A stretch of 64,000 nucleotides of DNA from Inquilinus sp. Marseille-Q2685 (GTDB taxonomy: Bacteria > Pseudomonadota > Alphaproteobacteria > DSM-16000 > Inquilinaceae): positions 62,001-126,000 of the forward strand of contig NZ_CAKAKL010000006.1 in assembly GCF_916619195.1 (NCBI RefSeq). The letters are read 5' to 3'. The first letter of the stretch is position 1; every line of letters begins with the position of its first letter. A program made the position numbers and the translations under genes. Below, one piece after another: positions 1-64,000 of this stretch. The notes under the pieces were generated by a model. It searched no databases. It saw only the letters and a program-made list of their open reading frames with translations, and was not told where the DNA came from.

Positions 1-40
1 AGGTCCCAGACAGAGGGGGTGGCGCGCGGGATGGTCCCGC
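1..40 (+). promoter_or_regulatory. 3' end of a probable glycine riboswitch plus hairpin, upstream of gcvT
   Basis: The first 20 bases (AGGTCCCAGACAGAGGGGG) resemble the conserved 3' end of a glycine riboswitch aptamer (CAGGt...GGACAGAGGGG). They are followed by a hairpin GCGGGA-tgg-TCCCGC at about 26-40. Glycine riboswitches commonly precede gcvT in alphaproteobacteria and switch on the cleavage system when glycine is high. Only the end lies in the window, so the aptamer core cannot be checked; a covariance-model search of the upstream DNA would decide. Confidence 0.5.
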
Positions 41-73
41 ACGCCCCAACTTTGTCGACGAGGACCCGGGACC

Positions 74-1192
74 GTGACCGATACCCCCCTGCAGCGCACG
101 CCTCTTTTCGACCTTCACGTCGAGCTCGGCGCCAAGCTGGTCCCCTTCGCCGGCTACGAGATGCCGGTGCAGTATCCGGCCGGCATCCTCAAGGAACATC
201 TGCACACAAGGGACCAGGCCGGGCTGTTCGACGTCAGCCATATGGGCCAGGCTTGGCTGGAGGCCGAGGCGGGGGAGGACGCGGCGCCGCTGATCGAGAC
301 GCTGCTGCCGGGCGACATCGCCGCGCTGGCGCCGGGTCGCATCCGTTATTCCCTGCTGCTGAACGACGCGGGCGGCATCCTCGACGACCTGATGGTGACC
401 CGGACGCCCGACCCGTCGCGGCTGTTCCTGGTGGTCAACGCCGCCTGCAAGGACGCCGACTTCGCCCATATCGCGGCGAAGCTGGCCGGCCGCGCCCGGC
501 TGGTGCGGCTGGACGACCGCGGCCTGATCGCGCTGCAGGGCCCGAAGGCCGCCGCGGTGCTGGCCCGCCACGCCTTCGGCGCCGACGACCTGGCCTTCAT
601 GGAAGCCGGCACCTTCGCGCTGGACCGGGTCGAATGCATGATCAGCCGCTCCGGCTACACCGGCGAGGACGGGTTCGAGATCTCGGTCCCGGCCGAGGAG
701 GCCGAGCGGATCGCCCGGCTGCTGCTGTCGGAGCCCGAGGTGGCGCCGATCGGCCTCGGCGCCCGCGACTCGCTGCGGCTCGAGGCGGGGCTGTGCCTCT
801 ACGGCCACGACATCGACACCACCACCACCCCGGTCGAGGCCGGTCTGTCCTGGACCATCGGCAAGCGCCGCCGTGCCGAGGGCGGCTTTCCCGGCGCCGA
901 CCGCATCCTGAAGCAGCTGGCCGAAGGGCCGGCGCGCAAGCGGGTCGGCATCAGGCCCGAGGGCCGCGCCCCGGCGCGGGAAGGCACGCCGATCCTGACC
1001 GCCGACGGGCGCGAGATCGGCCACGTCACCTCGGGCGGCTTCGGCCCCTCGGTCGGCGGCCCGGTCGCCATGGGCTATGTCGAATCCGGCTTCGCCGCCC
1101 CCGGCACCGCCGTCTCCCTCCTCATCCGCGACAAGGCGCATCCGGCCGTGGTGGCCGCCCTGCCCTTCGTCGCCCCGAACTTCCACCGCTGA
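74..1192 (+). CDS. gcvT: Aminomethyltransferase (glycine cleavage T-protein)
   Basis: T-protein of the cytoplasmic glycine cleavage system. It takes the aminomethyl group from lipoylated H-protein, releases ammonia and makes 5,10-methylene-tetrahydrofolate. The 372-residue protein has the usual family length. It starts TPLFDLHVELGAKLVPFAGY and carries the folate-binding core (DVSHMGQ near residue 54, SRSGYTGEDGFE near 191) and a C-terminal barrel domain (VTSGGFGPSVGGPVAMGYV). The start is GTG at 74, giving MTDTPLQRTPLF. It leads a four-gene operon; gcvH begins 21 bases after its stop. Identification is secure. Confidence 0.97.
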   Translation: MTDTPLQRTPLFDLHVELGAKLVPFAGYEMPVQYPAGILKEHLHTRDQAGLFDVSHMGQAWLEAEAGEDAAPLIETLLPGDIAALAPGRIRYSLLLNDAGGILDDLMVTRTPDPSRLFLVVNAACKDADFAHIAAKLAGRARLVRLDDRGLIALQGPKAAAVLARHAFGADDLAFMEAGTFALDRVECMISRSGYTGEDGFEISVPAEEAERIARLLLSEPEVAPIGLGARDSLRLEAGLCLYGHDIDTTTTPVEAGLSWTIGKRRRAEGGFPGADRILKQLAEGPARKRVGIRPEGRAPAREGTPILTADGREIGHVTSGGFGPSVGGPVAMGYVESGFAAPGTAVSLLIRDKAHPAVVAALPFVAPNFHR

Positions 1193-1213
1193 ACGAACAG
1201 GGACGCCAGCAGC

Positions 1214-1591
1214 ATGAGCACGCTTCGGTACACCAAGGACCATGAGTGGATCCGCGTCGAGGGCGACACGGCCACCGTCGGCATCACCGCCTATGCGCAG
1301 GAGCAGCTGGGCGACGTCGTGTTCGTCGAGCTGCCCGAGGTCGGCAAGCAGCTGACCGCCGGCGGCGAGGCCGCGGTGGTCGAATCGGTCAAGGCGGCGA
1401 GCGAGGTCTACGCCCCGGTGGCCGGCGAGGTGGTCGCCGTGAACGAGGCGCTGGTCGGCACGCCGAACCTGGTCAACGAGGATCCGACCGGCGAGGGCTG
1501 GTTCATGAAGATCAGGCTGGCCGATGCCGGCGCGGTCGACGCGCTGCTCGACCAGGCCGCCTATGATGCCTATGTCGAGGGCCTGCACTGA
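1214..1591 (+). CDS. gcvH: Glycine cleavage system H-protein
   Basis: Small shuttle protein that carries the aminomethyl intermediate on a lipoyl arm between P-, T- and L-proteins. Its 125 residues match the family. The lipoyl attachment motif [14 protein letters not shown] is present, with the modified lysine at K60. The stop codon shares one base with the next start (TGATG at 1589-1593), which couples its translation to gcvPA. The lipoylating enzymes and the L-protein are not in this window. Confidence 0.98.
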
Positions 1592-2937
1592 TGCGTTACC
1601 TGCCCCTGACCGAGGCCGACCGCCGCGAGATGGTCGCGGCGATCGGCGCCGGCTCGGTCGACGACCTGTTCCGCGACGTGCCGCAGAGCGCGCGGCTGCC
1701 CGGCCCCTTGAAGGAGCTGCCGCCGCACCAGGGCGAGCTGGAGGTCGAGCGCGCCCTGGGCACCATGGCGGCGAAGAACGTGCCGGCCGGCTCGGTGCCC
1801 TTCTTCTGCGGCGCCGGCGCCTATCGCCACCACGTCCCGGCCACGGTCGACTACCTGATCCAGCGCGGCGAGTTCCTGACCAGCTACACGCCGTACCAGC
1901 CCGAGGTCACCCAGGGCACGCTGCAGTATCTGTTCGAGTTCCAGACCCAGGTCGCCCTCCTGACCGGGATGGAGGTCGCCAACGCCTCGATGTATGACGG
2001 CTCCACCGCCTGCGCCGAGGCCATCATGATGGCGAACCGCGTGACCCGCCGGTCGCGCGCGGTGATCTCCGGCGGGCTGCACCCGCAGTACCGCGACGTC
2101 TGCCGCACCCATGCCGACTTCACCGGCTTCACCCTGGACGAGGCGGTGCCCTGCCCCGACGGGGTCGAAGACCTGGCGAGCCGGATCGACGACACGACCT
2201 CCTGCGTCGTGGTCCAGAACCCGTCGGTGTTCGGCCATGTGCACGACCTGTCGGCCCTGGCCGAGGCCTGCCACGCCAAGGGCGCCCTCCTGGTCGTGGT
2301 GGTCACCGAGGTGGTGTCGCTGGGGCTCCTGACCCCGCCGGGCGAGATGGGCGCCGACATCGTGGTCTGCGAGGGCCAGTCGATCGGCAACGCGCTGAAC
2401 TTCGGCGGCCCCTATGTCGGCCTGTTCGCCACGCGCGAGAAGTTCCTGCGCCAGATGCCGGGCCGGCTGTGCGGCCAGACCGTCGACGCCGAGGGCAAGC
2501 GCGGCTACGTGCTGACCCTGTCGACCCGCGAGCAGCACATCCGCCGCGAGAAGGCGACCAGCAACATCTGCACCAACAGCGGCCTCTGCGCCCTGGCCTT
2601 CACCATCCATCTGTCGCTGCTGGGCGAGGCCGGGTTCACCAGGCTGGCGCGGATCAACCACGCCAAGGCCGTGACCCTGGCCGGGAAGCTGGCCAAGGTA
2701 CCGGGCGTGGCGGTGCTGAACGACAGCTTCTTCAACGAGATCACCATCCGGCTGCCGAAGCCGGCGGAGCCGGTGATCGACGTGCTGGCCAAGCGCAACA
2801 TCCTGGGCGGCGTGCCGGTCAGCCGGATCTATGCCAACCGCCCGGCCTTCGCCGACCTGCTGCTGGTGGCGGCGACCGAGACCAACACCGAGGCCGATAT
2901 CGACGCGCTGTGCGCCGGCCTGTCGGAGGTGCTGTGA
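1591..2937 (+). CDS. gcvPA: Glycine dehydrogenase (decarboxylating) subunit 1
   Basis: N-terminal half of the pyridoxal-phosphate P-protein, which decarboxylates glycine and loads the methylamine group onto H-protein. Its 448 residues are typical of the split (two-subunit) P-protein. Family features include the N-terminal [14 protein letters not shown] and the segments [19 protein letters not shown] and [14 protein letters not shown]. It lacks the PLP lysine, which sits in gcvPB. It overlaps gcvH by one base and gcvPB by one base (TGATG both times), consistent with equimolar production of the heterodimer. Confidence 0.97.
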
Positions 2938-4463
2938 TGACCCAGGTTGACACCTTCACCGGCAACCGCGGCCTGGATATCGAAGAGAAGCTGATCTTCG
3001 AGCAGGACACGCCCGGCCAGTCCGGCGTCGACCTGCCGGAGCCCGCCACCGACACGCTGCGCCTGGGCGGGGTCAAGCCGCGCGCCCGGGTCGGCCTGCC
3101 CGGCCTGGCCGAGCCGACGGTGATGCGCCACTACACCCGCCTGTCGCGGATGAACATGGCGATCGACACCGCCCTCTACCCGCTCGGCTCCTGCACCATG
3201 AAGCACAATCCGCGGCTGAACGAGCGGATGGCGCGGCTGCCGGGCTTCGCCGACATCCACCCGCTGCAGCCGGTCGCGACCGTGCAGGGGGCGCTGGAGC
3301 TGATCGACACGCTGGCGCATTGGCTGAAGACGCTGACCAACATGCCGGCCGTCGCCCTGTCCCCGGCCGCCGGCGCGCATGGCGAGCTGTGCGGGATGAT
3401 GGCGATCCACGCCGCCCAGGAGGCCCGCGGCGAGGGCCATCGCCGGCGGGTGCTGGTGCCGGAATCGGCGCATGGCACCAACCCGGCGACGGCGGCGGCG
3501 ATCGGCTACACCGTCGACGCCATCCCGGCGACGGCGGACGGCCATGTCGACCTCGCGGCGCTGAAGGCCAAGCTGGGGCCGGACGTGGCGGCGATCATGC
3601 TGACCAACCCGAACACCTGCGGCCTGTTCGAGCGCGACATCGTCGAGATCGCGCGGGTGGTGCACGAGGCCGGCGCCTTCTTCTACTGCGACGGCGCCAA
3701 CTTCAACGCCATCGTCGGCCGGGTGCGCCCGGGCGACCTGGGCGTCGACGCCATGCACATCAACCTGCACAAGACCTTCTCCACCCCGCATGGCGGCGGC
3801 GGCCCGGGCTCCGGCCCGGTGGTGCTGTCGGCGGCGCTGGCGCCCTACGCCCCGATCTCGGCCGTGGTGCACGACGCGAACGGCTTCCGCGTCGCCGAGC
3901 ACAAGGGCCGCGACGGCGCGCCGGAGCACAGCTTCGGCCGGCTGAAGGCGTTCCACGGCCAGATGGGCATGTTCGTCCGGGCGCTGGCCTACATGATGAG
4001 CCACGGCGCCGACGGGCTGTGGCAGGTGGCCAGCGACGCGGTGCTGAACGCCAACTACGTGCAGGCCCGGCTGAAGGACGTGCTGACCCCGGCCTTCGAC
4101 AACGGGTACTGCATGCATGAGGCGCTGTTCGACGACCGGGCGCTGAAGGACACGGGGGTGACCACGCTCGACATCGCCAAGGCGATGATCGACGAGGGTT
4201 TCCACCCCATGACCATGTACTTCCCGCTGGTGGTGCACGGCGCCATGCTGATCGAGCCGACCGAGACCGAGAGCAAGGCGACGCTGGACCAGTTCATCGG
4301 CATGATGCGGTCGCTGGTGGAGAAGGCGAAGTCCGGCCAGGCGGAGTGGTTCAAGGGCGCGCCCTACCACGCCCCGCGCCGGCGCCTGGACGAGACCGCC
4401 GCCGCCCGCAAGCCGGTGCTGCGCTGGACGCCCGAGGCGCCGCTGGCCCAGGCGGCGGAATAG
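2937..4463 (+). CDS. gcvPB: Glycine dehydrogenase (decarboxylating) subunit 2
   Basis: C-terminal, PLP-binding half of the split P-protein, 508 residues. The cofactor lysine is K279 in the motif NLHKTFSTPHGGGGPGSGP. SCTMKHNPRLNE near residue 85 and NPNTCGLFE near 225 are also family hallmarks. The ATG at 2937 overlaps the gcvPA stop; a longer reading frame reaching back into gcvPA is not the gene. It ends the glycine cleavage operon and is followed by a GC-rich hairpin. Confidence 0.97.
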   Translation: MTQVDTFTGNRGLDIEEKLIFEQDTPGQSGVDLPEPATDTLRLGGVKPRARVGLPGLAEPTVMRHYTRLSRMNMAIDTALYPLGSCTMKHNPRLNERMARLPGFADIHPLQPVATVQGALELIDTLAHWLKTLTNMPAVALSPAAGAHGELCGMMAIHAAQEARGEGHRRRVLVPESAHGTNPATAAAIGYTVDAIPATADGHVDLAALKAKLGPDVAAIMLTNPNTCGLFERDIVEIARVVHEAGAFFYCDGANFNAIVGRVRPGDLGVDAMHINLHKTFSTPHGGGGPGSGPVVLSAALAPYAPISAVVHDANGFRVAEHKGRDGAPEHSFGRLKAFHGQMGMFVRALAYMMSHGADGLWQVASDAVLNANYVQARLKDVLTPAFDNGYCMHEALFDDRALKDTGVTTLDIAKAMIDEGFHPMTMYFPLVVHGAMLIEPTETESKATLDQFIGMMRSLVEKAKSGQAEWFKGAPYHAPRRRLDETAAARKPVLRWTPEAPLAQAAE

Positions 4464-4468
4464 CAGCC

Positions 4469-4500
4469 GGCGGCGCCCGTCCTCGCGGAGGGGCGCCGCC
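4469..4500. terminator. GC-rich hairpin between convergent gcvPB and hydrolase gene
   Basis: GGCGGCGCCC and GGGCGCCGCC form a perfect 10-bp stem with a 12-base loop, 6 bases after the gcvPB stop and 12 bases before the end of the opposite-strand gene. There is no run of T on either side, so it may block or stabilise transcripts rather than act as a classical terminator. Confidence 0.5.
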
Positions 4501-4511
4501 CCGGCCACCGG

Positions 4512-5726
4512 TCAGGGCTCCGGCGCGACGATCCGGTCGCCGACGGCATAGAGAAAGCAGCCCGACACGCGCGCACGGCAATAGGACAGCACGGTGGCCG
4601 CAGCCTCCTGCTGCGTGCGGTAGCCCGAGTTCCAGGACCAGTATTTGCGGCCGTCGGTGGCGAAGGCCTTCTCGTAGCTGGCGCTGGCGAGGTAGCGGGC
4701 GAAGCTCTTCTTCCCGTCCTCCGACAGCTCCGGCGGCGGCGACAGCTCCGCGGCCTGGGGCTTGACCATCTCGGCCGACGGCAGCCCGCGTGCGGCGAGG
4801 AACTCGCCGACCCGCGGCCACCACAGGGTCGGCGGCGCCGACGCCATGATGAAATGGCCGTTGTCGCCGGAGGCGGGGGTCACGAACAGCTCCCCGGCGC
4901 CGCCGGCCGCCTGGTAGCGGGCGAACATCTCCCGGGCCAGGGCCGGCGGGAACTCCTTGTCGTTCTCGGCATAGACCCACAGCGCCGGCGTCCGCGCGGT
5001 CTGTCCGAAGCCGGTCGCGGCCTCCAGCAGGCTCTCCTTGCCGCAGACATTGACCCAGGAGGCGCCGCGCCCGCCGGCGAAGTCGAGCACGGCCTGGACG
5101 CCCGGCGGGTTCGTCGCGGCCGCGGCGAGCACGGCCCAGCCGCCGGTCGAGGAGCCGGGCAGGACCGCCTTGTCCGGCGAGGCCCAGGGCTGGCGGCGCA
5201 CCGCGTCCCGCGCCGCCAGCAGGTCGGTGCGGGCGACCTCTCCCGCGCGCTGATGCTGGGGGTTGTCGCAGGACGGGCCGGTGACCATGCCGCGGCCGGT
5301 CGGCCGGCCGTAGCCCCGCCGCAGGACCACCACGGCGGCATAGCCGCGGCGGGCGAAGGCGATGGCGGTGCCGGAATAGCGGTTGGGCGTCAGCGCGCGG
5401 TTGTAGGCGTCCTCCGACGTGCCGTGCGTGATCAGCGCGACCGGGTAGCGGCCGGGCGCGCTGGGGCGCGTGACCAGGGCCTCGAGCGTCTCCTGATCCC
5501 CGTCCGGCATCGTGACCTGGAGCGACAGCGGCTGCCGGATCAGCCCGGGAAACTGCTGGTTGCTGCCGCCGATCGCGGCCATCTCGGGGCCGCTGGTCTG
5601 GCAGGCGGCCAGCAGCAGCCCGGCCAGGGCGGCCAGCCCGCGGCGCCAGGCATCCCCGCGCGACGACCCGGGCCGCGCTGCCCGGGCACGCGCCATCCCG
5701 GCCGGAACGGCCGGCATTGCATGCAT
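4512..5726 (-). CDS. Secreted alpha/beta hydrolase, predicted lipoprotein
   Basis: About 404 residues. An N-terminal signal ends in a lipobox (GLAALAGLLLAAC), so it should be anchored in the envelope. The alpha/beta hydrolase fold shows an oxyanion-region motif ITHGTSEDAYN and a nucleophile elbow GSSTGG (serine nucleophile), followed by PGVQAVLDFAGGRG. It resembles dienelactone hydrolase/CocE-like esterases; the substrate is unknown. I chose the ATG at 5726 because GGGGAG lies about 9 bases upstream; longer versions have no ribosome site. It stands alone, convergent with gcvPB. Fold confident, function open. Confidence 0.8.
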   Translation of the reverse strand: MHAMPAVPAGMARARAARPGSSRGDAWRRGLAALAGLLLAACQTSGPEMAAIGGSNQQFPGLIRQPLSLQVTMPDGDQETLEALVTRPSAPGRYPVALITHGTSEDAYNRALTPNRYSGTAIAFARRGYAAVVVLRRGYGRPTGRGMVTGPSCDNPQHQRAGEVARTDLLAARDAVRRQPWASPDKAVLPGSSTGGWAVLAAAATNPPGVQAVLDFAGGRGASWVNVCGKESLLEAATGFGQTARTPALWVYAENDKEFPPALAREMFARYQAAGGAGELFVTPASGDNGHFIMASAPPTLWWPRVGEFLAARGLPSAEMVKPQAAELSPPPELSEDGKKSFARYLASASYEKAFATDGRKYWSWNSGYRTQQEAAATVLSYCRARVSGCFLYAVGDRIVAPEP

Positions 5727-6051
5727 GATGTGATTCTCCCCGCTCCGATCGGGATCGCCCGCGCCGGGTTGCCTCCCCGGCTGCCGGCGTCCCGGCCGAT
5801 TGTTGCCCCCGAATATCCGCATCGCGCCCGCCCCGCGGCGGCTGCCGTTCGGGGAGGGCACAGGGAGAAAATCTTATGGATGGGGCCACCTGCCGGCAAG
5901 CGGGATCGCGGCCGGGACAAGGTTCCGGCCGCCCTCGCCGCGAAATCTTGCCGGCATCGCGAAACCATCTTCCAACCGCGCACCGGTCGCGGCATCATCG
6001 CCTCGCGCCGCCTGGCGCGGCACACGCCTGAGGGGGCGAGATGGGGGTGCG
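5727..6051. other. 325-bp intergenic region with no recognised gene
   Basis: Lies between the divergent hydrolase and RidA genes, so it should hold both promoters. I see no convincing -35/-10 pair, RNA fold or repeat. The open frame that extends the RidA gene upstream into this region has no family similarity. Confidence 0.5.
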
Positions 6052-6441
6052 ATGGCACGCAAGGCTGTGACGAGTGCGCAGGCGCAGGCCATCGGCCCCT
6101 ATTCGCACGGTGTGGTGGGACGCAGCGACCTGCTCTTCCTCTCCGGCCAGACCCCGATCAACCCCGCCACCGGCCGCCTGGTCGAAGGCGACGCCGCCGC
6201 CCAGACCGAGCAGTGCCTGGCCAATCTGAGCCATATCCTGGAGGCGGCGGACCTGAATTTCGACGCGGTGGTGAAGGTCAACGTGTTCCTGACCGACATG
6301 GCCGACTTCGCGGCCATGAACGCGGTCTATGAGCGCCATTTCCGGCCGCCCTACCCGGCCCGCTCGACCATCGGCGTCTCAGCATTGCCGCTCGGCGCCC
6401 GGGTTGAGATCGAGATGATTGCGGCGATGCCGCGGGAGTGA
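6052..6441 (+). CDS. RidA-family enamine/imine deaminase
   Basis: 129 residues. RidA proteins hydrolyse reactive enamine/imine intermediates made by PLP enzymes, releasing ammonia and a keto acid. The motifs fit: GPYSHGVV near 15, LFLSGQTPINP near 28, and the C-terminal block YPARSTIGVSALPLGARVEIE, in which R104 is the carboxylate-binding arginine of active members. The ATG at 6052 gives the standard family N-terminus (MARKAVTSAQAQAIGPYSHG). It is a single gene. Which Rid subfamily it belongs to cannot be fixed by eye. Confidence 0.9.
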   Translation: MARKAVTSAQAQAIGPYSHGVVGRSDLLFLSGQTPINPATGRLVEGDAAAQTEQCLANLSHILEAADLNFDAVVKVNVFLTDMADFAAMNAVYERHFRPPYPARSTIGVSALPLGARVEIEMIAAMPRE

Positions 6442-6450
6442 GTGGGGCGG

Positions 6451-6963
6451 CTACTGCAAGTAGCCCCAGCGCTCCACGGCCGGTTCGGCCGAGGCCCATT
6501 TCCAGCTGTCGCCCTGGCGGCAGATCGTCCCGACATAGATCCCTCGCGTCGCCTTGGCGCCCTCGCCCTCCTCGACCGTGACCAGGATCTCCTTGCAGGC
6601 GGCCAGCGGCGTCTCGATCAGCCGGGTGACCTGGACCGCGCCGTTCTCGTCGGCATAGCCGAAGGGCAGGTCGTGGTCGACCCGCCACAGCTTGGTCTCG
6701 CCCGGCTGCATCCAGCCGGCGACGGCGGCGATCGCGTCCTGCTCGTCCTTGTGCAGGCCGCGCATCACCGACTTCACCCCGGCGGCGACCGCGGCCCGGG
6801 TGCCCATGCCGACGCTGTAGCCGACCACCGGGTTGGCGGTGATGGCGCCGACCGTGCCGCCGGTGGCGATGCCGCTGACATCCGCCACCATGGCGCAGCC
6901 CGACAGCGGCATGACCAGAATCGGCAGCAGGCGCCATAGGAGACGGCGACGCCGCCCCTTCAC
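6451..6963 (-). CDS. Predicted lipoprotein with glycine-zipper region (paralog 1)
   Basis: About 170 residues. A signal peptide ends in the lipobox LVMPLSGC. Next comes a Gly/Ala-rich segment (GTVGAITANPVVGYSVGMGTRAAVAAGVKS), then a soluble domain with WRVDHDLPFGYADENG and a C-terminal CRQGDSWKWASAEPAVERWG. The proposed GTG start at 6961-6963 overlaps the stop of the upstream paralog (GTGA) with GGTGGGG in front, so the two were built as a coupled pair. No function is known to me. An alternative upstream start would place the signal peptide abnormally far from the N-terminus. Confidence 0.7.
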   Translation of the reverse strand: MKGRRRRLLWRLLPILVMPLSGCAMVADVSGIATGGTVGAITANPVVGYSVGMGTRAAVAAGVKSVMRGLHKDEQDAIAAVAGWMQPGETKLWRVDHDLPFGYADENGAVQVTRLIETPLAACKEILVTVEEGEGAKATRGIYVGTICRQGDSWKWASAEPAVERWGYLQ

Positions 6964-7474
6964 TGCAGCGAACCCCACCGCTCCGTCGCCGGCTCGGCCG
7001 AGGCCCATTTCCAGGTCTCGCCGTTCTGGCAGATGACGGCGACGTAGAACGCCTTGTCCTTCTCGCCCTCGACCGAGAACACGATCTCCTTGCAGGCCAG
7101 CGCGGCGCGCCGATCAGCCGGCTGACCGTGACCTCGCCCTGCTCGTCCGCCTCGATCGGCACGTCGTGCGCGATGTCCCAGCGCGCCACCTGGCCGACCG
7201 CGAGCGGGCCGGCGACCGCGGCGATCCGGTCCTGCTCGGCCTGGTGCACCTTGCGCTCGCCATACTGCAGCCCGGCGCTGGCGGCGGAGCGGACGCCGAG
7301 GCCGATGCCGGTCGCCACCAGGGCGTTGTCGGTGACCGCCGTGGCCGCGGCCGCGCCGCCGACGCCGGCAAGATCCGCCGTGCCCTCATGCAGCAGAGAG
7401 CTGCAGCCGGCGAGCGCCGACGCCGAGACCAGAAGGAGAGCCGCAAGGGAGTGTCTGCACGGTCTGGCAGGCAT
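6960..7474 (-). pseudogene. Frameshifted lipoprotein, tandem paralog 2
   Basis: Starts with a clean lipoprotein signal (lipobox ASALAGC) and follows paralog 1 in order: glycine-rich segment, KVHQAEQDRIAAVAGPLAVGQ, WDIAHDVPIEADEQGEVTV. At about 7108-7115 the frame breaks. One base is missing between the codons matching ETP and LAACKE in paralog 1. The remainder (LACKEIV, then TWKWASAEPATERWG) continues in another frame to a stop at 6960. The 515-base length is not a multiple of three. It is either a true recent pseudogene or a sequencing error in a GC-rich run. Confidence 0.75.
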
Positions 7475-7526
7475 CGCACCGTCTTGAGCCGCGATCTTCG
7501 GACGCCGAGCCGAATTGCGAATCACC

Positions 7527-7544
7527 GTAACATCAAGTTGTTAC
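7527..7544. promoter_or_regulatory. Inverted repeat GTAACA-N6-TGTTAC
   Basis: A perfect 6-bp inverted repeat lies in the 193-bp gap between the divergent lipoprotein pair and corA, in a locally AT-rich stretch. It may be an operator; no regulator gene is adjacent. Confidence 0.3.
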
Positions 7545-7667
7545 AAATGTCGATGAAGGTGGAATCTCAATTGCCGCCGTATTCGGGAGCATCGTGCCCG
7601 GCCCGGCTGGCGGCGACGCGGCGCCGTGCTGTATCGTGCGGCCGGCGCCGGAAGACGGAGGAACGCC

Positions 7668-8639
7668 TTGGGTCGTGTGGTTGCGGCGGTCGCCTATGCC
7701 GAAGGGCGCCGGACTGCCGAGATCGCCCTGTCGGAGGGGCGGAGCTGGTCGGAGAAGCCCGGCCATGTCGTCTGGATCGGCATCCATGAGCCGGAGGAGG
7801 CCGAGCTGCGCGAGCTGGCGCAGCAGTTCGGGCTGCATCCGCTGGCGGTCGAGGACGCGCTGAAGGCGCATCAGCGGCCGAAGCTGGAGACCTATGGCGA
7901 CGCCCTGTTCGTGGTGCTGCGCACCGCCCACCGGGTGAAGGAGGAGACCGAGTTCGGCGAGACCCACGTCTTCGTCGGCCCCGGCTACGTCGTCTCGGTG
8001 CGGCACGGCCCGTCTTCCTCCTACACCAAGGTGCGGGAACGGGCGGAGGCCACCCCCGCGCTGCTGAAGCACGGCGAGGATTTCATCCTCTATTCGATCC
8101 TCGACTTCGTGGTCGACAACTACACCCCGGTGGTCGACGCGATCGAGGCCGAGGTCACGGCGCTGGAGCAGCGGGTGCTGAAGGCGCCGCTGACCGCCGC
8201 CGACATCGAACGCATCCACGCCCTGCGCCGCGAGCTGATGGTGATCCGCCGCACCGTCACCCCGACGGCGGAGGTGTGCAAGCAGCTGGAGCACACCGAG
8301 GTGGGCTGCATCGACGAGGCGATCCACCCCTATTTCCGCGACGTCGCCGACCATGTGCGGCGGGTGAGCGACCATATCGACGCGCTGCGCGAGATCGTCA
8401 CCCACACCTTCGAGGCCGGCCTCCTGCTGGAGGCCTCGCGCCAGAACCAGGTGCAGCGCAAATTCGCCGGCTGGGCCGCGATCCTGGCGGTGCCGACCGC
8501 GATCGCCGGCATCTACGGCATGAACTTCGACAACATGCCGGAGCTGCGCCTGCCCTACGGCTATTTCGTGGTGCTGGGCGTGATCGCCGGCCTGTGCGGC
8601 TTCCTGTACTGGCGGTTCAAGCGCTGGGGCTGGCTGTAG
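7668..8639 (+). CDS. corA: CorA-family divalent cation channel
   Basis: Inner-membrane pentameric channel for Mg2+ (or Co2+/Ni2+), 323 residues. It has a long acidic/helical cytoplasmic domain (DALKAHQRPKLETYGDALFV near 46), then two C-terminal membrane helices. The selectivity motif GMN at about 284-286 (AGIYGMNFDNMPEL) closes the first helix. I prefer the TTG at 7668 because GGAGG sits 6 bases upstream; the ATG at 7626 has no ribosome site. It is monocistronic. Metal preference cannot be read from sequence. Confidence 0.92.
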   Translation: MGRVVAAVAYAEGRRTAEIALSEGRSWSEKPGHVVWIGIHEPEEAELRELAQQFGLHPLAVEDALKAHQRPKLETYGDALFVVLRTAHRVKEETEFGETHVFVGPGYVVSVRHGPSSSYTKVRERAEATPALLKHGEDFILYSILDFVVDNYTPVVDAIEAEVTALEQRVLKAPLTAADIERIHALRRELMVIRRTVTPTAEVCKQLEHTEVGCIDEAIHPYFRDVADHVRRVSDHIDALREIVTHTFEAGLLLEASRQNQVQRKFAGWAAILAVPTAIAGIYGMNFDNMPELRLPYGYFVVLGVIAGLCGFLYWRFKRWGWL

Positions 8640-8715
8640 CGGTCGCCTGCGCGTAGAGCCTTGTCCATCCCGATCCCCGCTTGCCAGCACGCCGGGACTG
8701 CGGTTCAACACCGGG

Positions 8716-9462
8716 ATGACCGATCCCCTCGACACCGACGACATCGCCCCCGAGCCCGCGGCGGCGGACGTCGAATGCCCGCGCTGCCTGAAGCCGGCGG
8801 CGCTGTGCGTCTGCGATGAGGTCGAGCCGATCGAGAACCGGATCGGCCTGCTGATCCTGCAGCACCCTCAGGAACAGGCGAAGGAGCTGGGCACCGCCCG
8901 GCTGACCGCGCTGCACCTGACCGATGCCGAGTTCAGGATCGGCCTGTCCTGGCCCAGCCTGGCCGCGGCGCTGGGCCGGCCGGCGGATCCGAAGCGCTGG
9001 GCGGTGCTGTATCTCGGCTCGATGCGGCCGGAGGATTTCCCGCCGGGGCGCGAGCTGGTGGTGCTGGACCGGAAGGGCGCGCCGCTGCCCGAGCAGGAGG
9101 CGGCGCTGGAGGAGATCGAGGGCGTGGTGGTGCTGGACGGCACCTGGAGCCAGGCCAAGACGCTGTGGTGGCGCAACCCCTGGATGCTGAAGGGCCGGCG
9201 CATCGCCCTGAAGCCGCAGCGCCCGTCGCTGTACGGCAAGCTGCGGCGCGAGCCCCGGCGCGAGGCGCTGTCGACGCTGGAATCCGCGGCCTTCCTGCTG
9301 AGCCGGCTGGAGGGGCGGCCGGAGATCGAGACCGCGCTTCTCGCCAGCTTCGCCCGGATGCTCGACCGCTACCGCGCCACGCAGCCGGCGCGGCCGCCCC
9401 GGCCGGCCGGCCCGCGGCCCGACCGCCGCCGGCCGCAGCAGCGCCGCAGCCGGGGCCGCTAG
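8716..9462 (+). CDS. DTW-domain tRNA-uridine aminocarboxypropyltransferase
   Basis: 248 residues. The family (TapT/YfiP in E. coli) transfers the 3-amino-3-carboxypropyl group of S-adenosylmethionine to uridine (acp3U) in tRNA. Visible are the N-terminal zinc-like cysteines CPRCLKPAALCVCDEV, the segment LILQHPQEQAKELGTARL and the DTW-type motif VLDGTWSQAKTLWWRNPW. The tail from about 218 on is Pro/Arg rich, possibly an RNA-binding extension. Its stop codon overlaps that of the convergent MFS gene in a shared CTAG at 9459-9462. Confidence 0.88.
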   Translation: MTDPLDTDDIAPEPAAADVECPRCLKPAALCVCDEVEPIENRIGLLILQHPQEQAKELGTARLTALHLTDAEFRIGLSWPSLAAALGRPADPKRWAVLYLGSMRPEDFPPGRELVVLDRKGAPLPEQEAALEEIEGVVVLDGTWSQAKTLWWRNPWMLKGRRIALKPQRPSLYGKLRREPRREALSTLESAAFLLSRLEGRPEIETALLASFARMLDRYRATQPARPPRPAGPRPDRRRPQQRRSRGR

Positions 9463-10880
9463 CCTCGCCGCTCCGCCCGTAGCAGGGCCATCGCCGGCAG
9501 CAGCGGCAGCGCCGCGACCAGCGCCAGGATGCCGTGCGTGGCGTCGAAGGCGGCCAGCGCGCCCATCGGATAGGGCGGCCCCGGCGGCAGGAACAGGCCG
9601 AACAGCGCCACCGCCAGCGCCGCGCCGATCGAGGCGCCGGTGCGGTCGAGGATGTTCAGCAGCGGCACCCCGTCCGGCACCCGCTCCTTCGGCAGCGAGG
9701 CCAGAGCCACTGTCATCGCCGGCATCGCCGACAGCACCATGCCGAAGCCGCGCACCGCCAGCACGGCGGAAAGCCAGAGATAGCTGGTCTGCGCCTCGAG
9801 GAAGGCCAGCGGCACGGTGCCGAGCACGGTCAGGACGATGCCGGCCACCGCCAGCCGGCCGCCGCCGAACCGGTCGGCCAGCCGTCCGCCGAGCGGCATG
9901 GCCAGCGCGATGCCGAGATCCTGCGGCAGGATCAGGAGGCCGGTGGTGAACACCGTCTCGTGCCGGACCAGCAGATAGTAGAGCGGCAGCGCGATCTGCG
10001 CCCCGTACACGGTGAAGCCGCCGCAGAACAGGATCAGCCCGGCCGGGCCGAAGATCCGCTCGCGCAGCAGGCCGATGCGGATCAGTGGCGCCTCCATCCC
10101 CCGCGCCCGCAGCACGAAACCGGCGATCAGGGCGAGGCCGAGCAGCAGCGCGCCATCCGCCGCCGCGGCGCCGAGGCCCCCGGCCTGGGCGATGGCGAAG
10201 ACGCCCCAGGTCATCAGCGGCAGGCCGAGGGTCAGCAGCACCAGGCCGGGGATGTCGAGGCGCCCGGCGGGGCCCGCCGCGCCGGCCTCGGCGCGCGGCA
10301 GCCAGAGCCAGCCGGCGAGGAGGGCGGCGAGGCCGAGCGGCACGTTGATCCAGAACAGCCAGGGCCAGCCCTGCCAGGCCAGCAGCGCGCTGCCGACGGT
10401 GGAGCCGATCGCCGGGGCCAGCACCACGACGATGCCCATCGTGCCCATCATCCGGCCCATCCGCCCGGGCCCGGCCGCCATGCCGAGCAGCATCTGCCCG
10501 ACCGGCACCAGCAGGCCGCCGCACAGGCCCAGCAGCACCCGTGCCGCGATCAGCTGCCCGGCCGTGGCCGACAGGGCGCAGGCGGCCGAAGCCAGAACGA
10601 ACAGGGCCAGGCTGGCGAACCACAGCCGGGTCGGCCCCACCCGCCGCGCCGCCCAGGCGCAGATCGGGATCGAGGCGGCCAGGGCCAGCAGATAGCCGGT
10701 CGCCACCCATTGCATGGTGTCGAGCGGCACGCCGAAGCCCTCGCCCATCGGCGCCAGGCCGATGTTCACGATCGAGGTGGTGAGCCGCGACAGGAAGCCG
10801 CCGACGACCAGGATCGCGGCCTGGCGCCACAGCGCGGCCGGGATCCTCTCCAGCTTCGCGGCCGGGGCGATGGAGACCAT
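9459..10880 (-). CDS. DHA2-type MFS drug efflux transporter
   Basis: 473 residues and about 14 hydrophobic segments, as in the EmrB/QacA (DHA2) group of proton-coupled inner-membrane exporters. Motif C-like GPAIGSTVGSALLAWQGW and the segment LPWLFWINVPLG-type WLFWINVPLGLAALLAG are visible. It diverges from a TetR-family gene, with a 32-bp palindrome only 10 bases before its start, so repression by that regulator is very likely. The substrate is unknown; toxic organics are typical. No membrane-fusion partner is adjacent. Confidence 0.92.
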   Translation of the reverse strand: MVSIAPAAKLERIPAALWRQAAILVVGGFLSRLTTSIVNIGLAPMGEGFGVPLDTMQWVATGYLLALAASIPICAWAARRVGPTRLWFASLALFVLASAACALSATAGQLIAARVLLGLCGGLLVPVGQMLLGMAAGPGRMGRMMGTMGIVVVLAPAIGSTVGSALLAWQGWPWLFWINVPLGLAALLAGWLWLPRAEAGAAGPAGRLDIPGLVLLTLGLPLMTWGVFAIAQAGGLGAAAADGALLLGLALIAGFVLRARGMEAPLIRIGLLRERIFGPAGLILFCGGFTVYGAQIALPLYYLLVRHETVFTTGLLILPQDLGIALAMPLGGRLADRFGGGRLAVAGIVLTVLGTVPLAFLEAQTSYLWLSAVLAVRGFGMVLSAMPAMTVALASLPKERVPDGVPLLNILDRTGASIGAALAVALFGLFLPPGPPYPMGALAAFDATHGILALVAALPLLPAMALLRAERRG

Positions 10881-10890
10881 GACGGGGGAT

Positions 10891-10922
10891 CCTTATCGAT
10901 GATAAATTTATCAGCGATAAGG
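10891..10922. promoter_or_regulatory. 32-bp near-perfect palindrome, TetR-type operator
   Basis: Half-site CCTTATCGaTGATAAA pairs with TTTATCAgCGATAAGG; only one symmetric position differs. It sits 10 bases before the MFS start codon and 46 bases before the TetR start, so one bound dimer pair could shut both promoters. The half-site resembles tetO-like TATCA/TGATA elements. Confidence 0.85.
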
Positions 10923-10968
10923 AACTGATCGCGGCTAGTCTGTCAAGTGGGTGGATGAGAGGCGGACA

Positions 10969-11589
10969 ATGAAGCTGCAGCGGGACGAGGTGATCCGGAC
11001 GGCGCTGGATCTGCTGGACGAGGTCGGCATCGACGGGTTGAGCACCCGCCGCCTGGCCGAGCGGCTGGGCGTGCAGTCCCCGGCGCTGTACTGGCATTTC
11101 CGGAACAAGCGCGCCCTGCTGGACGCCATGGCCAAGGCGATGATGGTGGAGGCCGGGATGGAGCGGCCGGCCGAGCCCGGCGCCGACTGGCGGAGTTGGA
11201 TCGCCGAGGATGCGCGCCGGTTCCGCCGGGCGCTGCTGTCGCGGCGCGACGGCGCCCGGCTGCACGCCGGCACGCGGCCGGAGCCGGCCGAGTTCGCCGC
11301 GGTCGAATCCGAGACCGCCCTCTTGTGCGCGCAGGGCCTCGCCCCGGCCGACGCGCTGCGCGCCCAGATCGCGATCAGCCGCTATGTCGTGGGCTGGGTG
11401 CTGGAGGAGCAGGCCGATGCCGCCGACGCCGGCGCGCGCGAGGGCGAACGCATGGCCGCCGCCGACCTGGCCGGCTATCCGCTGTTTGCCGAGGGCATGG
11501 CGGCGCTGCGCGACGCCGATCCGGATGCCGAGTTCGACCACGGCCTCGGCCTGCTGCTCGACGGCATCGCGGCCAGGCTGGCGCGCTGA
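10969..11589 (+). CDS. TetR-family repressor (TetR-class C-terminal domain)
   Basis: 206 residues. The N-terminal helix-turn-helix (VIRTALDLLDEVGIDGLSTR then LAERLGVQSPALYWHFRNK) is classical. The C-terminal half resembles the TetR_C ligand domain (RRALLSRRDGARLHAG, YVVGWVLEEQA). I use the ATG at 10969, preceded by GAGAGG; an in-frame GTG 18 bases upstream is possible. Its divergent position to a drug-efflux gene with a shared palindrome indicates a ligand-relieved efflux switch that also regulates itself. Confidence 0.92.
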   Translation: MKLQRDEVIRTALDLLDEVGIDGLSTRRLAERLGVQSPALYWHFRNKRALLDAMAKAMMVEAGMERPAEPGADWRSWIAEDARRFRRALLSRRDGARLHAGTRPEPAEFAAVESETALLCAQGLAPADALRAQIAISRYVVGWVLEEQADAADAGAREGERMAAADLAGYPLFAEGMAALRDADPDAEFDHGLGLLLDGIAARLAR

Positions 11590-11628
11590 GGCAAGTGCCA
11601 TCCATTCGCCCTTGGCCAAAGCGCCGCG

Positions 11629-13871
<2,243 letters not shown>

Positions 13872-13876
13872 CGGCG

Positions 13877-13912
13877 ACGGGTCCCCGGCGGTCGACGCCG
13901 GGGACCCGTTTC
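13877..13912. terminator. Strong hairpin terminator after katG
   Basis: ACGGGTCCCCGGCG and CGCCGGGGACCCGT form a perfect 14-bp stem with a 5-base loop, followed by a short TTTC. It lies between the stops of convergent katG and the PRISE-like gene (stop at 13914) and probably serves both. Confidence 0.8.
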
Positions 13913-13913
13913 G

Positions 13914-14960
13914 TCATGGGATGATCCGGCGCCGGCGAAGGTCGCGGAAGATGTCGAGGAACATGGTCTCGGTGTCGACCATCTCGTGGAAGCCGAAGCG
14001 GTGCGACTTCGAGGTGTCGCCGAACATGTCGTAGTCGAAGCCGAAGACGAAGTCGGCGAAGCGCCAGGACGACACGTCGCGATACGGGGTCGGCGCCAGC
14101 CCGTGCCGGTCGATCATCGAGCGCCACAGCGGCTCCTTATCCGCCATCATCGTCTCGAGCGGCATCGGCAGCGGCGGCGCCGTCTCGAGCCCGAAGAACC
14201 GGGCCAGGCGCGGCCACAGATCGGTCCAGCGGAACAGGTCGCCATTGGCGATGTTGAAGGCGTGGCCGGCGGCACGCGGCTCGGTCGCCGCCCAGACGGT
14301 GGCCCGGGCCAGCAGGCCGGAATCGGTCATCTGCAGCAGCTTATCATAGGCGCCGGGCTTGCCGGGAAACCGGAACGGCACGCCCAGCTCCTTCGCCATG
14401 GACGCATAGACGGCGATGGCGACGGCCAGGTTCATCGGGTTGCCCAGCGCGGTGCCGCCGACCACCGCCGGGCGGATCGCCGACCAGGACCAGCCGCGCG
14501 CCGCGGCGCGCTGCTGCAGCCAGGCCAGCTGGTCGATCATGAATTCCGGCGGCATCGGGCCGGGGTCGTCCTCCCGCGCCGGGGTCTTGAACGGGCCGAG
14601 ATGGCCGCCATAGACCTTGTAGCCCTGCATCAGGCTGACATGGCGCAGCCCCGGCGCCTCGGCCGCCTCCACCGCGTTGACCAGCATGGCCAGGTTCGGC
14701 GCCACCAGCTCGGCCCAGCTCGGCCGGTCCTGGAAGGCGGCGTAGAAGATGTGGGTGACCTCGCGCAAGCCCCCCAGCTTGTCGCGCGCATCGGCGGGGT
14801 CGAGCAGGTCGACGGCGATGTGCCGGACTTGCCCCGAAGCCTCGCCGCCGCGGCGCGACAGGCCGATCACCTGCCAGTCCTCCAGCGTCGCCAGATGCTC
14901 CACCAGGTTGCGGCCGATCACCCCCTGGGCCCCGACCACCAGCGCCGTCTTCCGGTCCAT
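13914..14960 (-). CDS. PRISE-like SDR reductase (progesterone 5-beta-reductase/iridoid synthase family)
   Basis: 348 residues. The N-terminal Rossmann motif is [18 protein letters not shown], followed by [10 protein letters not shown], typical of NADPH-binding atypical SDRs. The segment [13 protein letters not shown] matches the PRISE family, where Lys and Tyr replace the usual YxxxK arrangement. Members reduce enone C=C bonds of bulky or small substrates; the natural substrate here is unknown. The start at 14960 is set by [13 protein letters not shown]; longer frames run into the LysR gene. It diverges from a LysR regulator that probably controls it. Confidence 0.85.
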
Positions 14961-15069
14961 CGCTCTTCTCCGTGCCGATCGTTCGGCCCAGAGATCATTC
15001 ATTTGGATGGGATTGAGTAGGGCGCCGGATTGACTATCATCCATAAGCATAACTTTGAGGCCATCGCCC

Positions 15070-15975
15070 ATGGACCGCTTCACCGCCATGGCCACCTTCG
15101 TGCGGGTGGCCCAGCTCGGCAGCCTGTCGGCGGCGGCGCGGGACCTCGGCCTGACCCAGCCGGCGGTCAGCCAGCAGGTGGCGGCGCTGGAGCGGCGGCT
15201 GGGCGTCCGCCTGCTGAACCGCAGCACCCGCCGCCTGGCCCTGACCGAGGCGGGCGAGCGCTACCACGCCCAGGCCCTGCGCATCCTGGAGGCGGTGGCC
15301 GAGGCCGAGGACGGGCTGGCCGAGGCGTCGGACACGCTGGCCGGCAGCCTGCGCGTGCATGCACCGGCCGGGCTGGGCCAGGCGCATCTGGCGCCGATCC
15401 TGATCGGCTTTCAGCGGCGCCATCCGGATCTCTCGGTCGAGCTGATTGCCAACGACCGCTATGCCGACCTGATCGGCGAGGGCGTCGACGTCGCCATCCG
15501 CCTCGGCACCCTGGCCTCGCCCGGCTTGGTGGCCCGGCGCCTGGCGACGCTGCGGCGGATCCTGGTGGCGTCGCCGGACTACGTCGCCGCCCGGGGCAGC
15601 CCGGAGACGCCGGAGGATCTCGCCCGCCACCCGCATGTCCGCTTCAGCTGGGCCGCTTCCGGCGACGCGGTGCCGCTGGTCGGCCCGGACGGTCCGCTGG
15701 AGGTGCGGGTGCGGTCGCGCTTCCTGGCCAACAACGCCTTCGTGCTGATCGAGGCGATCCGCGCCGGGATCGGCATCGGCGGCGCCCAGCTGCCCCTGGT
15801 GCAGACGCTGCTCGACCAGGGCGCGCTGGTGCGGGTGATGCGGGACTATGCCTATGCCCCGCTGGAGGTGCACGCGGTCTACCCCTCCGGCCGTTTCGTC
15901 CCGCGCCGGGTCCGCGCTTTCGTCGACCACCTGGCCGCGGCGCTGCCGGCGATCCCGGGGCTGGACCGGGACTAA
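15070..15975 (+). CDS. LysR-family transcriptional regulator
   Basis: 301 residues. It has an N-terminal winged helix-turn-helix (ATFVRVAQLGSLSAAARDLG, then LTQPAVSQQVAALERRLG) and a two-lobed periplasmic-binding-like sensor domain from about 90 (GSLRVHAPAGLGQAHLAP). It is of the CrgA/YhjC-like group common beside oxidoreductases. The ATG at 15070 gives MDRFTAMATFVRV. It lies back to back with the PRISE-like gene across a 109-bp gap, the usual geometry for a LysR regulator and its target. Confidence 0.92.
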   Translation: MDRFTAMATFVRVAQLGSLSAAARDLGLTQPAVSQQVAALERRLGVRLLNRSTRRLALTEAGERYHAQALRILEAVAEAEDGLAEASDTLAGSLRVHAPAGLGQAHLAPILIGFQRRHPDLSVELIANDRYADLIGEGVDVAIRLGTLASPGLVARRLATLRRILVASPDYVAARGSPETPEDLARHPHVRFSWAASGDAVPLVGPDGPLEVRVRSRFLANNAFVLIEAIRAGIGIGGAQLPLVQTLLDQGALVRVMRDYAYAPLEVHAVYPSGRFVPRRVRAFVDHLAAALPAIPGLDRD

Positions 15976-16059
15976 GGCTTAAGGCGTAACGGCGCCGATC
16001 GGACCTTGCCGTCCCGGCCGGGGCTTTGAAATGATCCCCGCAAACCCCGGTGCGAGGCC

Positions 16060-16983
16060 ATGCAGGACGTCTCCGACAAACCGGCCGGCGATGCAGCCGG
16101 AGGCGAAACCCCTCGAGCCCGCTCGGCGTCGCCGTCGCGCCGGGCCGTCGTGCTGGCCGTGCTGCTGGCCGGATGCGCGATCGCCTATATCCTGATCCTG
16201 GCCCGGTTCGACGTGTCGAGCGCGCCGGCCGAGACCGAGTTCGGCGCCCCGGCCCGGGACGCCCGGGTCAGGCTCTATGTCCAGCCGATCGAGGTCGACC
16301 CGGTCAACGATTCCGTGCAGATGCGGATCAGCGTGACGCCCGATCCCGCCCTGGCCAGCGCGACGGCGGCGACCGCGGATCACGATTTCCTGATCAAGAT
16401 CAGGCGCGGCAAGCAGATCGAACATGTGCAGATCGGCGCCGGCCAGCCTCTTCCCGAGGTCACCTTCGAATTCGACCTCGAGGACGGCAATGTGCGCGAC
16501 TACCCCCTGGACCGGTATGGATCCGCCATGACCTTGGCGGCGAGCGAGCGGACCCCGGACGGCGCCGAGGCGCCGCTGCCGATCCGGGTCACGGTCTGGG
16601 AAGGCCTGCTCGGCTATACCGTGAAGGCGCAGCAGGCGGCGGCACAGACCGCCGGTGACCTGCAGCTGCAATTCGCGATCCGCCGCACGGGCGCCGTCTC
16701 GTTCTTCGGCATCGCGATCTATGGCGCCATCGTCGTGATGGCGCTCTGCGCCCTCGTCATCGGCAGCCTCGTCTTCATCGGCACGCGGCGGATCGAGGTC
16801 ACGCTCGCCGGCGCGCTCGGCGCCGTGATCTTCGCGCTGCCCGCGTTGCGCGGCGCCTTGCCGGGCATCCCGCCGCTGGGCGTCCGCGCCGACATCCTGA
16901 TCTTCTTCTGGGCCGAGATCGGGGCGATCATCGCCTTCTGCCTGTTCGTCGCCGCCTGGGCGCGTCGCGGCCCCCCGCCCTGA
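16060..16983 (+). CDS. DUF4436-family membrane protein
   Basis: 307 residues of unknown function. A cytoplasmic N-terminus of about 25 residues is followed by one membrane helix (VVLAVLLAGCAIAYILILA). A large extracytoplasmic domain follows (about 50-220), then three C-terminal membrane helices (ISFFGIAIYGAIVVMALC-type, VTLAGALGAVIFALP and ILIFFWAEIGAIIAFCLF). This layout fits DUF4436 proteins. It sits alone between the LysR gene and the GFA gene. Confidence 0.7.
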   Translation: MQDVSDKPAGDAAGGETPRARSASPSRRAVVLAVLLAGCAIAYILILARFDVSSAPAETEFGAPARDARVRLYVQPIEVDPVNDSVQMRISVTPDPALASATAATADHDFLIKIRRGKQIEHVQIGAGQPLPEVTFEFDLEDGNVRDYPLDRYGSAMTLAASERTPDGAEAPLPIRVTVWEGLLGYTVKAQQAAAQTAGDLQLQFAIRRTGAVSFFGIAIYGAIVVMALCALVIGSLVFIGTRRIEVTLAGALGAVIFALPALRGALPGIPPLGVRADILIFFWAEIGAIIAFCLFVAAWARRGPPP

Positions 16984-17010
16984 AGCGCCAGGTCCCGCGA
17001 CGCCGGGCCG

Positions 17011-17358
17011 CTACATCGAACGGCCGTCGAACTCGTGCACCGGCACCGCGGCGAGGTCGATGTCCTCGAGGCAGCGGATGTTGATGTAGGCCGACCGCTC
17101 CGTCCCCGGCGCGGTGTCCTCGGCGAAGGTGTGGATGCCGCAGTTCCGGCAGAAGCGGTGCTGGATGGCGTGGCGGTTGAACAGATAGGTGCCGAGGTCC
17201 ACGGGCTGCGCCTGCACGCGCAGGCTGAGATGCGGCACGGCCCAGAGCAGCGCCCCCTTGCGCGAGCAGATCGAGCAGTTGCAGGCGACGGCGCCGGTCA
17301 GCTCGCCCTCGACCTCGAAGACGACGCGGCCGCAATGGCAGCTTCCCTTGTAGAGCAT
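17011..17358 (-). CDS. GFA/CENP-V-type zinc protein
   Basis: 115 residues with the zinc-binding cysteines of the Gfa family: C7 and C9 (GSCHCGRV), C26, C28 and C31 (CNCSIC), C70 and C73 (FCRNCG). The prototype was proposed to speed glutathione-formaldehyde adduct formation, but most members have no proven activity. The start at 17358 has a strong GGGGAGGGG ribosome site, and upstream extensions lack it. It diverges from the MFS gene. Confidence 0.9.
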   Translation of the reverse strand: MLYKGSCHCGRVVFEVEGELTGAVACNCSICSRKGALLWAVPHLSLRVQAQPVDLGTYLFNRHAIQHRFCRNCGIHTFAEDTAPGTERSAYINIRCLEDIDLAAVPVHEFDGRSM

Positions 17359-17550
17359 GGTCCCCTCCCCGTGCTGTCTCCTCCAGAAAACTGGACCGGC
17401 CGGCGCCCATGGGCAATCCCCGCGGCGTTCCGGACGCATGGCAGCCTTGCACCCCCATCCGCCGGCGCAGAGTCGGATGTAGGATCGATCATCCGTCATC
17501 CGCAGAGACCCGCCCGCCGCACCGGCCCGACTCGGGCCCGGAGGAACGCC

Positions 17551-19065
17551 ATGTCCACTGCCGTCGACCGGTCGAAGCGACCGTTCCTGATCGCTTCGAT
17601 CATGCTGGCGACCTTCATGATCGCGATCGAGGCGACGATCGTCGCCACCGCCATGCCGCGCATCGTCGGCGAGCTGGGTGGCTTCACCTATTACAGTTGG
17701 GTGTTCTCGGCCTTCCTCCTGGCCCAGACCACCGCGACGGTGATCTACGGCAAGATGGCCGACGTGTTCGGCCGCAAGCCGGTGCTGATCGGCGGCACCG
17801 CGGTGTTCCTGGCCGGGTCGGTGCTGTGCGGCTTCGCCTGGTCGATGGGATCGCTGATCCTGTTCCGGCTGCTGCAGGGCCTCGGCGCCGGGGCGATCGC
17901 GCCGGTGACCATGACCGTGATCGGCGACCTGTACAAGCTGGAGGAGCGCGGCCGCGCCCAGGGCATGATGGCCAGCGTCTGGGCCACCTCCGCCGTCATC
18001 GGCCCCCTGGCCGGCGGCGTCATCGTCGACACCCTGTCCTGGGCCTGGATCTTCTGGATCAACCTGCCCTTCGGCGTGCTGACCATCGCCGGCTTCATCC
18101 TGTTCCTGAAGGAGCGGATCGAGCCGCGCGAGGTGAAGATCGACTATGCCGGCGCCGGGCTGTTCACCGTCGCCGTGGTGTCGCTGCTGGTGATCCTGAC
18201 CGAGACCGATGCCGGCGCGCCGCTGCTGGGCGGCCTGGGGCTGCTGTTCCTGTTGTCCGGTTGGCTGTTCCTGCGGCAGGAGCGGCGGGCGCCGGAGCCG
18301 ATCATCTCGATCGCGCTGTGGGGCCGGCGGCTGATCGCCACTAGCAACGCCGCCACCCTGCTGGCCGGCATGGCGCTGATCGGCCTGACCACGATCCTGC
18401 CGGTCTATGTCCAGGGCGTGCTGGGCCGGTCGCCGATCACGGCCGGCTTCACCCTGACCATGCTGGTCGTCGGCTGGCCGATGGCGGTGATGCTGTCCAG
18501 CCGCTTCTACCGCGCCTTCGGCATCCGCCGCACCCTGCGCGCCGGCAGCCTGCTGTTCCCGGTCGGCGCCGCCGTCCTTCTGTTCCTGACGCCGCAGAGC
18601 CATCCCGCCCTGGCCGGCGCCGGGTCGTTCCTGATGGGCTTCGGCATGGGGCTGATCAGCCTGACCACCATCGCCGTGGTGCAGGACAGCGTCGAATGGT
18701 CGATGCGCGGCAGCGCCACCGCCTCGATCATCTTCGCCCGCAGCCTGGGCAACACCATCGGCGCCACGGCGCTGGGCGCGATCCTGAACCTGGGCATCGC
18801 CCATTTCGGCAGCGGCGCCCTGGCCGCCGCCGTGCACGACGCGCTGAACCGCCCGGAGGGTCTGGCCGACCTGGCCGCCGACCCGTCGGTGCGCACGGTG
18901 TTCGACCAGGCGCTGCACTGGAGCTTCTGGGGCGTGGCCGGGGTGGCGGTGCTGACCTTCGTCGCCATCTGGCTGATCCCGATCGCGCCGAGGCCGGCCG
19001 GCGCCCGGCCGCAGGAGGCGGAGATCGAGGCGGCCGCCGAGCCCGGCCCGGCCGTCGGGCACTGA
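17551..19065 (+). CDS. DHA2-type MFS multidrug transporter
   Basis: 504 residues with 14 predicted membrane helices. The N-terminus (FLIASIMLATFMIAIEATIV) and the segments GKMADVFGRKP (motif A) and GPLAGGVIVDTLSWAWIFWI (motif C) are typical of DHA2 proton-driven exporters. A hydrophilic Ala/Glu-rich tail follows the last helix. The ATG at 17551 has GGAGG 6 bases upstream; the frame reaching further back is not supported. The next gene, ogt, starts 56 bases downstream and may be cotranscribed. Confidence 0.92.
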   Translation: MSTAVDRSKRPFLIASIMLATFMIAIEATIVATAMPRIVGELGGFTYYSWVFSAFLLAQTTATVIYGKMADVFGRKPVLIGGTAVFLAGSVLCGFAWSMGSLILFRLLQGLGAGAIAPVTMTVIGDLYKLEERGRAQGMMASVWATSAVIGPLAGGVIVDTLSWAWIFWINLPFGVLTIAGFILFLKERIEPREVKIDYAGAGLFTVAVVSLLVILTETDAGAPLLGGLGLLFLLSGWLFLRQERRAPEPIISIALWGRRLIATSNAATLLAGMALIGLTTILPVYVQGVLGRSPITAGFTLTMLVVGWPMAVMLSSRFYRAFGIRRTLRAGSLLFPVGAAVLLFLTPQSHPALAGAGSFLMGFGMGLISLTTIAVVQDSVEWSMRGSATASIIFARSLGNTIGATALGAILNLGIAHFGSGALAAAVHDALNRPEGLADLAADPSVRTVFDQALHWSFWGVAGVAVLTFVAIWLIPIAPRPAGARPQEAEIEAAAEPGPAVGH

Positions 19066-19121
19066 ATTTGACCGCAAGAACCGGGCCGACCGCCCCCCGG
19101 CCGGGTGGTAGGATCCGGCCC

Positions 19122-19667
19122 ATGAGCGAGCATCTCTACACCCTGTTCGAGACCGCCATCGGTCCCTGCGGCATCGCCTGGGGCCCGCGCGGCATCACCG
19201 GCGTGCAACTGCCGGGGTCGAGCGCGGAGAAGACGCGGATGCGCCTCCTCCGCCGCTGCCCCGGTGCCGAGGAGGGCGCGGCCCCGCCCGACATCGCCCG
19301 GGTGATCGAGCGCATCGACGCCCTCTTGCGCGGCGAGCGCGTCGACCTGTCCGACGTGCCGGTCGACCTCGACCGCGTGCCGGAGTTCGAGCGCCGGGTC
19401 TACGCCGTCGCCCGCGCCATCCCGCCGGGGTCGACCATGACCTATGGCGAAATCGCGAAGCGGCTGGGCGACCCGCTCTTGGCCCGCGACGTCGGCCAGG
19501 TGATGGGGCACAACCCGTTCCCGATCGTGGTGCCCTGCCACCGGGTGCTGGCGGCCGGCGGCAAGCCCGGCGGCTTCTCCGCCCCCGGCGGGGTCGACAC
19601 CAAGCTGCGGATGCTGCGGATTGAAGGCGCCGCGGCCGCCGCCCAGGCCTCTCTGTTCGACCCCTGA
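19122..19667 (+). CDS. ogt: Methylated-DNA--protein-cysteine methyltransferase
   Basis: 181 residues. This suicide repair protein removes O6-alkyl groups from guanine in DNA onto its own cysteine. The active-site motif is PCHR with C139 ([20 protein letters not shown]), and the DNA-binding helix lies in [12 protein letters not shown] near 107-118. The N-terminal domain is the short Ogt/Ada-C type. An AraC-family regulator follows 50 bases later, which recalls the Ada arrangement, although that regulator has no visible methyl-accepting cysteine domain. Confidence 0.93.
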
Positions 19668-19717
19668 GCGGCCCGAATCCCGTTGCCCGGCGCGGCGGGC
19701 GCGCGCAGAGTCGGCGC

Positions 19718-20569
19718 ATGCCCGCCGAGCAGATCCTGCAGCGCCCGTCGATGGCAGTCTACGACTACCGGTGCAGCGCCGGGCCGGGCGACCGTCCCTT
19801 CACCGAGCTGCACACGGGCCATTCCGTCTCCTATGTCCGGCGCGGCAGCTTCGGCTGCCGGCAGCTGGGCCGGGCCGACGAGCTGGTGGCCGGATCGGTG
19901 CTGGTCGGCCATCCGGGCGACGAGTTCACCTGCACCCATGAGCACCATCATGGCGGCGACGAGTGCCTGTCCTTCGAGCTGGCCCCGGCGCTGGTCGAGG
20001 CGATCGGCGACGACCGCGCCGCCTGGCGCGCCGGGGCGATGCCGCCCCTGCCCGGGCTGATGGTGCTGGGCGAGCTGGCCCAGGCCACGGCCGAGGGCCG
20101 CGGCGACCTGGGGCTGGACGAGGTCGGCATCGCCTTCGCCGCCCGCTTCGTCGCCCTGGTGACCGGGCGGCAGGCGCCGCGGGCCGCGCCGGCGGCGCGC
20201 GACCGTCGCCGGGCGGTGGAGGCGGCGCTGTGGATCGACGCGAATGCCGACCAGCCGGTCGACCTGGACGGCGCCGCCCGGACCGTCGGCCTCAGCCCCT
20301 TCCATTTCCTGCGGATCTTCGCCCGCAGCCTGGGCGTCACCCCGCACCAGTACCTGGTCCGCGCCCGGCTGCGCCGCGCCGCCCGCCTGCTGGCGGAGGA
20401 TGCGCAGCCGGTCACCGACATCGCCTATGACGTCGGCTTCGGCGACCTGTCGAACTTCGTCCGCAGCTTCCACCGCGCCGCCGGCGTCTCGCCCCAGCGC
20501 TTCCGCAAGGCCGCCCGGGGCGACCGCAAGATCCTCCAAGAAAGGCTGGCCCCGATAGCCGCAGCATGA
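19718..20569 (+). CDS. AraC-family transcriptional regulator
   Basis: 283 residues. It has an N-terminal cupin-like sensor region (about 1-110) and a C-terminal double helix-turn-helix (about 165-265) with [20 protein letters not shown] and the AraC signature [20 protein letters not shown]. The sensor half is of the short His-rich type ([12 protein letters not shown]), which could bind metal or a small ligand. It follows ogt on the same strand; its targets are unknown. Confidence 0.9.
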
Positions 20570-20598
20570 CCTCCGGCTCACGCCTCGCCCTCTTTGTC

Positions 20599-20636
20599 CT
20601 CCCCCTCCCCTTGCGGGAGGGGGCAGGGGGAGGGGG
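20599..20636. repeat. REP-like palindrome, family A (copy 1 of an inverted doublet)
   Basis: CCCCCTCCCC-ttgc-GGGAGGGGG followed by GCAGGGGGAGGGGG. Its reverse complement appears again at 20728-20764, about 90 bases on, making a BIME-like doublet in the 233-bp gap between the AraC gene and the cytochrome c gene. Related units occur at 43844 and near 61.1 kb. Confidence 0.75.
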
Positions 20637-20727
20637 TTCTCTCGGCTCGTGCCGACCCAGACTGTCGCAAACCGGCATGGACGGCGAGTTCGGTGCCCTG
20701 CCCATTCGCGCGCGGACGCGCGCAGAC

Positions 20728-20764
20728 CCCTCCCCCTGCCCCCCTCCCGCGAGGGGAGGGGGAG
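20728..20764. repeat. REP-like palindrome, family A (copy 2, inverted)
   Basis: Near-identical reverse complement of 20599-20636: CCCCTCCCCCTGCCCCCC, then TCCCGCGAGGGGAGGGGGA. The pair could fold into one long structure on either transcript between the two convergent genes. Confidence 0.75.
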
Positions 20765-20802
20765 AGTAAAAGGGCGGAGCCGTGCAATCCCGTTCGCAGC
20801 CC

Positions 20803-21177
20803 CTACGACGCCCCGAGCGTCTTCAGATAGGCGATGATGTCGGCGCGGTCCTGCGGGTTGGCGATGGCGCCCGCCGTCATCTTGGTGCCCGGCACGGCCT
20901 TGTTCGGGCCGGCCAGGAAGGCGTCGAGCGTCGCCTCGTCCCAGGGCTTGGCATAGGCGGCCATGGCCTTGGAGTAGGTGTAGCCCGCCACCGTCCCGGC
21001 GGTGCGGCCGAACACGCCGGAGAGGTGCGGCCCGAGCTTGTTCTGCTCGGTCGCCGTGTGGCAGGCGCTGCAGCGCGAGAACAGGGTCTGGCCCCGCGCC
21101 GCGTCGCCTTCGGCCAGCGCCGGCGACACGGCACCGGCGGTCAGCAGGGCCGCGAGGGCCCACTGCGTCAGCTTCAT
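20803..21177 (-). CDS. Class I cytochrome c (periplasmic)
   Basis: 124 residues with an N-terminal signal peptide (cleavage near AVSPALA-EG). It has one haem site CSACH (C36, C39, H40) and an axial methionine at about M100 (PGTKMTAG). It resembles small mitochondrial-type cytochromes. It is the last gene of a three-gene set with the 2Fe-2S and molybdenum subunits, and probably carries electrons from that hydroxylase to the respiratory chain. Confidence 0.93.
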   Translation of the reverse strand: MKLTQWALAALLTAGAVSPALAEGDAARGQTLFSRCSACHTATEQNKLGPHLSGVFGRTAGTVAGYTYSKAMAAYAKPWDEATLDAFLAGPNKAVPGTKMTAGAIANPQDRADIIAYLKTLGAS

Positions 21178-21259
21178 TCTCTTCCTCTTCCTTCGGGATC
21201 CCGGATGTCGTCCGGGTTGCGCCGGCGGGAGCCCGCGGCCCCCGCCGGAGTTCAGCCTG

Positions 21260-23434
21260 TCACGAGGACGACTTCAGCAGATCCGTGTCGAACGGCAGGG
21301 CGCGCAGGCGCTTGCCGGTGGCGGCGAAGATCGCGTTCGCCACCGCCGGGGCGACGGCGGCGGTCGCGGTCTCGCCGATGCCGCCCGGCGCCTCGGCGCT
21401 CCTGATCAGATGGGTCTCGACCACCGGCACCTCGTCGATCCGCATCGGCAGGTAGGTGTCGAAGTTGCCCTGCTCCACCCGCCCGTCGGCGAAGGTGATG
21501 TTGCCGTGCAGCGCCGCGGTCAGGCCGAAGATCGCGCCGCCTTGGACCTGCGCCTCGATCGTGTCCGGATTGACGGTCAGGCCGCAATCGACGGCGCAGA
21601 CCAGGCGATGGACCTTGATCGACCCGTCGCCCGCCACCTCGACCTCCGCCACCATCGAGACATAGCTGCCGAAGGCGAACTGCACCATGACGCCGCGGCC
21701 GTGGCCCTTCGGCATCGGCGTGCCCCAGCCGGCCTTTTCCGCCGCCAGGGTCAACGCGGCCAGGGCGCGCGGATTGTGGCCCAGCAGCGCCTTGCGGTAG
21801 GCGACCGGGTCCTGCTTCGCCGCGGCCGCCAGCTCGTCGATGAAGCTCTCGACCACGAAGACGTTGTGGGTCGGCCCGACGCCGCGCCACCAGGAGGTCG
21901 GCACGCCCTGTGGCTCGACCCGGACATATTCGACGCGGATCGCGGGGAAGGCGTAGGGCGGCTCGGCCGCGGCGTCGACCGCGTCCGGGTCGATGCCGTT
22001 CTGGAAGCCCGGCGGGAAGTAGCGCGCCATGATCGAGGATCCGGCGATGCGGTGGGTCCAGGCCACCGGCTTGCCCTGCGCGTCGAGGCCGGCCGCGAAG
22101 CGGTCGTAGTAGTACGGCCGGTACATGTCGTGCTGGGTGTCCTCCTCGCGGCTGTAGACCACCTTCACCGGGCCGTCGACCTGCTGCGCCACCTTGACCG
22201 CATGGGCGACGCCGTCGACCTCGAGCCGCCGGCCGAAGCCGCCGCCCAGCAGGTGGTTGTGGACCTGCACCTTCTCCTTCGGCAGGCCGGTGATCTCGGC
22301 GGCGACGCCCTGGGCCATGGTCGGCACCTGGGTGCCGACCCAGATGTCGCAGCCGTCCTTCCGCACATGCACCGTGCAGTTCATCGGCTCCATCGTCGCA
22401 GGGGCCAGGAACGGCACCTGGTAGATCGCCTCCAGCCGCTGCGCCGCGCCGGCCAGCGCCTTCTCGGCGTCGCCGTCGTTGCGCGCCACGGCGCCGGGCT
22501 TCTTCGATTCCTCCTCCAGCGCCCGGACGATATCGGCGCTGCTGACATTCGCGTTCGGGCCGTCGTCCCACTGCACGGCGGCGGCCTCGAGCCCCTTCTT
22601 GGCGGCGCCCATATGGTCGGCGACCACGGCCACGGCGGCGTCGGTCTTCACCACCTGGCGCACGCCCTTGACCGCCATCGCCGCGGCCTCGTCGACCGTC
22701 TTCGGCTTGCCGCCGGTCACCGGCGAGATCGCGATCGCCGCCACCTTCATGCCCGGCAGCTTGACGTCGATGCCGAACTCCGCCTTGCCGTTCACCTTGT
22801 CCGGCGAGTCGAGGCGCTTGGCCGGCTTGCCCAGCAGGGTGAAGTCCTTCGGATCCTTCAGCGCCACGCTCTTCGGATCCGGCACCGGCAGCGTCGCGGC
22901 CAGGTCGACCAGCTCCCCGTAGCTCAGGCTGCGCTTGCCGTCGGTGACGGCGCCGCGCTCGGCCTTCAGGGTCTTCGGATCGACCTTCCACTGCTGGGCG
23001 GCGGCGGCGACCAGCATGGTGCGGGCGACCGCGCCGGCCTGGCGCAGCGGCGTCCAGAAGGCGCGGATCGAGGTCGACCCGCCGGTCGCCTGGCTGCCCA
23101 GCAGCGCGTTGCCGTAGGCCGCGTCGTCCGGCGGCGAATGCTCGATCCGGACCTGGTCCAGCCCGACCTCCAGCTCCTCCGCCAGCAGCATGGCCTCGGC
23201 GGTGTAGATGCCCTGCCCCATCTCGGCCGAGGGCATCACCAGCGTCACCAGCCCCTTGGGGTCCATGCGGATGAAGGCGTTCGGCACGAAGCGGTGCGAC
23301 ACCTGGGTCTCGGCCAGGGCCGGGCGCAGCGCCGGCGGCAGGGCGACGGTGAGGGCAAGGCCGCCGCCGATTGCGGCGCCGACCTTGAGGAACCCGCGGC
23401 GGTCGAGCCGGGAGTTCAGCGAACCATCAGGCAT
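21260..23434 (-). CDS. Molybdenum hydroxylase large subunit (IorB/AldH-like), Tat-exported
   Basis: 724 residues of the isoquinoline 1-oxidoreductase/aldehyde dehydrogenase beta-subunit type, which binds a molybdopterin cytosine dinucleotide cofactor and hydroxylates aldehydes or N-heterocycles using water. The N-terminus carries a twin-arginine signal (RRGFLKVGAAIGGGLALTV), so the folded cofactor-loaded enzyme should be exported. Family segments include MPSAEMGQGIYTAEAMLLAE near 55 and the C-terminal GGIGETATAAVAPAVANAIF with the catalytic glutamate motif GETAT. The start at 23434 follows GGGAGGGACC. Substrate unknown. Confidence 0.92.
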   Translation of the reverse strand: MPDGSLNSRLDRRGFLKVGAAIGGGLALTVALPPALRPALAETQVSHRFVPNAFIRMDPKGLVTLVMPSAEMGQGIYTAEAMLLAEELEVGLDQVRIEHSPPDDAAYGNALLGSQATGGSTSIRAFWTPLRQAGAVARTMLVAAAAQQWKVDPKTLKAERGAVTDGKRSLSYGELVDLAATLPVPDPKSVALKDPKDFTLLGKPAKRLDSPDKVNGKAEFGIDVKLPGMKVAAIAISPVTGGKPKTVDEAAAMAVKGVRQVVKTDAAVAVVADHMGAAKKGLEAAAVQWDDGPNANVSSADIVRALEEESKKPGAVARNDGDAEKALAGAAQRLEAIYQVPFLAPATMEPMNCTVHVRKDGCDIWVGTQVPTMAQGVAAEITGLPKEKVQVHNHLLGGGFGRRLEVDGVAHAVKVAQQVDGPVKVVYSREEDTQHDMYRPYYYDRFAAGLDAQGKPVAWTHRIAGSSIMARYFPPGFQNGIDPDAVDAAAEPPYAFPAIRVEYVRVEPQGVPTSWWRGVGPTHNVFVVESFIDELAAAAKQDPVAYRKALLGHNPRALAALTLAAEKAGWGTPMPKGHGRGVMVQFAFGSYVSMVAEVEVAGDGSIKVHRLVCAVDCGLTVNPDTIEAQVQGGAIFGLTAALHGNITFADGRVEQGNFDTYLPMRIDEVPVVETHLIRSAEAPGGIGETATAAVAPAVANAIFAATGKRLRALPFDTDLLKSSS

Positions 23435-23450
23435 GGTCGGTCCCTCCCTC

Positions 23451-23903
23451 TCAGGCCGCGGCCTTGTGGATCGCGGCGCGGATCCGCTGATAGGTGCCGC
23501 ATCGGCAGACATTGCCGGACATGGCGGCGTCGATGTCGTCATCGGTCGGCTTCGGCGTCTCGGCCAGCAGCGCGGCGGCCGACATGATCTGGCCGGACTG
23601 GCAGTAGCCGCACTGCACCACCTCCAGCTCCAGCCACGCCTGCTGCAGGGCCTTGCCCTGCGGCGTCTCGCCGATCGCCTCGATCGTGGTCACGGCGCTG
23701 TCGCCGACGCTGTCGACCGGCGTCTGGCAGGACCGGACGGCCTGGCCGTCGACATGCACGGTGCAGGCGCCGCACAGGGCCATGCCGCAGCCGAACTTGG
23801 TGCCGGTCATGCCGAGCACGTCGCGCAGCACCCACAGCAGCGGGGTGTCGCCGTCGACATCGACCTCGTGCGGGGTGCCGTTGATCTTCAAGGTGAAAGC
23901 CAT
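23451..23903 (-). CDS. [2Fe-2S] subunit of the molybdenum hydroxylase (IorA-like)
   Basis: 150 residues. An N-terminal plant-type ferredoxin domain carries [18 protein letters not shown] and a later cysteine in RSCQTP. A C-terminal four-helix domain holds the second cluster with [10 protein letters not shown] and [11 protein letters not shown]. It has no signal of its own and probably rides out with the Tat-exported large subunit. It is the first gene of the trio; the large subunit starts 16 bases after its stop. Electrons should run from Mo through these clusters to the cytochrome c. Confidence 0.95.
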
Positions 23904-24127
23904 GGCTGCCTCTCGGGTGGCTGGGGCTTACGGGACGCGGCCGGCCGACCTGGACGGCGCCGGCCGGCTGCATGTCATCGATACGATCTGCGACTGTCTG
24001 TGAAGCTCGGCTGCGCCCCGCCGGCCGTCCATGGCCCGGCGCCGCGCCCGACTCCTGATTCGTCCGCAGCTTAGAACGAAACAGGACGGAAACGCAGCGA
24101 AACATCGCGGCCTTCGACCATTGAAGA

Positions 24128-24574
24128 ATGCGGTCCCCCGCACAATTCATCAGCATGAGCCCGCTGATCCGCCTGGCGCTCGCCGCCGGCCTCGCCGCGG
24201 CGGCCGCCCCCGCCGTCCCGGCGCCCGCATTGGCGCAATGCATCGTCGACCCCGGCCAGATCGGCAGCCCCTGCGCCGGCGGCATCGGGTCGCCGCCGAT
24301 CGTCCGCGGCCGCCCCCCGGCGGTCCAGCCGATCACCCCGCCGGGGCAGCTGCGCCCGCCGCAGCTGGCGCCGTTCCGGGCGCAGCCGGTGCCGGCCCCG
24401 CGCGAGGCGGAGAGCCTGGACCGCAAAGCGCCGAGCACGCCCCTGCTGCCGCTGCCCTCGGCCGGCGCCGCCCAGCGCTGTGTCACGATGTATGGCAGCT
24501 GCCCGATCCCGGGTGGCGCCATCCCGAGCACCGCCTGCACCTGCGCGGGCGGCACCACCGGCACCGCGCGATGA
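24128..24574 (+). CDS. Small secreted proline-rich protein, unknown function
   Basis: 148 residues, or 139 if the start is the ATG at 24155. A signal peptide of Ala/Leu type ends at PALA-Q. The mature part is Pro/Gly/Ala rich, with four to five cysteines (QCIVDP, SPCAGG, RCVTMYGSCPIPGG, CTCAGG), so disulfide bonding in the periplasm or outside is likely. I recognise no family. The lipid kinase gene starts 18 bases after its stop, which suggests cotranscription. Expression is inferred from coding bias and the clear signal. Confidence 0.6.
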   Translation: MRSPAQFISMSPLIRLALAAGLAAAAAPAVPAPALAQCIVDPGQIGSPCAGGIGSPPIVRGRPPAVQPITPPGQLRPPQLAPFRAQPVPAPREAESLDRKAPSTPLLPLPSAGAAQRCVTMYGSCPIPGGAIPSTACTCAGGTTGTAR

Positions 24575-24592
24575 CCGGCTGAGGACGGCCCG

Positions 24593-25531
24593 ATGCGCGT
24601 GGCGCTGGTGCTGAACGGCGCCGCCGGCGCCCTGCTCGGCCGGCCGACCGAGGCGATCGCCGCGCGGCTGCAGCAGATCCTGGCCGAGGCCGGGCTGGAG
24701 CCCCGCGTGACGCTGGCCGAAGGGACCGAACTGTGCCGGGCGCTGGACGCCGCCGTCGCCTCGGACGCCGAGGCGATCCTGGTCGGCGGCGGCGACGGCA
24801 CCATCATCGCCGCGGCCGAGCGCCTGCTGCCGGAGAACCGGGCCGGTCCCGGCCGCCCGCTCGGCATCCTGCCGATGGGCACGGCCAACCTGCTGGCCCG
24901 CGACCTCGGCATCCCGCTGTCGCCCGAGGCGGCGCTGCCGGTCCTCCTGGCCGGCACCACCCGGCGGATCGACGTCGCCCTGGTCAACGACCGGATCTTC
25001 CTGAACAGCTCGCTGCCCGGCATCGCCCCGCGCATGGTGCTGCAGCGCGAGCGGATGCGGCACGACCCGGGGCCGATGAAATGGCTGCGCCTGGTCCGCG
25101 CCTTCCTTCGCGGCTTCGACCGCGGGCCGCGGCTGCATGTCGTGCTGCAGGATGACGGCCGGCCGGTGCGGCTGGTCACCCGCACCCTGGCGATCACCAA
25201 CAACCCGCTGGCCGAAGGCTTCGCCGCGATCCACAGCCGCGTCGCGCTGGACGGCGGCACGCTGGGCGTCTACGCCGCGCGGATCGACCGCCGGCTGGAC
25301 CTGTGGCGCCTGATCGCCCGCATCGTCGCCGGCACTTGGCAGCACGACCCGGCCGCGGCGGCACTGGCGGCGCGCCGGGTGAACGTGGTCTCGCGCCGGG
25401 CGCGGCTATGGGTCGCCAATGACGGGGAGAACCACCTCTTGGCGACGCCCCTGCGCTATCGCATCCTGGCCAAGGCGCTGACCGTGATGGTGCCGCGCGC
25501 CGATCCCGACACGCCCGAAACGCCGCAGTGA
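24593..25531 (+). CDS. YegS/diacylglycerol-kinase-like lipid kinase
   Basis: 312 residues. The N-terminal catalytic domain has the nucleotide motif ILVGGGDGTIIAAAE (GGGDGT at 65-70) and LGILPMGTANLLARDLGIP, typical of DAGK/sphingosine-kinase-like enzymes that phosphorylate lipids at the inner membrane. The C-terminal beta-sandwich follows (RIDVALVNDRIFLNSSLPG). The stop overlaps the next start by one base (TGATG at 25529-25533), so it is translated together with the metallophosphoesterase. The actual lipid substrate is unknown. Confidence 0.9.
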   Translation: MRVALVLNGAAGALLGRPTEAIAARLQQILAEAGLEPRVTLAEGTELCRALDAAVASDAEAILVGGGDGTIIAAAERLLPENRAGPGRPLGILPMGTANLLARDLGIPLSPEAALPVLLAGTTRRIDVALVNDRIFLNSSLPGIAPRMVLQRERMRHDPGPMKWLRLVRAFLRGFDRGPRLHVVLQDDGRPVRLVTRTLAITNNPLAEGFAAIHSRVALDGGTLGVYAARIDRRLDLWRLIARIVAGTWQHDPAAAALAARRVNVVSRRARLWVANDGENHLLATPLRYRILAKALTVMVPRADPDTPETPQ

Positions 25532-26355
25532 TGAAGAGCGTCGCCCACATCTCCGACCTGCATTTCGGCCGCACCGAGCCGGCCCTGGTCGAGGCCCTGC
25601 TGGCCGAGTTGAAGGCGCTGGCCCCGTCGGTCATCGCCGTCTCCGGCGACCTGACCCAGGATGCGCGCAGCGGCGAGTTCGCGGCCGCGCGCGACTTCCT
25701 GGACCGGCTGCCGGCGCCCTATCTCGTGGTGCCGGGAAACCACGACATCCCGCGGCACAACCTGCTGTCGCGCTTCACCAAGCCGTTCTCGCGCTACCGC
25801 CGCTACATCACCCCGGACACCGCGCCGCTCCTGGTCCAGGACGGGATCGTGCTGATCGGCGTCAATACCGCCCGGCGGCTGGTGGCGCATTGGAACTGGT
25901 CGCACGGCTCGATCAGCCTGGAGCAGATCGAGCGGGTGCGCGAGACGCTGCGCGCCCTGCCGCGCGGCATGCTGAAGGTGGTGGTGGCGCACCACCCCTT
26001 CCTGCCGCCGCCCGACGCGCCGGAGACCAGGCTGATCGGGCGGGCCGAGACGGCGCTGCGCTTCTTCGCCACCGCCGGGGTCGACCTGATCCTGACCGGC
26101 CACCTGCACCGGGGCTTCTACGGCGAGGTCACCACCCATCATGGCCGGGTGCGGCGGCCGATCCTGGTGGCGCAGGCGGCGACCGCGACCTCGAGCCGGC
26201 GGCGCAACGAGCCGAACGCCTACAACCGTATCCTGGTCGACGGCGACCGGCTGACGCTGGAGCCGCGGCGCTGGGACGGCGCGGGCTTCGTGCCGATGCC
26301 TGCGCATGGCTTCGAGAAGGTGAAGGGCCGCTGGACGGCGCTGCCGACGGGGTGA
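25531..26355 (+). CDS. Calcineurin-like metallophosphoesterase
   Basis: 274 residues with the full metal-ligand set: SDLHFG near 9, SGDLTQDA near 38, VPGNHD near 65, VAHHPFL near 153 and GHLHRGF near 190. It belongs to the broad class III cyclic phosphodiesterase/phosphoesterase group (CpdA/Icc-like); the substrate could be cyclic nucleotides or lipid phosphates. Its tight coupling to a lipid kinase makes a lipid phosphate conceivable, but this is only a context argument. Confidence 0.88.
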   Translation: MKSVAHISDLHFGRTEPALVEALLAELKALAPSVIAVSGDLTQDARSGEFAAARDFLDRLPAPYLVVPGNHDIPRHNLLSRFTKPFSRYRRYITPDTAPLLVQDGIVLIGVNTARRLVAHWNWSHGSISLEQIERVRETLRALPRGMLKVVVAHHPFLPPPDAPETRLIGRAETALRFFATAGVDLILTGHLHRGFYGEVTTHHGRVRRPILVAQAATATSSRRRNEPNAYNRILVDGDRLTLEPRRWDGAGFVPMPAHGFEKVKGRWTALPTG

Positions 26356-26361
26356 TCCGCC

Positions 26362-27696
26362 TCACACGATCGCGCCGCCCGCGCCGCCGGTCCAGGTGAG
26401 CAGGCCCGACAGCCGCAGCAATGCCCGCTCCAGCCCCGTTCGGTCGGGCACGCCGCCGAGCGACAGCCGCACCGCCCGCGGCGGCGACCCGGCCACGTCG
26501 AAGGCATCGGCCGGCACCACCAGCAGCCCGGACTCGCGCGCAGCGGCGGTGAAGGCCGCCGCCGTCCAGCCCTCCGGCAGCGCCAGCCAGAGATGGTTGC
26601 CGTCCGGATGGGCGGCGACGGCGCCGGCCGGCAGCAGGGATGCGGCCAGGCGCTGCCGGGCCCGGTTCTCCGCCCGGATCGCCGCCGTCAGCGCGTCGAG
26701 CGTGCCGTCGCCGATCCAGCGCGTGGCCAGGGCCGCGGTCAGCGGCGAGGCCATCAGGCTGATCGCGCGCAGCCCCGCGGTCAGCGGCAGCGCCGCGCGG
26801 GCGTCGGGCGCCGCGACATAGGCGACGCGCAGCGCCGGCGTGGCGCATTTCGACAGCGAAGCGACGTGCCAGACGGTCTCCGGCGCCAGGGCGGCGAGCG
26901 GCGGCGGCGCCGTCTCCGGCAGCGCGCCATAGGCGTCGTCCTCGACGATGGCGACGCCGTGCCGGCGGGCGATGGCGGCGACCGCCTCCCGCCGCTCCGG
27001 CGGCAGCGTCGCCGTGGTCGGGCTGGCGATGGTCGGCACGATGTAGAGCGCCTTGGGCGGGCTGGTCCGGCACAGCTCGGCGAAGGCGCCGGGGTCGAGG
27101 CCTTCGCCGTCATGCGCCAGCCCGGCCATGCGCAGCCCGAGATGGGCGGCAATCGCGCGCACGCCCGGATAGGTCAGGCCGGCGCAGGCCAGGGTGTCGC
27201 CGCGGTCGAGCAGCAGGTCGAGCACGGCGAACAGCGCGCTCTGCGCCCCCGCCGCGACCACCACCCGGTCTTCCTCAACCGGGCCGAGGCGCCGGCCCAG
27301 CCAGCCGGCCGCCGCCGCCCGGTCCCGGGCCGTGCCGCCGCTGGGCTGATAGCCGAGGCTGGCCCCGCCCTCCGGCCCGGCCAGCACCGCCGCCAGCCCC
27401 TGCGTCACCCGGTCGCCCAGCCCCGCCGGCCGCGGCGGCACGTTCATGCTGAGGTCGAACCCATCCGCCGCCGGAGCCGCGGCGGCGGGGACGCCGTGGA
27501 CGAAGCTGCCGCTGCCGGTGCGCCCTTCCACCAGACCCATACGCTTCAGCTCGGTGTATGCGCGCGTCACCGTGGTCAGGTCGACGCCGAGCTGCGCCGC
27601 CAGCTGACGCTGCGGGGGCAGGCGGGAGCCGGGAAGCAGCTCGCCGGACCGGATACGGTCGGCCAGGCTGGTGACGATCGAGCGGTATTTCGACAT
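26362..27696 (-). CDS. MocR/PdxR-type regulator (GntR helix-turn-helix fused to aminotransferase fold)
   Basis: 444 residues. The N-terminal GntR winged helix (residues 1-70; LPPQRQLAAQLGVDLTTVTR, AYTELKRMGLVEGR) is joined by a Pro/Ala linker to a class I/II aminotransferase-like domain. That domain contains the PLP lysine motif SLSKCATPALRVAY. Such proteins sense PLP or an amino-donor and bind direct/inverted repeats. Three CCATACA boxes lie in the gap to the divergent DUF983 gene. The 6-bp gap to the convergent phosphoesterase leaves no room for a terminator. Confidence 0.93.
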   Translation of the reverse strand: MSKYRSIVTSLADRIRSGELLPGSRLPPQRQLAAQLGVDLTTVTRAYTELKRMGLVEGRTGSGSFVHGVPAAAAPAADGFDLSMNVPPRPAGLGDRVTQGLAAVLAGPEGGASLGYQPSGGTARDRAAAAGWLGRRLGPVEEDRVVVAAGAQSALFAVLDLLLDRGDTLACAGLTYPGVRAIAAHLGLRMAGLAHDGEGLDPGAFAELCRTSPPKALYIVPTIASPTTATLPPERREAVAAIARRHGVAIVEDDAYGALPETAPPPLAALAPETVWHVASLSKCATPALRVAYVAAPDARAALPLTAGLRAISLMASPLTAALATRWIGDGTLDALTAAIRAENRARQRLAASLLPAGAVAAHPDGNHLWLALPEGWTAAAFTAAARESGLLVVPADAFDVAGSPPRAVRLSLGGVPDRTGLERALLRLSGLLTWTGGAGGAIV

Positions 27697-27727
27697 GGGT
27701 CAGCAGCTGCGGCGGTTCATCGCATAA

Positions 27728-27776
27728 CCATACACTTGACCAAGATGTATGGCAACTCTAGATACCGCTCCATACA
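27728..27776. promoter_or_regulatory. Three CCATACA boxes: MocR-type operator
   Basis: CCATACA at 27728-27734, its exact inverse TGTATGG at 27746-27752, and a third direct copy at 27770-27776. The first pair makes a perfect 7-bp inverted repeat with an 11-bp spacer; the outer direct copies are 42 bp apart. MocR proteins use such paired boxes. The set covers the promoter at 27736-27764. Confidence 0.75.
27736..27764 (+). promoter_or_regulatory. Sigma70-type promoter for the DUF983 gene
   Basis: TTGACC (27736-27741), a 17-bp spacer, and TAGATA (27759-27764) match a housekeeping promoter well. Transcription would start near 27771, about 47 bases before the DUF983 start. The MocR boxes overlap both the -35 region and the start site, so binding should repress or reposition polymerase. 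Confidence 0.6.
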
Positions 27777-27817
27777 ATCGGCCGCAGCCGCCCTGCGGCC
27801 CGCCACAGGGGATCACC

Positions 27818-28198
27818 ATGGCCGAATACCCGACGCTGAAGCCCTTCGAGGTCGGCATCCGGGCGCGCTGCCCGCGCTGCGGCCGGGGCCACCTGTTCCG
27901 CGGCTTCCTGACCCTGGCGCCGCGCTGCGACGCCTGCGGGCTGGACTACGGCTTCGCCGACCCGGCGGACGGCCCGGCCTTCTTCGTCATCTCGATCGTC
28001 AGCTTCCCGGTGATTGCCTTCGCAGCCTGGCTGGAGCTCGCCTATGAGCCGCCGGTCTGGGTGCATCTCCTGACCTCGGTGCCGCTGCTGATCGGCGGCT
28101 GCCTGGCGCTGCTGCGGCCGCTGAAGGGCTGGCTGGTCGCCGCCCAGTACATCAACGACGCGCGCGAGGCCCGGCTGGCGCGCAAGGGCGAGGACTGA
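27818..28198 (+). CDS. DUF983-family zinc-ribbon membrane protein
   Basis: 126 residues. The N-terminal zinc ribbon has two cysteine pairs (ARCPRCGRGHLF and PRCDACGLDYGF). Two membrane helices follow (AFFVISIVSFPVIAFAAWLE and VHLLTSVPLLIGGCLALLRP). DUF983 proteins are widespread in alphaproteobacteria, often near cytochrome oxidase genes, with no proven role. The ATG at 27818 follows AGGGGAT; the earlier in-frame ATG at 27749 lies inside the promoter and is rejected. Confidence 0.9.
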   Translation: MAEYPTLKPFEVGIRARCPRCGRGHLFRGFLTLAPRCDACGLDYGFADPADGPAFFVISIVSFPVIAFAAWLELAYEPPVWVHLLTSVPLLIGGCLALLRPLKGWLVAAQYINDAREARLARKGED

Positions 28199-28205
28199 CT
28201 GCCCC

Positions 28206-30956
28206 TTACCCTCCCCCTCCCATGAAGCCCGCCGCGACGCGGGCGCCGCCGACGCCGCCGCCGATCACGATGGCGATCACGATCCGGATCATCGTGTCGA
28301 CCTGGTGCCGGAGGATCGCCTTCTTGCGCGACCGGTCGCCCTCGATCTTCTCGACCAGGTCGATGAACATCTTGGACAGGTTCTCCTTGAACGCCGGCTG
28401 GCTGTGCCGGCCCTGCACGAACAGGCGGATCTCCTCCTCCATCCTGGTCCTGACATAGGGCAGCAGATTGGCCATGTGGCCGCTCTCCCCGCCGTGATAG
28501 CGCAGCTGACTCAGGCTGCCGTCATGGTCGCGCGAGGTCAGCAGCCTGGCGACCTCGGCGAAGGCGGCGTCGGTCCGCGCCGTCAGGTCCCTGGCCCGCT
28601 GCTCGAACGATCCCCAGTCGCCGGTGATGCCGTTGTAGGCAATCACGGTCCGGGCCTGCGCCGCCAGCCCGTCCGCCCCGGCGGCGCTGGGCTTGATCGG
28701 GATCTCGCCATACAGCTGGTTGGCGTTCGGCGACCAGTCGAAATCCGCCCAGTACCGGCCCTTCGGCCCCATCACCTCGATGATGTAGGTGGTCGTGCTC
28801 GGTGCCGAAGCCCCCACCAGGCCGAGATCGGTGACCTGCCGGATCTTGGCGTGCTTCCATTCGTCGACGGCGACCGCCTTGGCGGGATCGAAGCGGGTCT
28901 CGACCGGCTCGTAATGCTTCGGGATCGCCGGCAGCGCCGGCGCCGTCTTCCCGGCCGGACCGGCGTTCGGATCGGCCATGGAGAACACCGGCGGGGCATG
29001 GATCCCGGCGGCCGGCGTCGCGTCCGCCGCGGCGACGGCCGGGCCCATGGCCGCGGCGGCGGCGGGGTTCGGCTTGGCCGCTTCCAGCGCGGCGGTCGCG
29101 GCTGCCGCAGCCAGCAGCTGCCGCTTCCGCGCATCCGCATCGGCCGGGACGCCATCGATCACGAGCTGGACGATGGCGGCCTGGGCCGCCTTGGCGTCCA
29201 GGTCGTCGAGCGAGCCCGCGGCGGCATCGAGATAGTCCGCCATCAGACGGCCCGCGACCTCGGCGCCGTCCTCGTCCGCCCCGGCGAGGGCGGCGAGATG
29301 GGCGGCGCCCGCCGCACGCTCCGCCCGCACCGGGTCGTCCCCGCTCCGCATCGCCGTCGACGCCGCCTTCGCCGCGGCGACCGCGGCGTGCTGCCGGTCC
29401 GGCGCCGCGGCATGGGCCGCCTCCAGCGCCTTGACCGCGGCGGCGATGCGTGGCCCGGCATCGCCGGACACCGCCGCCAGCTCCACCTCCGCGGCCTGCG
29501 CCTGCTGCCCCTGCCGGCGCCAGGCCGCGGTCAGCTCGGCCCGCTTTCGCCGTTCGTATTCCAGCGACGCCTGGATCGCTGCCTGGTCCCGGTCGGTGGT
29601 CGCGTTGGCCAAGTCGGCCTCGAGCTTCGCGATCCCGACCTCGACGCCGCCCAGCTCGTCCCTGGTCTTCGCCGCCTGGGCAGAGAGATCTTCGGCATGG
29701 CCCCGGACGAGAGCGACCCGCTTCTCCGCCGCCCGGGCGGCGACGGCGGTCAGCCCCTCCGTCGGGATCTTCTTCTCGATCAGCAGCTCCCGGGCGGCGG
29801 CGTTGATCGCGCTGAGGTCGGGGCCGAGGGCCCGGCGATCCTGCGCGGCCACCGCGGCCTGGGCGGTTGCCAGCCTGGCGCCGGCCGTTTCATGGGCCAC
29901 GGCGATGACCGTGGATCGCCGTTGCTCCGCCGTCGGCAGAGGGACCCCCGCCAGCAGATCGTTCATCCGGGCATCCGGATGGCGGCCGGCATTCGCGGCG
30001 GCATTCGCCCCGGCGACCACCGCCGGCCGGTCGTCCAGAAACTCGGCCATGCCGACCAGGCTTCGGGCCGTGATCGCGGCGGCCTCCTGCGGCATGCCGG
30101 CGCGCCGGCAGGCTCCGGCGGCGGCGCCGGCCGCGGCATAGGTCGGGGCCGCCGCCGGGCCCAGATCCTTTCCGGCCCGCGGCAGCAGATCATTCGCCAG
30201 GGCGACCGCGGCCTCCACCGAGGCGCCGGCCTTCAGCGCGTTGAGCGCCGCCGCCTCGGCGGTCTGGCGACCCGGCCCGGCGCCCCAGGCCGCCCCGATC
30301 CGGCGCAGCACCTCGGTGGCGAAGGGGTCCGACCGGGCCGCCCCGTCGACCAGCTCGACCGCGACGCCCCGGCCGAGATCGGCGTTGACCAGGCGGTAGC
30401 CATCATCGGCCGGGTCCGGGCCGAGCACCCGCTCGACCAGCACCGGCGCGGACCGTTCGCTGGCTTTGCCGCGGAACATCACCTCGCCGACGCAGCATTC
30501 GCGCGACCCGAGCTGGCGGAAGCCGGGCTGGAACGCCGCGGCGTTCAGGGCGTCGAGCCCGTCCGCGGCGAGCCATGCGGTCGAGGCCGGTATCGCCCGG
30601 CCGCCGCGGACGCCCCAGCGGCCCTGTGGCTGCTTGTACAGCTCGACCGCGGTGTCCAGCGTCAGGTCGGCCTTCACCGGATGGAAGGTCTCCTGCTCGC
30701 CGCCACCCTTGCCGTCGCCGCGGGACCGGCGCTCGGCCACCACCTGCACGGGCTCCGTACCGTCGACATCGAGCGTCCCGGCGAAGAAGGTGCGGGTCCC
30801 GACCACGATCTCGGTCCGGCCGTTCCCGGTCCTCCGCGTCTGGACGAAGGGGTCCAGAGGGTCGCCGGCATTGGCCCCGGTCGGGACGATGGCCGTGGTC
30901 AGCCTGTTGACGTACAGGGCCATACTGGGCCCCGAGATTCGCGACTTCTTCTTCAT
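28206..30956 (-). CDS. Large Ala-rich protein with C-terminal membrane anchor, unknown
   Basis: 916 residues that I cannot place in a family. No signal peptide. Residues 1-220 look globular with beta strands (SMALYVNRLTTAIVPTG, VVGTRTFFAGTLDVDGTE). About 225-640 is Ala-rich helical, with a charged coiled-coil-like stretch near 430-490 (KLEADLANATTDRD, EYERRKRAELTAAWRR). A Pro/Ala linker lies near 645-690. A second mixed domain (about 690-790, YIIEVMGPKGRYWADFDW) and charged helices follow. The last 30 residues form one glycine-rich membrane helix (TMIRIVIAIVIGGGVGGARV). GGGGAG precedes the ATG. It stands alone on its strand. Confidence 0.75.
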   Translation of the reverse strand: MKKKSRISGPSMALYVNRLTTAIVPTGANAGDPLDPFVQTRRTGNGRTEIVVGTRTFFAGTLDVDGTEPVQVVAERRSRGDGKGGGEQETFHPVKADLTLDTAVELYKQPQGRWGVRGGRAIPASTAWLAADGLDALNAAAFQPGFRQLGSRECCVGEVMFRGKASERSAPVLVERVLGPDPADDGYRLVNADLGRGVAVELVDGAARSDPFATEVLRRIGAAWGAGPGRQTAEAAALNALKAGASVEAAVALANDLLPRAGKDLGPAAAPTYAAAGAAAGACRRAGMPQEAAAITARSLVGMAEFLDDRPAVVAGANAAANAGRHPDARMNDLLAGVPLPTAEQRRSTVIAVAHETAGARLATAQAAVAAQDRRALGPDLSAINAAARELLIEKKIPTEGLTAVAARAAEKRVALVRGHAEDLSAQAAKTRDELGGVEVGIAKLEADLANATTDRDQAAIQASLEYERRKRAELTAAWRRQGQQAQAAEVELAAVSGDAGPRIAAAVKALEAAHAAAPDRQHAAVAAAKAASTAMRSGDDPVRAERAAGAAHLAALAGADEDGAEVAGRLMADYLDAAAGSLDDLDAKAAQAAIVQLVIDGVPADADARKRQLLAAAAATAALEAAKPNPAAAAAMGPAVAAADATPAAGIHAPPVFSMADPNAGPAGKTAPALPAIPKHYEPVETRFDPAKAVAVDEWKHAKIRQVTDLGLVGASAPSTTTYIIEVMGPKGRYWADFDWSPNANQLYGEIPIKPSAAGADGLAAQARTVIAYNGITGDWGSFEQRARDLTARTDAAFAEVARLLTSRDHDGSLSQLRYHGGESGHMANLLPYVRTRMEEEIRLFVQGRHSQPAFKENLSKMFIDLVEKIEGDRSRKKAILRHQVDTMIRIVIAIVIGGGVGGARVAAGFMGGGG

Positions 30957-31212
30957 GGGCTCCCCAGTCTCCGGCCCGCTTCGGCGGGCACGTTTCTACA
31001 CATCCATCGGGAACGGCGGTCCTGTGAGGAATTGGCCAGGATCCGGCGGGACGGCCGGCCGTGCCGCGACCGCCCCGTCGCCGAGACCGTCGCCGGGCGG
31101 GCAGCCGGCTGTAACGGATCGGTCATATTCAGGTAATGGGAATGGGATCCGCCGCCCAATGCAGGAACGGCATCATGGTATGCAGGCGAAGGTGATCCGG
31201 ACCGGGGGGCCG

Positions 31213-31539
31213 TCAGCGCTCCGCGGCCAGCCTTTCGCGGATGCGGTCCGGCCCGCCGGCCAGCCGCCGGGCGAAGGGCCGGTCGGGGTCGACGACGCGC
31301 CAGACCGGGGCGCTGGCGTCCTGGCTTAGTCGCACCAGGTGGCGTTGCGTGGTGACCGGGCAGCAGGCATCGGCCCCGTAGCGCGCCGCCAGCCCCCGCC
31401 GCAGCGCCGCCAGGTCCGACAGCCGGCCGGCCGGCGCAGCACGCAGGGCGTCGGCGACCATCCCCTCACTCGGGATCAGCATGCTCTGCGTCCCGCTCCG
31501 GCCCTTGCGGCGCGATGTGATGACCGGCTGCTCGTCCAT
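31213..31539 (-). CDS. MGMT-family alkyltransferase-like protein without the PCHR motif
   Basis: 108 residues. It resembles a family of short MGMT-fold proteins (LIPSEGMVADALRAAPAGRL, RRGLAARYGADACCPVTTQRH, VWRVVDPDRPFARRLAGGPD). The DNA-binding-like part is kept but the alkyl-accepting PCHR is replaced by CCPVTT. Members may recognise damage without repairing it, but the activity is unproven. The start at 31539 has a perfect GGAGGGG ribosome site; the long frame reaching to 32073 is antisense noise. AHSA1-domain genes lie directly upstream on the same strand. Confidence 0.75.
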   Translation of the reverse strand: MDEQPVITSRRKGRSGTQSMLIPSEGMVADALRAAPAGRLSDLAALRRGLAARYGADACCPVTTQRHLVRLSQDASAPVWRVVDPDRPFARRLAGGPDRIRERLAAER

Positions 31540-31604
31540 GGCTCCCCTCCGGAATGAGTCTCCCCGGAGGACGAACGGGGATGCCGGACTCCGACAGCCC
31601 CGTG

Positions 31605-32060
31605 TCAGTCCCGTCCGTCCCGGCCGAGCCAGGGGTCCGGGCCCGGGTCGCGGCCGCCGGCCGCCTGGGCCAGCCGGTCGAGGTAATGCGCCCAGCCCTC
31701 GGCATGGCCGGCGCATTGCTCGGCCGTGGGCAGGCCGGTGTGGGTCATCTTCAGCAGCGTGCCGTCCGGCTGCTCGACCAGGTCGATCTCGACCAGGCTC
31801 GACCCCGGCGGCACCGCCTCGCTGCCGTCCCAGCCGAAGCTGTAGGCCAGGCGATGCACCGGCACCACCTCGCGGAAGGCGCCGCGGGCGAAGCGGGCCC
31901 CGGTGACGTTGACCAGGTAGAGCCCGCCGGGCTGCGGGTCGAGCTGCGCCTCGGTGCCCATCCAGCGCAGGATCTGCTGCGGGTCGGTCAGCAGCGCGAA
32001 CACCGCGGCGGGCGGCGCCGGGATATGGGTTTCGCGGCGGACGATGAGATCGTCTGGCAT
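31605..32060 (-). CDS. SRPBCC/AHSA1-domain protein (paralog A)
   Basis: 151 residues with the START-like hydrophobic-cavity fold of the Aha1/AHSA1 group: THIPAPPAAVFALLTDPQQI, WMGTEAQLDPQPGGLYLVNV, GAFREVVPVHRLAYSFGWDG and a C-terminal GWAHYLDRLAQAAGG. Many such proteins are of unknown function; some bind small hydrophobic ligands. It is a tandem duplicate of the next gene upstream, with 24 bases between them, and probably shares its transcript. Confidence 0.88.
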   Translation of the reverse strand: MPDDLIVRRETHIPAPPAAVFALLTDPQQILRWMGTEAQLDPQPGGLYLVNVTGARFARGAFREVVPVHRLAYSFGWDGSEAVPPGSSLVEIDLVEQPDGTLLKMTHTGLPTAEQCAGHAEGWAHYLDRLAQAAGGRDPGPDPWLGRDGRD

Positions 32061-32084
32061 CGGTCTCCTCCACGGTTCTGACGG

Positions 32085-32546
32085 TCAGGCCTCATCCTTC
32101 GACGGAGGGCAGCCGGGCGACGGCACGGAGTCCGGATCGCGGCCGGCGACCACCGCCGCGAGGCGTTCGAGAAAGAACGCCCAGCCCCGCTCATGCAAAG
32201 ACAGGGCCGAGGGCGGCAGGCCGCTATGGGTCATCCGCATCAGGGTGCCGTCCGGCTGCTCGATCAGGTCGATCTCGACCTGGCTGGAGCCCGGCGGCAC
32301 CTCGGCATTGCCCTCCCAGCCGAAGCTGTAGACCAGGCGGTGCACCGGCACCACCTCGCGGAACGCGCCGCGCACGATGTTGATGCCGTCGACGTCGAGC
32401 AGGTAGAGCCCGCCGGGCTGCGGTTCCAGCGTCGCGCCGATGCCCATCCAGCGCAGCAGCTTCTCAGGGTCGGTCAGGAAGGCGAAGAGGGTGGCGGGCG
32501 GCGCCGGGACCTGGATCTCGCGCCGGAAGACGGTCGGTTCGTCCAT
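32085..32546 (-). CDS. SRPBCC/AHSA1-domain protein (paralog B)
   Basis: 153 residues, close paralog of the preceding gene along its whole length (IQVPAPPATLFAFLTDPEKL, LRWMGIGATLEPQPGGLYLL, AFREVVPVHRLVYSFGWEG). The start at 32546 (MDEPTVFRREIQV) is preceded by GGAGGGG; an upstream extension is antisense to the TetR gene. A TetR-family regulator gene lies 59 bases upstream on the same strand, so the three may be one transcription unit: regulator, B, A, then the MGMT-like gene. Confidence 0.88.
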   Translation of the reverse strand: MDEPTVFRREIQVPAPPATLFAFLTDPEKLLRWMGIGATLEPQPGGLYLLDVDGINIVRGAFREVVPVHRLVYSFGWEGNAEVPPGSSQVEIDLIEQPDGTLMRMTHSGLPPSALSLHERGWAFFLERLAAVVAGRDPDSVPSPGCPPSKDEA

Positions 32547-32605
32547 GGGCTTCCCCTCCGGCGGTCCCGGTTCAGGCCGGCAAAATAACACGGCGCGGAC
32601 GGGTT

Positions 32606-33253
32606 TCACCACCCGCTGCGGGCCGACCGCAGGGAGGCCTGCAGGTAGGATCGGCACATCAGCGTCAGCTCGCGCCGCAGCTCCTGCAGCGCAGCCGGCG
32701 TTGCGCCGCGCTCGAACACCACTCGCGTGCTGCCGGCGATACTGGAGAACACCGCGAAGGCGACAGTGGGCAGGCTCGCGAAATCCGCGTCCGGCGCGCT
32801 GGCCAGCAGCCCGGCCGCCGCGGCCACGTTGTGGTCGACCGCCGCAGCCAGCAGCGCGGTCGAATCCAGGTCCTCGGCGATCAGGTACAGGGCCTGGGTG
32901 ACGTCGAGCCGCGCCGCCTTGGCGTCGAGAAAGGCGCCGACCAGGAGATCCGCCAGCTCGGCAACCGGGCGGCCCCGGCCTCGGTCGCAGGCCGCCGCGA
33001 CCGCATCCGCGACATGCGCCAGATGCCGCTGCAGCACTGCATAGAGCAGTGCCTGCTTGTGCGGGAAGTACTGGTACATCGTGCCGACCGAAACGCCCGC
33101 CCGCTCCGCCACGCGGGTCGTGGTCAGCCGCCGCTCCCCCTCGGCCAGCAGAACCTGAATGGTCGCCTCGAAGATCGCGTCGACGGTCGCCTCGGCTCGC
33201 GCTTGGCGCGGCCACTTCCGGGGCTTCAGGGCGGCGGGCGGCGAGACCTGCAA
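32606..33253 (-). CDS. TetR/AcrR-family repressor
   Basis: About 215 residues from the TTG at 33253. The helix-turn-helix region is clear (AIFEATIQVLLAEGERRLTT, RVAERAGVSVGTMYQYFPHK). The rest is a helical ligand domain (VFSSIAGSTRVVFERG). An in-frame ATG at 33325 also exists with GGGGA in front, but it would start inside the divergent SDR gene and run through a 24-bp palindrome that looks like this repressor's operator. I therefore prefer the shorter form; the start is uncertain, the family is not. Confidence 0.85.
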   Translation of the reverse strand: MQVSPPAALKPRKWPRQARAEATVDAIFEATIQVLLAEGERRLTTTRVAERAGVSVGTMYQYFPHKQALLYAVLQRHLAHVADAVAAACDRGRGRPVAELADLLVGAFLDAKAARLDVTQALYLIAEDLDSTALLAAAVDHNVAAAAGLLASAPDADFASLPTVAFAVFSSIAGSTRVVFERGATPAALQELRRELTLMCRSYLQASLRSARSGW

Positions 33254-33265
33254 AAGCGAATTCCC

Positions 33266-33289
33266 GGAACTGAAGGATCCTTCATATCC
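33266..33289. promoter_or_regulatory. 24-bp palindrome between TetR and SDR genes
   Basis: The core TGAAGGATCCTTCA (33271-33284) is a perfect 14-bp palindrome, flanked by GGA and TCC arms with a 2-base mismatch on each side. It lies 35-58 bases before the SDR start and just before the preferred TetR start, as expected for the operator of a self-regulating TetR repressor. Confidence 0.7.
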
Positions 33290-33323
33290 TAGCCGCTCCT
33301 CGCTCCTATCGCCAGGTCTTCCC

Positions 33324-34019
33324 ATGAGCGTTTCCCCGACTGCCCTGATCATCGGCGCCTCGCGCGGCCTCGGCTTGGCCCTGGCCGGCGAGTGGCTGGC
33401 GCGCGGCTGGACCGTGCTGGCCACGGTCCGCGGCGCGGGCCGGACCGCCCTGCATGAGCTGGCGGATTCCTCGAACGGCCGGCTCACCGTCGAGACGCTG
33501 GAGATGACCGATCCCGCCGCGGTCGATGCGCTGCGCGACCGGCTGTCGCGCCGCGCGCTCGACCTGCTGTTCGTCAATGCCGCGGTGGCCAACGGCGCCA
33601 GCGAGCGTGTCGACCGGGTCACGACGGAGGAGTTCAGCCGGGTGATGGTGACGAACGCCCTGGCCCCGATGCGCATCGTCGAGCGGCTGGGCGGCTTGGT
33701 CCGTCCGGACGGCACGATCGCGGTGATGTCCTCCAGCCTGGGCAGCGTCGCGCTGAACGAGACCGGCGGATGGGAGGTCTACCGGGCCAGCAAGGCGGCC
33801 CTCAACATGCTGATGCGGTCCTATGCCGCCCGCCACGCCGGCGACCGGCACAGCCTGGCCCTGGTGGACCCGGGCTGGGTCCGGACCGACATGGGCGGGG
33901 CGGAGGCCAGCCTCGACACCGGCGAGAGCATCCCCGGCGTGGCCGATGCGCTGGAGGCGCGGCGCGGCCGGCCCGGGCTGCAGTTTTTCGATTATAGGGG
34001 CGAGACGGTGCCGTGGTAG
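33324..34019 (+). CDS. Short-chain dehydrogenase/reductase
   Basis: 231 residues with the classical SDR pattern. The cofactor motif is IIGASRGLGLALAGEWLARG. The strand-4 motif is VNAAVANG, the catalytic serine lies in AVMSSSLGSV, and the YxxxK pair is in YRASKAALNM. The arginine after the first strand (VRGAGR) suggests NADP(H). It resembles CsgA/carbonyl-reductase-like SDRs. Divergent from a TetR repressor whose predicted operator lies just upstream, so it should be induced by that regulator's ligand. Confidence 0.9.
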   Translation: MSVSPTALIIGASRGLGLALAGEWLARGWTVLATVRGAGRTALHELADSSNGRLTVETLEMTDPAAVDALRDRLSRRALDLLFVNAAVANGASERVDRVTTEEFSRVMVTNALAPMRIVERLGGLVRPDGTIAVMSSSLGSVALNETGGWEVYRASKAALNMLMRSYAARHAGDRHSLALVDPGWVRTDMGGAEASLDTGESIPGVADALEARRGRPGLQFFDYRGETVPW

Positions 34020-34080
34020 CGGCGTCCGTCGGCCCTCTGCGCGGGTGACAGATCCCGCCCCACGGCGGCATCATCCCCGC

Positions 34081-35151
34081 ATGGACCTACCCGCGCCCCT
34101 CGCCTGGCTGCTGGACGATGCCGGCGCCTCGCCCGGCCCCGACCGCTTCCTGGCCGAGCTCGGCGGCCGCCTGTTGGCCGACGGGCTGCCGCTGGCCGGC
34201 GCCGCCCTGACCCTGGCGGTACCGCATCCGATCGTCGCCCGCCGTACCTGGCTGTGGCGGGCCGGGACCGGCGCGGTGATCGAGGCGCTGGGCTTCGCCG
34301 GCATGCCGCTGGCGGCGGCCGGCCCGCCCGGCCGGGGCGGCCGCGACTGGCTGTCGGGGCTGGGGCCGGGCCCGGTGCAGGAGCAGACGGCCGGGCCGGC
34401 GGTGCTGGCCTGGGCCGGCACCCGGCCGTTCGACCCCGACGAATCCCACCGGCTGCGCCAGGCCGCGCGCTTCGCCGCGGCGCCGCTCTCCGCCCTGGCC
34501 TCGCGGGCAGCGCTGGCGGCCCTGCTGGAGGCCTATCTCGGCCGGCGCAGCGCCGCCCGGGTGCAGGCCGGCGCGCTGCGCCGCGGCGCCGGCGAGACCA
34601 TCCGCGCCGCCCTGCTCTGCGCCGACCTCCGCGACTTCACCGCCCTGTCCGAGCAGACCGAGCCGGCCGAGGTGATCGCCACGCTGGACGCCTGGTTCGA
34701 CCGCATCGCCGGGGCGGTGCACGCCTTCGGCGGCGAGGTGCTGAAGTTCATGGGCGACGGGCTGCTGGCGATCTTCCCGGTCGCCGGCGAGACCCGCGAG
34801 GCCTGCGAGGCGGCGCTGCGCGCGGTCGCCGCCGCCCGCGCCGGCATGGCCCATCTCGACGCCGCGCGGCAGGCCCGGGGCCTGCCGCCGCTGCCCTTCG
34901 GCGCGGCGCTGCATCTGGGCGAGATGATGTGGGGCAACATCGGCGCTGCCGACCGGCTGGACTTCACCGCCATCGGCCCCGCCGTCAACCTGGTCAGCCG
35001 GCTGGAGGGGCTGTGCCGGCCGCTGGGCCGGGCGGTGCTGATCTCCGGCGCGCTGGCAGCCGAGACCGCGGCGCCCCTGGTATCGCTGGGCGAGCACCCG
35101 CTGCGCGGCATCGCGGCGCCCTGCGCCGTCTTCACCCTGCCGGATGCGTGA
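34081..35151 (+). CDS. Class III adenylate/guanylate cyclase
   Basis: 356 residues. A roughly 180-residue N-terminal region of unknown type may be a sensor. The C-terminal cyclase homology domain (about 185-350) keeps the metal-binding aspartates in CADLRDFTALSEQ and KFMGDGLLAIFP and the transition-state pair in AIGPAVNLVSRLEG (Asn and Arg). It therefore looks active. There is no membrane helix, so it is cytosolic. The weak upstream ribosome site leaves the exact start open; MDLPAPLAWLLDD at 34081 is the best ATG. Its end overlaps a small opposite-strand gene by 20 bases. Confidence 0.9.
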   Translation: MDLPAPLAWLLDDAGASPGPDRFLAELGGRLLADGLPLAGAALTLAVPHPIVARRTWLWRAGTGAVIEALGFAGMPLAAAGPPGRGGRDWLSGLGPGPVQEQTAGPAVLAWAGTRPFDPDESHRLRQAARFAAAPLSALASRAALAALLEAYLGRRSAARVQAGALRRGAGETIRAALLCADLRDFTALSEQTEPAEVIATLDAWFDRIAGAVHAFGGEVLKFMGDGLLAIFPVAGETREACEAALRAVAAARAGMAHLDAARQARGLPPLPFGAALHLGEMMWGNIGAADRLDFTAIGPAVNLVSRLEGLCRPLGRAVLISGALAAETAAPLVSLGEHPLRGIAAPCAVFTLPDA

Positions 35152-35341
35152 CCGGGCCGGCCGAGGCCAGCAGCTCCTCGCAAAGCTCGGCGATCACCAG
35201 CCAGGTCCCCACCCAGTGCCGCTCGCGGCCGGGCGCGCAGGCCTCGGCCTGGCGCCGCGCCTCCTCCGGCGCCGCCGGTCCGTGCCGGCGCAGCAGCACC
35301 CGGGCGGAGAGCTCGAGCTCATGGGCGGTCAGGCGGCTCAT
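35132..35341 (-). CDS. Small conserved hypothetical protein
   Basis: 69 residues, N-terminus MSRLTAHELELSARVLLRRH, then EARRQAEACAPGRERHWVGT and a helical WLVIAELCEELLA. I recall similar short helical proteins in alphaproteobacteria, without a known role. The last 20 bases overlap the 3' end of the cyclase gene on the other strand. The length and pattern suggest a real gene, but the evidence is modest. Confidence 0.55.
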   Translation of the reverse strand: MSRLTAHELELSARVLLRRHGPAAPEEARRQAEACAPGRERHWVGTWLVIAELCEELLASAGPVTHPAG

Positions 35342-35460
35342 GCGCGCGGTCCGGAAACAGGGGGGACGTCACCCCTGTCTATGGCGAGTATATAAAATTG
35401 TCTACATTGAAACGGAGATCGAACCAAAATCGATTAGGAAAGTTCGGCCGCCAGCAGAGC

Positions 35461-35490
35461 CGAAGGGGATCCCGGTCCGGATCCCCTTCG
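35461..35490. terminator. Hairpin downstream of asd
   Basis: CGAAGGGGATCC and GGATCCCCTTCG form a perfect 12-bp stem with a 6-base loop, 20 bases beyond the asd stop. It lacks a T run, so it may be a weak or factor-assisted terminator or an mRNA 3' stabiliser. Confidence 0.5.
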
Positions 35491-35509
35491 CCACAATGAT
35501 CGGATAAGA

Positions 35510-36538
35510 TCAGGCGGCCTTGCCCAGATGGCCGTCCTTGACCAGAACTTCGGCGATCTGGACGGCGTTCAGCGCCGCGCCTTTACGGAGATTGTCGGCG
35601 ACCACCCAGAAGGACAGGCCGTTCTCGACCGTGCTGTCCTCGCGGATGCGGCTGACATAGACCAGATCCTCGCCGGCGCATTCGACCGGGGTGACGTAGC
35701 CCTCATCGGCGCGGTGGTCGACCACCGAGATCCCCGGCGCCCGCTTCAGCGCGGCCCGCGCTTCCTCGGCCGAGATCGGGTTCTCGCACTCGATGTTCAC
35801 CATCTCGGAATGGCCGATGAAGACCGGCACGCGCACGCAATGCGACACGACCTTGATGGCGGGGTCGAGGATCTTCTTGGTCTCGGCCACCATCTTCCAC
35901 TCCTCCTTCGTCGACCCGTCGTCCATGAAGACGTCGATATGCGGGATGACGTTGAAGGCGATCTGCTTGGTGAACCGCTCCTTGACGATCGGGTCGTTCA
36001 CATAGACGGCGCGGGTCTGGTTGAACAGCTCGTCCATTGCCTCCTTGCCGGCGCCGGAGACCGACTGGTAGGTCGAGACCACGACGCGGCGGATCTTGGC
36101 CAGCTGGTGCAGCGGCTTCAGCGCCACCACCATCTGGATGGTGGAGCAGTTCGGGTTGGCGATGATGCCCTTCCTGCGGAAGCCGGCGATCGCCTGCGGG
36201 TTGACCTCGGGCACCACCAGCGGCACGTCCGGGTCCATCCGGAACTGCGAGGTGTTGTCGATCACCACCGCCCCGGCCCTGGCCGCGCGGGGCCCGTGCA
36301 CCGCCGAGACCTTGGCGCCCGGCGAGGACAGCACGATGTCGATGCCCTTGAAGTCGAACTTGGCGAGGTCCTGCACGTCGAGGACGTCGTCCTCGCCGAA
36401 GGAGACCTGGCGCCCGACCGACCGCTCCGAGGCCAGCGCGACGACCTCGTCGACCGGGAATTCCCGTTCGGCGAGGATGGAAAGCATCTCGCGACCGACA
36501 TTGCCGGTGGCACCGATGACCGCGACCCGATAGCCCAT
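35510..36538 (-). CDS. asd: Aspartate-semialdehyde dehydrogenase
   Basis: 342 residues. It reduces beta-aspartyl phosphate with NADPH to aspartate semialdehyde, the branch point to lysine/diaminopimelate, threonine and methionine. The NADP motif is VAVIGATGNVGREMLSIL. The active-site cysteine is C131 (IIANPNCSTIQMV), and the substrate-binding part includes STYQSVSGAGKEAMDEL and HCVRVPVFIGHSE. The start at 36538 gives the standard MGYRVAVIGATG; a longer frame to 36619 has no support. It is a single gene and likely essential for cell-wall synthesis. Confidence 0.97.
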   Translation of the reverse strand: MGYRVAVIGATGNVGREMLSILAEREFPVDEVVALASERSVGRQVSFGEDDVLDVQDLAKFDFKGIDIVLSSPGAKVSAVHGPRAARAGAVVIDNTSQFRMDPDVPLVVPEVNPQAIAGFRRKGIIANPNCSTIQMVVALKPLHQLAKIRRVVVSTYQSVSGAGKEAMDELFNQTRAVYVNDPIVKERFTKQIAFNVIPHIDVFMDDGSTKEEWKMVAETKKILDPAIKVVSHCVRVPVFIGHSEMVNIECENPISAEEARAALKRAPGISVVDHRADEGYVTPVECAGEDLVYVSRIREDSTVENGLSFWVVADNLRKGAALNAVQIAEVLVKDGHLGKAA

Positions 36539-36684
36539 ATCCGTAATCCGGCTGTTCGATTGCTGCAGGGGACGCACTCGGTAGAATGTATGCCGATCCG
36601 CGCGCAATGGGACAGCCATGCGATTCGCGCGCGGCGATCATGCCGCCAGGTGCCGGCTGGCGGCTGGACAAGGGAGGAACGGAG

Positions 36685-37017
36685 ATGGCCGAGAGGCTGC
36701 CGAGCTATTCCGCCTTCTGGCCCTATTACCTGCGCGAGCATGCGCAGCCGCGGACCCGGGCGCTGCATTTCTTCGGCACCAGCCTGGCGCTGCTCTGCCT
36801 CGTGCTCCTGATCGTCACCGGCAGCTGGTGGTGGCTCCTGGCGGCGCTGGTCTCGGGATACCTTTTCGCCTGGATCGGCCACTTCTTCGTCGAGCATAAC
36901 CGCCCGGCGACCTTCACCTATCCGCTGTGGTCGCTCTTCAGCGACTTCCGCATGTACGGGCTGTGGGTCTCCGGCCGGCTGGAGGACGAGCTGCGCCGGG
37001 CGGGAGTGCAGCCGTAA
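36685..37017 (+). CDS. DUF962/Mpo1-like membrane protein
   Basis: 110 residues with two to three membrane helices (FFGTSLALLCLVLLIV, WWWLLAALVSGYLFAWIGHF). The conserved histidine motifs HFFGTS and GHFFVEHNRPATF match Mpo1-like proteins. The yeast member is an iron-dependent dioxygenase in fatty-acid alpha-oxidation; bacterial members are uncharacterised. GGAGG precedes the ATG at 36685. Confidence 0.85.
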   Translation: MAERLPSYSAFWPYYLREHAQPRTRALHFFGTSLALLCLVLLIVTGSWWWLLAALVSGYLFAWIGHFFVEHNRPATFTYPLWSLFSDFRMYGLWVSGRLEDELRRAGVQP

Positions 37018-37090
37018 CGCTGCAGTCGCGCCCCTGCCCCTCATACCGGCAAGCTCGTGATCCGACTCTTTCCTCTCCCAAGAAAGAACC

Positions 37091-37155
37091 GTCATTGCGA
37101 GGAGGCGAAGCCGACGAAGCAATCCAGGGGCCAGTGCGAGCCGCCCTGGATTGCT
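37091..37155. repeat. Palindromic repeat doublet, family C (left part, split by the IS110 element)
   Basis: GTCATTGCGAGGAGGCGAAG continues to GACGAAGCAATCCAGG (to about 37127), and an inverted partner begins at 37145 (CCTGGATTGCT). The partner is cut at its core and resumes at 38810 with CTTCGCTGCGCTCGCAATGA. Before insertion the two units faced each other as in the other doublets of this window. Confidence 0.8.
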
Positions 37156-37576
37156 CACATGAGGAGTGTATGGGTCAAGGGGGGGCGAGAGGTCTTTCGT
37201 TGTTGCTGGCGGCGATGGCGTGACCGATGGCGCGCGCAGATCAAGTCAAGGCCGGCCCGCAGGGGCGCCGCGAAGCGGCTTGGTCTTGACGTGATCGAGC
37301 GCGCCATCAAGCTGGTGCGGTCGGCAGCACCGGAGCGGAGGGCCGTGGCGATCCCTGGGTCGAGCCGGTGCGACGATCTGGGTTGCCGGCCAGATCAAAC
37401 TCACATTCGGTCGTCGCGCGAGGCGACAGCACCACGCTTCCGCTTGCGGCGGGCAGGCTCGAGAGGACGAGACCAGTCTTCGTTGCGGCGATGAGCCATG
37501 CAATCCATCGGTTCGTCCACCCGGATCGGCCGAGGCTGATCGGGCCTCGGCGGAACGGCTGGGCGGCGGCCTGTGG
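37156..37576 (-). ncRNA. Candidate bridge RNA region of the IS110-family element
   Basis: This is the long non-coding end downstream of the transposase. Read on the minus strand, 37507-37500 is TGGATTGC, identical to the left target flank plus core (37147-37154). After a 12-base spacer, 37487-37478 is CGCAACGAAG, complementary to the right flank at 9 of 10 bases (38810-38819, core included). ATGTGAG at 37406-37400 is complementary to the core plus the element's left end. A hairpin CCGAGGC/GCCTCGG lies at 37530-37550. Exact RNA ends are unknown. Confidence 0.6.
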
Positions 37577-38734
37577 TCAGGCCGTCTTGATCACCGCGCC
37601 CTCGATGACGACGCCGGCTGTGACGTACTTCCACAAGGCCACCAGAAGCTTGCGCGCCAGGGCGACGATGGCGCGCTTGCGGTCGCGCTGGCCACGGGCC
37701 TGGAACCAGCGTGCCAGGGCCGACTGCGGCTGGTGCCGCAGCCACAGCCAGGCGAGCTGGATCATCACGGTGCGCAGCCGCGGATTGCCGGCCTTCGACA
37801 CACCCTGCTCATGCATGATGCTGCCGCTGCGCCACGGCGTCGCCGCCAGCCCCGCATAGGCGGCCACCTGGCGGCGATTGGCGAAGGATCGATAGAAGCC
37901 CTCCGACCAGAGAACCGCCGCAAAGGTGGCGCCGATCCCCCGCACTGCCGACAGCATCGCCACCGGCTCCGAGGCGGCCGTCTCACCGGCGCCGGTCTCG
38001 GCCAGCACGGCCTCCTGCTCGGCCTCGACCCTCTTGATCTGGTCGACCAGCAGCTCGAGCCGGTCCAACTCGCGGCTGATCTGCGCCGTCAAGTGCGGCG
38101 GCAGCGCCCGCCCGTCGGCCGTGTGCAAGGCCGCAAGCCGCTCCCGCCGGTCGCGCCGCTGCGGCGCGTAGTCGGTGATACCCTGCGCGAACAGAAGCCC
38201 CTTGATCCGGTTCACATGCGTGGTCCGCTCACAGATCAGCGTCTGGCGTTCGCGGCACAGCCGGCGCCGATCCTCCTCTTCCGGAGAGGGCGCCACCACC
38301 ATGGCGCAGACCCGCGGCTCGCCGCGCTTGTAGGCCAGAAGCGCCCGCAGCAGCGCCTCGCCGTCGAGCCGGTCCGTCTTGGCCCGCCGGCGCCGACGCG
38401 GCGCCGCAATCGACGCCGGATCCACCACGTGGCTCTCGATCCCCTCCCGACACAGAACCCGGTGCAGCCAGAACCCGTCCAGCCCAGTCTCCTGAACGGT
38501 GATGATCGGATAGCTCCGGCCCGTCCGCATCGCCGCCTTGCGCCTGAACTCTGCAAACAGCGCCAGCAGCCCCGCGACATCGCCCGCCCCGACGCTGTGC
38601 TTGGACATCTTCTCCCCGCCGCCGGGCGACAGTGAGGTGATCAGCCAACTCGAACGGCTCAGTTCCAATGACACAAAAATTGCGCCAATCTGTGTCCGGA
38701 TAGCGGCCTGTCCCTCGCAAGGTTGATCGAGCAT
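37577..38734 (-). CDS. IS110-family transposase (RuvC-like DEDD recombinase)
   Basis: 385 residues. The N-terminal DEDD domain has acidic residues at E24 (VSLELSRSSW), E82 (QETGLDG), D121 and D124 (KTDRLDGE). The first is Glu where most IS110 proteins have Asp. The C-terminal Tnp20 domain has GIGATFAAVLWSEGFY and GLAATPWRSGSIMHEQGVSK, where the serine in WRSGS is in the position of the catalytic nucleophile. I chose ATG 38734, with GGAG upstream, over a TTG at 38764. It appears intact. Confidence 0.92.
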   Translation of the reverse strand: MLDQPCEGQAAIRTQIGAIFVSLELSRSSWLITSLSPGGGEKMSKHSVGAGDVAGLLALFAEFRRKAAMRTGRSYPIITVQETGLDGFWLHRVLCREGIESHVVDPASIAAPRRRRRAKTDRLDGEALLRALLAYKRGEPRVCAMVVAPSPEEEDRRRLCRERQTLICERTTHVNRIKGLLFAQGITDYAPQRRDRRERLAALHTADGRALPPHLTAQISRELDRLELLVDQIKRVEAEQEAVLAETGAGETAASEPVAMLSAVRGIGATFAAVLWSEGFYRSFANRRQVAAYAGLAATPWRSGSIMHEQGVSKAGNPRLRTVMIQLAWLWLRHQPQSALARWFQARGQRDRKRAIVALARKLLVALWKYVTAGVVIEGAVIKTA

Positions 38735-38809
38735 CGGTCGTCTCCAGGGTGAGTGGGATAGCAACCTCAGCCTGGGCCGACTCCTGGCCGCTATCCACCC
38801 TCATGGAAT

Positions 38810-38830
38810 CTTCGCTGCGCTCGCAATGAC
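38810..38830. repeat. Palindromic repeat, family C (right part of the split unit)
   Basis: CTTCGCTGCGCTCGCAATGA continues the unit interrupted at 37155. Together with the left part it restores a unit of the form CTGGATTGC-TTCGCTGCG-CTCGCAATGAC. Confidence 0.75.
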
Positions 38831-38861
38831 GATCTTTTCATGGACTCGCTGGTATCAGCTG

Positions 38862-38877
38862 TCATTGCCGGGCTTGA
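38862..38877. repeat. Palindromic repeat, family B (left half, split by IS481)
   Basis: TCATTGCCGGGCTTGA ends at the IS481 boundary; the other half CTTGACCCGGCAATCCAG starts at 40142. CTTGA is present on both sides. Removing the IS and one CTTGA regenerates a perfect family B palindrome. Confidence 0.85.
38873..38877 (+). repeat. 5-bp target site duplication (CTTGA), left copy
   Basis: CTTGA immediately precedes the IS481 terminal repeat; the same five bases follow the right end at 40142-40146. This marks a transposition event rather than a rearrangement. Confidence 0.85.
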
Positions 38878-40141
38878 TGTATGGCCCGGGGAGATGGCGG
38901 ACACCTGTTCGGAGACATGGCGGACAGATCATGGGTCGGTCAAGTCGATGGTGGCGATGAGGTGGCTGGCGAAGAAGACGCCGAAGCGGCCGTCGGTGGT
39001 CTGTGGCCGAATGGCGACGCGTTCGCCGCGGAAGGCCTGGGGGACCTTCCAGAGCCGGCCGCGGAAGCTGACATAGGCTTTGGTGGTGCCGACGGTGCGG
39101 ACGAGATCGAGGCTGTCGTACTCGACCTCGGGCAGGCGGCTGGGCATGGCGCGGGGGCTGGAGCGGTAGCGGCTGCCGGGGACCTGCTGCTGGAGCGCCT
39201 GGTGCGGGCGCTGCCAGTTGTAGAGCTCGCGCCAGCGGTCGAAGGCGCGCTGGGCGGCGGCGAGGTCGGGGAAGGGCTCGAGGGCGAAGACCTCGGCCGC
39301 GAGGGTGCGGTGGAAGCGCTCGATCTTGCCGCGGCTCTGGGGATGATAGGGTCGGCTGTACAGGACCCGGATGCCGAGCTTGAGGAACCAGACCGCAAGC
39401 CGGGTCCAGCGCTCGCCCGAGGCGTCGCCCCAGGGGGCGCCGTTGTCGATGAAGATGGCCTCGGGCAGGCCGTGTCGCCGGAAGGTCGCCGTGAGCCGGT
39501 CCTGCACGGTCTGGCTCTTCTGATCGGCACAGGCCTGCAGACAAGGCGAGAAGCGGGAGTGGTCGTCGAGCACGGTCAAGGGATAGCACCGGCCGCCCCG
39601 GACGAGCGGCTCCCAGCCTTTGAAGTCCATCTGCCACAGCCGGTTCGGCGCCGCCGCCTCGAAACGCCGATAGGGCTGGGTCGCCTCGGCTGCCACCGGA
39701 TCGATCCGGCCGTGCCGGACCAGGATCGCGTGCACGGTCGAGGCCGCCGGCGGTGCGATCCCGTCCCAGGCCAGGCGGCGGACGATCTTGCGGGCGCCCC
39801 ACGCCGGATGCGCATCCCGCACCGCCAGCACTGCCGTCTCCAGCTCTGCCGTGCTGCGGCCGGGGCTCACATGTGGCCGGCGCGAGCGGTCCGCCAGCTC
39901 GGCATCGCCGGCCTGCCACCGCGCCAGCCATTTGTAGCCCACATCCGGGCTGATCCCGAACCGGCGGCACAGCTCCCGACGGTTCGCCCCCTCCTGCTCC
40001 GCCAGCCGGACAAATTCCCGACGCTGCTCCATGACCGACACCTCCCGCCACGCCATGGCCGCCTCCCAAGACGCCGATGCCATGGCTCAATGTGTCAGTC
40101 ATCTCCCAGAACACCCGTCTGGGATCTCCCCGGGCCATACA
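38878..40141 (-). mobile_element. IS481-family insertion sequence
   Basis: 1,264 bp bounded by terminal inverted repeats starting TGTATGGCCCGGGGAGAT at both ends (38878-38895 and the inverse at 40124-40141). Weaker similarity continues to about 49 bp, including repeated GACA boxes likely bound by transposase. A 5-bp duplication CTTGA flanks it. It contains one intact transposase gene and has landed in the middle of a palindromic repeat, only 66 bp from the IS110-family element. Confidence 0.9.
38929..40056 (-). CDS. IS481-family DDE transposase
   Basis: 375 residues. The N-terminal helix-turn-helix is ANRRELCRRFGISPDVGYKW. The rve-type catalytic core has D144 (WQMDFKGWEP), D204 (IFIDNGAPWG) and E246 (SRGKIERFH). 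The C-terminal segment is YVSFRGRLWKVPQAFRGERV. All three catalytic acids are present, so it may be active. The ATG at 40056 has GGGAGG upstream and gives the family N-terminus MAWREVSVMEQRREFV; the longer start at 40083 is less likely. Confidence 0.93.
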   Translation of the reverse strand: MAWREVSVMEQRREFVRLAEQEGANRRELCRRFGISPDVGYKWLARWQAGDAELADRSRRPHVSPGRSTAELETAVLAVRDAHPAWGARKIVRRLAWDGIAPPAASTVHAILVRHGRIDPVAAEATQPYRRFEAAAPNRLWQMDFKGWEPLVRGGRCYPLTVLDDHSRFSPCLQACADQKSQTVQDRLTATFRRHGLPEAIFIDNGAPWGDASGERWTRLAVWFLKLGIRVLYSRPYHPQSRGKIERFHRTLAAEVFALEPFPDLAAAQRAFDRWRELYNWQRPHQALQQQVPGSRYRSSPRAMPSRLPEVEYDSLDLVRTVGTTKAYVSFRGRLWKVPQAFRGERVAIRPQTTDGRFGVFFASHLIATIDLTDP

Positions 40142-40207
40142 CTTGACCCGGCAATCCAGTGGGCGTCGACACCCTCTGAATGCCCGGGTCAAGCCCGGGC
40201 ATGACAG
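40142..40207. repeat. Palindromic repeat doublet, family B (right half plus inverted second unit)
   Basis: CTTGACCCGGCAATCCAG (40142-40159) completes the unit split by IS481. After a spacer with GTCGAC comes the inverted unit TGCCCGGGTCAAGCCCGGGC at 40181-40200, ending ATGACAG. The same two-unit layout is found intact at 48061-48149. Confidence 0.8.
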
Positions 40208-40229
40208 TATGGGGGACGGAACGGGACGA

Positions 40230-41612
40230 TCAGAACCGGTACCGCAGCCCCAGCGCCACGATGTCGACGCTGCCGCTGTTCTTGGCGTCGTAATCCACCT
40301 GCATCTCCAGCGGCGTGCCGGTGTAGAAGTCGCGCTCGGCGTCCATCTTGCGGCCGTCGATGAAGATGTGGGTGTAGGCGAAGTCGACCGACAGGTTCTC
40401 CATCACGTCGTAGCTTGCGCCGGCCGACAGCCAGTAGCGGTCGCCGTCCGGGGTGCGGCTGGAGCGGAAGCCGGCCTTGGTCGGCGTCGGGTCGTACTGG
40501 AAGCCGGCGCGCAGCGTCAGGTCGTCGTTCCAATAGTATTCGCCGCCGATCGAGACGCCGACCGTGTCCTGATAGCGCTGCTCGTTCACCAGGTCGTCGC
40601 CGCCGTCGGAGCGCTTGACCCGGATTTCCTTGAAGGACGACCAGCCGTACCAGGTGACGCCGCCCAGGAGCGCGATCTGCGGCGTGACCTCCTGCCGGAT
40701 GCCGAAGGACAGGATCGGCGGCAGGTTCAGCTTGGCCCGGCCGCCGGTGTCGAAATCGGCGCTTCCGGGCAGGCCCGGCAGCGGCGGGAAGTCGATGCCG
40801 TCGAGCTTGGCGTTGCCGTCCAGCATGTGGTCGACGCCGGAACGGAAATGCACGCCGATCCGGGTGCCTTCCACCGGCTGCACGATGGCGCCGATGTTGT
40901 AGCCGATGGCCCAGCTGTCGCCCTTGATCGTCAGGTCGCCGTCGTCGGAGAAGGCCGGCACCAGCCGCCCGACCGGGTTCGGCACCTTGCTCTCGAGCTT
41001 GGCCCAGGCATAGGAGATGTCGATGCCGCCGCCGATCGACAGCCAGTCGTTCACGCGGTAGGCCACGGTCGGCGAGAAGTTGTAGACCTGCAGCTCGGTC
41101 TTGGTGGCGTCGTAGCGGCCGAACCAGTTGCTGTTGTACTGGCTCTCCAGCCCGAAGGGTGCGCCGAGGCCGATGCCGAACCACAGGCGGTTGTCGGTCG
41201 ACGGCACCGGCAGGGCGACATAGCCGTGCGGCACCAGGGTCGGGTCGTAGGGGTTGTTGCTCTTGCTCTCGCCCGAGACGGCGCCGGGCGGCGGGTCGAA
41301 GATGCCGAGCGGCGTGCGGAAGGCGGGATAGTCGATGGTCGAGCCGTCGTCCTTCAGCCGGGAATCCGGGATCAGCAGGCTGCCGCCGAACTGGGCCTCG
41401 CCCTGCTTCAGGAAACCCATGCCGGCCGGGTTGAAATAGATGGTGCTGGCGTCGTCGGCTGCGGCGGCGGAGCCGGCGAAGGCGCGGCCGAGGCCGGGCA
41501 CGCTCTGCTCCTGGATGTAGAAGCCCGCCGCATTCGCCGCCCCGGACCCGAGCCCCGCCACGGCGGACATGGCCGCCACCCCCAGCGCCAGACGCGAAAT
41601 CCCCTGCTTCAT
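40230..41612 (-). CDS. OmpP1/FadL/TodX-family outer-membrane transporter
   Basis: 460 residues with a signal peptide (SAVAGLGSGAANA-AG). The family N-terminal plug sequence is AGFYIQEQSVPGLGRAFAGS, followed by ASTIYFNPAGM. The beta-barrel strands end in aromatic residues, and the C-terminus LGLRYRF has the final Phe of outer-membrane barrels. FadL-type proteins pass hydrophobic compounds such as long-chain fatty acids across the outer membrane. The start at 41612 (MKQGISRLALG) excludes an unsupported extension. A 14-bp palindrome 35 bases upstream may control it. Confidence 0.92.
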   Translation of the reverse strand: MKQGISRLALGVAAMSAVAGLGSGAANAAGFYIQEQSVPGLGRAFAGSAAAADDASTIYFNPAGMGFLKQGEAQFGGSLLIPDSRLKDDGSTIDYPAFRTPLGIFDPPPGAVSGESKSNNPYDPTLVPHGYVALPVPSTDNRLWFGIGLGAPFGLESQYNSNWFGRYDATKTELQVYNFSPTVAYRVNDWLSIGGGIDISYAWAKLESKVPNPVGRLVPAFSDDGDLTIKGDSWAIGYNIGAIVQPVEGTRIGVHFRSGVDHMLDGNAKLDGIDFPPLPGLPGSADFDTGGRAKLNLPPILSFGIRQEVTPQIALLGGVTWYGWSSFKEIRVKRSDGGDDLVNEQRYQDTVGVSIGGEYYWNDDLTLRAGFQYDPTPTKAGFRSSRTPDGDRYWLSAGASYDVMENLSVDFAYTHIFIDGRKMDAERDFYTGTPLEMQVDYDAKNSGSVDIVALGLRYRF

Positions 41613-41646
41613 CTCGGCGTGTTCCCCCCTTGTCGACCGATCTGTT

Positions 41647-41660
41647 GCGCAACGTTGCGC
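41647..41660. promoter_or_regulatory. Perfect 14-bp palindrome upstream of the FadL-type gene
   Basis: GCGCAACGTTGCGC lies 35-48 bases before the start codon at 41612, next to an AT-rich stretch (TTGTAACAATACG). The position fits a repressor operator over the promoter; no regulator gene is adjacent. Confidence 0.5.
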
Positions 41661-41884
41661 TTGTAACAATACGTCACGCTGAACAAGGCGGTGTCGTCAA
41701 GCACTGTTCAAGGTCTCGATGAGATTGAATACCTGCGGCGCTGCAAAGCCCAGCCGGACGCTACGTCAACCCGCCGCGAAAAATGCCGCCAGGAAGAACA
41801 GCCGCGCGCGATCCTCGCCGGCGGCCGGGGGCGAATCGCGTAAAATTGATTCGGATATGCGCGGCGATTGGCGAAAGGCCAGAC

Positions 41885-41914
41885 AAAAAGGGCGAGGCCG
41901 ACGGCCCCGCCCTT
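41885..41914 (-). terminator. Rho-independent terminator of leuB
   Basis: On the minus strand AAGGGCGGGGCC-gtc-GGCCTCGCCCTT forms a strong hairpin followed by a T run, 29 bases past the leuB stop. It separates leuB from the FadL-type gene. Confidence 0.85.
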
Positions 41915-41942
41915 TCGCACTGCACAAATACTGAGAACCGGT

Positions 41943-43058
41943 TTAACGGGACCGAGCGGCCATCGCTTCGAGGATCGCCGTGCCCATGTCGCCGGTCGAC
42001 ACCACCTGGGTGGCGCCGGTGCCGGCGATGTCCGCCGTCCGGATGCCGCGGTCCAGCACGTCCGACACCGCGGCCTCCAAGAGGTCGGCCTCGGCGGCGA
42101 GGTCGAAGCTGTAGCGCAGCATCATGCCGAAGCTGAGCAGCGTGGCGATCGGGTTGGCCTTGCCCTGCCCCGCGATGTCGGGCGCCGAGCCGTGCACCGG
42201 CTCGTACAGCGCCTTGCGGCGGCCGGTGGCGTCGGGGGCGCCGAGCGAGGCCGAGGGCAGCATGCCGAGCGAGCCGGTCAGCATCGCCGCCTCGTCCGAC
42301 AGCATGTCGCCGAACAGATTGTCGGTGACGATGACGTCGAACTGCTTGGGGTTGCGCACCAGCTGCATGGCGCAGTTGTCGGCCAACATGTGGCTGAGCT
42401 GGACGTCCGAATACTGCTCCTGGTGCAGCTTGGTCACCTCCTCGCGCCACAGCCGGCCTGATTCCATGACGTTCATCTTCTCGACCGAGCACAGCCTGTT
42501 GCCGCGCTTGCGCGCCAGCTCGAAGGCCACGGCGGCGACGCGGCGGATCTCCGAGGTGGTGTAGACCTGGGTGTTGACGCCGCGGCGTTCGCCGTTGCCG
42601 AGATCGGTGATGCCGCGCGGCTCGCCGAAATACACGCCGCCGGTCAGCTCGCGCACGATCAGGATGTCGAGGCCCTCGACCACCTCGCGCTTCAGCGTCG
42701 AGGCGTCGGCCAGGGCCGGATAGACCAGCGCCGGCCGCAGATTGGCGAACAGCTCCAGGTCCTTGCGCAGGCGCAGCAGGCCGGCCTCGGGCCGGATCGA
42801 GAAGTCGACGCCGTCCCATTTCGGCCCGCCGACCGCGCCCAGCAGCACGGCGTCGACCGCCAGCGCCTTCTCCATGGTCGCGTCGGTGACCGGCACGCCG
42901 TTGACGTCGATCGAGCAGCCGCCGACCAGCTGCTCGTCGATGTCGAAGCCGACCGCGCGGTGGCTGCCCAGCCATTCGGCGGCGCGCTTGACCTCGCCCA
43001 TCACCTCCGGGCCGATGCCGTCACCGGCCAGGACGAGGAGCTTCTTGTTGGCAGCCAT
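41943..43058 (-). CDS. leuB: 3-isopropylmalate dehydrogenase
   Basis: 371 residues. NAD-dependent oxidative decarboxylation of 3-isopropylmalate, the third step of leucine synthesis. The start ([17 protein letters not shown]) and the conserved signature [20 protein letters not shown] are clear, with [14 protein letters not shown] in the substrate region. It lies 60 bases after leuD on the same strand and is closed by a good terminator. leuC is not adjacent. Confidence 0.97.
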
Positions 43059-43118
43059 GGGAAAACGACCTTCAGCGGAGGTTGGAGGAACGATGGTGGA
43101 TGAGGGAAGCCCGTCGGT

Positions 43119-43727
43119 TCAGGCGGCCAGCCAGGGCTGGGCGGTCTTCCGCTTCGCCTCGAAGCTGTCGATCGCCGGGGCCTGCTGCAGGGTCAGGCCG
43201 ATGTCGTCGAGGCCGTTGATCAGGCAGTGCTTGCGGAACGGGTCGAGGTCGAAGCGGATGGTCTGGCCGTCCGGCCGGGTGATCTCCTGCTTCTCCAGGT
43301 CGACCGTGACGGTCGAGTTGGCGCCGTTCTCGGCGTCCTTCATCAGCAGGTCGACCTGCTCCTGCGGCAGGGCGATCGGCAGGATGCCGTTCTTGAAGCA
43401 GTTGTTGTAGAAGATGTCGGCGAAGCTGGGCGCGATGACGCAGCGGATGCCGAAATCCAGCAGCGCCCAGGGCGCGTGCTCGCGCGACGAGCCGCAGCCG
43501 AAATTGTCGCCGGCGACCAGGATCTGCGCCTTCTGGTAGGCCGGCCGGTCGAGCACGAAATCCTTCGGGTTGCCCTGCTCGTCGGTGCGCAGCTCGTAGA
43601 ACAGCCCGGCGGCGAGGCCGGTGCGCTTGATCGTCTTCAGGAACTGCTTGGGGATGATCATGTCGGTGTCGACATTGACGATCGGCAGCGGCGCTGCGAC
43701 GGCGGTGAGCGTGGTGAAGGGCTGCAT
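43119..43727 (-). CDS. leuD: 3-isopropylmalate dehydratase small subunit
   Basis: 202 residues. Small subunit of the isomerase that converts 2- to 3-isopropylmalate together with LeuC. Characteristic motifs are [39 protein letters not shown] and [20 protein letters not shown]. It heads a leuD-leuB unit; the partner LeuC must be encoded elsewhere. Confidence 0.97.
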
Positions 43728-43843
43728 GGCGTGCGGCTGTGCTCAAAGGGCCAGAGGGAAAGTCAGCCGGGAAGTCATGCCACAGCCGGCCGCCGGCCCA
43801 AAGCCCGGAATCGTCACCATTCCCGCGGTGCAATTCTCCTCAT

Positions 43844-43874
43844 GAGTCCCTCTCCCCTTGCGGGAGGGGGACTC
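43844..43874. repeat. REP-like palindrome, family A (single unit)
   Basis: GAGTCCCTCTCCC-cttgc-GGGAGGGGGACTC, a 31-bp near-perfect palindrome immediately downstream of the MFS gene stop (43887) and upstream of leuD. As a hairpin it may also help end the MFS transcript. Confidence 0.75.
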
Positions 43875-43886
43875 AACAGGAATTGC

Positions 43887-45341
43887 TCAACCGACCTTCC
43901 CCCGCGGCAGCGCGAACAGCAGCCCGAGCGTGACCAGCGTCGCCAGCCCGCCATAGCCGGCCGCTGTGGCGAAGGCGCGGGCGTAGGCCACGGCCTCGCT
44001 CGCCCCGGCGGCGCGGGCGCGGTCCAGCACCGCGGCGAACAGGATCCCGGCCAGGGCCACGCCGAAGGCGCCGCCGACCTGCTGCATGGTGCTGAGCATG
44101 CCCGACGCCGAGCCGATGTCGCCGTCGCGGATGCCGCCGAGCACGGTGTTGAGCAGCGGCGTCATCAAGAGGCCCTGGCCGGTGCCGAGCAGCAGCAGCG
44201 CCGGGATCAGCGCCTCCGCCTGCAGCGGCGCCGCCACCAGCGCCGTGGCGGCGGCGGCGAACTCGCCCAGCGCCGCGATCGCGGCCCCGGCCATCAGCAC
44301 CGCGCGGCGGTGCTCCGGCGCCACCCGGCCGGCGGCGATCGAGGCGACCATGAAGGAGACGGCGGCCGGGGAGAACACCAGCCCCGCCGCCAGCGCCGAG
44401 CGGCCGAGCCCGAGCTGCGCCAGGAAGGCATAGGCGAGGTAGACCGAGTTCAGCGTCGAATAGAACACCAGCACCAGCAGCACCCCGGCGGCGAAGGCGC
44501 GGTCGCGGAACAGCGCCGTCTGCAGCAGCGGCGAGGCGCCGCGGCGCGACCGGGCGTGCTGGTGCAGGGCGAAGGCGGCCAGCACGGGAACCGCGGCGGC
44601 CAGCATGGCCAGCGACCAGCCCGGCCAGCCGGCCTCGCGCCCCTCGATCAGCGGATACAGCAGCAGGCCGAGGCCGAGCGCGCTCAAGGCCACGCCGGCG
44701 AGGTCCAGCCGCTGGCCGGGCCTCACCATGTCCGCCGGGATCAGCCGCGGCGCCGCCAGCGCGGCCGCGAGGCCGATCGGGACGTTGACCAGGAAGATCG
44801 GCCGCCAGCTCAGCCCCCACAGGTCGGCAGCGACCAGGATGCCGCCCAGTACCTGCCCGGCCACCGCGGCCAGCCCCAGCACCACGCCGAGCGCGGCGAA
44901 GGCCCTGGCGCAGGCCTGCGGCTCCGGGAAGGTGACGCGGATCAGCGAGAACACCTGCGGGAACAGCAGCGCCGCCGCGACGCCCTGCAGCAGCCGGGCC
45001 AGGATCAGTGTCTCCGCGCCCGGCGCCAGGCCGCACAGCGCCGAGGTCAGGGTGAAGCCGGCGAGGCCGGCGACGAACATCCGCCGTCGCCCGCAGAGGT
45101 CGCCCAGCCGCCCGCCGGTGATCAGCGCCACCGCATAGGCCAGGCTGTAGCCGGCCACCACCAGCTCGGCCTCGGCATAGCTGGCGCCGAGCCCCCGCCG
45201 GATGCTCGGGATCGCCACGTTCACGATCATCGCGTCCATCACGGTCATGAAGGGGCCGAGCAGCATCACGGCCAGGCCGAGCCAGAGTCGCGCCGGGGTC
45301 GCCGGGCGCGCGGCCGCGGCGGGACAGGTCACATCGGTCAT
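43887..45341 (-). CDS. DHA2-type MFS transporter
   Basis: 484 residues with 14 hydrophobic segments. The N-terminus LAVMLLGPFMTVMDAMIVNV and the motif A region GGRLGDLCGRRRMF are those of EmrB/QacA-like proton-coupled exporters. It is the third such transporter in the window. It diverges from an XRE/MmyB-type regulator over a 112-bp gap that contains nested inverted repeats, so drug- or metabolite-controlled expression is likely. Substrate unknown. Confidence 0.92.
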   Translation of the reverse strand: MTDVTCPAAAARPATPARLWLGLAVMLLGPFMTVMDAMIVNVAIPSIRRGLGASYAEAELVVAGYSLAYAVALITGGRLGDLCGRRRMFVAGLAGFTLTSALCGLAPGAETLILARLLQGVAAALLFPQVFSLIRVTFPEPQACARAFAALGVVLGLAAVAGQVLGGILVAADLWGLSWRPIFLVNVPIGLAAALAAPRLIPADMVRPGQRLDLAGVALSALGLGLLLYPLIEGREAGWPGWSLAMLAAAVPVLAAFALHQHARSRRGASPLLQTALFRDRAFAAGVLLVLVFYSTLNSVYLAYAFLAQLGLGRSALAAGLVFSPAAVSFMVASIAAGRVAPEHRRAVLMAGAAIAALGEFAAAATALVAAPLQAEALIPALLLLGTGQGLLMTPLLNTVLGGIRDGDIGSASGMLSTMQQVGGAFGVALAGILFAAVLDRARAAGASEAVAYARAFATAAGYGGLATLVTLGLLFALPRGKVG

Positions 45342-45406
45342 GCGGGATCTCCATCGGCGGGCACGGTGGCTCCGTCCGCCCGCGACAGAGATTGGGATCT
45401 ACGCTA

Positions 45407-45437
45407 TAATAGGAAAAGATAAGTTCTTATCCTATTA
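45407..45437. promoter_or_regulatory. Nested inverted repeats between MFS and XRE/MmyB genes
   Basis: The outer repeat TAATAGGA (45407-45414) pairs perfectly with TCCTATTA (45430-45437). The inner GATAAG (45418-45423) pairs with CTTATC (45426-45431). A TATAAT box at 45405-45410 overlaps the left arm. The block is the likely operator for the regulator, 17 bases before its start codon. Confidence 0.7.
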
Positions 45438-45453
45438 GCGGCAGCAACAGCCT

Positions 45454-46257
45454 ATGCCTGTCTCCACCCTGCAGCGCACCGACGACCGCCGTGCCTTGTC
45501 CGACTTCGTGCGCGACCGTCGGGCCCGAACCATGCCGGACGAGGTCGGGTTGCCTTCCGGACCCCGCCGCCGCACGCCGGGGCTGCGGCGCGAGGAGGTG
45601 GCCCAGCTCGCCGGGGTCGGCGTCACCTGGTACACTTGGTTCGAGCAGGGCCGCGCCATCCAGGTCTCGGCCGATTTCCTGGAACGGGTGTGCCGGGCGC
45701 TGCGGCTGACCGAGGCCGAACGGCAGCATCTCTACGCCCTGGCGCAGCACCGGCCGCCGCCGCATCCGGCGCCCGGCCTGCCGGCGGTGTCGCCGATCCT
45801 GCAGGCCCTGCTGGACAGCCTGCCGAACCCCGCCTACGTCAAGACCGCCCGCTGGGACATCGTGGCCTGGAACGCCGCCAACACCGCGATCTTCGGCGAT
45901 TGCGCGCTGATCCCGCCGGACCAGCGCAACAGCCTGTGGATGATCTTCACCGCCCCGCGCTGGCGCCGGATGATCCCGGACTGGGAGGAGGCCGCCCGCC
46001 GCGTCCTCGCCAAGTTCCGGCTGGACCATGGCCGGGCCGGCGGCGATCCCGCCTTCGCAGCGCTGGTCGAGGCGCTGCAGGCGGCCAGTCCGGAGTTCCG
46101 CCGCTGGTGGCCGCGGCACGACGTGTCGGAGCGCAGCGAGGGGTTGAAGCGGATCCGGCACGACACGCTGGGCGAGCTGGAATTCGCCCACGCCACCTTC
46201 CTGGTCGAGGGCGCGCCCGATCTGCGCCTGGTGACCTACACGCCGGTGCCGCGCTGA
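45454..46257 (+). CDS. XRE-family regulator with MmyB-like ligand domain
   Basis: 267 residues. The N-terminal helix-turn-helix has the hallmark RRRTPGLRREEVAQLAGVGV, then TWYTWFEQGRAIQVS. The C-terminal part (about 105-265) is the PAS-like MmyB domain (NPAYVKTARWDIVAWNAANT, TFLVEGAPDLRLVTYTP), which in related proteins binds a hydrophobic ligand such as a fatty acid. It diverges from an MFS exporter and probably controls it. Confidence 0.92.
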   Translation: MPVSTLQRTDDRRALSDFVRDRRARTMPDEVGLPSGPRRRTPGLRREEVAQLAGVGVTWYTWFEQGRAIQVSADFLERVCRALRLTEAERQHLYALAQHRPPPHPAPGLPAVSPILQALLDSLPNPAYVKTARWDIVAWNAANTAIFGDCALIPPDQRNSLWMIFTAPRWRRMIPDWEEAARRVLAKFRLDHGRAGGDPAFAALVEALQAASPEFRRWWPRHDVSERSEGLKRIRHDTLGELEFAHATFLVEGAPDLRLVTYTPVPR

Positions 46258-46343
46258 CGCGAATTTGATCGCAAGAGCCGGAGTGCCGGCCGGAACCGGA
46301 CATCCCACCCTGCTGTCATGACAGCGACAGAGAGGCCCGACCG

Positions 46344-47090
46344 ATGCCCCGCACCGCACTCCGCCCTCATAACGATACCCTTCCCTCCCCCGCCGACCGG
46401 GTCGCCGCGATCGACTGGGACGCCGCGGCGGCAGAGCTGGACCAGCACGGCGCGGCGGTGCTGCCGGCGCTGCTGACGCCGGAGGAATGCCGCGCCGTCG
46501 CCGCGCTGTATCCGGAGGACAAGCCGTTCCGCAGCCGGGTGGTGATGGCCCGGCACGGCTTCGGCCGCGGCGAGTACAAGTATTTCGCCTATCCGCTGCC
46601 CGACCCGGTCGCCGGGCTGCGCGCCGCGCTCTACCCCCGGCTGGCGCCGGTCGCCAATGGCTGGAACGCGCGGATGGGCATCGGCACCCGCTATCCGGAG
46701 CGGCACGAGACCTTCCTGAAGGCCTGCCACGCCGCCGGCCAGACCCGGCCGACGCCGCTGCTGCTGCAATACGGGCCCGGCGACTACAACTGCCTGCACC
46801 AGGATCTATACGGCGACCTGGCCTTCCCGCTGCAGATCGCGATCCTCCTGTCCGAGCCCGGCCACGACTTCACCGGCGGCGAGTTCGTGCTGACCGAGCA
46901 GCGGCCGCGCATGCAGTCGCGGCCCGAGGTGGTGCCGCTGCGCCAGGGCGACGGCGTCGCCTTCGCCGTGCATCACCGCCCGGTCTCCGGCACCCGCGGC
47001 GACTACCGGGTCAATCTCCGCCACGGCGTCAGCCGGCTGCGCAGCGGCTGCAGGCACACGCTCGGCATCATCTTCCACGATGCCAGGTGA
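46344..47090 (+). CDS. 2-oxoglutarate/Fe(II)-dependent oxygenase family protein
   Basis: 248 residues. The double-stranded beta-helix core shows the metal triad HxD...H: H152 and D154 in YNCLHQDLYGDL, and a distal His near 210 (AFAVHHRPVSGTRGDYRVNL) with R222 for 2-oxoglutarate. GGEFVLTEQRPRM lies between. This group is found as single genes in many proteobacteria; the substrate is unknown, and nucleic acid or small-molecule hydroxylation are both possible. Confidence 0.85.
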   Translation: MPRTALRPHNDTLPSPADRVAAIDWDAAAAELDQHGAAVLPALLTPEECRAVAALYPEDKPFRSRVVMARHGFGRGEYKYFAYPLPDPVAGLRAALYPRLAPVANGWNARMGIGTRYPERHETFLKACHAAGQTRPTPLLLQYGPGDYNCLHQDLYGDLAFPLQIAILLSEPGHDFTGGEFVLTEQRPRMQSRPEVVPLRQGDGVAFAVHHRPVSGTRGDYRVNLRHGVSRLRSGCRHTLGIIFHDAR

Positions 47091-47100
47091 GGAAGAGCGG

Positions 47101-47337
47101 ATGGCCCGGAGTCTCCGCGGCGTTCTGGCGGCGGGTCTCGCGTTGGCTCTGGGCGCCGCCGGTCCCCAGGACCGGGGCGCGCCCGCCTCTCCGGTCGAGA
47201 CGGAGCCCCAGAAGACGGGTAAGGAGCGGCTGGGCGGCAAGGCCGATGACGAGCAACGCGTCGACAACTGCAAGGTGCCGCCCGACCGCCGCGGCCCGAA
47301 GCCCCGCCCCGACAGCTGCGATCACCATGGTAGATAA
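47101..47337 (+). CDS. Small secreted protein, unknown
   Basis: 78 residues. A signal peptide (SLRGVLAAGLALALGAAG) precedes a short, charged mature part with the conserved-looking KERLGGKADDEQRVDNCKVP, then RRGPKPRPDSC. Two cysteines could form one disulfide. GAGGAAGAG precedes the ATG at 47101, 10 bases after the oxygenase stop, so the two are probably cotranscribed. I recall similar small periplasmic proteins in alphaproteobacteria, none with a known role. Confidence 0.6.
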   Translation: MARSLRGVLAAGLALALGAAGPQDRGAPASPVETEPQKTGKERLGGKADDEQRVDNCKVPPDRRGPKPRPDSCDHHGR

Positions 47338-47417
47338 GGCGGCCGAGATGATGCGATCCCGGGTGGACGCGGCTCCTCCTATGGTATGATTCCGGCCTCC
47401 GCTGCCCGAGGTCGCCC

Positions 47418-48008
47418 ATGCCCACCCGCATCATTTCGCCCGCCCAGCACCGCCTGATGCCCTGGCGCAACGGCGGGGGCCGGACGGCCGAGATCGCGGT
47501 CGAGCCGGGCGACACCCCGTGCGGCTTCCGCTGGCGGCTGAGCCTGGCCGAGGTCGAGGCCGACGGCCCCTTCTCCACCTTCCCCGGCTGCTGCCGCACC
47601 ATCATGCTGCTGTCCGGCCGCGGCATGGAACTCGGCATCGCCGAAGGCGGGGCGCCGCGCACGGTCCGCATCGACCGGCCCTATGAGCCCTTCGACTTCG
47701 ACGGCCAGGCCGCGACGACCTGCAAGCTGATCGCCGGGCCGGTGCGCGACCTGAACGTGATCGCCGACCGGTCGCTGCAGATCGACCACCGGGTGGCGGC
47801 GCTGGACGACGCCGATGCGATGCTGGAGCCGGCGCCGGCCTGGCTGTTCTACGTCCTGCGCGGCACCGCGGTGATCGACATCGGCCGGCACCTGGCGGTG
47901 ACCGAGGGCGAGACCGCGGTGATCACCGACGAGGACGACCGCGCCCCGCACCTCCGCGGCGCCGAGGCCGACAGCCTGGTCTACGCCGTGGCGCTCAGGC
48001 CGCGATAG
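47418..48008 (+). CDS. HutD/Ves-family cupin protein
   Basis: 196 residues. The N-terminus PAQHRLMPWRNGGGRTAEIA is diagnostic for the HutD/Ves family (bicupin fold), followed by CGFRWRLSLAEVEADGPFS and LSGRGMELGI. HutD proteins accompany histidine-utilisation genes in Pseudomonas and may act as a sensor or governor; Ves is cold-induced in E. coli. No hut genes are nearby, so its job here is open. Confidence 0.9.
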   Translation: MPTRIISPAQHRLMPWRNGGGRTAEIAVEPGDTPCGFRWRLSLAEVEADGPFSTFPGCCRTIMLLSGRGMELGIAEGGAPRTVRIDRPYEPFDFDGQAATTCKLIAGPVRDLNVIADRSLQIDHRVAALDDADAMLEPAPAWLFYVLRGTAVIDIGRHLAVTEGETAVITDEDDRAPHLRGAEADSLVYAVALRPR

Positions 48009-48060
48009 GCGGACGGACGGCACAGGGAAGGGTTTCAGAGCCGACGGTTCCATCATTAAC

Positions 48061-48149
48061 TGTCATGCCCGGGCTTGACCCGGGCATCCAGGAATGTCGA
48101 CGTCTCTCTGGTCGGCCCCTGGATCGCCGGGTCAAGCCCGGCGATGACA
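48061..48149. repeat. Intact palindromic repeat doublet, family B
   Basis: The unit TCATGCCCGGGCTTGACCCG at 48063-48082 (palindrome to about 48090) faces its inverted partner GCCGGGTCAAGCCCGGCGAT at 48126-48145. The spacer carries GTCGAC. The same architecture is the landing site of IS481 near 38.9-40.2 kb. Confidence 0.85.
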
Positions 48150-48168
48150 ATTGGGAAGGTCGAAGGGC

Positions 48169-48741
48169 ATGACCATCTCGATGCACCAGGCCTCGGTGCC
48201 GGTCTTCTCCCGGGCGCTGACGAACTGCCGAGGCATCCTGGCCAAGGCCGAGGCCCATGCCGCGGCCGAGGGGATCGACCCCGCCACCCTGCTCGAGGCC
48301 AGGCTGGCGCCGGACATGTTCCCGCTGCACCGCCAGGTCCAGATCGCCGCCGACGGCGCCCGCGGCGCCGCGCGCCGCCTGGCCGGCCTGGCCCTGCCCG
48401 ATCCGGAGGCGGAGGACTTCGCCGTGTTCAACCGCGGCATCCAGCACCGCTTCCCGCCCGGCCCGGTCAGCTTCGCGGCGCTGACCGCCAGGCTCGATGC
48501 CGCCGTCGCCTTCATCGAGGCTCTGCGGCCCGAGCAGATCGACGGGTCGGAGGCGCGGGTGGTCGACGTCGTCATGGGCGGTCGCACCCGCCGCTTCGCC
48601 GGCCTGCCCTTCCTGCTGCACTACGCCCTGCCGAACCTGCAGTTCCACATCGCCATGGCCTACGCCATCCTGCGCCACGCCGGCGTCGCCCTGGGCAAGC
48701 AGGACTTCGAGGGCCCGGCAGTGTATGAGAGCCTGCCGTGA
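48169..48741 (+). CDS. DUF1993-family protein
   Basis: 190 residues, mostly helical. It starts MTISMHQASVPVFSRALTNC, with the later HRQVQIAADGARGAARRLAG and the C-terminal FLLHYALPNLQFHIAMAYAI typical of DUF1993, a DinB-like four-helix family of unknown function. The ATG at 48169 follows GAAGG. It sits directly after a family B repeat doublet. Confidence 0.88.
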   Translation: MTISMHQASVPVFSRALTNCRGILAKAEAHAAAEGIDPATLLEARLAPDMFPLHRQVQIAADGARGAARRLAGLALPDPEAEDFAVFNRGIQHRFPPGPVSFAALTARLDAAVAFIEALRPEQIDGSEARVVDVVMGGRTRRFAGLPFLLHYALPNLQFHIAMAYAILRHAGVALGKQDFEGPAVYESLP

Positions 48742-48783
48742 CGGCCGCACGGGACGCGATCGGGCAGCCGCCGGTTCAACGCC

Positions 48784-49503
48784 TCATGCCGCGCGCTGCG
48801 CCGAAGGGCGCGCGGCGCTGCCCGCCGCGGCCAGCGCCAGGAGCGCCAGGCTGACCTCCTGGAGCCGGGAGGGGCGGCCGTTCTCCGGCATGCCTTCGGC
48901 GGTGGCGAGATCGGCCAGATATTCGGTCCAGACGGTGTCGGCCAGGCCTTCGGCGGCTGTCCGAACGGCGCCGTCGTCCGCTCGCTCCGCGTCGCGGACG
49001 GCCTCTGCGTCATTCGCCGCGTCGACCGCCGTCCCCGCGCCATAGCCCTCGTGCAGCCAGACCAGCCAGGCCTGGTTCGGGATCGGTTCATGGGCCGGCC
49101 GCGCGCCGGCGGCCGTGCGCTCCTCCGCGGCACGCGGCTTCGCCCGGCGATCGTCGTGGACGATGTGGTCCAGGCCCTGGCGCTCGGCATAGGCGATCGC
49201 GGACGCGGCAGTCGGGAATCGCAGCTCGATCTGCGCCAGCGGATCGTCGCCCGCGATCCAGCCCATCAGCGGCTCGACCCGGCCGGGCCTCCGGCGTTCG
49301 AAGACCAGCCGCCAGTCACGCGATGCCGCCCGGCCCGACGTCAGCGGCGCCCGGGCCGGGCGGAAGATGTGGGCGACAGTGTCCGGCGGGAACGCCGTGC
49401 GGCCGTCGGCCGGCCGCCCCTGTCGGTTGTCGTTGCCCGGCAGCCCCTGCGACACGGTTGCCGGGACGAGCTGCAAGGTCTCGCAGCCTCTCCGCAGTTC
49501 CAT
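48784..49503 (-). CDS. Protein with NDUFS4-like (ETC complex I) domain and extra C-terminal region
   Basis: 239 residues. Residues about 43-105 resemble the ETC_C1_NDUFS4 domain: AHIFRPARAPLTSGRA, WRLVFERRRPGRVEPLMGWI and ASAIAYAERQGLDHIVHDD. In alphaproteobacteria the genuine accessory subunit is a protein of about 100 residues. Here a 40-residue N-terminal region and a 130-residue Ala/Glu-rich C-terminal extension are added. No nuo genes are near, so it may be a specialised paralog. GGGGAG precedes the ATG at 49503. Confidence 0.75.
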   Translation of the reverse strand: MELRRGCETLQLVPATVSQGLPGNDNRQGRPADGRTAFPPDTVAHIFRPARAPLTSGRAASRDWRLVFERRRPGRVEPLMGWIAGDDPLAQIELRFPTAASAIAYAERQGLDHIVHDDRRAKPRAAEERTAAGARPAHEPIPNQAWLVWLHEGYGAGTAVDAANDAEAVRDAERADDGAVRTAAEGLADTVWTEYLADLATAEGMPENGRPSRLQEVSLALLALAAAGSAARPSAQRAA

Positions 49504-49580
49504 CGCTGGCTCTCCCCTGATCATGGCACGGGCGCAGCGGCGCCGGGCCCGGGCCCGGCGCCGCGCCTTCCATTGCAGCG

Positions 49581-50057
49581 TCAGGCGGCCTTGACCTTGG
49601 CCTCGAGCTGCGGGGTCCCGGCCTTCGGCAGGGCGGTGCCGCGCGCGATCTCGATCCGGCGCGGCCGCATCTCTTCCGGCAGCTCGCGCTTCAGGTCGAT
49701 CGTCAGCAGGCCGTTCGCCAGGCCGGCGCCGACCACCCTGACGTGATCCGCCAGCTCGAAGCGCCGCTGGAACTGCCGGGCGGCGATGCCGCGATAGAGA
49801 TACTGGGCCTGGTCCTCGCCCGGCTTCGCGCCGCGCACGACCAGCAGGTTCGGCTCCTGCGTGACGGTCAGCTCATCCTCGGTAAAGCCGGCCACCGCCA
49901 TGGTGATGCGATAGTCGTCATCGCCGGTCTTGGTGATGTCGTAGGGCGGCCAGGCGTCGATGGGCTCGACCCGTCCGGCCGATTCCAGCAGGTTGAAGAT
50001 GCGGTCGAAGCCGACGCTCGACCGGAACAGCGGAGAGAAATCGAGGGTCGTCCTCAT
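49581..50057 (-). CDS. Small heat shock protein Hsp20
   Basis: 158 residues. ATP-independent chaperone of the alpha-crystallin family that holds unfolding proteins. The N-terminus MRTTLDFSPLFRSSVGFDRI and the crystallin domain (ITMAVAGFTEDELTVTQEPN, YLYRGIAARQFQRRFELADH, GLLTIDLKRELPEEMRPRRI) match IbpA/HspH-like proteins. I use the second ATG at 50057, because GGAGG is 8 bases upstream of it and only 2 from the first. The 5' leader carries a ROSE-like thermometer and a sigma32-like promoter. Confidence 0.93.
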   Translation of the reverse strand: MRTTLDFSPLFRSSVGFDRIFNLLESAGRVEPIDAWPPYDITKTGDDDYRITMAVAGFTEDELTVTQEPNLLVVRGAKPGEDQAQYLYRGIAARQFQRRFELADHVRVVGAGLANGLLTIDLKRELPEEMRPRRIEIARGTALPKAGTPQLEAKVKAA

Positions 50058-50130
50058 AGCCATATCCTCCTCATGAGCAACATGGATACGAGAGGGCGCC
50101 GGGAGTCCGACAGCGGCCGGCGCCTCCTGA
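50058..50130 (-). promoter_or_regulatory. ROSE-like RNA thermometer in the hsp20 leader
   Basis: On the minus strand the leader reads TTGCT (50081-50077), then CATG, then AGGAGGATA, so the ribosome site AGGAGG pairs with the TTGCT segment and GGATA pairs with TATCC (50088-50084). UUGCU opposite AGGA is the hallmark of ROSE elements, which melt on heating and free the ribosome site. A second hairpin (GGCGCCGG/CCGGCGCC, 50095-50102 with 50117-50124) lies upstream. Confidence 0.65.
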
Positions 50131-50168
50131 AGCCCGGCCCCCATGGCTGGGCGGCCGAGCGATTGTTG

Positions 50169-50196
50169 ATGTGGATCAGCCGCTTGCGAGTTCAAG
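50169..50196 (-). promoter_or_regulatory. Sigma32 (RpoH)-like promoter of hsp20
   Basis: On the minus strand CTTGAA (50196-50191), a 16-base spacer and CCACAT (50174-50169) resemble the heat-shock promoter CTTGAA...CCCCAT. A start near 50162 would give a leader of about 105 bases, the size of ROSE leaders. Confidence 0.55.
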
Positions 50197-50260
50197 AGGC
50201 CGGTTCTCGCGATCCATGCGGCCTGCCCGAGCCGGGACGCCCGACCGGCCCGAAGCCCGC

Positions 50261-51211
50261 CTATTCCGACGGAGGCGAGGCGCCCCCGGACGAAGCGGAC
50301 GCCGCGCGGCGCTCCCGGATGCGGTCCCTGACGCGGGCCTCCCGCCGGGCCTGCCGCAGCTCCTCTCGGGTGGGCGTCCACCACCCTCGGGCCCGTTCGG
50401 CGGGTCCCGCCGCCGCCCGGCTCGCCCAGACGCCGATCAGCTCGTCGAGCTCCGGCCGGCGCCAGGTCGCCCACACATGGTCGACGACGCCCGGCGCCAG
50501 ATGCGGGTAGATGGCGGCGCCGTCGGGCGGCTCCGCCAGCTCCCCTTCGGTCCCGGTGAACACCACCATGCCGAACCGCTCGGTCATCACCGGCCGGCCG
50601 AAGGGCGGCAGGTCGCCGGCGGCGACGGGATAGCGGTGCCGCCGCCGCTCGGCGGCCAGCACCGCCGCCCGGCGCTGGGCCTCCGGGTCCCACTCGGCCA
50701 GCCGGCGCCGCCGGCGCTCCTCGGGCTCGTTCCGCCGGGCCGCGGCCTCGATCACCGGCCACCGGCGCCACAGCTCCTCATATGACCGGACCGGCACCCG
50801 CCACGCCCGCGTGTCGCCGTCCCACCAGGACCAGGGGATGGCGCGCATCTGGTCGACCACGGTCCTGGAATAGGGCGTGCGGATCCGCAGGTCGTCGGCG
50901 ACCTCGAGATACGGGCTGACGATGGGATCGAAGGCGAAGGCGTCCCGCCCCTTCGCATCGCCGTAGTCTCCGCCGGCCGGCAGCTCGCGGTCGAGCCACC
51001 GGGCCAGCCGGCGCTCTGCGGTCACCCCCGGGATGAACCAGGCCGCCTCCTTCTCGCGCCAGCGGGCCCGCGGGAAGGCGTTCATGAAGCGCTGCACCAG
51101 GCCCCGGTCGTAGGGAAAGGTCGCCTCGATGCCGGGCGTTCTTCCGCCGGCCGGCCTGACGGTCAGGCGGCCGCTCCCGATCGGCCTGCTCCGTTCGGAC
51201 TCGGATGGCAT
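50261..51211 (-). CDS. Protein with two HARP-like repeats, unknown function
   Basis: 316 residues. Two segments resemble HARP modules of SMARCAL1-type annealing helicases. The first (about 22-70) has EATFPYDRGLVQRFMNAF then ARWREKEAAWFIPG; the second (about 90-140) has RIRTPYSRTVVDQMRAIPWS then WDGDTRAWRVP. No helicase motor is present. The C-terminal third is Arg/Glu rich. The start is uncertain; MPSESERSRPIG at 51211 avoids overlap with mepA. DNA binding is an inference from the repeat resemblance. It lies between hsp20 and mepA on the same strand. Confidence 0.65.
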   Translation of the reverse strand: MPSESERSRPIGSGRLTVRPAGGRTPGIEATFPYDRGLVQRFMNAFPRARWREKEAAWFIPGVTAERRLARWLDRELPAGGDYGDAKGRDAFAFDPIVSPYLEVADDLRIRTPYSRTVVDQMRAIPWSWWDGDTRAWRVPVRSYEELWRRWPVIEAAARRNEPEERRRRRLAEWDPEAQRRAAVLAAERRRHRYPVAAGDLPPFGRPVMTERFGMVVFTGTEGELAEPPDGAAIYPHLAPGVVDHVWATWRRPELDELIGVWASRAAAGPAERARGWWTPTREELRQARREARVRDRIRERRAASASSGGASPPSE

Positions 51212-51267
51212 GCCGATGGAGATGGGGGCGCGGCGGCCGCTCGTCGATGCCGTGCCGCGGCGCGCCC

Positions 51268-52140
51268 CTATTGCCCCGCTACCACCGGCGGCGCGTTCAG
51301 CACCGCGGTGCAGGCGGCCGGCATCGGCGGCGGGATGTAGGGCCTGGTCGATTTCGACGGCTTCGGCGCCCGCATCGGGAACCAGGACATCAGGTCGGAC
51401 CCGCAGCCGTCGCCGGGCGGGGCGGGGTCCTGCTCGCGGCACAGCGGGCTGTCGGACGGGCAGCCGATGCGGATGTGCAGATGCTCGTTGTGGCCGGTCC
51501 AGGGCCGCACCTTGTTCAGCCAAGACCGGTCGTCCCAGGACATCGCGCACAGCTCGCGCTTGATCGCCGGGTGGATGAAGATGCGCTCGACCCGCGGCTC
51601 GGTCGCCGCCAGGCGGATCAGCTGCGCCTGCTGCGGCTTCAGCGCGCCGCGCGGGACGAAGTCGGTCCAGGCCCCGGTGATGTATTCCGGCTTCAGCGTC
51701 TCGCGCTGCTCGCGCGCCAGCAGCGGCAGGTCGAGACGCAGCCAGATGTCGGCGTCGAGGCCGTTCTCATGCGCCGCATGGTCGGTGATCGGCCCGCCGC
51801 GCGGCTGGCCCATATCGGCGATCAGGATCGGCGGCAGCCCGGCGGCCTCGGCCCGTCGGCCGAGATCCTGCAGCGTCGCGACCAGGTTCGGATGGCCCCA
51901 GTTGCGGTTGCGGCTGAGCCGGATGATCTGGTAGCCGGGGCCTTCCGGCGGCAGCTGCACCGCGCCGGCGATGCAGCCGTTGGAATAGGTGCCGATCACC
52001 TGCGGCGGCCCCTGGGTGCCCAGCCGCACCTGGGCCCAGGCGGGATCCTCCTCCGCCGCGCCCGCCGGCGCCCCCGTCAGCAACAGGGGGGCCAACATCC
52101 AGGCGGCGGCCAGCGCCGCCCCGATCCGTATCCCGATCAC
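51268..52140 (-). CDS. mepA: Penicillin-insensitive murein endopeptidase
   Basis: 290 residues with a signal peptide (AAAWMLAPLLLTGAPAGAA). It is a periplasmic LAS-type metallopeptidase that cuts D-alanyl-meso-diaminopimelyl cross-links in peptidoglycan. Zinc-site motifs are HAAHENGLDADIW and GHNEHLHIRIGCP, and the family start YSNGCIAGAVQLP is present. The proposed start is GTG at 52140 with GGAGGG upstream. The C-terminal cysteines (CREQD, GDGCGSD) and the PPP tail are usual. Confidence 0.93.
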   Translation of the reverse strand: MIGIRIGAALAAAWMLAPLLLTGAPAGAAEEDPAWAQVRLGTQGPPQVIGTYSNGCIAGAVQLPPEGPGYQIIRLSRNRNWGHPNLVATLQDLGRRAEAAGLPPILIADMGQPRGGPITDHAAHENGLDADIWLRLDLPLLAREQRETLKPEYITGAWTDFVPRGALKPQQAQLIRLAATEPRVERIFIHPAIKRELCAMSWDDRSWLNKVRPWTGHNEHLHIRIGCPSDSPLCREQDPAPPGDGCGSDLMSWFPMRAPKPSKSTRPYIPPPMPAACTAVLNAPPVVAGQ

Positions 52141-52295
52141 GCCGATCCCTCCATGCCCCGACTCGCCCCGCCAGGATGCCTCCGCGGGCGGCAAGGGTGA
52201 AGCCTGTTGCGTGCGACCACCTGCCCCTTCCTCCTTGCGGCGGCGGGGGCGGCGTCGCTACATGACGGGAGGCCCTGGAACCGACGGACCGGACG

Positions 52296-53642
52296 ATGCC
52301 CTCCTCCCACGACGCGACCCTCGACCTGCTGTCCGGCCTGATCGACAAGGCGCGGAGGGCCGGCGCCGACGCCGCCGACGCCGTGCTGTTCGACAGCACC
52401 TCGATCTCGATCAGCCACCGGCTCGGCCAGCTCGAGCATGTCGAGCGCTCCGAGGGCAGCGATCTCGGCCTGCGCGTCTTCATCGGCAAGCGCATGGCGA
52501 TCGTCTCCTCCTCCGACCGCCGTCCGGCGGCGCTGGACGAGATCGCCGAGCGCGCCGTCGCCATGGCCCGGGTGGTGCCGGAGGACCCCTATTGCGGCAT
52601 CGCCGACCCGTCCGAGCTCGCGACCGAGCTGCCGGAGCTCGACCTGGTCGACCCGGTCGAGCCCTCGACCGAGACCCTGGCGGAGCGCGCCCGGGCCGCC
52701 GAGGCGGCGGCGCTGGAGGTGGCGGGCGTGACCAATTCCGAGGGTGCCAGCGCCGGCTTCGGCCGCAGCATGGCGGCGATGGTGGCCAGCAACGGCTTCG
52801 CCCGCGTCACCGGGTCGACCGGCAGCAGCATCTCGGTCTCCGCCATCGCCGGCGAGGGCACGGCGATGGAGACCGACTACGATCATTCGAGCGCCGTCCA
52901 TGCCGGGGACCTGCAAGCGCCCGAGGCGGTCGGCCGCAGCGCCGGCGAGCGCGCCGTGGCCCGGCTGGGCGCGCGCAAGGCGGCGACCGCGCGGGTGCCG
53001 GTGGTGTTCGACCCGCGGGTGTCGCGCACCCTGCTGGGCCATCTGGTCGGCGCCATCAACGGCGCCGCCATCGCCCGCGGCACCAGCTTCCTGAAGGAGA
53101 GGATGGGCCAGGCCGTGTTCGCCCCGGGCATCGAGGTGATCGACGACCCGCATATCCGCCGCGGCCTGCGCTCGCGCCCCTGCGACAGCGAGGGCGTGGC
53201 CAGCACCCGCCGCGCCCTGATCGAGGACGGCCGCCTGACCACCTGGCTGCTCGACCTGCGCTCGGCCCGGCAGCTCGGCCTGGCCCCGACCGGCCATGCC
53301 GTGCGCGGCACCGGCGGCCCGCCCGGCGCCTCGCCCGCCAACCTGTACCTCGCCCCCGGCAGCGCCACCCCGGCGGAGCTGATGGCCGACATCCGGGACG
53401 GCTTCTACGTCACCGGGCTGATGGGGTCGTCGGTCAACGGCGTCACCGGCGACTACAGCCGCGGCGCACACGGCTTCTGGATCGAGCGCGGCCGCATCGC
53501 CCATCCGGTCAATGAGGTCACCATCGCCGGCAACCTGAAGGACATGTACCGCGCCCTGGTGCCGGCCAACGACCTGGTGCTGCGCTACGGCATGGACGCG
53601 CCGACGGTGCGGATCGACGGCATGACGGTGGCCGGGCGGTAG
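52296..53642 (+). CDS. pmbA: TldD/PmbA-family metalloprotease subunit PmbA (TldE)
   Basis: 448 residues. PmbA pairs with TldD to form a cytoplasmic protease that degrades unstructured peptides and matures ribosomal or modified peptides. Features are the N-terminal ADAVLFDSTSISISHRLGQL and the C-terminal barrel (GLMGSSVNGVTGDYSRGAHG, FWIERGRIAHPVNEVTIAGN). The 3' end of this gene has been copied to 55385-55500, between the two RTX genes. TldD is not in the window. Confidence 0.95.
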   Translation: MPSSHDATLDLLSGLIDKARRAGADAADAVLFDSTSISISHRLGQLEHVERSEGSDLGLRVFIGKRMAIVSSSDRRPAALDEIAERAVAMARVVPEDPYCGIADPSELATELPELDLVDPVEPSTETLAERARAAEAAALEVAGVTNSEGASAGFGRSMAAMVASNGFARVTGSTGSSISVSAIAGEGTAMETDYDHSSAVHAGDLQAPEAVGRSAGERAVARLGARKAATARVPVVFDPRVSRTLLGHLVGAINGAAIARGTSFLKERMGQAVFAPGIEVIDDPHIRRGLRSRPCDSEGVASTRRALIEDGRLTTWLLDLRSARQLGLAPTGHAVRGTGGPPGASPANLYLAPGSATPAELMADIRDGFYVTGLMGSSVNGVTGDYSRGAHGFWIERGRIAHPVNEVTIAGNLKDMYRALVPANDLVLRYGMDAPTVRIDGMTVAGR

Positions 53643-53847
53643 CCGGCCCGGGCCGTTTCGGACGGCCGGTCATGCGGACCGACGCCGAGTCGGCGAAACA
53701 GCTGAAATAGTCGCCGGAAATTTCCTTCCGCCGCTCCGGCCAGTTCTTTGCGTTCTCTGCCAAGGCGCGGAAACGGCCTCGAATTGCGTATGATTCCGGT
53801 CAATCTTTAGACAAATTTCGGGCGCGCATATTGGGGGAGGCATTTTC

Positions 53848-55371
53848 ATGGCGGTCTTCACCGTCCTCAACGACACCGGCCTGAACGGCAACGGCATCCA
53901 GTTCGGCACGCTCTCGCAGATCGCAGCCTCGGGCATCGCCGGCTTCCCGATCATCACACCGACCATCGGCAGCATCTTCTTCAACGACACCGGGCTGCTG
54001 TCGATCGGCGGGACCGGGATGTCATTCACCTTTCCGGGCACCTTCGGCGGCACGGTCACCAGCCTGACCTACAGCATGCCGGCGATCACGCCGGTCTTCT
54101 CCATCACAGGCATGAACACGCCGCTGGCCACCGTGGCCGCGCTCGCCACCGGCGGCGACGAGCTGGCGGTGCTCGCCGCCATCTTCTCCGGCGGCGACAC
54201 GATCGGCGGCTCGACCCAGGCCGACCGGCTGTTCGGCTTCGACGGCGCCGATGCCATCAGCGGCGGCGACGGCGACGACATGCTGAGGGGCGGCGCCGGC
54301 GCCGACACTCTCAACGGCGGCGCGGGATCGGACTTCGCCAATTATCAGGGCTCCGACGCTGAAGTCTTGGTCGACCTGATGGGCGCCCTGTATTTCGGCG
54401 GCCACGCCACGGGCGACACGCTGACCGACATCGAGAACATCTACGGCTCCAGCTTCGGCGACACCCTGGCCGGGTCCGATGCCCGCAACATCATCGGCGG
54501 CGAGAACGGCGACGACCTGATCAAGGGCAATGCCGGCGATGACCACCTGTCCGGCGAGGCCGGCAACGACATCATCGACGGCCAGGACGGCCACGACCGC
54601 GTGGTCGGCGGCGCCGGGGCCGATACGCTGCACGGCGACAGCGCCGAAACCGGCAGCGGCAATGATTCGATCGATGGCGGGGCCGAGAACGACCAGATCT
54701 TCGGCGATGCCGGCGACGACAGCGTTACCGGCGGCACCGGCGACGACGCGATCGACGGCGGCGACGGCAACGACATTCTCGACGGCGGGGCCGGCACCGA
54801 CGCCCTCGCCGGCGGGGACGGCATCGACACGGCGTCCTATGTCGGTTCCGCCCAGGGCGTGGCCGTCCACCTCCAGGCCGGCACCGGCACCTCCGGGGAC
54901 GCCGACGGCGACACGCTGACCGGGATCGAGCAGATCCTCGGATCCGCCTTCGCCGACAATCTGACCGGCAATTCCGGCAACAACACCCTCTGGGGCAACG
55001 CCGGAAACGACCTGCTCCTCGGGGCGGCCGGGGCCGACATCCTGAAGGGCGGCGCCGGCGACGACCGCTTCGTCTACAGCAACGCCAATGAAAGCACCCT
55101 CGCGGCCTCGGGCCGGGACACGATCACGGACTTCACCACCGGCGACAGGATCGACCTGTCGGTGATCGACGCCGACGGCAACGGCGTCAACGGCGACACC
55201 GCCTTCACCTTCGGCACCGGCGCCTTCACCGCCGTCGGCCAGATCCGGGTCCTGGCCTTCGCCGGCAACCGCTACGGCGTCTATCTCGAGACCAGCGGCA
55301 ACAGGGTGGAGGATGCGATCATCACCGTCTATTCCGACCACGCCCTGACGGCGGCCGATTTCCTGCTGTAG
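53848..55371 (+). CDS. RTX calcium-binding repeat protein (paralog 1)
   Basis: 507 residues. No signal peptide. Residues 1-100 are a conserved non-repeat domain (AVFTVLNDTGLNGNGIQFGT, TGMSFTFPGTFGGTVTSLTY) shared with paralog 2. About 100-400 has blocks of the nonapeptide GGxGxDxLx (GGDGDDMLRGGAGADTLNGG, GDDAIDGGDGNDILDGG) that bind calcium as a parallel beta-roll. The C-terminus (VYSDHALTAADFLL) fits the uncleaved type I secretion signal. It is probably secreted and folds outside with calcium; no type I exporter is in the window. GGGGGAGG precedes the ATG. Confidence 0.9.
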   Translation: MAVFTVLNDTGLNGNGIQFGTLSQIAASGIAGFPIITPTIGSIFFNDTGLLSIGGTGMSFTFPGTFGGTVTSLTYSMPAITPVFSITGMNTPLATVAALATGGDELAVLAAIFSGGDTIGGSTQADRLFGFDGADAISGGDGDDMLRGGAGADTLNGGAGSDFANYQGSDAEVLVDLMGALYFGGHATGDTLTDIENIYGSSFGDTLAGSDARNIIGGENGDDLIKGNAGDDHLSGEAGNDIIDGQDGHDRVVGGAGADTLHGDSAETGSGNDSIDGGAENDQIFGDAGDDSVTGGTGDDAIDGGDGNDILDGGAGTDALAGGDGIDTASYVGSAQGVAVHLQAGTGTSGDADGDTLTGIEQILGSAFADNLTGNSGNNTLWGNAGNDLLLGAAGADILKGGAGDDRFVYSNANESTLAASGRDTITDFTTGDRIDLSVIDADGNGVNGDTAFTFGTGAFTAVGQIRVLAFAGNRYGVYLETSGNRVEDAIITVYSDHALTAADFLL

Positions 55372-55758
55372 GGCACGGCGGCCGCGCGCACGGCTTCTGA
55401 ATCGAGCACACGGCCGCATCGCCCAACCCGGTCAACGAGGTCACCATTGCCGGCAACCTGAAGGACATGCGGGGGGCCGGACGGTAGACCTGCCGGGCCG
55501 CGCGGCTTCGATCATTTCATTCGTATTCGAGACACGGAATGTCGCGCCGGACCTTTCATGGCACGAATTTAATATTTTCGGAAAAGTTTAATGAAATTTG
55601 CTTTCATCGATTTGACAGTCTCCTTGCGTTCTTTGCCGAAGGCCGGGATCGCGCTCGAATTGCCTAAAATTTCGGCCAATATTTAGTCAATCCCGCTCAT
55701 AACCGGCCGCAACGACCGGGCTTTCGAAGATCGGGAGGATATTGGGGAGGCATTTCCA
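55372..55758. other. 387-bp gap holding a pmbA fragment and the leader of RTX paralog 2
   Basis: The first part is the scar of a duplication (see 55385-55500). The rest is AT-rich (AAATTTGCTTTCATCGATTT and similar), with a leader block CTCGAATTGC that recurs upstream of all three RTX copies and probably holds the promoter. No rho-independent terminator follows RTX paralog 1, unlike paralog 2. Confidence 0.7.
55385..55500 (+). pseudogene. Copied 3' fragment of pmbA
   Basis: CACGGCTTCTGAATCGAGCA and the following bases match the pmbA end (from 53466) through the codons for HPVNEVTIAGNLKDM. About 85 bases are then missing, and the match resumes at GGCCGGACGGTAG (pmbA stop region, 53632-53642) and CCGGGCCG. 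In-frame TGA and base changes show decay. It proves that the duplicated unit included the tail of pmbA. Confidence 0.85.
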
Positions 55759-57246
55759 ATGGCTGTTTTCACCGTGCTCAACGGCACCGGCATCAATGGC
55801 AACGGTGTCCAGTTCGGAACGATCGGGACGTCGATCGCCCCGTCCGGCATCGCCGGCAATCCGTCGATCTCGCCGACCAGCGGCACCATCAACTTCGTCG
55901 GTGGGGGGCGGCTGTCCCTTACCGGCACCGGGATGAGCTTCACCCCGCCGTCGACCTTCACTGGAACGGTCGACAGCATGACCTACAGCAAGCCGGCGGC
56001 CACGCCGGTCTTCTCCATCACCGGCATGAACATCCTGCTGTCGACCCTGGCCGGACTGGTCAACGGCGGCGACGAGGAGACCATCCTCGCCGTGATCTTC
56101 TCGGGAGACGACCGGATCTTCGGCTCCAGCATGGCCGACACCCTCAAGGGCTATGACGGCAACGATACCCTGAGGGGTGGTGCCGGCGGCGACAATCTCG
56201 ACGGCGGCAACGGCTCCGACTTCGCCAACTACCAGGGCTCGGACGCCACCGTGAACGTCAACCTCCTGGCCAACACCGCCTCCGGCGGCCACGCCCAGGG
56301 CGACACGCTGACGAATATTGAGAACCTGTACGGCTCCAGCCACAACGACATCCTGACCGGCAACGACGTCCGCAACATCATCGGCGGCGAGCTGGGCGAC
56401 GACACCCTGGTCGGCAATGGCGGCGACGATTCCCTGTCCGGCGAAGCCGGCACCGACAGCCTGGACGGCGGCGACGGCAATGACAGGCTGGTCGGCGGCG
56501 CCGGCGCCGACACCATCGTCGGCAGCGACGGCAACGACTCGGTCGATGCCGGCGCCGACAACGACTCCGTCTCCGGCGGGGCCGGCAACGACGCCCTCTA
56601 TGGCGGCACCGGCGACGACACCCTCGACGGCGGCGACGGCAATGACATCCTGGAAGGCAATGGCGGCGCCGATGCCATGACCGGCGGCGCCGGCATCGAC
56701 ACGGTGAGCTATGCCGGCTCCGCCCTGGCCGTGACCGTGGTGCTCGGCGGCACCTCGACCGGCGGCGATGCGGAGGGCGACACCCTGTCGTCCGACATCG
56801 AGCAGGTGATGGGCTCGGCCGGCAACGACAGCATCACCGGCGACGCGAGCGCCAACACGCTGTGGGGCCTGGGCGGCGACGACGTCCTGACCGGCGGCGG
56901 CGGTGCCGACGTGCTGAAGGGCGGCGCCGGCGACGACAGCTTCCGCTATGTCGCGGTCGGCGACAGCACCGTCGCGGCCGCGGGCAAGGACGCGGTCATC
57001 GGCTTCACCACCGGCGACAAGATCGACCTGTCGCCGATCGACGCCGACGGCAACAGCGTGAACGGAGACACCGCCTTCAGCTTCGACGTCGGCAACTTCA
57101 CCGGCGTCGCCGGGCAGGTGCGGGTGGTCGCCTTCGCCAACAGCCGCTACGGCGTCTATCTCGACGTCAACGGCGACAAGCAGCCGGATTCGATCATCAG
57201 CGTCTATTCCGACCACGCCCTGACGGCGGCCGATTTCGTGCTGTAG
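55759..57246 (+). CDS. RTX calcium-binding repeat protein (paralog 2)
   Basis: 495 residues, homologous to paralog 1 end to end: the same N-terminal module (VLNGTGINGNGVQFGTIGTS, SFTPPSTFTGTVDSMTYSKP), RTX nonapeptide blocks (GNDTLRGGAGGDNLDGGNGS, GDDTLDGGDGNDILEGNGG) and the secretion-type C-terminus (VYSDHALTAADFVL). The segment after the repeats (TTGDKIDLSPIDADGNSVNG) is also shared. GGGGAGG precedes the ATG. A strong terminator follows. Function beyond calcium binding and probable type I secretion is unknown. Confidence 0.9.
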   Translation: MAVFTVLNGTGINGNGVQFGTIGTSIAPSGIAGNPSISPTSGTINFVGGGRLSLTGTGMSFTPPSTFTGTVDSMTYSKPAATPVFSITGMNILLSTLAGLVNGGDEETILAVIFSGDDRIFGSSMADTLKGYDGNDTLRGGAGGDNLDGGNGSDFANYQGSDATVNVNLLANTASGGHAQGDTLTNIENLYGSSHNDILTGNDVRNIIGGELGDDTLVGNGGDDSLSGEAGTDSLDGGDGNDRLVGGAGADTIVGSDGNDSVDAGADNDSVSGGAGNDALYGGTGDDTLDGGDGNDILEGNGGADAMTGGAGIDTVSYAGSALAVTVVLGGTSTGGDAEGDTLSSDIEQVMGSAGNDSITGDASANTLWGLGGDDVLTGGGGADVLKGGAGDDSFRYVAVGDSTVAAAGKDAVIGFTTGDKIDLSPIDADGNSVNGDTAFSFDVGNFTGVAGQVRVVAFANSRYGVYLDVNGDKQPDSIISVYSDHALTAADFVL

Positions 57247-57261
57247 GGCACGGCCGCCGCG

Positions 57262-57302
57262 CCCGCCCTCCCCTGTCCGCAACCGGGGGAGGGCGGGTTT
57301 TT
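57262..57302 (+). terminator. Rho-independent terminator of RTX paralog 2
   Basis: CCCGCCCTCCCC (57262-57273) pairs with GGGGAGGGCGGG (57286-57297), directly followed by TTTTT. It starts 16 bases after the stop codon. Confidence 0.92.
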
Positions 57303-57660
57303 CGACAGGCGCCGGCCGGCAGGATCGGAAACGGCCGCCGGCAATTTCGTTCCGGCGGCGCGATCGTTTGCTGCGTTCTTCGCCGACGCGCGGAAACCCA
57401 CTCGAATCGCGCAAGATTTTCGCCGATCGTGAGCCGTTTCCGATCCAAGGCGGCGGCGCGGCCGCGATTTCGACGGTCGGGGCGCGCATCGTTTGGGGGA
57501 CGGCATTTCCATGGCGGTTTTCGCGGGGCTCGACGGCGGCGGGACGCCGGATCCGGTCATCCCCCTCTAGTCCGGTCACACGCTGTCGGCGGCCGCTTCG
57601 CGCTTTCGCGCGGCCGCCGCGCCCGCCCTCCCTCGTCCGCAACCGGGGGAGGGCGGGTCC
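57303..57660 (+). pseudogene. Relic of a third RTX gene with leader and downstream hairpin
   Basis: The leader matches those of both RTX genes (GCGTTCTTCGCCGACGCGCG, ACTCGAATCGCGCAAGATTT, GCGCGCATCGTTTGGGGGA). The ATG at 57511 reads MAVFAGLDGGGTPDPVIPL and stops at 57570. The following TCCGGTCACACGCTGTCGGC corresponds to the 3' coding end (SDHALTAADF), and the terminator stem recurs at 57622-57657 without its T run. Nearly the whole repeat domain has been deleted. Confidence 0.8.
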
Positions 57661-57872
57661 CCGCCGCCGGGGACGGCACCGATCCAGCCGCTTCAGAAAA
57701 GATTCACATCCCACCGCCATGGCGGCCGAAAAGCCGGCAACAGATCGGCGGCGCGGAAACACTCGTGACCGTTTTATTAAGTTTTGCACCTGCGAGATGG
57801 CAGACGACATCAAGATGTTGTTTGCCGACGGCGTCTCGGTTATACGGACGGTATATGACCGCCGAAGGACCG

Positions 57873-58682
57873 ATGCCCATGGATCAGGTGACGCGCTATC
57901 GCACCATCTGGATCTCGGACGTCCATCTCGGCACCCGGGCCTGCAACGCCGCCCTCCTCCTCGACTTCCTGAAGCACACCGACTCCGACACGCTATACTT
58001 GGTGGGCGACATCGTCGACGGCTGGCGGCTGAAGAAGAGCTGGTACTGGCCGCAGCCGCACAACGACGTGATCCAGAAGCTGCTGCGCAAGGCCCGCAAG
58101 GGCACCCGCGTGCTGTACATCCCCGGCAACCACGACGAGGCCGCCCGGCAGTTCGTCGGCCAGAACTTCGGCGATGTCGACGTCGCCGACGACTGCATCC
58201 ACGAGACCGCCGACGGCCGCCGCTTCCTGGTCATCCACGGCGACCAGTTCGACGTGGTGGTGCGCTACGCCAAATGGCTGGCCCATGTCGGCGACAAGGC
58301 CTATGAGCTGCTGCTGCACACCAACACCCTTCTCAACATCATCCGTCGCCGTCTCGGCTTCTCCTACTGGTCGCTCTCGGCCTATATGAAGCAGCGGGCG
58401 AAGCGCGCGGTCGAATTCGTCGGCCGGTTCGAGCTCGCGCTGGTCGAGGAGGCCAAGCGGCGCGGCGTGGACGGGGTCATCTGCGGCCACATCCACACCG
58501 CCGAGCTGAAGGACATGCAGGGCATGACCTATGTGAACGACGGCGATTGGGTGGAGAGCTGCACCGCGCTGGTGGAGCACGAGGACGGCCGGCTGGAGAT
58601 CCTGCACTGGGCGGACATCGTGGCGGCCCGCGACGTGGCGGCGCTGCCGGAGCCCGCGCTGAAGCCGCAGCGCGCCGCTTGA
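57873..58682 (+). CDS. UDP-2,3-diacylglucosamine diphosphatase-like phosphoesterase
   Basis: 269 residues. The calcineurin-type metal motifs are WISDVHLGTRA, LVGDIVDGW, IPGNHDEAA, VIHGDQFDVV and ICGHIHTAEL, all typical of LpxH-like enzymes, which cleave UDP-2,3-diacylglucosamine to lipid X in lipid A synthesis. Many alphaproteobacteria use LpxI instead, so this branch may act on another phospholipid or nucleotide lipid. It leads an envelope cluster with a GT4 enzyme, waaA and lpxK. The start could be 57855, 57873 or 57879; AAGGA lies before the last two. Confidence 0.85.
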   Translation: MPMDQVTRYRTIWISDVHLGTRACNAALLLDFLKHTDSDTLYLVGDIVDGWRLKKSWYWPQPHNDVIQKLLRKARKGTRVLYIPGNHDEAARQFVGQNFGDVDVADDCIHETADGRRFLVIHGDQFDVVVRYAKWLAHVGDKAYELLLHTNTLLNIIRRRLGFSYWSLSAYMKQRAKRAVEFVGRFELALVEEAKRRGVDGVICGHIHTAELKDMQGMTYVNDGDWVESCTALVEHEDGRLEILHWADIVAARDVAALPEPALKPQRAA

Positions 58683-58737
58683 TCCGATCGGCTATAGTCT
58701 CCGTGGACATGGCAGAGACGGGATCCACAGTCGGCTG

Positions 58738-59730
58738 ATGCGCATCCTGATTGTCAGCGACGCCTGGCTGCCCCAGGTCAACGGGGTGGTGCGCACCATC
58801 GAATCGACCCGCGACGAGCTGCGCCGCCGCGGCCATCTGGTCGAGGTGATCGGCCCGGACCGCTTCGCCTCGATCCCCTGCCCGACCTATCCCGAGATCC
58901 GCCTGGCGATCGGCCAGAGCCGGCGCATGGCCCGGCTGATCGACGAGTTCGACCCCGACGCCATCCACATCTCGACCGAAGGGCCGCTGGGCTGGGCGGC
59001 GCGGCGCTACTGCATCCGCCGGCGCCTGTCCTTCACCACCTCGTTCCACACCCAGTTCCCGGAATACGTCCAGCTGCGCACCGGCATGCCGCTGGCCTCG
59101 ACCTACGCCCTGCTGCGGCATTTCCACCGCGCCGCCAGCGCCGTGATGGTGGCGACCGACACGCTGGAGCGGAACCTGAACAGCCGCGGCTTCCGCCGCC
59201 TGGCGCGCTGGAGCCGCGGCGTCGACACCCAGCGCTTCCGCCCGGCGGCGCGGGCCGAGCGCGAAAGGCCGCGCCACCTCTATGTCGGCCGGGTGGCGGT
59301 GGAGAAGAACCTCGACGCCTTCCTGTCGCTGCCGCTCGACGGCGAGAAGGTGGTGGTCGGCGGCGGCCCGTCCCTGCCCGCCTTCCAGGCGAAGTACCCC
59401 GACGTCACCTTCACCGGCGCCAAGGAGGGGCAGGCGCTGGTCGACGCCTATGCCGATGCCGACGTCTTCGTCTTCCCGTCGCGCACCGACACCTTCGGCC
59501 TGGTGATGCTGGAGGCGCTGGCCTGCGGCGTGCCGGTCGCCGCCTATCCGGTGCAGGGTCCGGCCGACGTCATCGGCGACGCCCCGGTCGGCCGGCTGGA
59601 CGAGGATCTGGGCCGCGCCATCCGCGAGGCCCTGAAGGTGCCGTCGGAGGATTGCCGCAGTTTTGCGCTGCGCTATTCCTGGGAGGCATGTACAGATCAG
59701 TTCCTGACTCATCTGCATCCCTTCCGATGA
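58738..59730 (+). CDS. GT4-family glycosyltransferase
   Basis: 330 residues with two Rossmann lobes (GT-B). The N-terminal acceptor motif is VSDAWLPQVNGVVRTIEST and TSFHTQFPEYV lies near 103. The C-terminal donor site has YVGRVAVEKNLDAFL and the E-x7-E-type DTFGLVMLEALACGVPVAAY. It resembles the alpha-mannosyl/SqdX-like group that glycosylates diacylglycerol or other lipids. Its position between the LpxH-like and waaA genes points to an envelope glycolipid. Confidence 0.9.
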   Translation: MRILIVSDAWLPQVNGVVRTIESTRDELRRRGHLVEVIGPDRFASIPCPTYPEIRLAIGQSRRMARLIDEFDPDAIHISTEGPLGWAARRYCIRRRLSFTTSFHTQFPEYVQLRTGMPLASTYALLRHFHRAASAVMVATDTLERNLNSRGFRRLARWSRGVDTQRFRPAARAERERPRHLYVGRVAVEKNLDAFLSLPLDGEKVVVGGGPSLPAFQAKYPDVTFTGAKEGQALVDAYADADVFVFPSRTDTFGLVMLEALACGVPVAAYPVQGPADVIGDAPVGRLDEDLGRAIREALKVPSEDCRSFALRYSWEACTDQFLTHLHPFR

Positions 59731-59746
59731 TCCTTAGCCAGTCTGG

Positions 59747-61018
59747 ATGATCTACGCGCTGTATCGTGGGCTGACCGACGCCGCCGGCCCCTTCGTGCCC
59801 CTGCTGCTGGCCCGCCGCACCGCCGCAGGCCGTGAGGATCCCGCCCGTCGCGGCGAGCGGCTGGGCCATGCCAGCCTCCCGCGCCCTGCGGGCCCGCTGG
59901 TCTGGGTCCACGCCGCCAGCGTCGGCGAGGTGCTGTCGGTCCAGGTGCTGGTGCGCCGCCTCTTGGAGCGCGACCCGCGCCTGTCGGTCCTGGTCACCAC
60001 CGGCACCGTCACCTCGGCCCGCCTCATCGCCGAGCGGCTGCCGGAGCGGGCGATGCACCAGTTCGCGCCGCTCGACCGCATGGCCTTCGTTCGCCGCTTC
60101 CTCGACCACTGGAAGCCGGATCTGGCGATCTGGGTCGAATCCGAGATCTGGCCGAACATGCTGGTGGAGACCGAGAAGCGCGGCCTGCCGATCGCCCTGG
60201 TCAACGCGCGGATGTCGGAGCGGTCGTTCCGCCGCTGGCGCCGGCTGCCGCGGCTGATCCGCCGGCTGCTCGGCATCTTCCGGGTGATCCTGCCCTGGGA
60301 CGAGCGTTCGGCCCGCAACTTCCGCGCCCTCGGCGCCCGCGGCGTCGGCCAGGTCGGCAACCTGAAGTTCTCCTCGGATCCGCCGGACGCCGATCTCGAG
60401 GCGCTGGCGGCGATGCGCGCCGCGATCGGCCGCCGCCCGGTCTGGCTGGCCGCCAGCACCCATGCCGGGGAGGAGGAGCAGATCGTCCAGGCCCACAAGG
60501 CGCTGGCGGCGAAGCGGCCCGGCCTCCTCACCGTGCTGGCGCCGCGCCACCCCGACCGCGGCGGGGAGATCGCCGGGATGGTCGGGGCCGCCGGGCTGCG
60601 CGCCCTGCGCCGCAGCCAGGCGAAGCTGCCCTGGTCCGACACCGACGTGCTGGTCGCCGACACGATCGGCGAGATGGGGATCTGGCTGCGGGTCTGCCCG
60701 GTCGCCTTCATCGGCGGCTCGCTGGTGCCGTTCGGCGGCCACAACCCGATCGAGGCGGCACAGCTGGGCGCCGCCCTGGTCTACGGCCCGCACATGACCA
60801 ACTTCCCGGACATCACCGCCCAGCTCGGCCAGGCCCGCGGGGCCATGCCCGTGGCCGATGCCGCAGCCCTGACCGCCGCGGTCGGCCGCCTGCTGGACGA
60901 CCCGGTGGAGCGCCGCCGCATGGCCCGCGCCGCCGGCGCCGTGGCCCAGCGCAACCGCGGCGTGGTCTCCACCGTGATGGCGACGCTGGAGCCGCTGATC
61001 ACGCCGATCCTGGCATGA
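59747..61018 (+). CDS. waaA: 3-deoxy-D-manno-octulosonic acid (Kdo) transferase
   Basis: 423 residues. It adds Kdo from CMP-Kdo to the lipid A precursor at the inner membrane. The N-terminal membrane-associated segment contains the catalytic-region motif RRGERLGHA and WVHAASVGEVLSVQVLVRRL. The donor part includes VWLAASTHAGEEEQIVQAHK and FIGGSLVPFGGHNPIEAAQL. It starts 16 bases after the GT4 gene with a weak ribosome site. lpxK follows after a repeat-rich gap, consistent with the usual waaA-lpxK order. Confidence 0.95.
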   Translation: MIYALYRGLTDAAGPFVPLLLARRTAAGREDPARRGERLGHASLPRPAGPLVWVHAASVGEVLSVQVLVRRLLERDPRLSVLVTTGTVTSARLIAERLPERAMHQFAPLDRMAFVRRFLDHWKPDLAIWVESEIWPNMLVETEKRGLPIALVNARMSERSFRRWRRLPRLIRRLLGIFRVILPWDERSARNFRALGARGVGQVGNLKFSSDPPDADLEALAAMRAAIGRRPVWLAASTHAGEEEQIVQAHKALAAKRPGLLTVLAPRHPDRGGEIAGMVGAAGLRALRRSQAKLPWSDTDVLVADTIGEMGIWLRVCPVAFIGGSLVPFGGHNPIEAAQLGAALVYGPHMTNFPDITAQLGQARGAMPVADAAALTAAVGRLLDDPVERRRMARAAGAVAQRNRGVVSTVMATLEPLITPILA

Positions 61019-61116
61019 GGGCGCTGTCGGTCGAGGCCCCTCTCCAGCCCGGCTTTTATAAGTCCCCCCTCCCCTTGTGGGGACTATCGGATTCACAGCT
61101 CTTCGAGTTCCCCCCA

Positions 61117-61175
61117 TTTGCCTCTCCCGCTTGCGGGAGAGGTCGGGCTCGCACAGCGAGCCCGGGTGAGGGCAA
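61117..61175. repeat. REP-like palindrome, family A variant (first of an inverted pair)
   Basis: GCCTCTCCC-gcttgc-GGGAGAGGTCGGGCTCGC followed by GCGAGCCCGGGTGAGGGC. It is the mirror partner of 61264-61322. A shorter unit, CCCCTCCCCTTGTGGGG, lies just upstream near 61068. Confidence 0.75.
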
Positions 61176-61263
61176 CCCGGCCGCGACACCAGGAGCCACG
61201 CTTCAGGACCGGGCGCATCGTATGCTCGCTCGCCGCAGCGCTGTGCTTTCGGCAAGGCCGCAA

Positions 61264-61322
61264 TCCCCTCACCCGGCCGTCCTGCGGACGTCCGACCTCT
61301 CCCGCAAGCGGGAGAGGCAATC
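61264..61322. repeat. REP-like palindrome, family A variant (second of the pair, inverted)
   Basis: CCCCTCACCCGGCCGTCCTG, then GACCTCTCCCGCAAGCGGGA and GAGGC. Its reverse complement aligns with 61117-61175. The pair fills the 379-bp gap between waaA and lpxK and could fold in their shared transcript. Confidence 0.75.
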
Positions 61323-61397
61323 CGGTTGTACGCCCGCCGTCGGTGTCGCCGATCGATGTGTGAATCCCGTAGCCTTGTGGGAGGGGGACAAGAAAGC

Positions 61398-62393
61398 ATG
61401 AAGACCCCCGGCTTCTGGTATCGCCCGCAGGCGACGCCGGCGGCCCGCCTCCTGGCCCCGGCCGGCGCGCTCTACGACCTCGCCTCCCGCCTGCGCCGCG
61501 CCTTGATCAAGCCGCAAAGGGCGCCGGTGCCCGTGCTCTGCGTCGGCAACCTGGTGGCCGGCGGCGCCGGCAAGACCCCGGTGGCGCTGGCGCTTGCCCG
61601 CCGCCTCTCCGAGATCGGCATCGCCGTGCATGTCCTCAGCCGCGGTCATGGCGGCTCGCTGGCCGGCCCGGTGCGGGTCGACCCCGAACGGCACAAGGCC
61701 GCCGAGGTCGGCGACGAGCCGCTGCTGCTGGCCCGGGCCGCGCCCGCCTGGGTGTCGCGCGACCGGCCGGCCGGGGCCCGCGCCGCCGCCGCAGCCGGGG
61801 CCGGGCTGATCCTGATGGATGACGGCTTCCAGAATCCGAGCCTGGCGAAGGACCTGTCCCTCCTGGTGGTCGATGGCGGCAGCGGCTTCGGCAACGGCCG
61901 GATCCTGCCGGCCGGCCCGCTGCGCGAACGGCCCGAGGACGGGCTGCAGCGGGCCGACGCCCTGGTGGTGATGGGCTCGGACCGCGCCGGGATCGGGGAT
62001 CTCGCCGCCCGCCACGGCCTGCCGGCACTCGGCGCCCGGCTGGTCCCGGATGCTTCGGACGCGGCGCGCCTGCGCGGCCGCAAGGTCCTGGCCTTCGCCG
62101 GCATCGGCCGGCCGGAGAAGTTCTTCGCCACGCTGGCGGAGCTGGGGGCCGAGATCGCCGGCGCCGTGCCCTTCCCCGACCACCACGCCTACACGCCGGA
62201 CGAGGTGATGCGCCTGGCCGAGACGGCGCAGGAGCGCGGCGCGGTGCCGGTGACGACGGAGAAGGACCGGGTCCGCCTGCCGCCCGAGGCCCGGCCGATG
62301 GTCGAGGCGCTGCGCGTCGACCTGGCCTGGGACGACCCGGTCGCGGTCGACGCGGTGCTGGAGCCGGTGGTACGGCGGGCGCTCCGCGGCTGA
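61398..62393 (+). CDS. lpxK: Tetraacyldisaccharide 4'-kinase
   Basis: 331 residues. Inner-membrane kinase that phosphorylates the 4' position of the lipid A disaccharide. The N-terminus MKTPGFWYRP, the Walker A motif GGAGKTP (55-61) in VGNLVAGGAGKTPVALALAR, LSRGHGG, LMDDGFQNPSLAKDLSLLVV and FPDHHAYT are all diagnostic. The start at 61398 fits the family; a longer frame from 61326 is unsupported. It converges on a LysE-type gene with only 5 bases between stops. Confidence 0.96.
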   Translation: MKTPGFWYRPQATPAARLLAPAGALYDLASRLRRALIKPQRAPVPVLCVGNLVAGGAGKTPVALALARRLSEIGIAVHVLSRGHGGSLAGPVRVDPERHKAAEVGDEPLLLARAAPAWVSRDRPAGARAAAAAGAGLILMDDGFQNPSLAKDLSLLVVDGGSGFGNGRILPAGPLRERPEDGLQRADALVVMGSDRAGIGDLAARHGLPALGARLVPDASDAARLRGRKVLAFAGIGRPEKFFATLAELGAEIAGAVPFPDHHAYTPDEVMRLAETAQERGAVPVTTEKDRVRLPPEARPMVEALRVDLAWDDPVAVDAVLEPVVRRALRG

Positions 62394-62398
62394 CCCGT

Positions 62399-63007
62399 CT
62401 ACCGCGACGACAGAATCAGGTGCAGGCCGAGCGCGCCGAGGACGCTGCCGACGACGCGGTCCAGCCATCGCCGCAACCCCCGGTACCACGACTGGATCGG
62501 CCCCGATGAGAACATGGCGGCAAGCACGCTGTACCACACCAGGGCGTCGACCAGGATGACCCCGACGGCCGCCGCCCGCATCCAGGCCGGGCTGCCGGGC
62601 GGGATCAGCGCGGCGAAGGTGCCGCCGAAGAAGATCAGGCAATAAGGGTTCGACAGGTTCATCAGCAGCCCGGTGCGGAACGCCTGCGACGTCGAGAGCC
62701 GGACGGCTCTCGGCATCGCGTGTCGCGGCCCCAGGATCATGGTCGCGCCGAGATACAGCAGATAGGCACCGCCCAGCAGCCGCAGGGTCTCCTGGAACCA
62801 GCTCAGATAGCCGAGGAAGCCGAGGCCGATCGCGGCGGCCGTCGCCCACAGCACGGCACCGAGCGTCAGGCCGAGGCCGGCAGCGGCCCCGGCGGTCCGT
62901 GACTGCGTCGCGGACACCTGGCTGATCAGCACGAAATTGGCGCCGGGAGTCAGGTTGCCGGCCAGATGAACCGCGGCGAGCGCGAGGAGCGGCGCGACAT
63001 CGACCAT
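62399..63007 (-). CDS. LysE/RhtB-family amino-acid exporter
   Basis: 202 residues and about six membrane helices. The N-terminus carries the family motif LTPGANFVLISQVSATQSR, then AAAGLGLTLGAVLWATAAAI and YLLYLGATMIL. The middle has LLMNLSNPYCLIFFGGTFAA (NP...FF), typical of RhtB-like threonine/homoserine-lactone exporters. Substrate unknown. A methyltransferase gene lies 52 bases upstream on the same strand. Confidence 0.92.
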   Translation of the reverse strand: MVDVAPLLALAAVHLAGNLTPGANFVLISQVSATQSRTAGAAAGLGLTLGAVLWATAAAIGLGFLGYLSWFQETLRLLGGAYLLYLGATMILGPRHAMPRAVRLSTSQAFRTGLLMNLSNPYCLIFFGGTFAALIPPGSPAWMRAAAVGVILVDALVWYSVLAAMFSSGPIQSWYRGLRRWLDRVVGSVLGALGLHLILSSR

Positions 63008-63059
63008 GCCCGGCCAACGGCGCCGCCGTCGCAGGAGTTCCGGCGGCTTCCCGATCGGC

Positions 63060-63896
63060 TCAGCCGACGCTCGCCGGCGAGGCCGCGGGATGCGGCGTCC
63101 GGCGCGGCGCGCCCCAGGTCAGGGTCGAGACCATGGCGAGCTCCAGCTGCCCGTCGGACGCGAAGGGCCGCATCAGGTCCTCGAGCTCGCGGTCGAACTC
63201 CGCGGCCAGGGCCTCTCCCATCACCGCGCGGCTCCAGGTCGCGCGCGAATGCTGGCCCCGGATGAAGTCGGCGACGCTCTGCCGGACCGTGAACGGAAAT
63301 TCCCTGCGCCCGGCGATGTCCATCCAGGCCTCGTGGCGCCGGGCCTCCGCCGCGGCGCCCGCCGGATCGTACCGGCCGCCGAGCCGGGCGAGCCACCGCG
63401 CCAGGAACGCCGTCCAGGCGTCATCGCCGCAGGGGGCGGCGGCCGGCTCGTCGCCGGCGATCACGGCCAGGGTTCCGGTCCAGCCCGCGAGCTTCGGGAA
63501 CACCGCTTCGTGGTCGAGCCAGTGGATCGAGGTGCCGGCCGTGACCAGGTCGAAGCCGCGATCGGTCCGGTAGGCCTCGGCCGTCTCGCAGGTCCAGGCG
63601 ATGCCGCCGTGCCGGCCGGCATCCGCCGCCCGCCCCGCCTCGATCATCGCCGCGGACGGGTCGAGCGCCACCACCTCGGCGAAGTGATCGGCCAGGACGA
63701 TGGCGATCTTGCCCGGCCCGCAGCCCAGGTCCAGCGCCCGGCCCCGCCCCGCCACCTGCCCGAGCAGGAACGCGTACAGTGCCGGCGCATAGGGCGGCCG
63801 GGCGGCGTAGCAGCGGGCCACGTCGGCATCGTCGAAGGCCGAGGCCGTCGCCTTGCGCTCCGGCTGGCTGGTGGCGATCCGTCCGGGACGATGCAT
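63060..63896 (-). CDS. Class I SAM-dependent methyltransferase
   Basis: 278 residues. The Rossmann motif I is ALDLGCGPGKIAIVLADHFA and motif II is VVALDPSAAMIEAGRA, followed by WTCETAEAY and LVTAGTSIHWLDHEAVF. This pattern matches small-molecule methyltransferases of the type that follow YxxxRPxYP (here CYAARPPYAPALYAFLL). The acceptor is unknown. Cotranscription with the LysE-type gene downstream is likely. Confidence 0.88.
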   Translation of the reverse strand: MHRPGRIATSQPERKATASAFDDADVARCYAARPPYAPALYAFLLGQVAGRGRALDLGCGPGKIAIVLADHFAEVVALDPSAAMIEAGRAADAGRHGGIAWTCETAEAYRTDRGFDLVTAGTSIHWLDHEAVFPKLAGWTGTLAVIAGDEPAAAPCGDDAWTAFLARWLARLGGRYDPAGAAAEARRHEAWMDIAGRREFPFTVRQSVADFIRGQHSRATWSRAVMGEALAAEFDRELEDLMRPFASDGQLELAMVSTLTWGAPRRTPHPAASPASVG

Positions 63897-63929
63897 GCGG
63901 CCTCCTCTGGTGGCGGCCGGCGCGGACCC

Positions 63930-64000
63930 TCAGGCCGCCCGGCGGGCGATATACAGGCTGGTCGTCATGTTGCGGACGACGCGGCCGCCGAACGTGTCGC
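63930..64000 (-). CDS. C-terminal fragment of a gene cut by the window edge (methyltransferase-like?)
   Basis: The minus-strand frame ends DTFGGRVVRNMTTSLYIARR followed by two alanines and a stop at 63930-63932. This ending resembles the last strand of some SAM-dependent methyltransferases, but 22 residues are too few to be sure. The gene would be upstream of, and in line with, the methyltransferase at 63060-63896. Confidence 0.35.
   Translation of the reverse strand, partial: DTFGGRVVRNMTTSLYIARRAA

Follow-up and report, generated by a model that had tools for sequence, protein, structure and literature searches.

The window analysed here, a 64,000-nucleotide stretch of the genome of Inquilinus sp. 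Marseille-Q2685 to which coordinates refer unless stated otherwise, contains on the minus strand at 37154-38811 an insertion sequence of 1658 bp that is a member of the IS1111 group of the IS110 family. The genome has four copies of this element, the window's included (0, 0, 1 and 2 differences), which lie on separate contigs with dissimilar outer flanks and have their boundaries at the same position of a REP-like palindrome. The core dinucleotide CT (AG in transposase orientation) is present at both element ends (37154-37155 and 38810-38811). The sequence also contains a subterminal inverted repeat, CATGAGG, at 37158-37164 on the plus strand (the RNA-side end), with its partner at 38799-38805 on the minus strand at the opposite end. 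IS1111 elements are described in PMC11208160 and PMC11187229 as having subterminal inverted repeats of about 7-17 bp and asymmetric terminal extensions of 7 and 3 bp. The CATGAGG/CCTCATG repeat, perfect over 7 bp, is at the low end of this range, and when ATGAGG is taken as the repeat (by eye) the extensions are AGATTCC and GTG, so that repeat length and asymmetric extensions both agree with the IS1111 group. The repeat is longer in relatives, for example 12 bp and perfect in locus L055.

The longer non-coding region, 421 bp at 37156-37576 as an earlier, sequence-only reading had delimited it, lies downstream of the transposase gene and holds the match to the RNA model described below. That reading had placed the RNA at the transposase 3' end, as in IS1111-type elements, and the model match is indeed there; the narrow IS110 group (IS621 type) has its RNA upstream of the gene, an arrangement that this element does not share. 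No Rfam family matched 36500-39300 at E values up to 1. The non-coding end also contains a long imperfect hairpin at 37226-37308, outside the guide RNA; a 205-nt fold containing it has a z of -2.77, and L011 has a hairpin that resembles it by eye. A 384-aa integrase-like transposase frame, IS481-like by eye, directly adjoins the REP at 38929-40083, so the locus gathers mobile elements.

The transposase and its presumed first catalytic residue

The transposase gene (37577-38734, minus strand) was assigned by Pfam, NCBIfam and structural matches. Conservation of the upstream residues suggests that it starts at the ATG at 38734, for a predicted protein of 385 aa. As in other IS110-family proteins, the RuvC-like N-terminal domain (PF01548, 40.9 bits, cut-off 29) and the Transposase_20 C-terminal domain (PF02371, 54.6 bits, cut-off 21.3) are both present above their curated cut-offs, and NF033542 ('IS110 family RNA-guided transposase') scored 207.8 bits against a cut-off of 140 (343-aa version). 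A structure model (mean pLDDT 82.4, pTM 0.55) aligned to ISCro4 and IS621 over residues 17-381, which is most of the protein.

In an alignment of 34 sequences, E82, D124 and S303-G304 were invariant and D121 nearly so, and residue 24 was Glu in all 34. An S-x-E-L-S motif was found in 82 of the 86 loci sampled (see below); it was not readable in L029, L061, L063 and L084, whose frames are cut or out of frame there. The model puts E24 in the first strand (19-26). Structural alignment to IS621, the catalytic residues of which are given in PMC11208158, begins at residue 17 versus 4 (8wt6) and at 18 versus 5 (8wt9), and this offset between alignment starts, as distinct from a residue map, suggests that E24 is equivalent to D11 of IS621. 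In this clade, Glu appears to occupy the place of the first Asp in the DEDD tetrad. Among 29 other IS110-family loci (28 plus L141), the motif had Asp in 16, plus L154 and L157, and 11 were unreadable; L159, one of the 16 with Asp, gave a second, unrelated match with Glu. L141 lies in the same genome (contig C1, near 21507-21923 of that contig) and encodes a different IS110-family transposase of 346 aa with the usual Asp; the RNA model R1 found no match near it. Among the paper titles listed, none concerned a Glu substitution at the first catalytic position, which is no proof of its absence from print. The near-identical multiple copies suggest that Glu-bearing elements are active.

The insertion point in a REP-like palindrome

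Intact repeats elsewhere in the genome identify the flanks as the two parts of one interrupted REP-like palindrome, the presumptive target: the left part, core included, at 37090-37155 and the core plus right part at 38810-38831 (both plus strand). Flanks joined by script gave the repeat as it is found uninterrupted elsewhere, with the two-base core once. All four copies in the genome split the palindrome at TGGATTG-CT-TCG, in agreement with the earlier proposal that the natural target is a palindromic repeat. A genome-wide count gave 102 uninterrupted TGGATTGCTTCG half-sites (48 forward, 54 reverse) versus 0 for a control pattern read backward. When 30 half-sites on one contig were read further, they continued as TTCGTC in 17 and as TTCGCT in 13. 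Of the four element copies, three interrupt TTCGTC arms and one, the window's, a TTCGCT arm.

A same-genus empty site was sought in five genomes (G001-G005). In the best alignments, among the matches listed, no interrupted-versus-empty pair of the locus was found; flank matches extended only up to 37007-37016 of the window and ended before the REP. Because such a pair was not obtained, intact repeats of the same genome were used instead.

A predicted guide RNA with a conserved fold

Relatives were collected by a contig scan that kept the best 80 of 321, of which 78 belong, judged by their record titles, to Alphaproteobacteria (Bradyrhizobium, Mesorhizobium, Microvirga, Sphingomonas and others); the remaining two are L037, titled Proteobacteria only, and L050, titled Burkholderiales. 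Viral contigs added four loci, one of which (L091) appears to be on the same contig as L051, and the host's family added one more (a match in 2 of 17 genomes, its own included). The resulting 86 loci include the window. End motifs of the CCATGAG/CTCATG type failed for most loci and were replaced by AGAT[CT][CT][CT]ATG and CAT[AG][TC][AG]A[AG], which gave both ends in 61 loci. We kept 60 elements, L028 being excluded for a 3' motif that did not mark its real terminus; in all, 26 of the 86 loci were left out with ends not found or cut.

We built a covariance model, R1, from 29 relatives with the window's guide cluster left out. Use of such a model had been suggested together with the sequence-only reading, and R1 found the predicted seekRNA (or bridge RNA) at 37530-37355 on the minus strand with 133 bits (E 1.4e-32). 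The next match scored 10.7 bits, and the three weak matches in the window had E values of 0.15-0.96. R1 also matched 32 of the 32 other loci given to it (116-190 bits), with eight further weak matches in the relatives' loci of at most 19.5 bits (E 0.0024-0.51), and in the host genome it found all four copies and two further weak matches (E 0.098 and 0.42).

The consensus structure of these 29 representatives, from which the window's cluster is absent, has 37 pairs, of which 20 are changed on both sides. In 500 shuffles, which ignore sequence relatedness, none of five structure measures was reached, and slid controls paired 35-45% of cells versus 93% observed. The target-loop closing stem (helix 1), placed by the R1 alignment at 37461-37522 of the minus strand (arms 37522-37510 and 37474-37461), has 12 pairs, 7 of them changed on both sides, and 93.6% of cells paired. 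The absence of a covariation-supported loop around 37478-37507 would have spoken against the sequence-only reading; this stem closes the loop found there. Helix 3, which encloses the donor part (37362-37460, minus strand; arms 37460-37456 and 37366-37362), has 5 pairs, 4 of them changed on both sides. Folded alone, the window's RNA forms the same target-loop stem, and its stability is not beyond that of shuffles (z -0.32), which counts against the prediction; structural support comes from covariation.

Target guides follow the flanking DNA

The left target guide, TGGATTGC (37500-37507, minus strand), repeats the left flank and the adjoining first base of the core at 8 of 8 positions; we confirmed the identity between 37507-37500 and 37147-37154 from which the sequence-only reading had started. 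The right target guide, AACGA plus the AG core (37478-37484, minus strand), is complementary to the core and right flank and matches at 4 of 5 positions outside the core. That reading had given it ten bases, CGCAACGAAG at 37487-37478, which agree with CGCAGCGAAG (the reverse complement of 38810-38819) at 9 of 10. The count is correct and the length is not: 5 nt plus the AG core track the flank, the outer three bases (37485-37487) fall outside the tracking positions, and two of these three belong to a conserved GCCG at the inner stem. Because the outer three bases do not follow the flanks, a 9 of 10 match overstates the right guide.

To compare guides with targets across the 60 elements, the right guide was located without reference to the flanks, as AG followed by a conserved stem motif (last match, 60/60), and the left guide by an upstream CCG-type and a downstream TGG-type motif (60/60). 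Single linkage at no more than 5 differences of 14 sorted the elements into 30 guide clusters, each with one representative. The left guides of the 30 representatives matched their own targets at a mean of 5.4 of 8 positions in a fixed register, compared with 2.40 (sd 0.24, maximum 3.5) when targets were permuted 20,000 times; with a shift of one allowed, the mean was 6.8 of 8 versus 3.24 (maximum 4.33). For the right guides, the mean was 4.6 of 6 versus 1.53 (sd 0.21, maximum 2.53). The observed means were never reached in 20,000 permutations. For 58 of the 60 elements, no target of another cluster scored as well as the element's own; the exceptions, L027 and L056, each had one equally scoring other-cluster target of 59. 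Changes in the guides thus track changes in the flanks across genomes, a comparison that the sequence-only reading had proposed, and its interpretation of this region as the target loop is well supported.

By position, right-guide bases -1 to -5 matched at frequencies of 1.00, 0.93, 0.90, 0.87 and 0.73 (controls 0.23-0.27), with position -6 and outward at control level. Left-guide positions 1-7 matched at 0.57-0.80 versus 0.23-0.28, and position 8 at 0.13 versus 0.24. The core had been ascribed to both guides. This holds for the AG of the right guide, but the core-pairing base of the left guide matched at 0.53 in representatives versus a control of 0.53 and so carries no evidence. Some elements fit less well. 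A flank-driven search placed the best match away from the homologous position in L027, L055 and L059, which counts against the reading, and the right-side flank match with core was weak in L049, L071, L073, L074, L065 and L067 (5 of 8) and in L079 (4 of 8).

Copies with the same non-coding end at unrelated flanks, which would argue against guided insertion, were not found among the four copies of the host genome or among the six Bradyrhizobium copies (L011-L015 and L017) that are near-identical and resolved at both ends. The latter are also at CGA-AG-CAATCCA; a seventh copy, L016, was left out on the 3' side as its end was lost. L018, L022 and L024 share 84-86% transposase identity with L011, L061 and L064, yet the first three elements have the left guide TGGTCTGC instead of TGGATTGC and the flank CAGACCA instead of CAATCCA. 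The clade shows what its sequences indicate to be natural retargeting between elements with 84-86% identical transposases.

The window's right guide reads as CTTCGTT, from which the TTCGTC and TTCGCT arms each differ by one mismatch. This mismatch, a point against the guided reading, is at position -4 for the window's copy and at -5 for the other three.

Donor guides follow the element ends

The right donor guide, ATGTGAG (37400-37406, minus strand), is identical in sequence to the 3' terminus of the element, AG core included; its complementarity to the core plus left element end, at 37406-37400, had been recognized in the sequence-only reading, which missed the second donor guide at 37437-37441. 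The right donor guide equals the element 3' end in 59 of 60 elements (ATGTGAG in 45, ATATAAG in 13 and ATACAAG in 1), and L019 differs. The left donor guide, GGAAG (37437-37441, minus strand), is complementary to the transposase-upstream end (ATTCC) at 4 of 5 positions. GGAAT pairs with ATTCC-ended elements in 16 of 17 cases, the exception being the GGAAG of the window, whose one mismatch counts against the guided reading. The guide reads GGGAT in all 42 elements with ATCCC or ATCCT ends, where a G-T wobble accommodates the final base of ATCCT; L070, which makes up the 60, has no match to the left donor-guide motif. As an alternative second donor guide we considered GATCT, 3' of ATGTGAG, the letters of which vary regardless of the ends. 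It was dropped because GATCTGG and CCAGATC within this RNA pair with each other (by eye; a stem in the window fold); the GGAAT/GGGAT position 5' of ATGTGAG, not GATCT, tracks the element ends.

Downstream of the transposase match, at a distance of 188-440 bases, two loci, L045 and L047, have a 126-bp tandem duplication (126/126 identical in L045, 125/126 in L047). Its exact boundaries are two ATGTGAG words, that of the donor guide and that of the element end; in L044 the segment is not duplicated. The duplication resembles the product of recombination between the element and its own guide. At the 3' end of L012, terminal element bases and adjoining flank are tandemly repeated, 24 bases apart.

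Most of 34 elements examined have a TTGAC-type hexamer about 20-24 bases from the 3' end and pointing toward it, which may represent the -35 of a promoter arising at a circle junction. For the 34 elements the mean best score was 7.94 of 12, compared with 6.80 (sd 0.84) after letter shuffling. We do not claim a junction promoter because -10 matches were poor except in the CATATAAG group.

Discussion

We are highly confident that this is an IS1111-group element with a downstream two-loop guide RNA that selects an arm of a REP-like palindrome and directs joining at the core. What was observed directly is the presence of the guides, the way they covary with flanks and ends, a conserved fold and one insertion point common to the four copies. 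Pairing of two guides that flank a two-base core is supported as far as sequence allows. By analogy with published IS1111 and IS621 work, the non-coding end would be transcribed together with the transposase gene and processed to a two-loop guide RNA that joins the transposase in an RNA-protein complex. In the target loop, the 5' guide TGGATTG (7 nt) and the 3' guide AACGA plus AG would pair with opposite strands, each on its own side of the AG/CT core, and the complex would thereby select TGGATTG-CT-TCG in a palindrome arm. In the donor loop, GGAAG and ATGTGAG would read the two abutted element ends of a circular form. The transposase would then join donor to target by strand exchange at the core dinucleotide, with no target bases lost or gained. 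The guide very probably chooses the landing site, since the element's own guide matches its palindrome and the guides of relatives match their own, different sites.

Other explanations account for part of these data. Viewed in the window by themselves, the matches could be chance agreements between short words of a GC-rich repeat and some place in 421 bases, as single words are only 7-10 bases long and, in relatives, the three outermost positions of the right match do not track the flanks. However, anchors independent of the flanks place guides in all 60 elements, the 30 clusters track their targets far beyond permutation, and R1, built without the window's cluster, still finds the RNA; the permutation result already refutes chance, to which we assign a practically negligible probability. 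The common site might instead reflect spread by homologous recombination between REP repeats, for which the abundance of the half-site (102) and the near-identity of the copies would be suitable. Yet the palindromes, and the arms beside the core, differ between copies while insertion is always at the same base, the copies lie on different contigs with differing outer flanks, and relatives with other guides occupy other targets, all of which makes this origin extremely improbable.

ISPpu9 offers a precedent for a different division of labor. It is inserted in REPs, and its downstream RNA gene is described in PMC8450116 as a regulator of the transposase gene; by comparison with this RNA (Ssr9), the transposase could recognize the target itself, the RNA could regulate transposase expression, and the matching words could be passive relics of captured target DNA. 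In the elements studied here, however, the words flank one conserved internal loop, with opposite strand sense and with the core included, an arrangement that pairing needs and that capture would not produce. The donor-end words covary too, and in the experiments reported by Siddiquee 2024 (PMC11187229) the seekRNA of IS1111 elements sets the target. We consider regulation with passive relics highly improbable.

The sampled relatives amount to a natural specificity table for IS1111 guide RNAs, with 30 guide clusters. Flank tracking extends over 7 bases on one side and over the 5 next to the core on the other, and the donor guides change with the element ends. The window's right guide fits both unequal palindrome arms with one mismatch each, a testable case of a tolerant guide. 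The conserved Glu at the apparent first catalytic position raises the question of whether Asp there is essential in the family. A broader reading, in which this mainly alphaproteobacterial clade consists of RNA-guided recombinases with Glu at the first metal-binding position and a DNA copy of the donor guide that can be used as an element end, is speculative and in our judgment unlikely.

The kind of element is already known (described in 2024) from PMC11187229, PMC11208160, PMC1525189 and PMC8450116, in the parts that bear on it, and the present element is thus a new member and a clear new example. A close parallel by description is ISPa11, from a REP of Pseudomonas aeruginosa, one of the IS1111 elements for which PMC11187229 reports experiments showing a downstream seekRNA. 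The two share the transposase family, the downstream non-coding RNA, the order of guides and insertion at one point of a REP; the REP is another one, and the relatives here are mainly from Alphaproteobacteria. In IS1111 seekRNAs, the match to the top strand precedes that to the bottom strand (PMC11187229), and here likewise the left guide (complement of the strand read with the transposase gene) is 5' of the right guide. IS110-family elements in REPs were reported in 2006 (PMC1525189), among them the rhizobial ISRm19 of Sinorhizobium meliloti, which resembles the present element by description in that four of four copies are in REPs; the 2006 account, in its treatment of these insertions, is given without a guide RNA. 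ISPpu9 shares AG on both sides, a fixed REP position and a same-strand RNA gene downstream of the transposase gene, but PMC8450116, in the relevant sections, treats this RNA, Ssr9, as a regulator. For IS1111 elements, PMC11208160, which sets out the bridge RNA model for IS110, gives predicted RNAs in 93.0%, based in the portion concerned on models and manual inspection of examples; its covariation analysis is described for IS110-type elements with the RNA in the left end. The bridge RNA recombinases of the IS110 group, IS621 and ISCro4 (PMC11208160; PMC11208158 for IS621), differ in having the RNA upstream of the gene and a guide order that is reversed relative to the transposase strand (PMC11187229), and IS621 has Asp (D11; PMC11208158) where the clade described here appears to have Glu.
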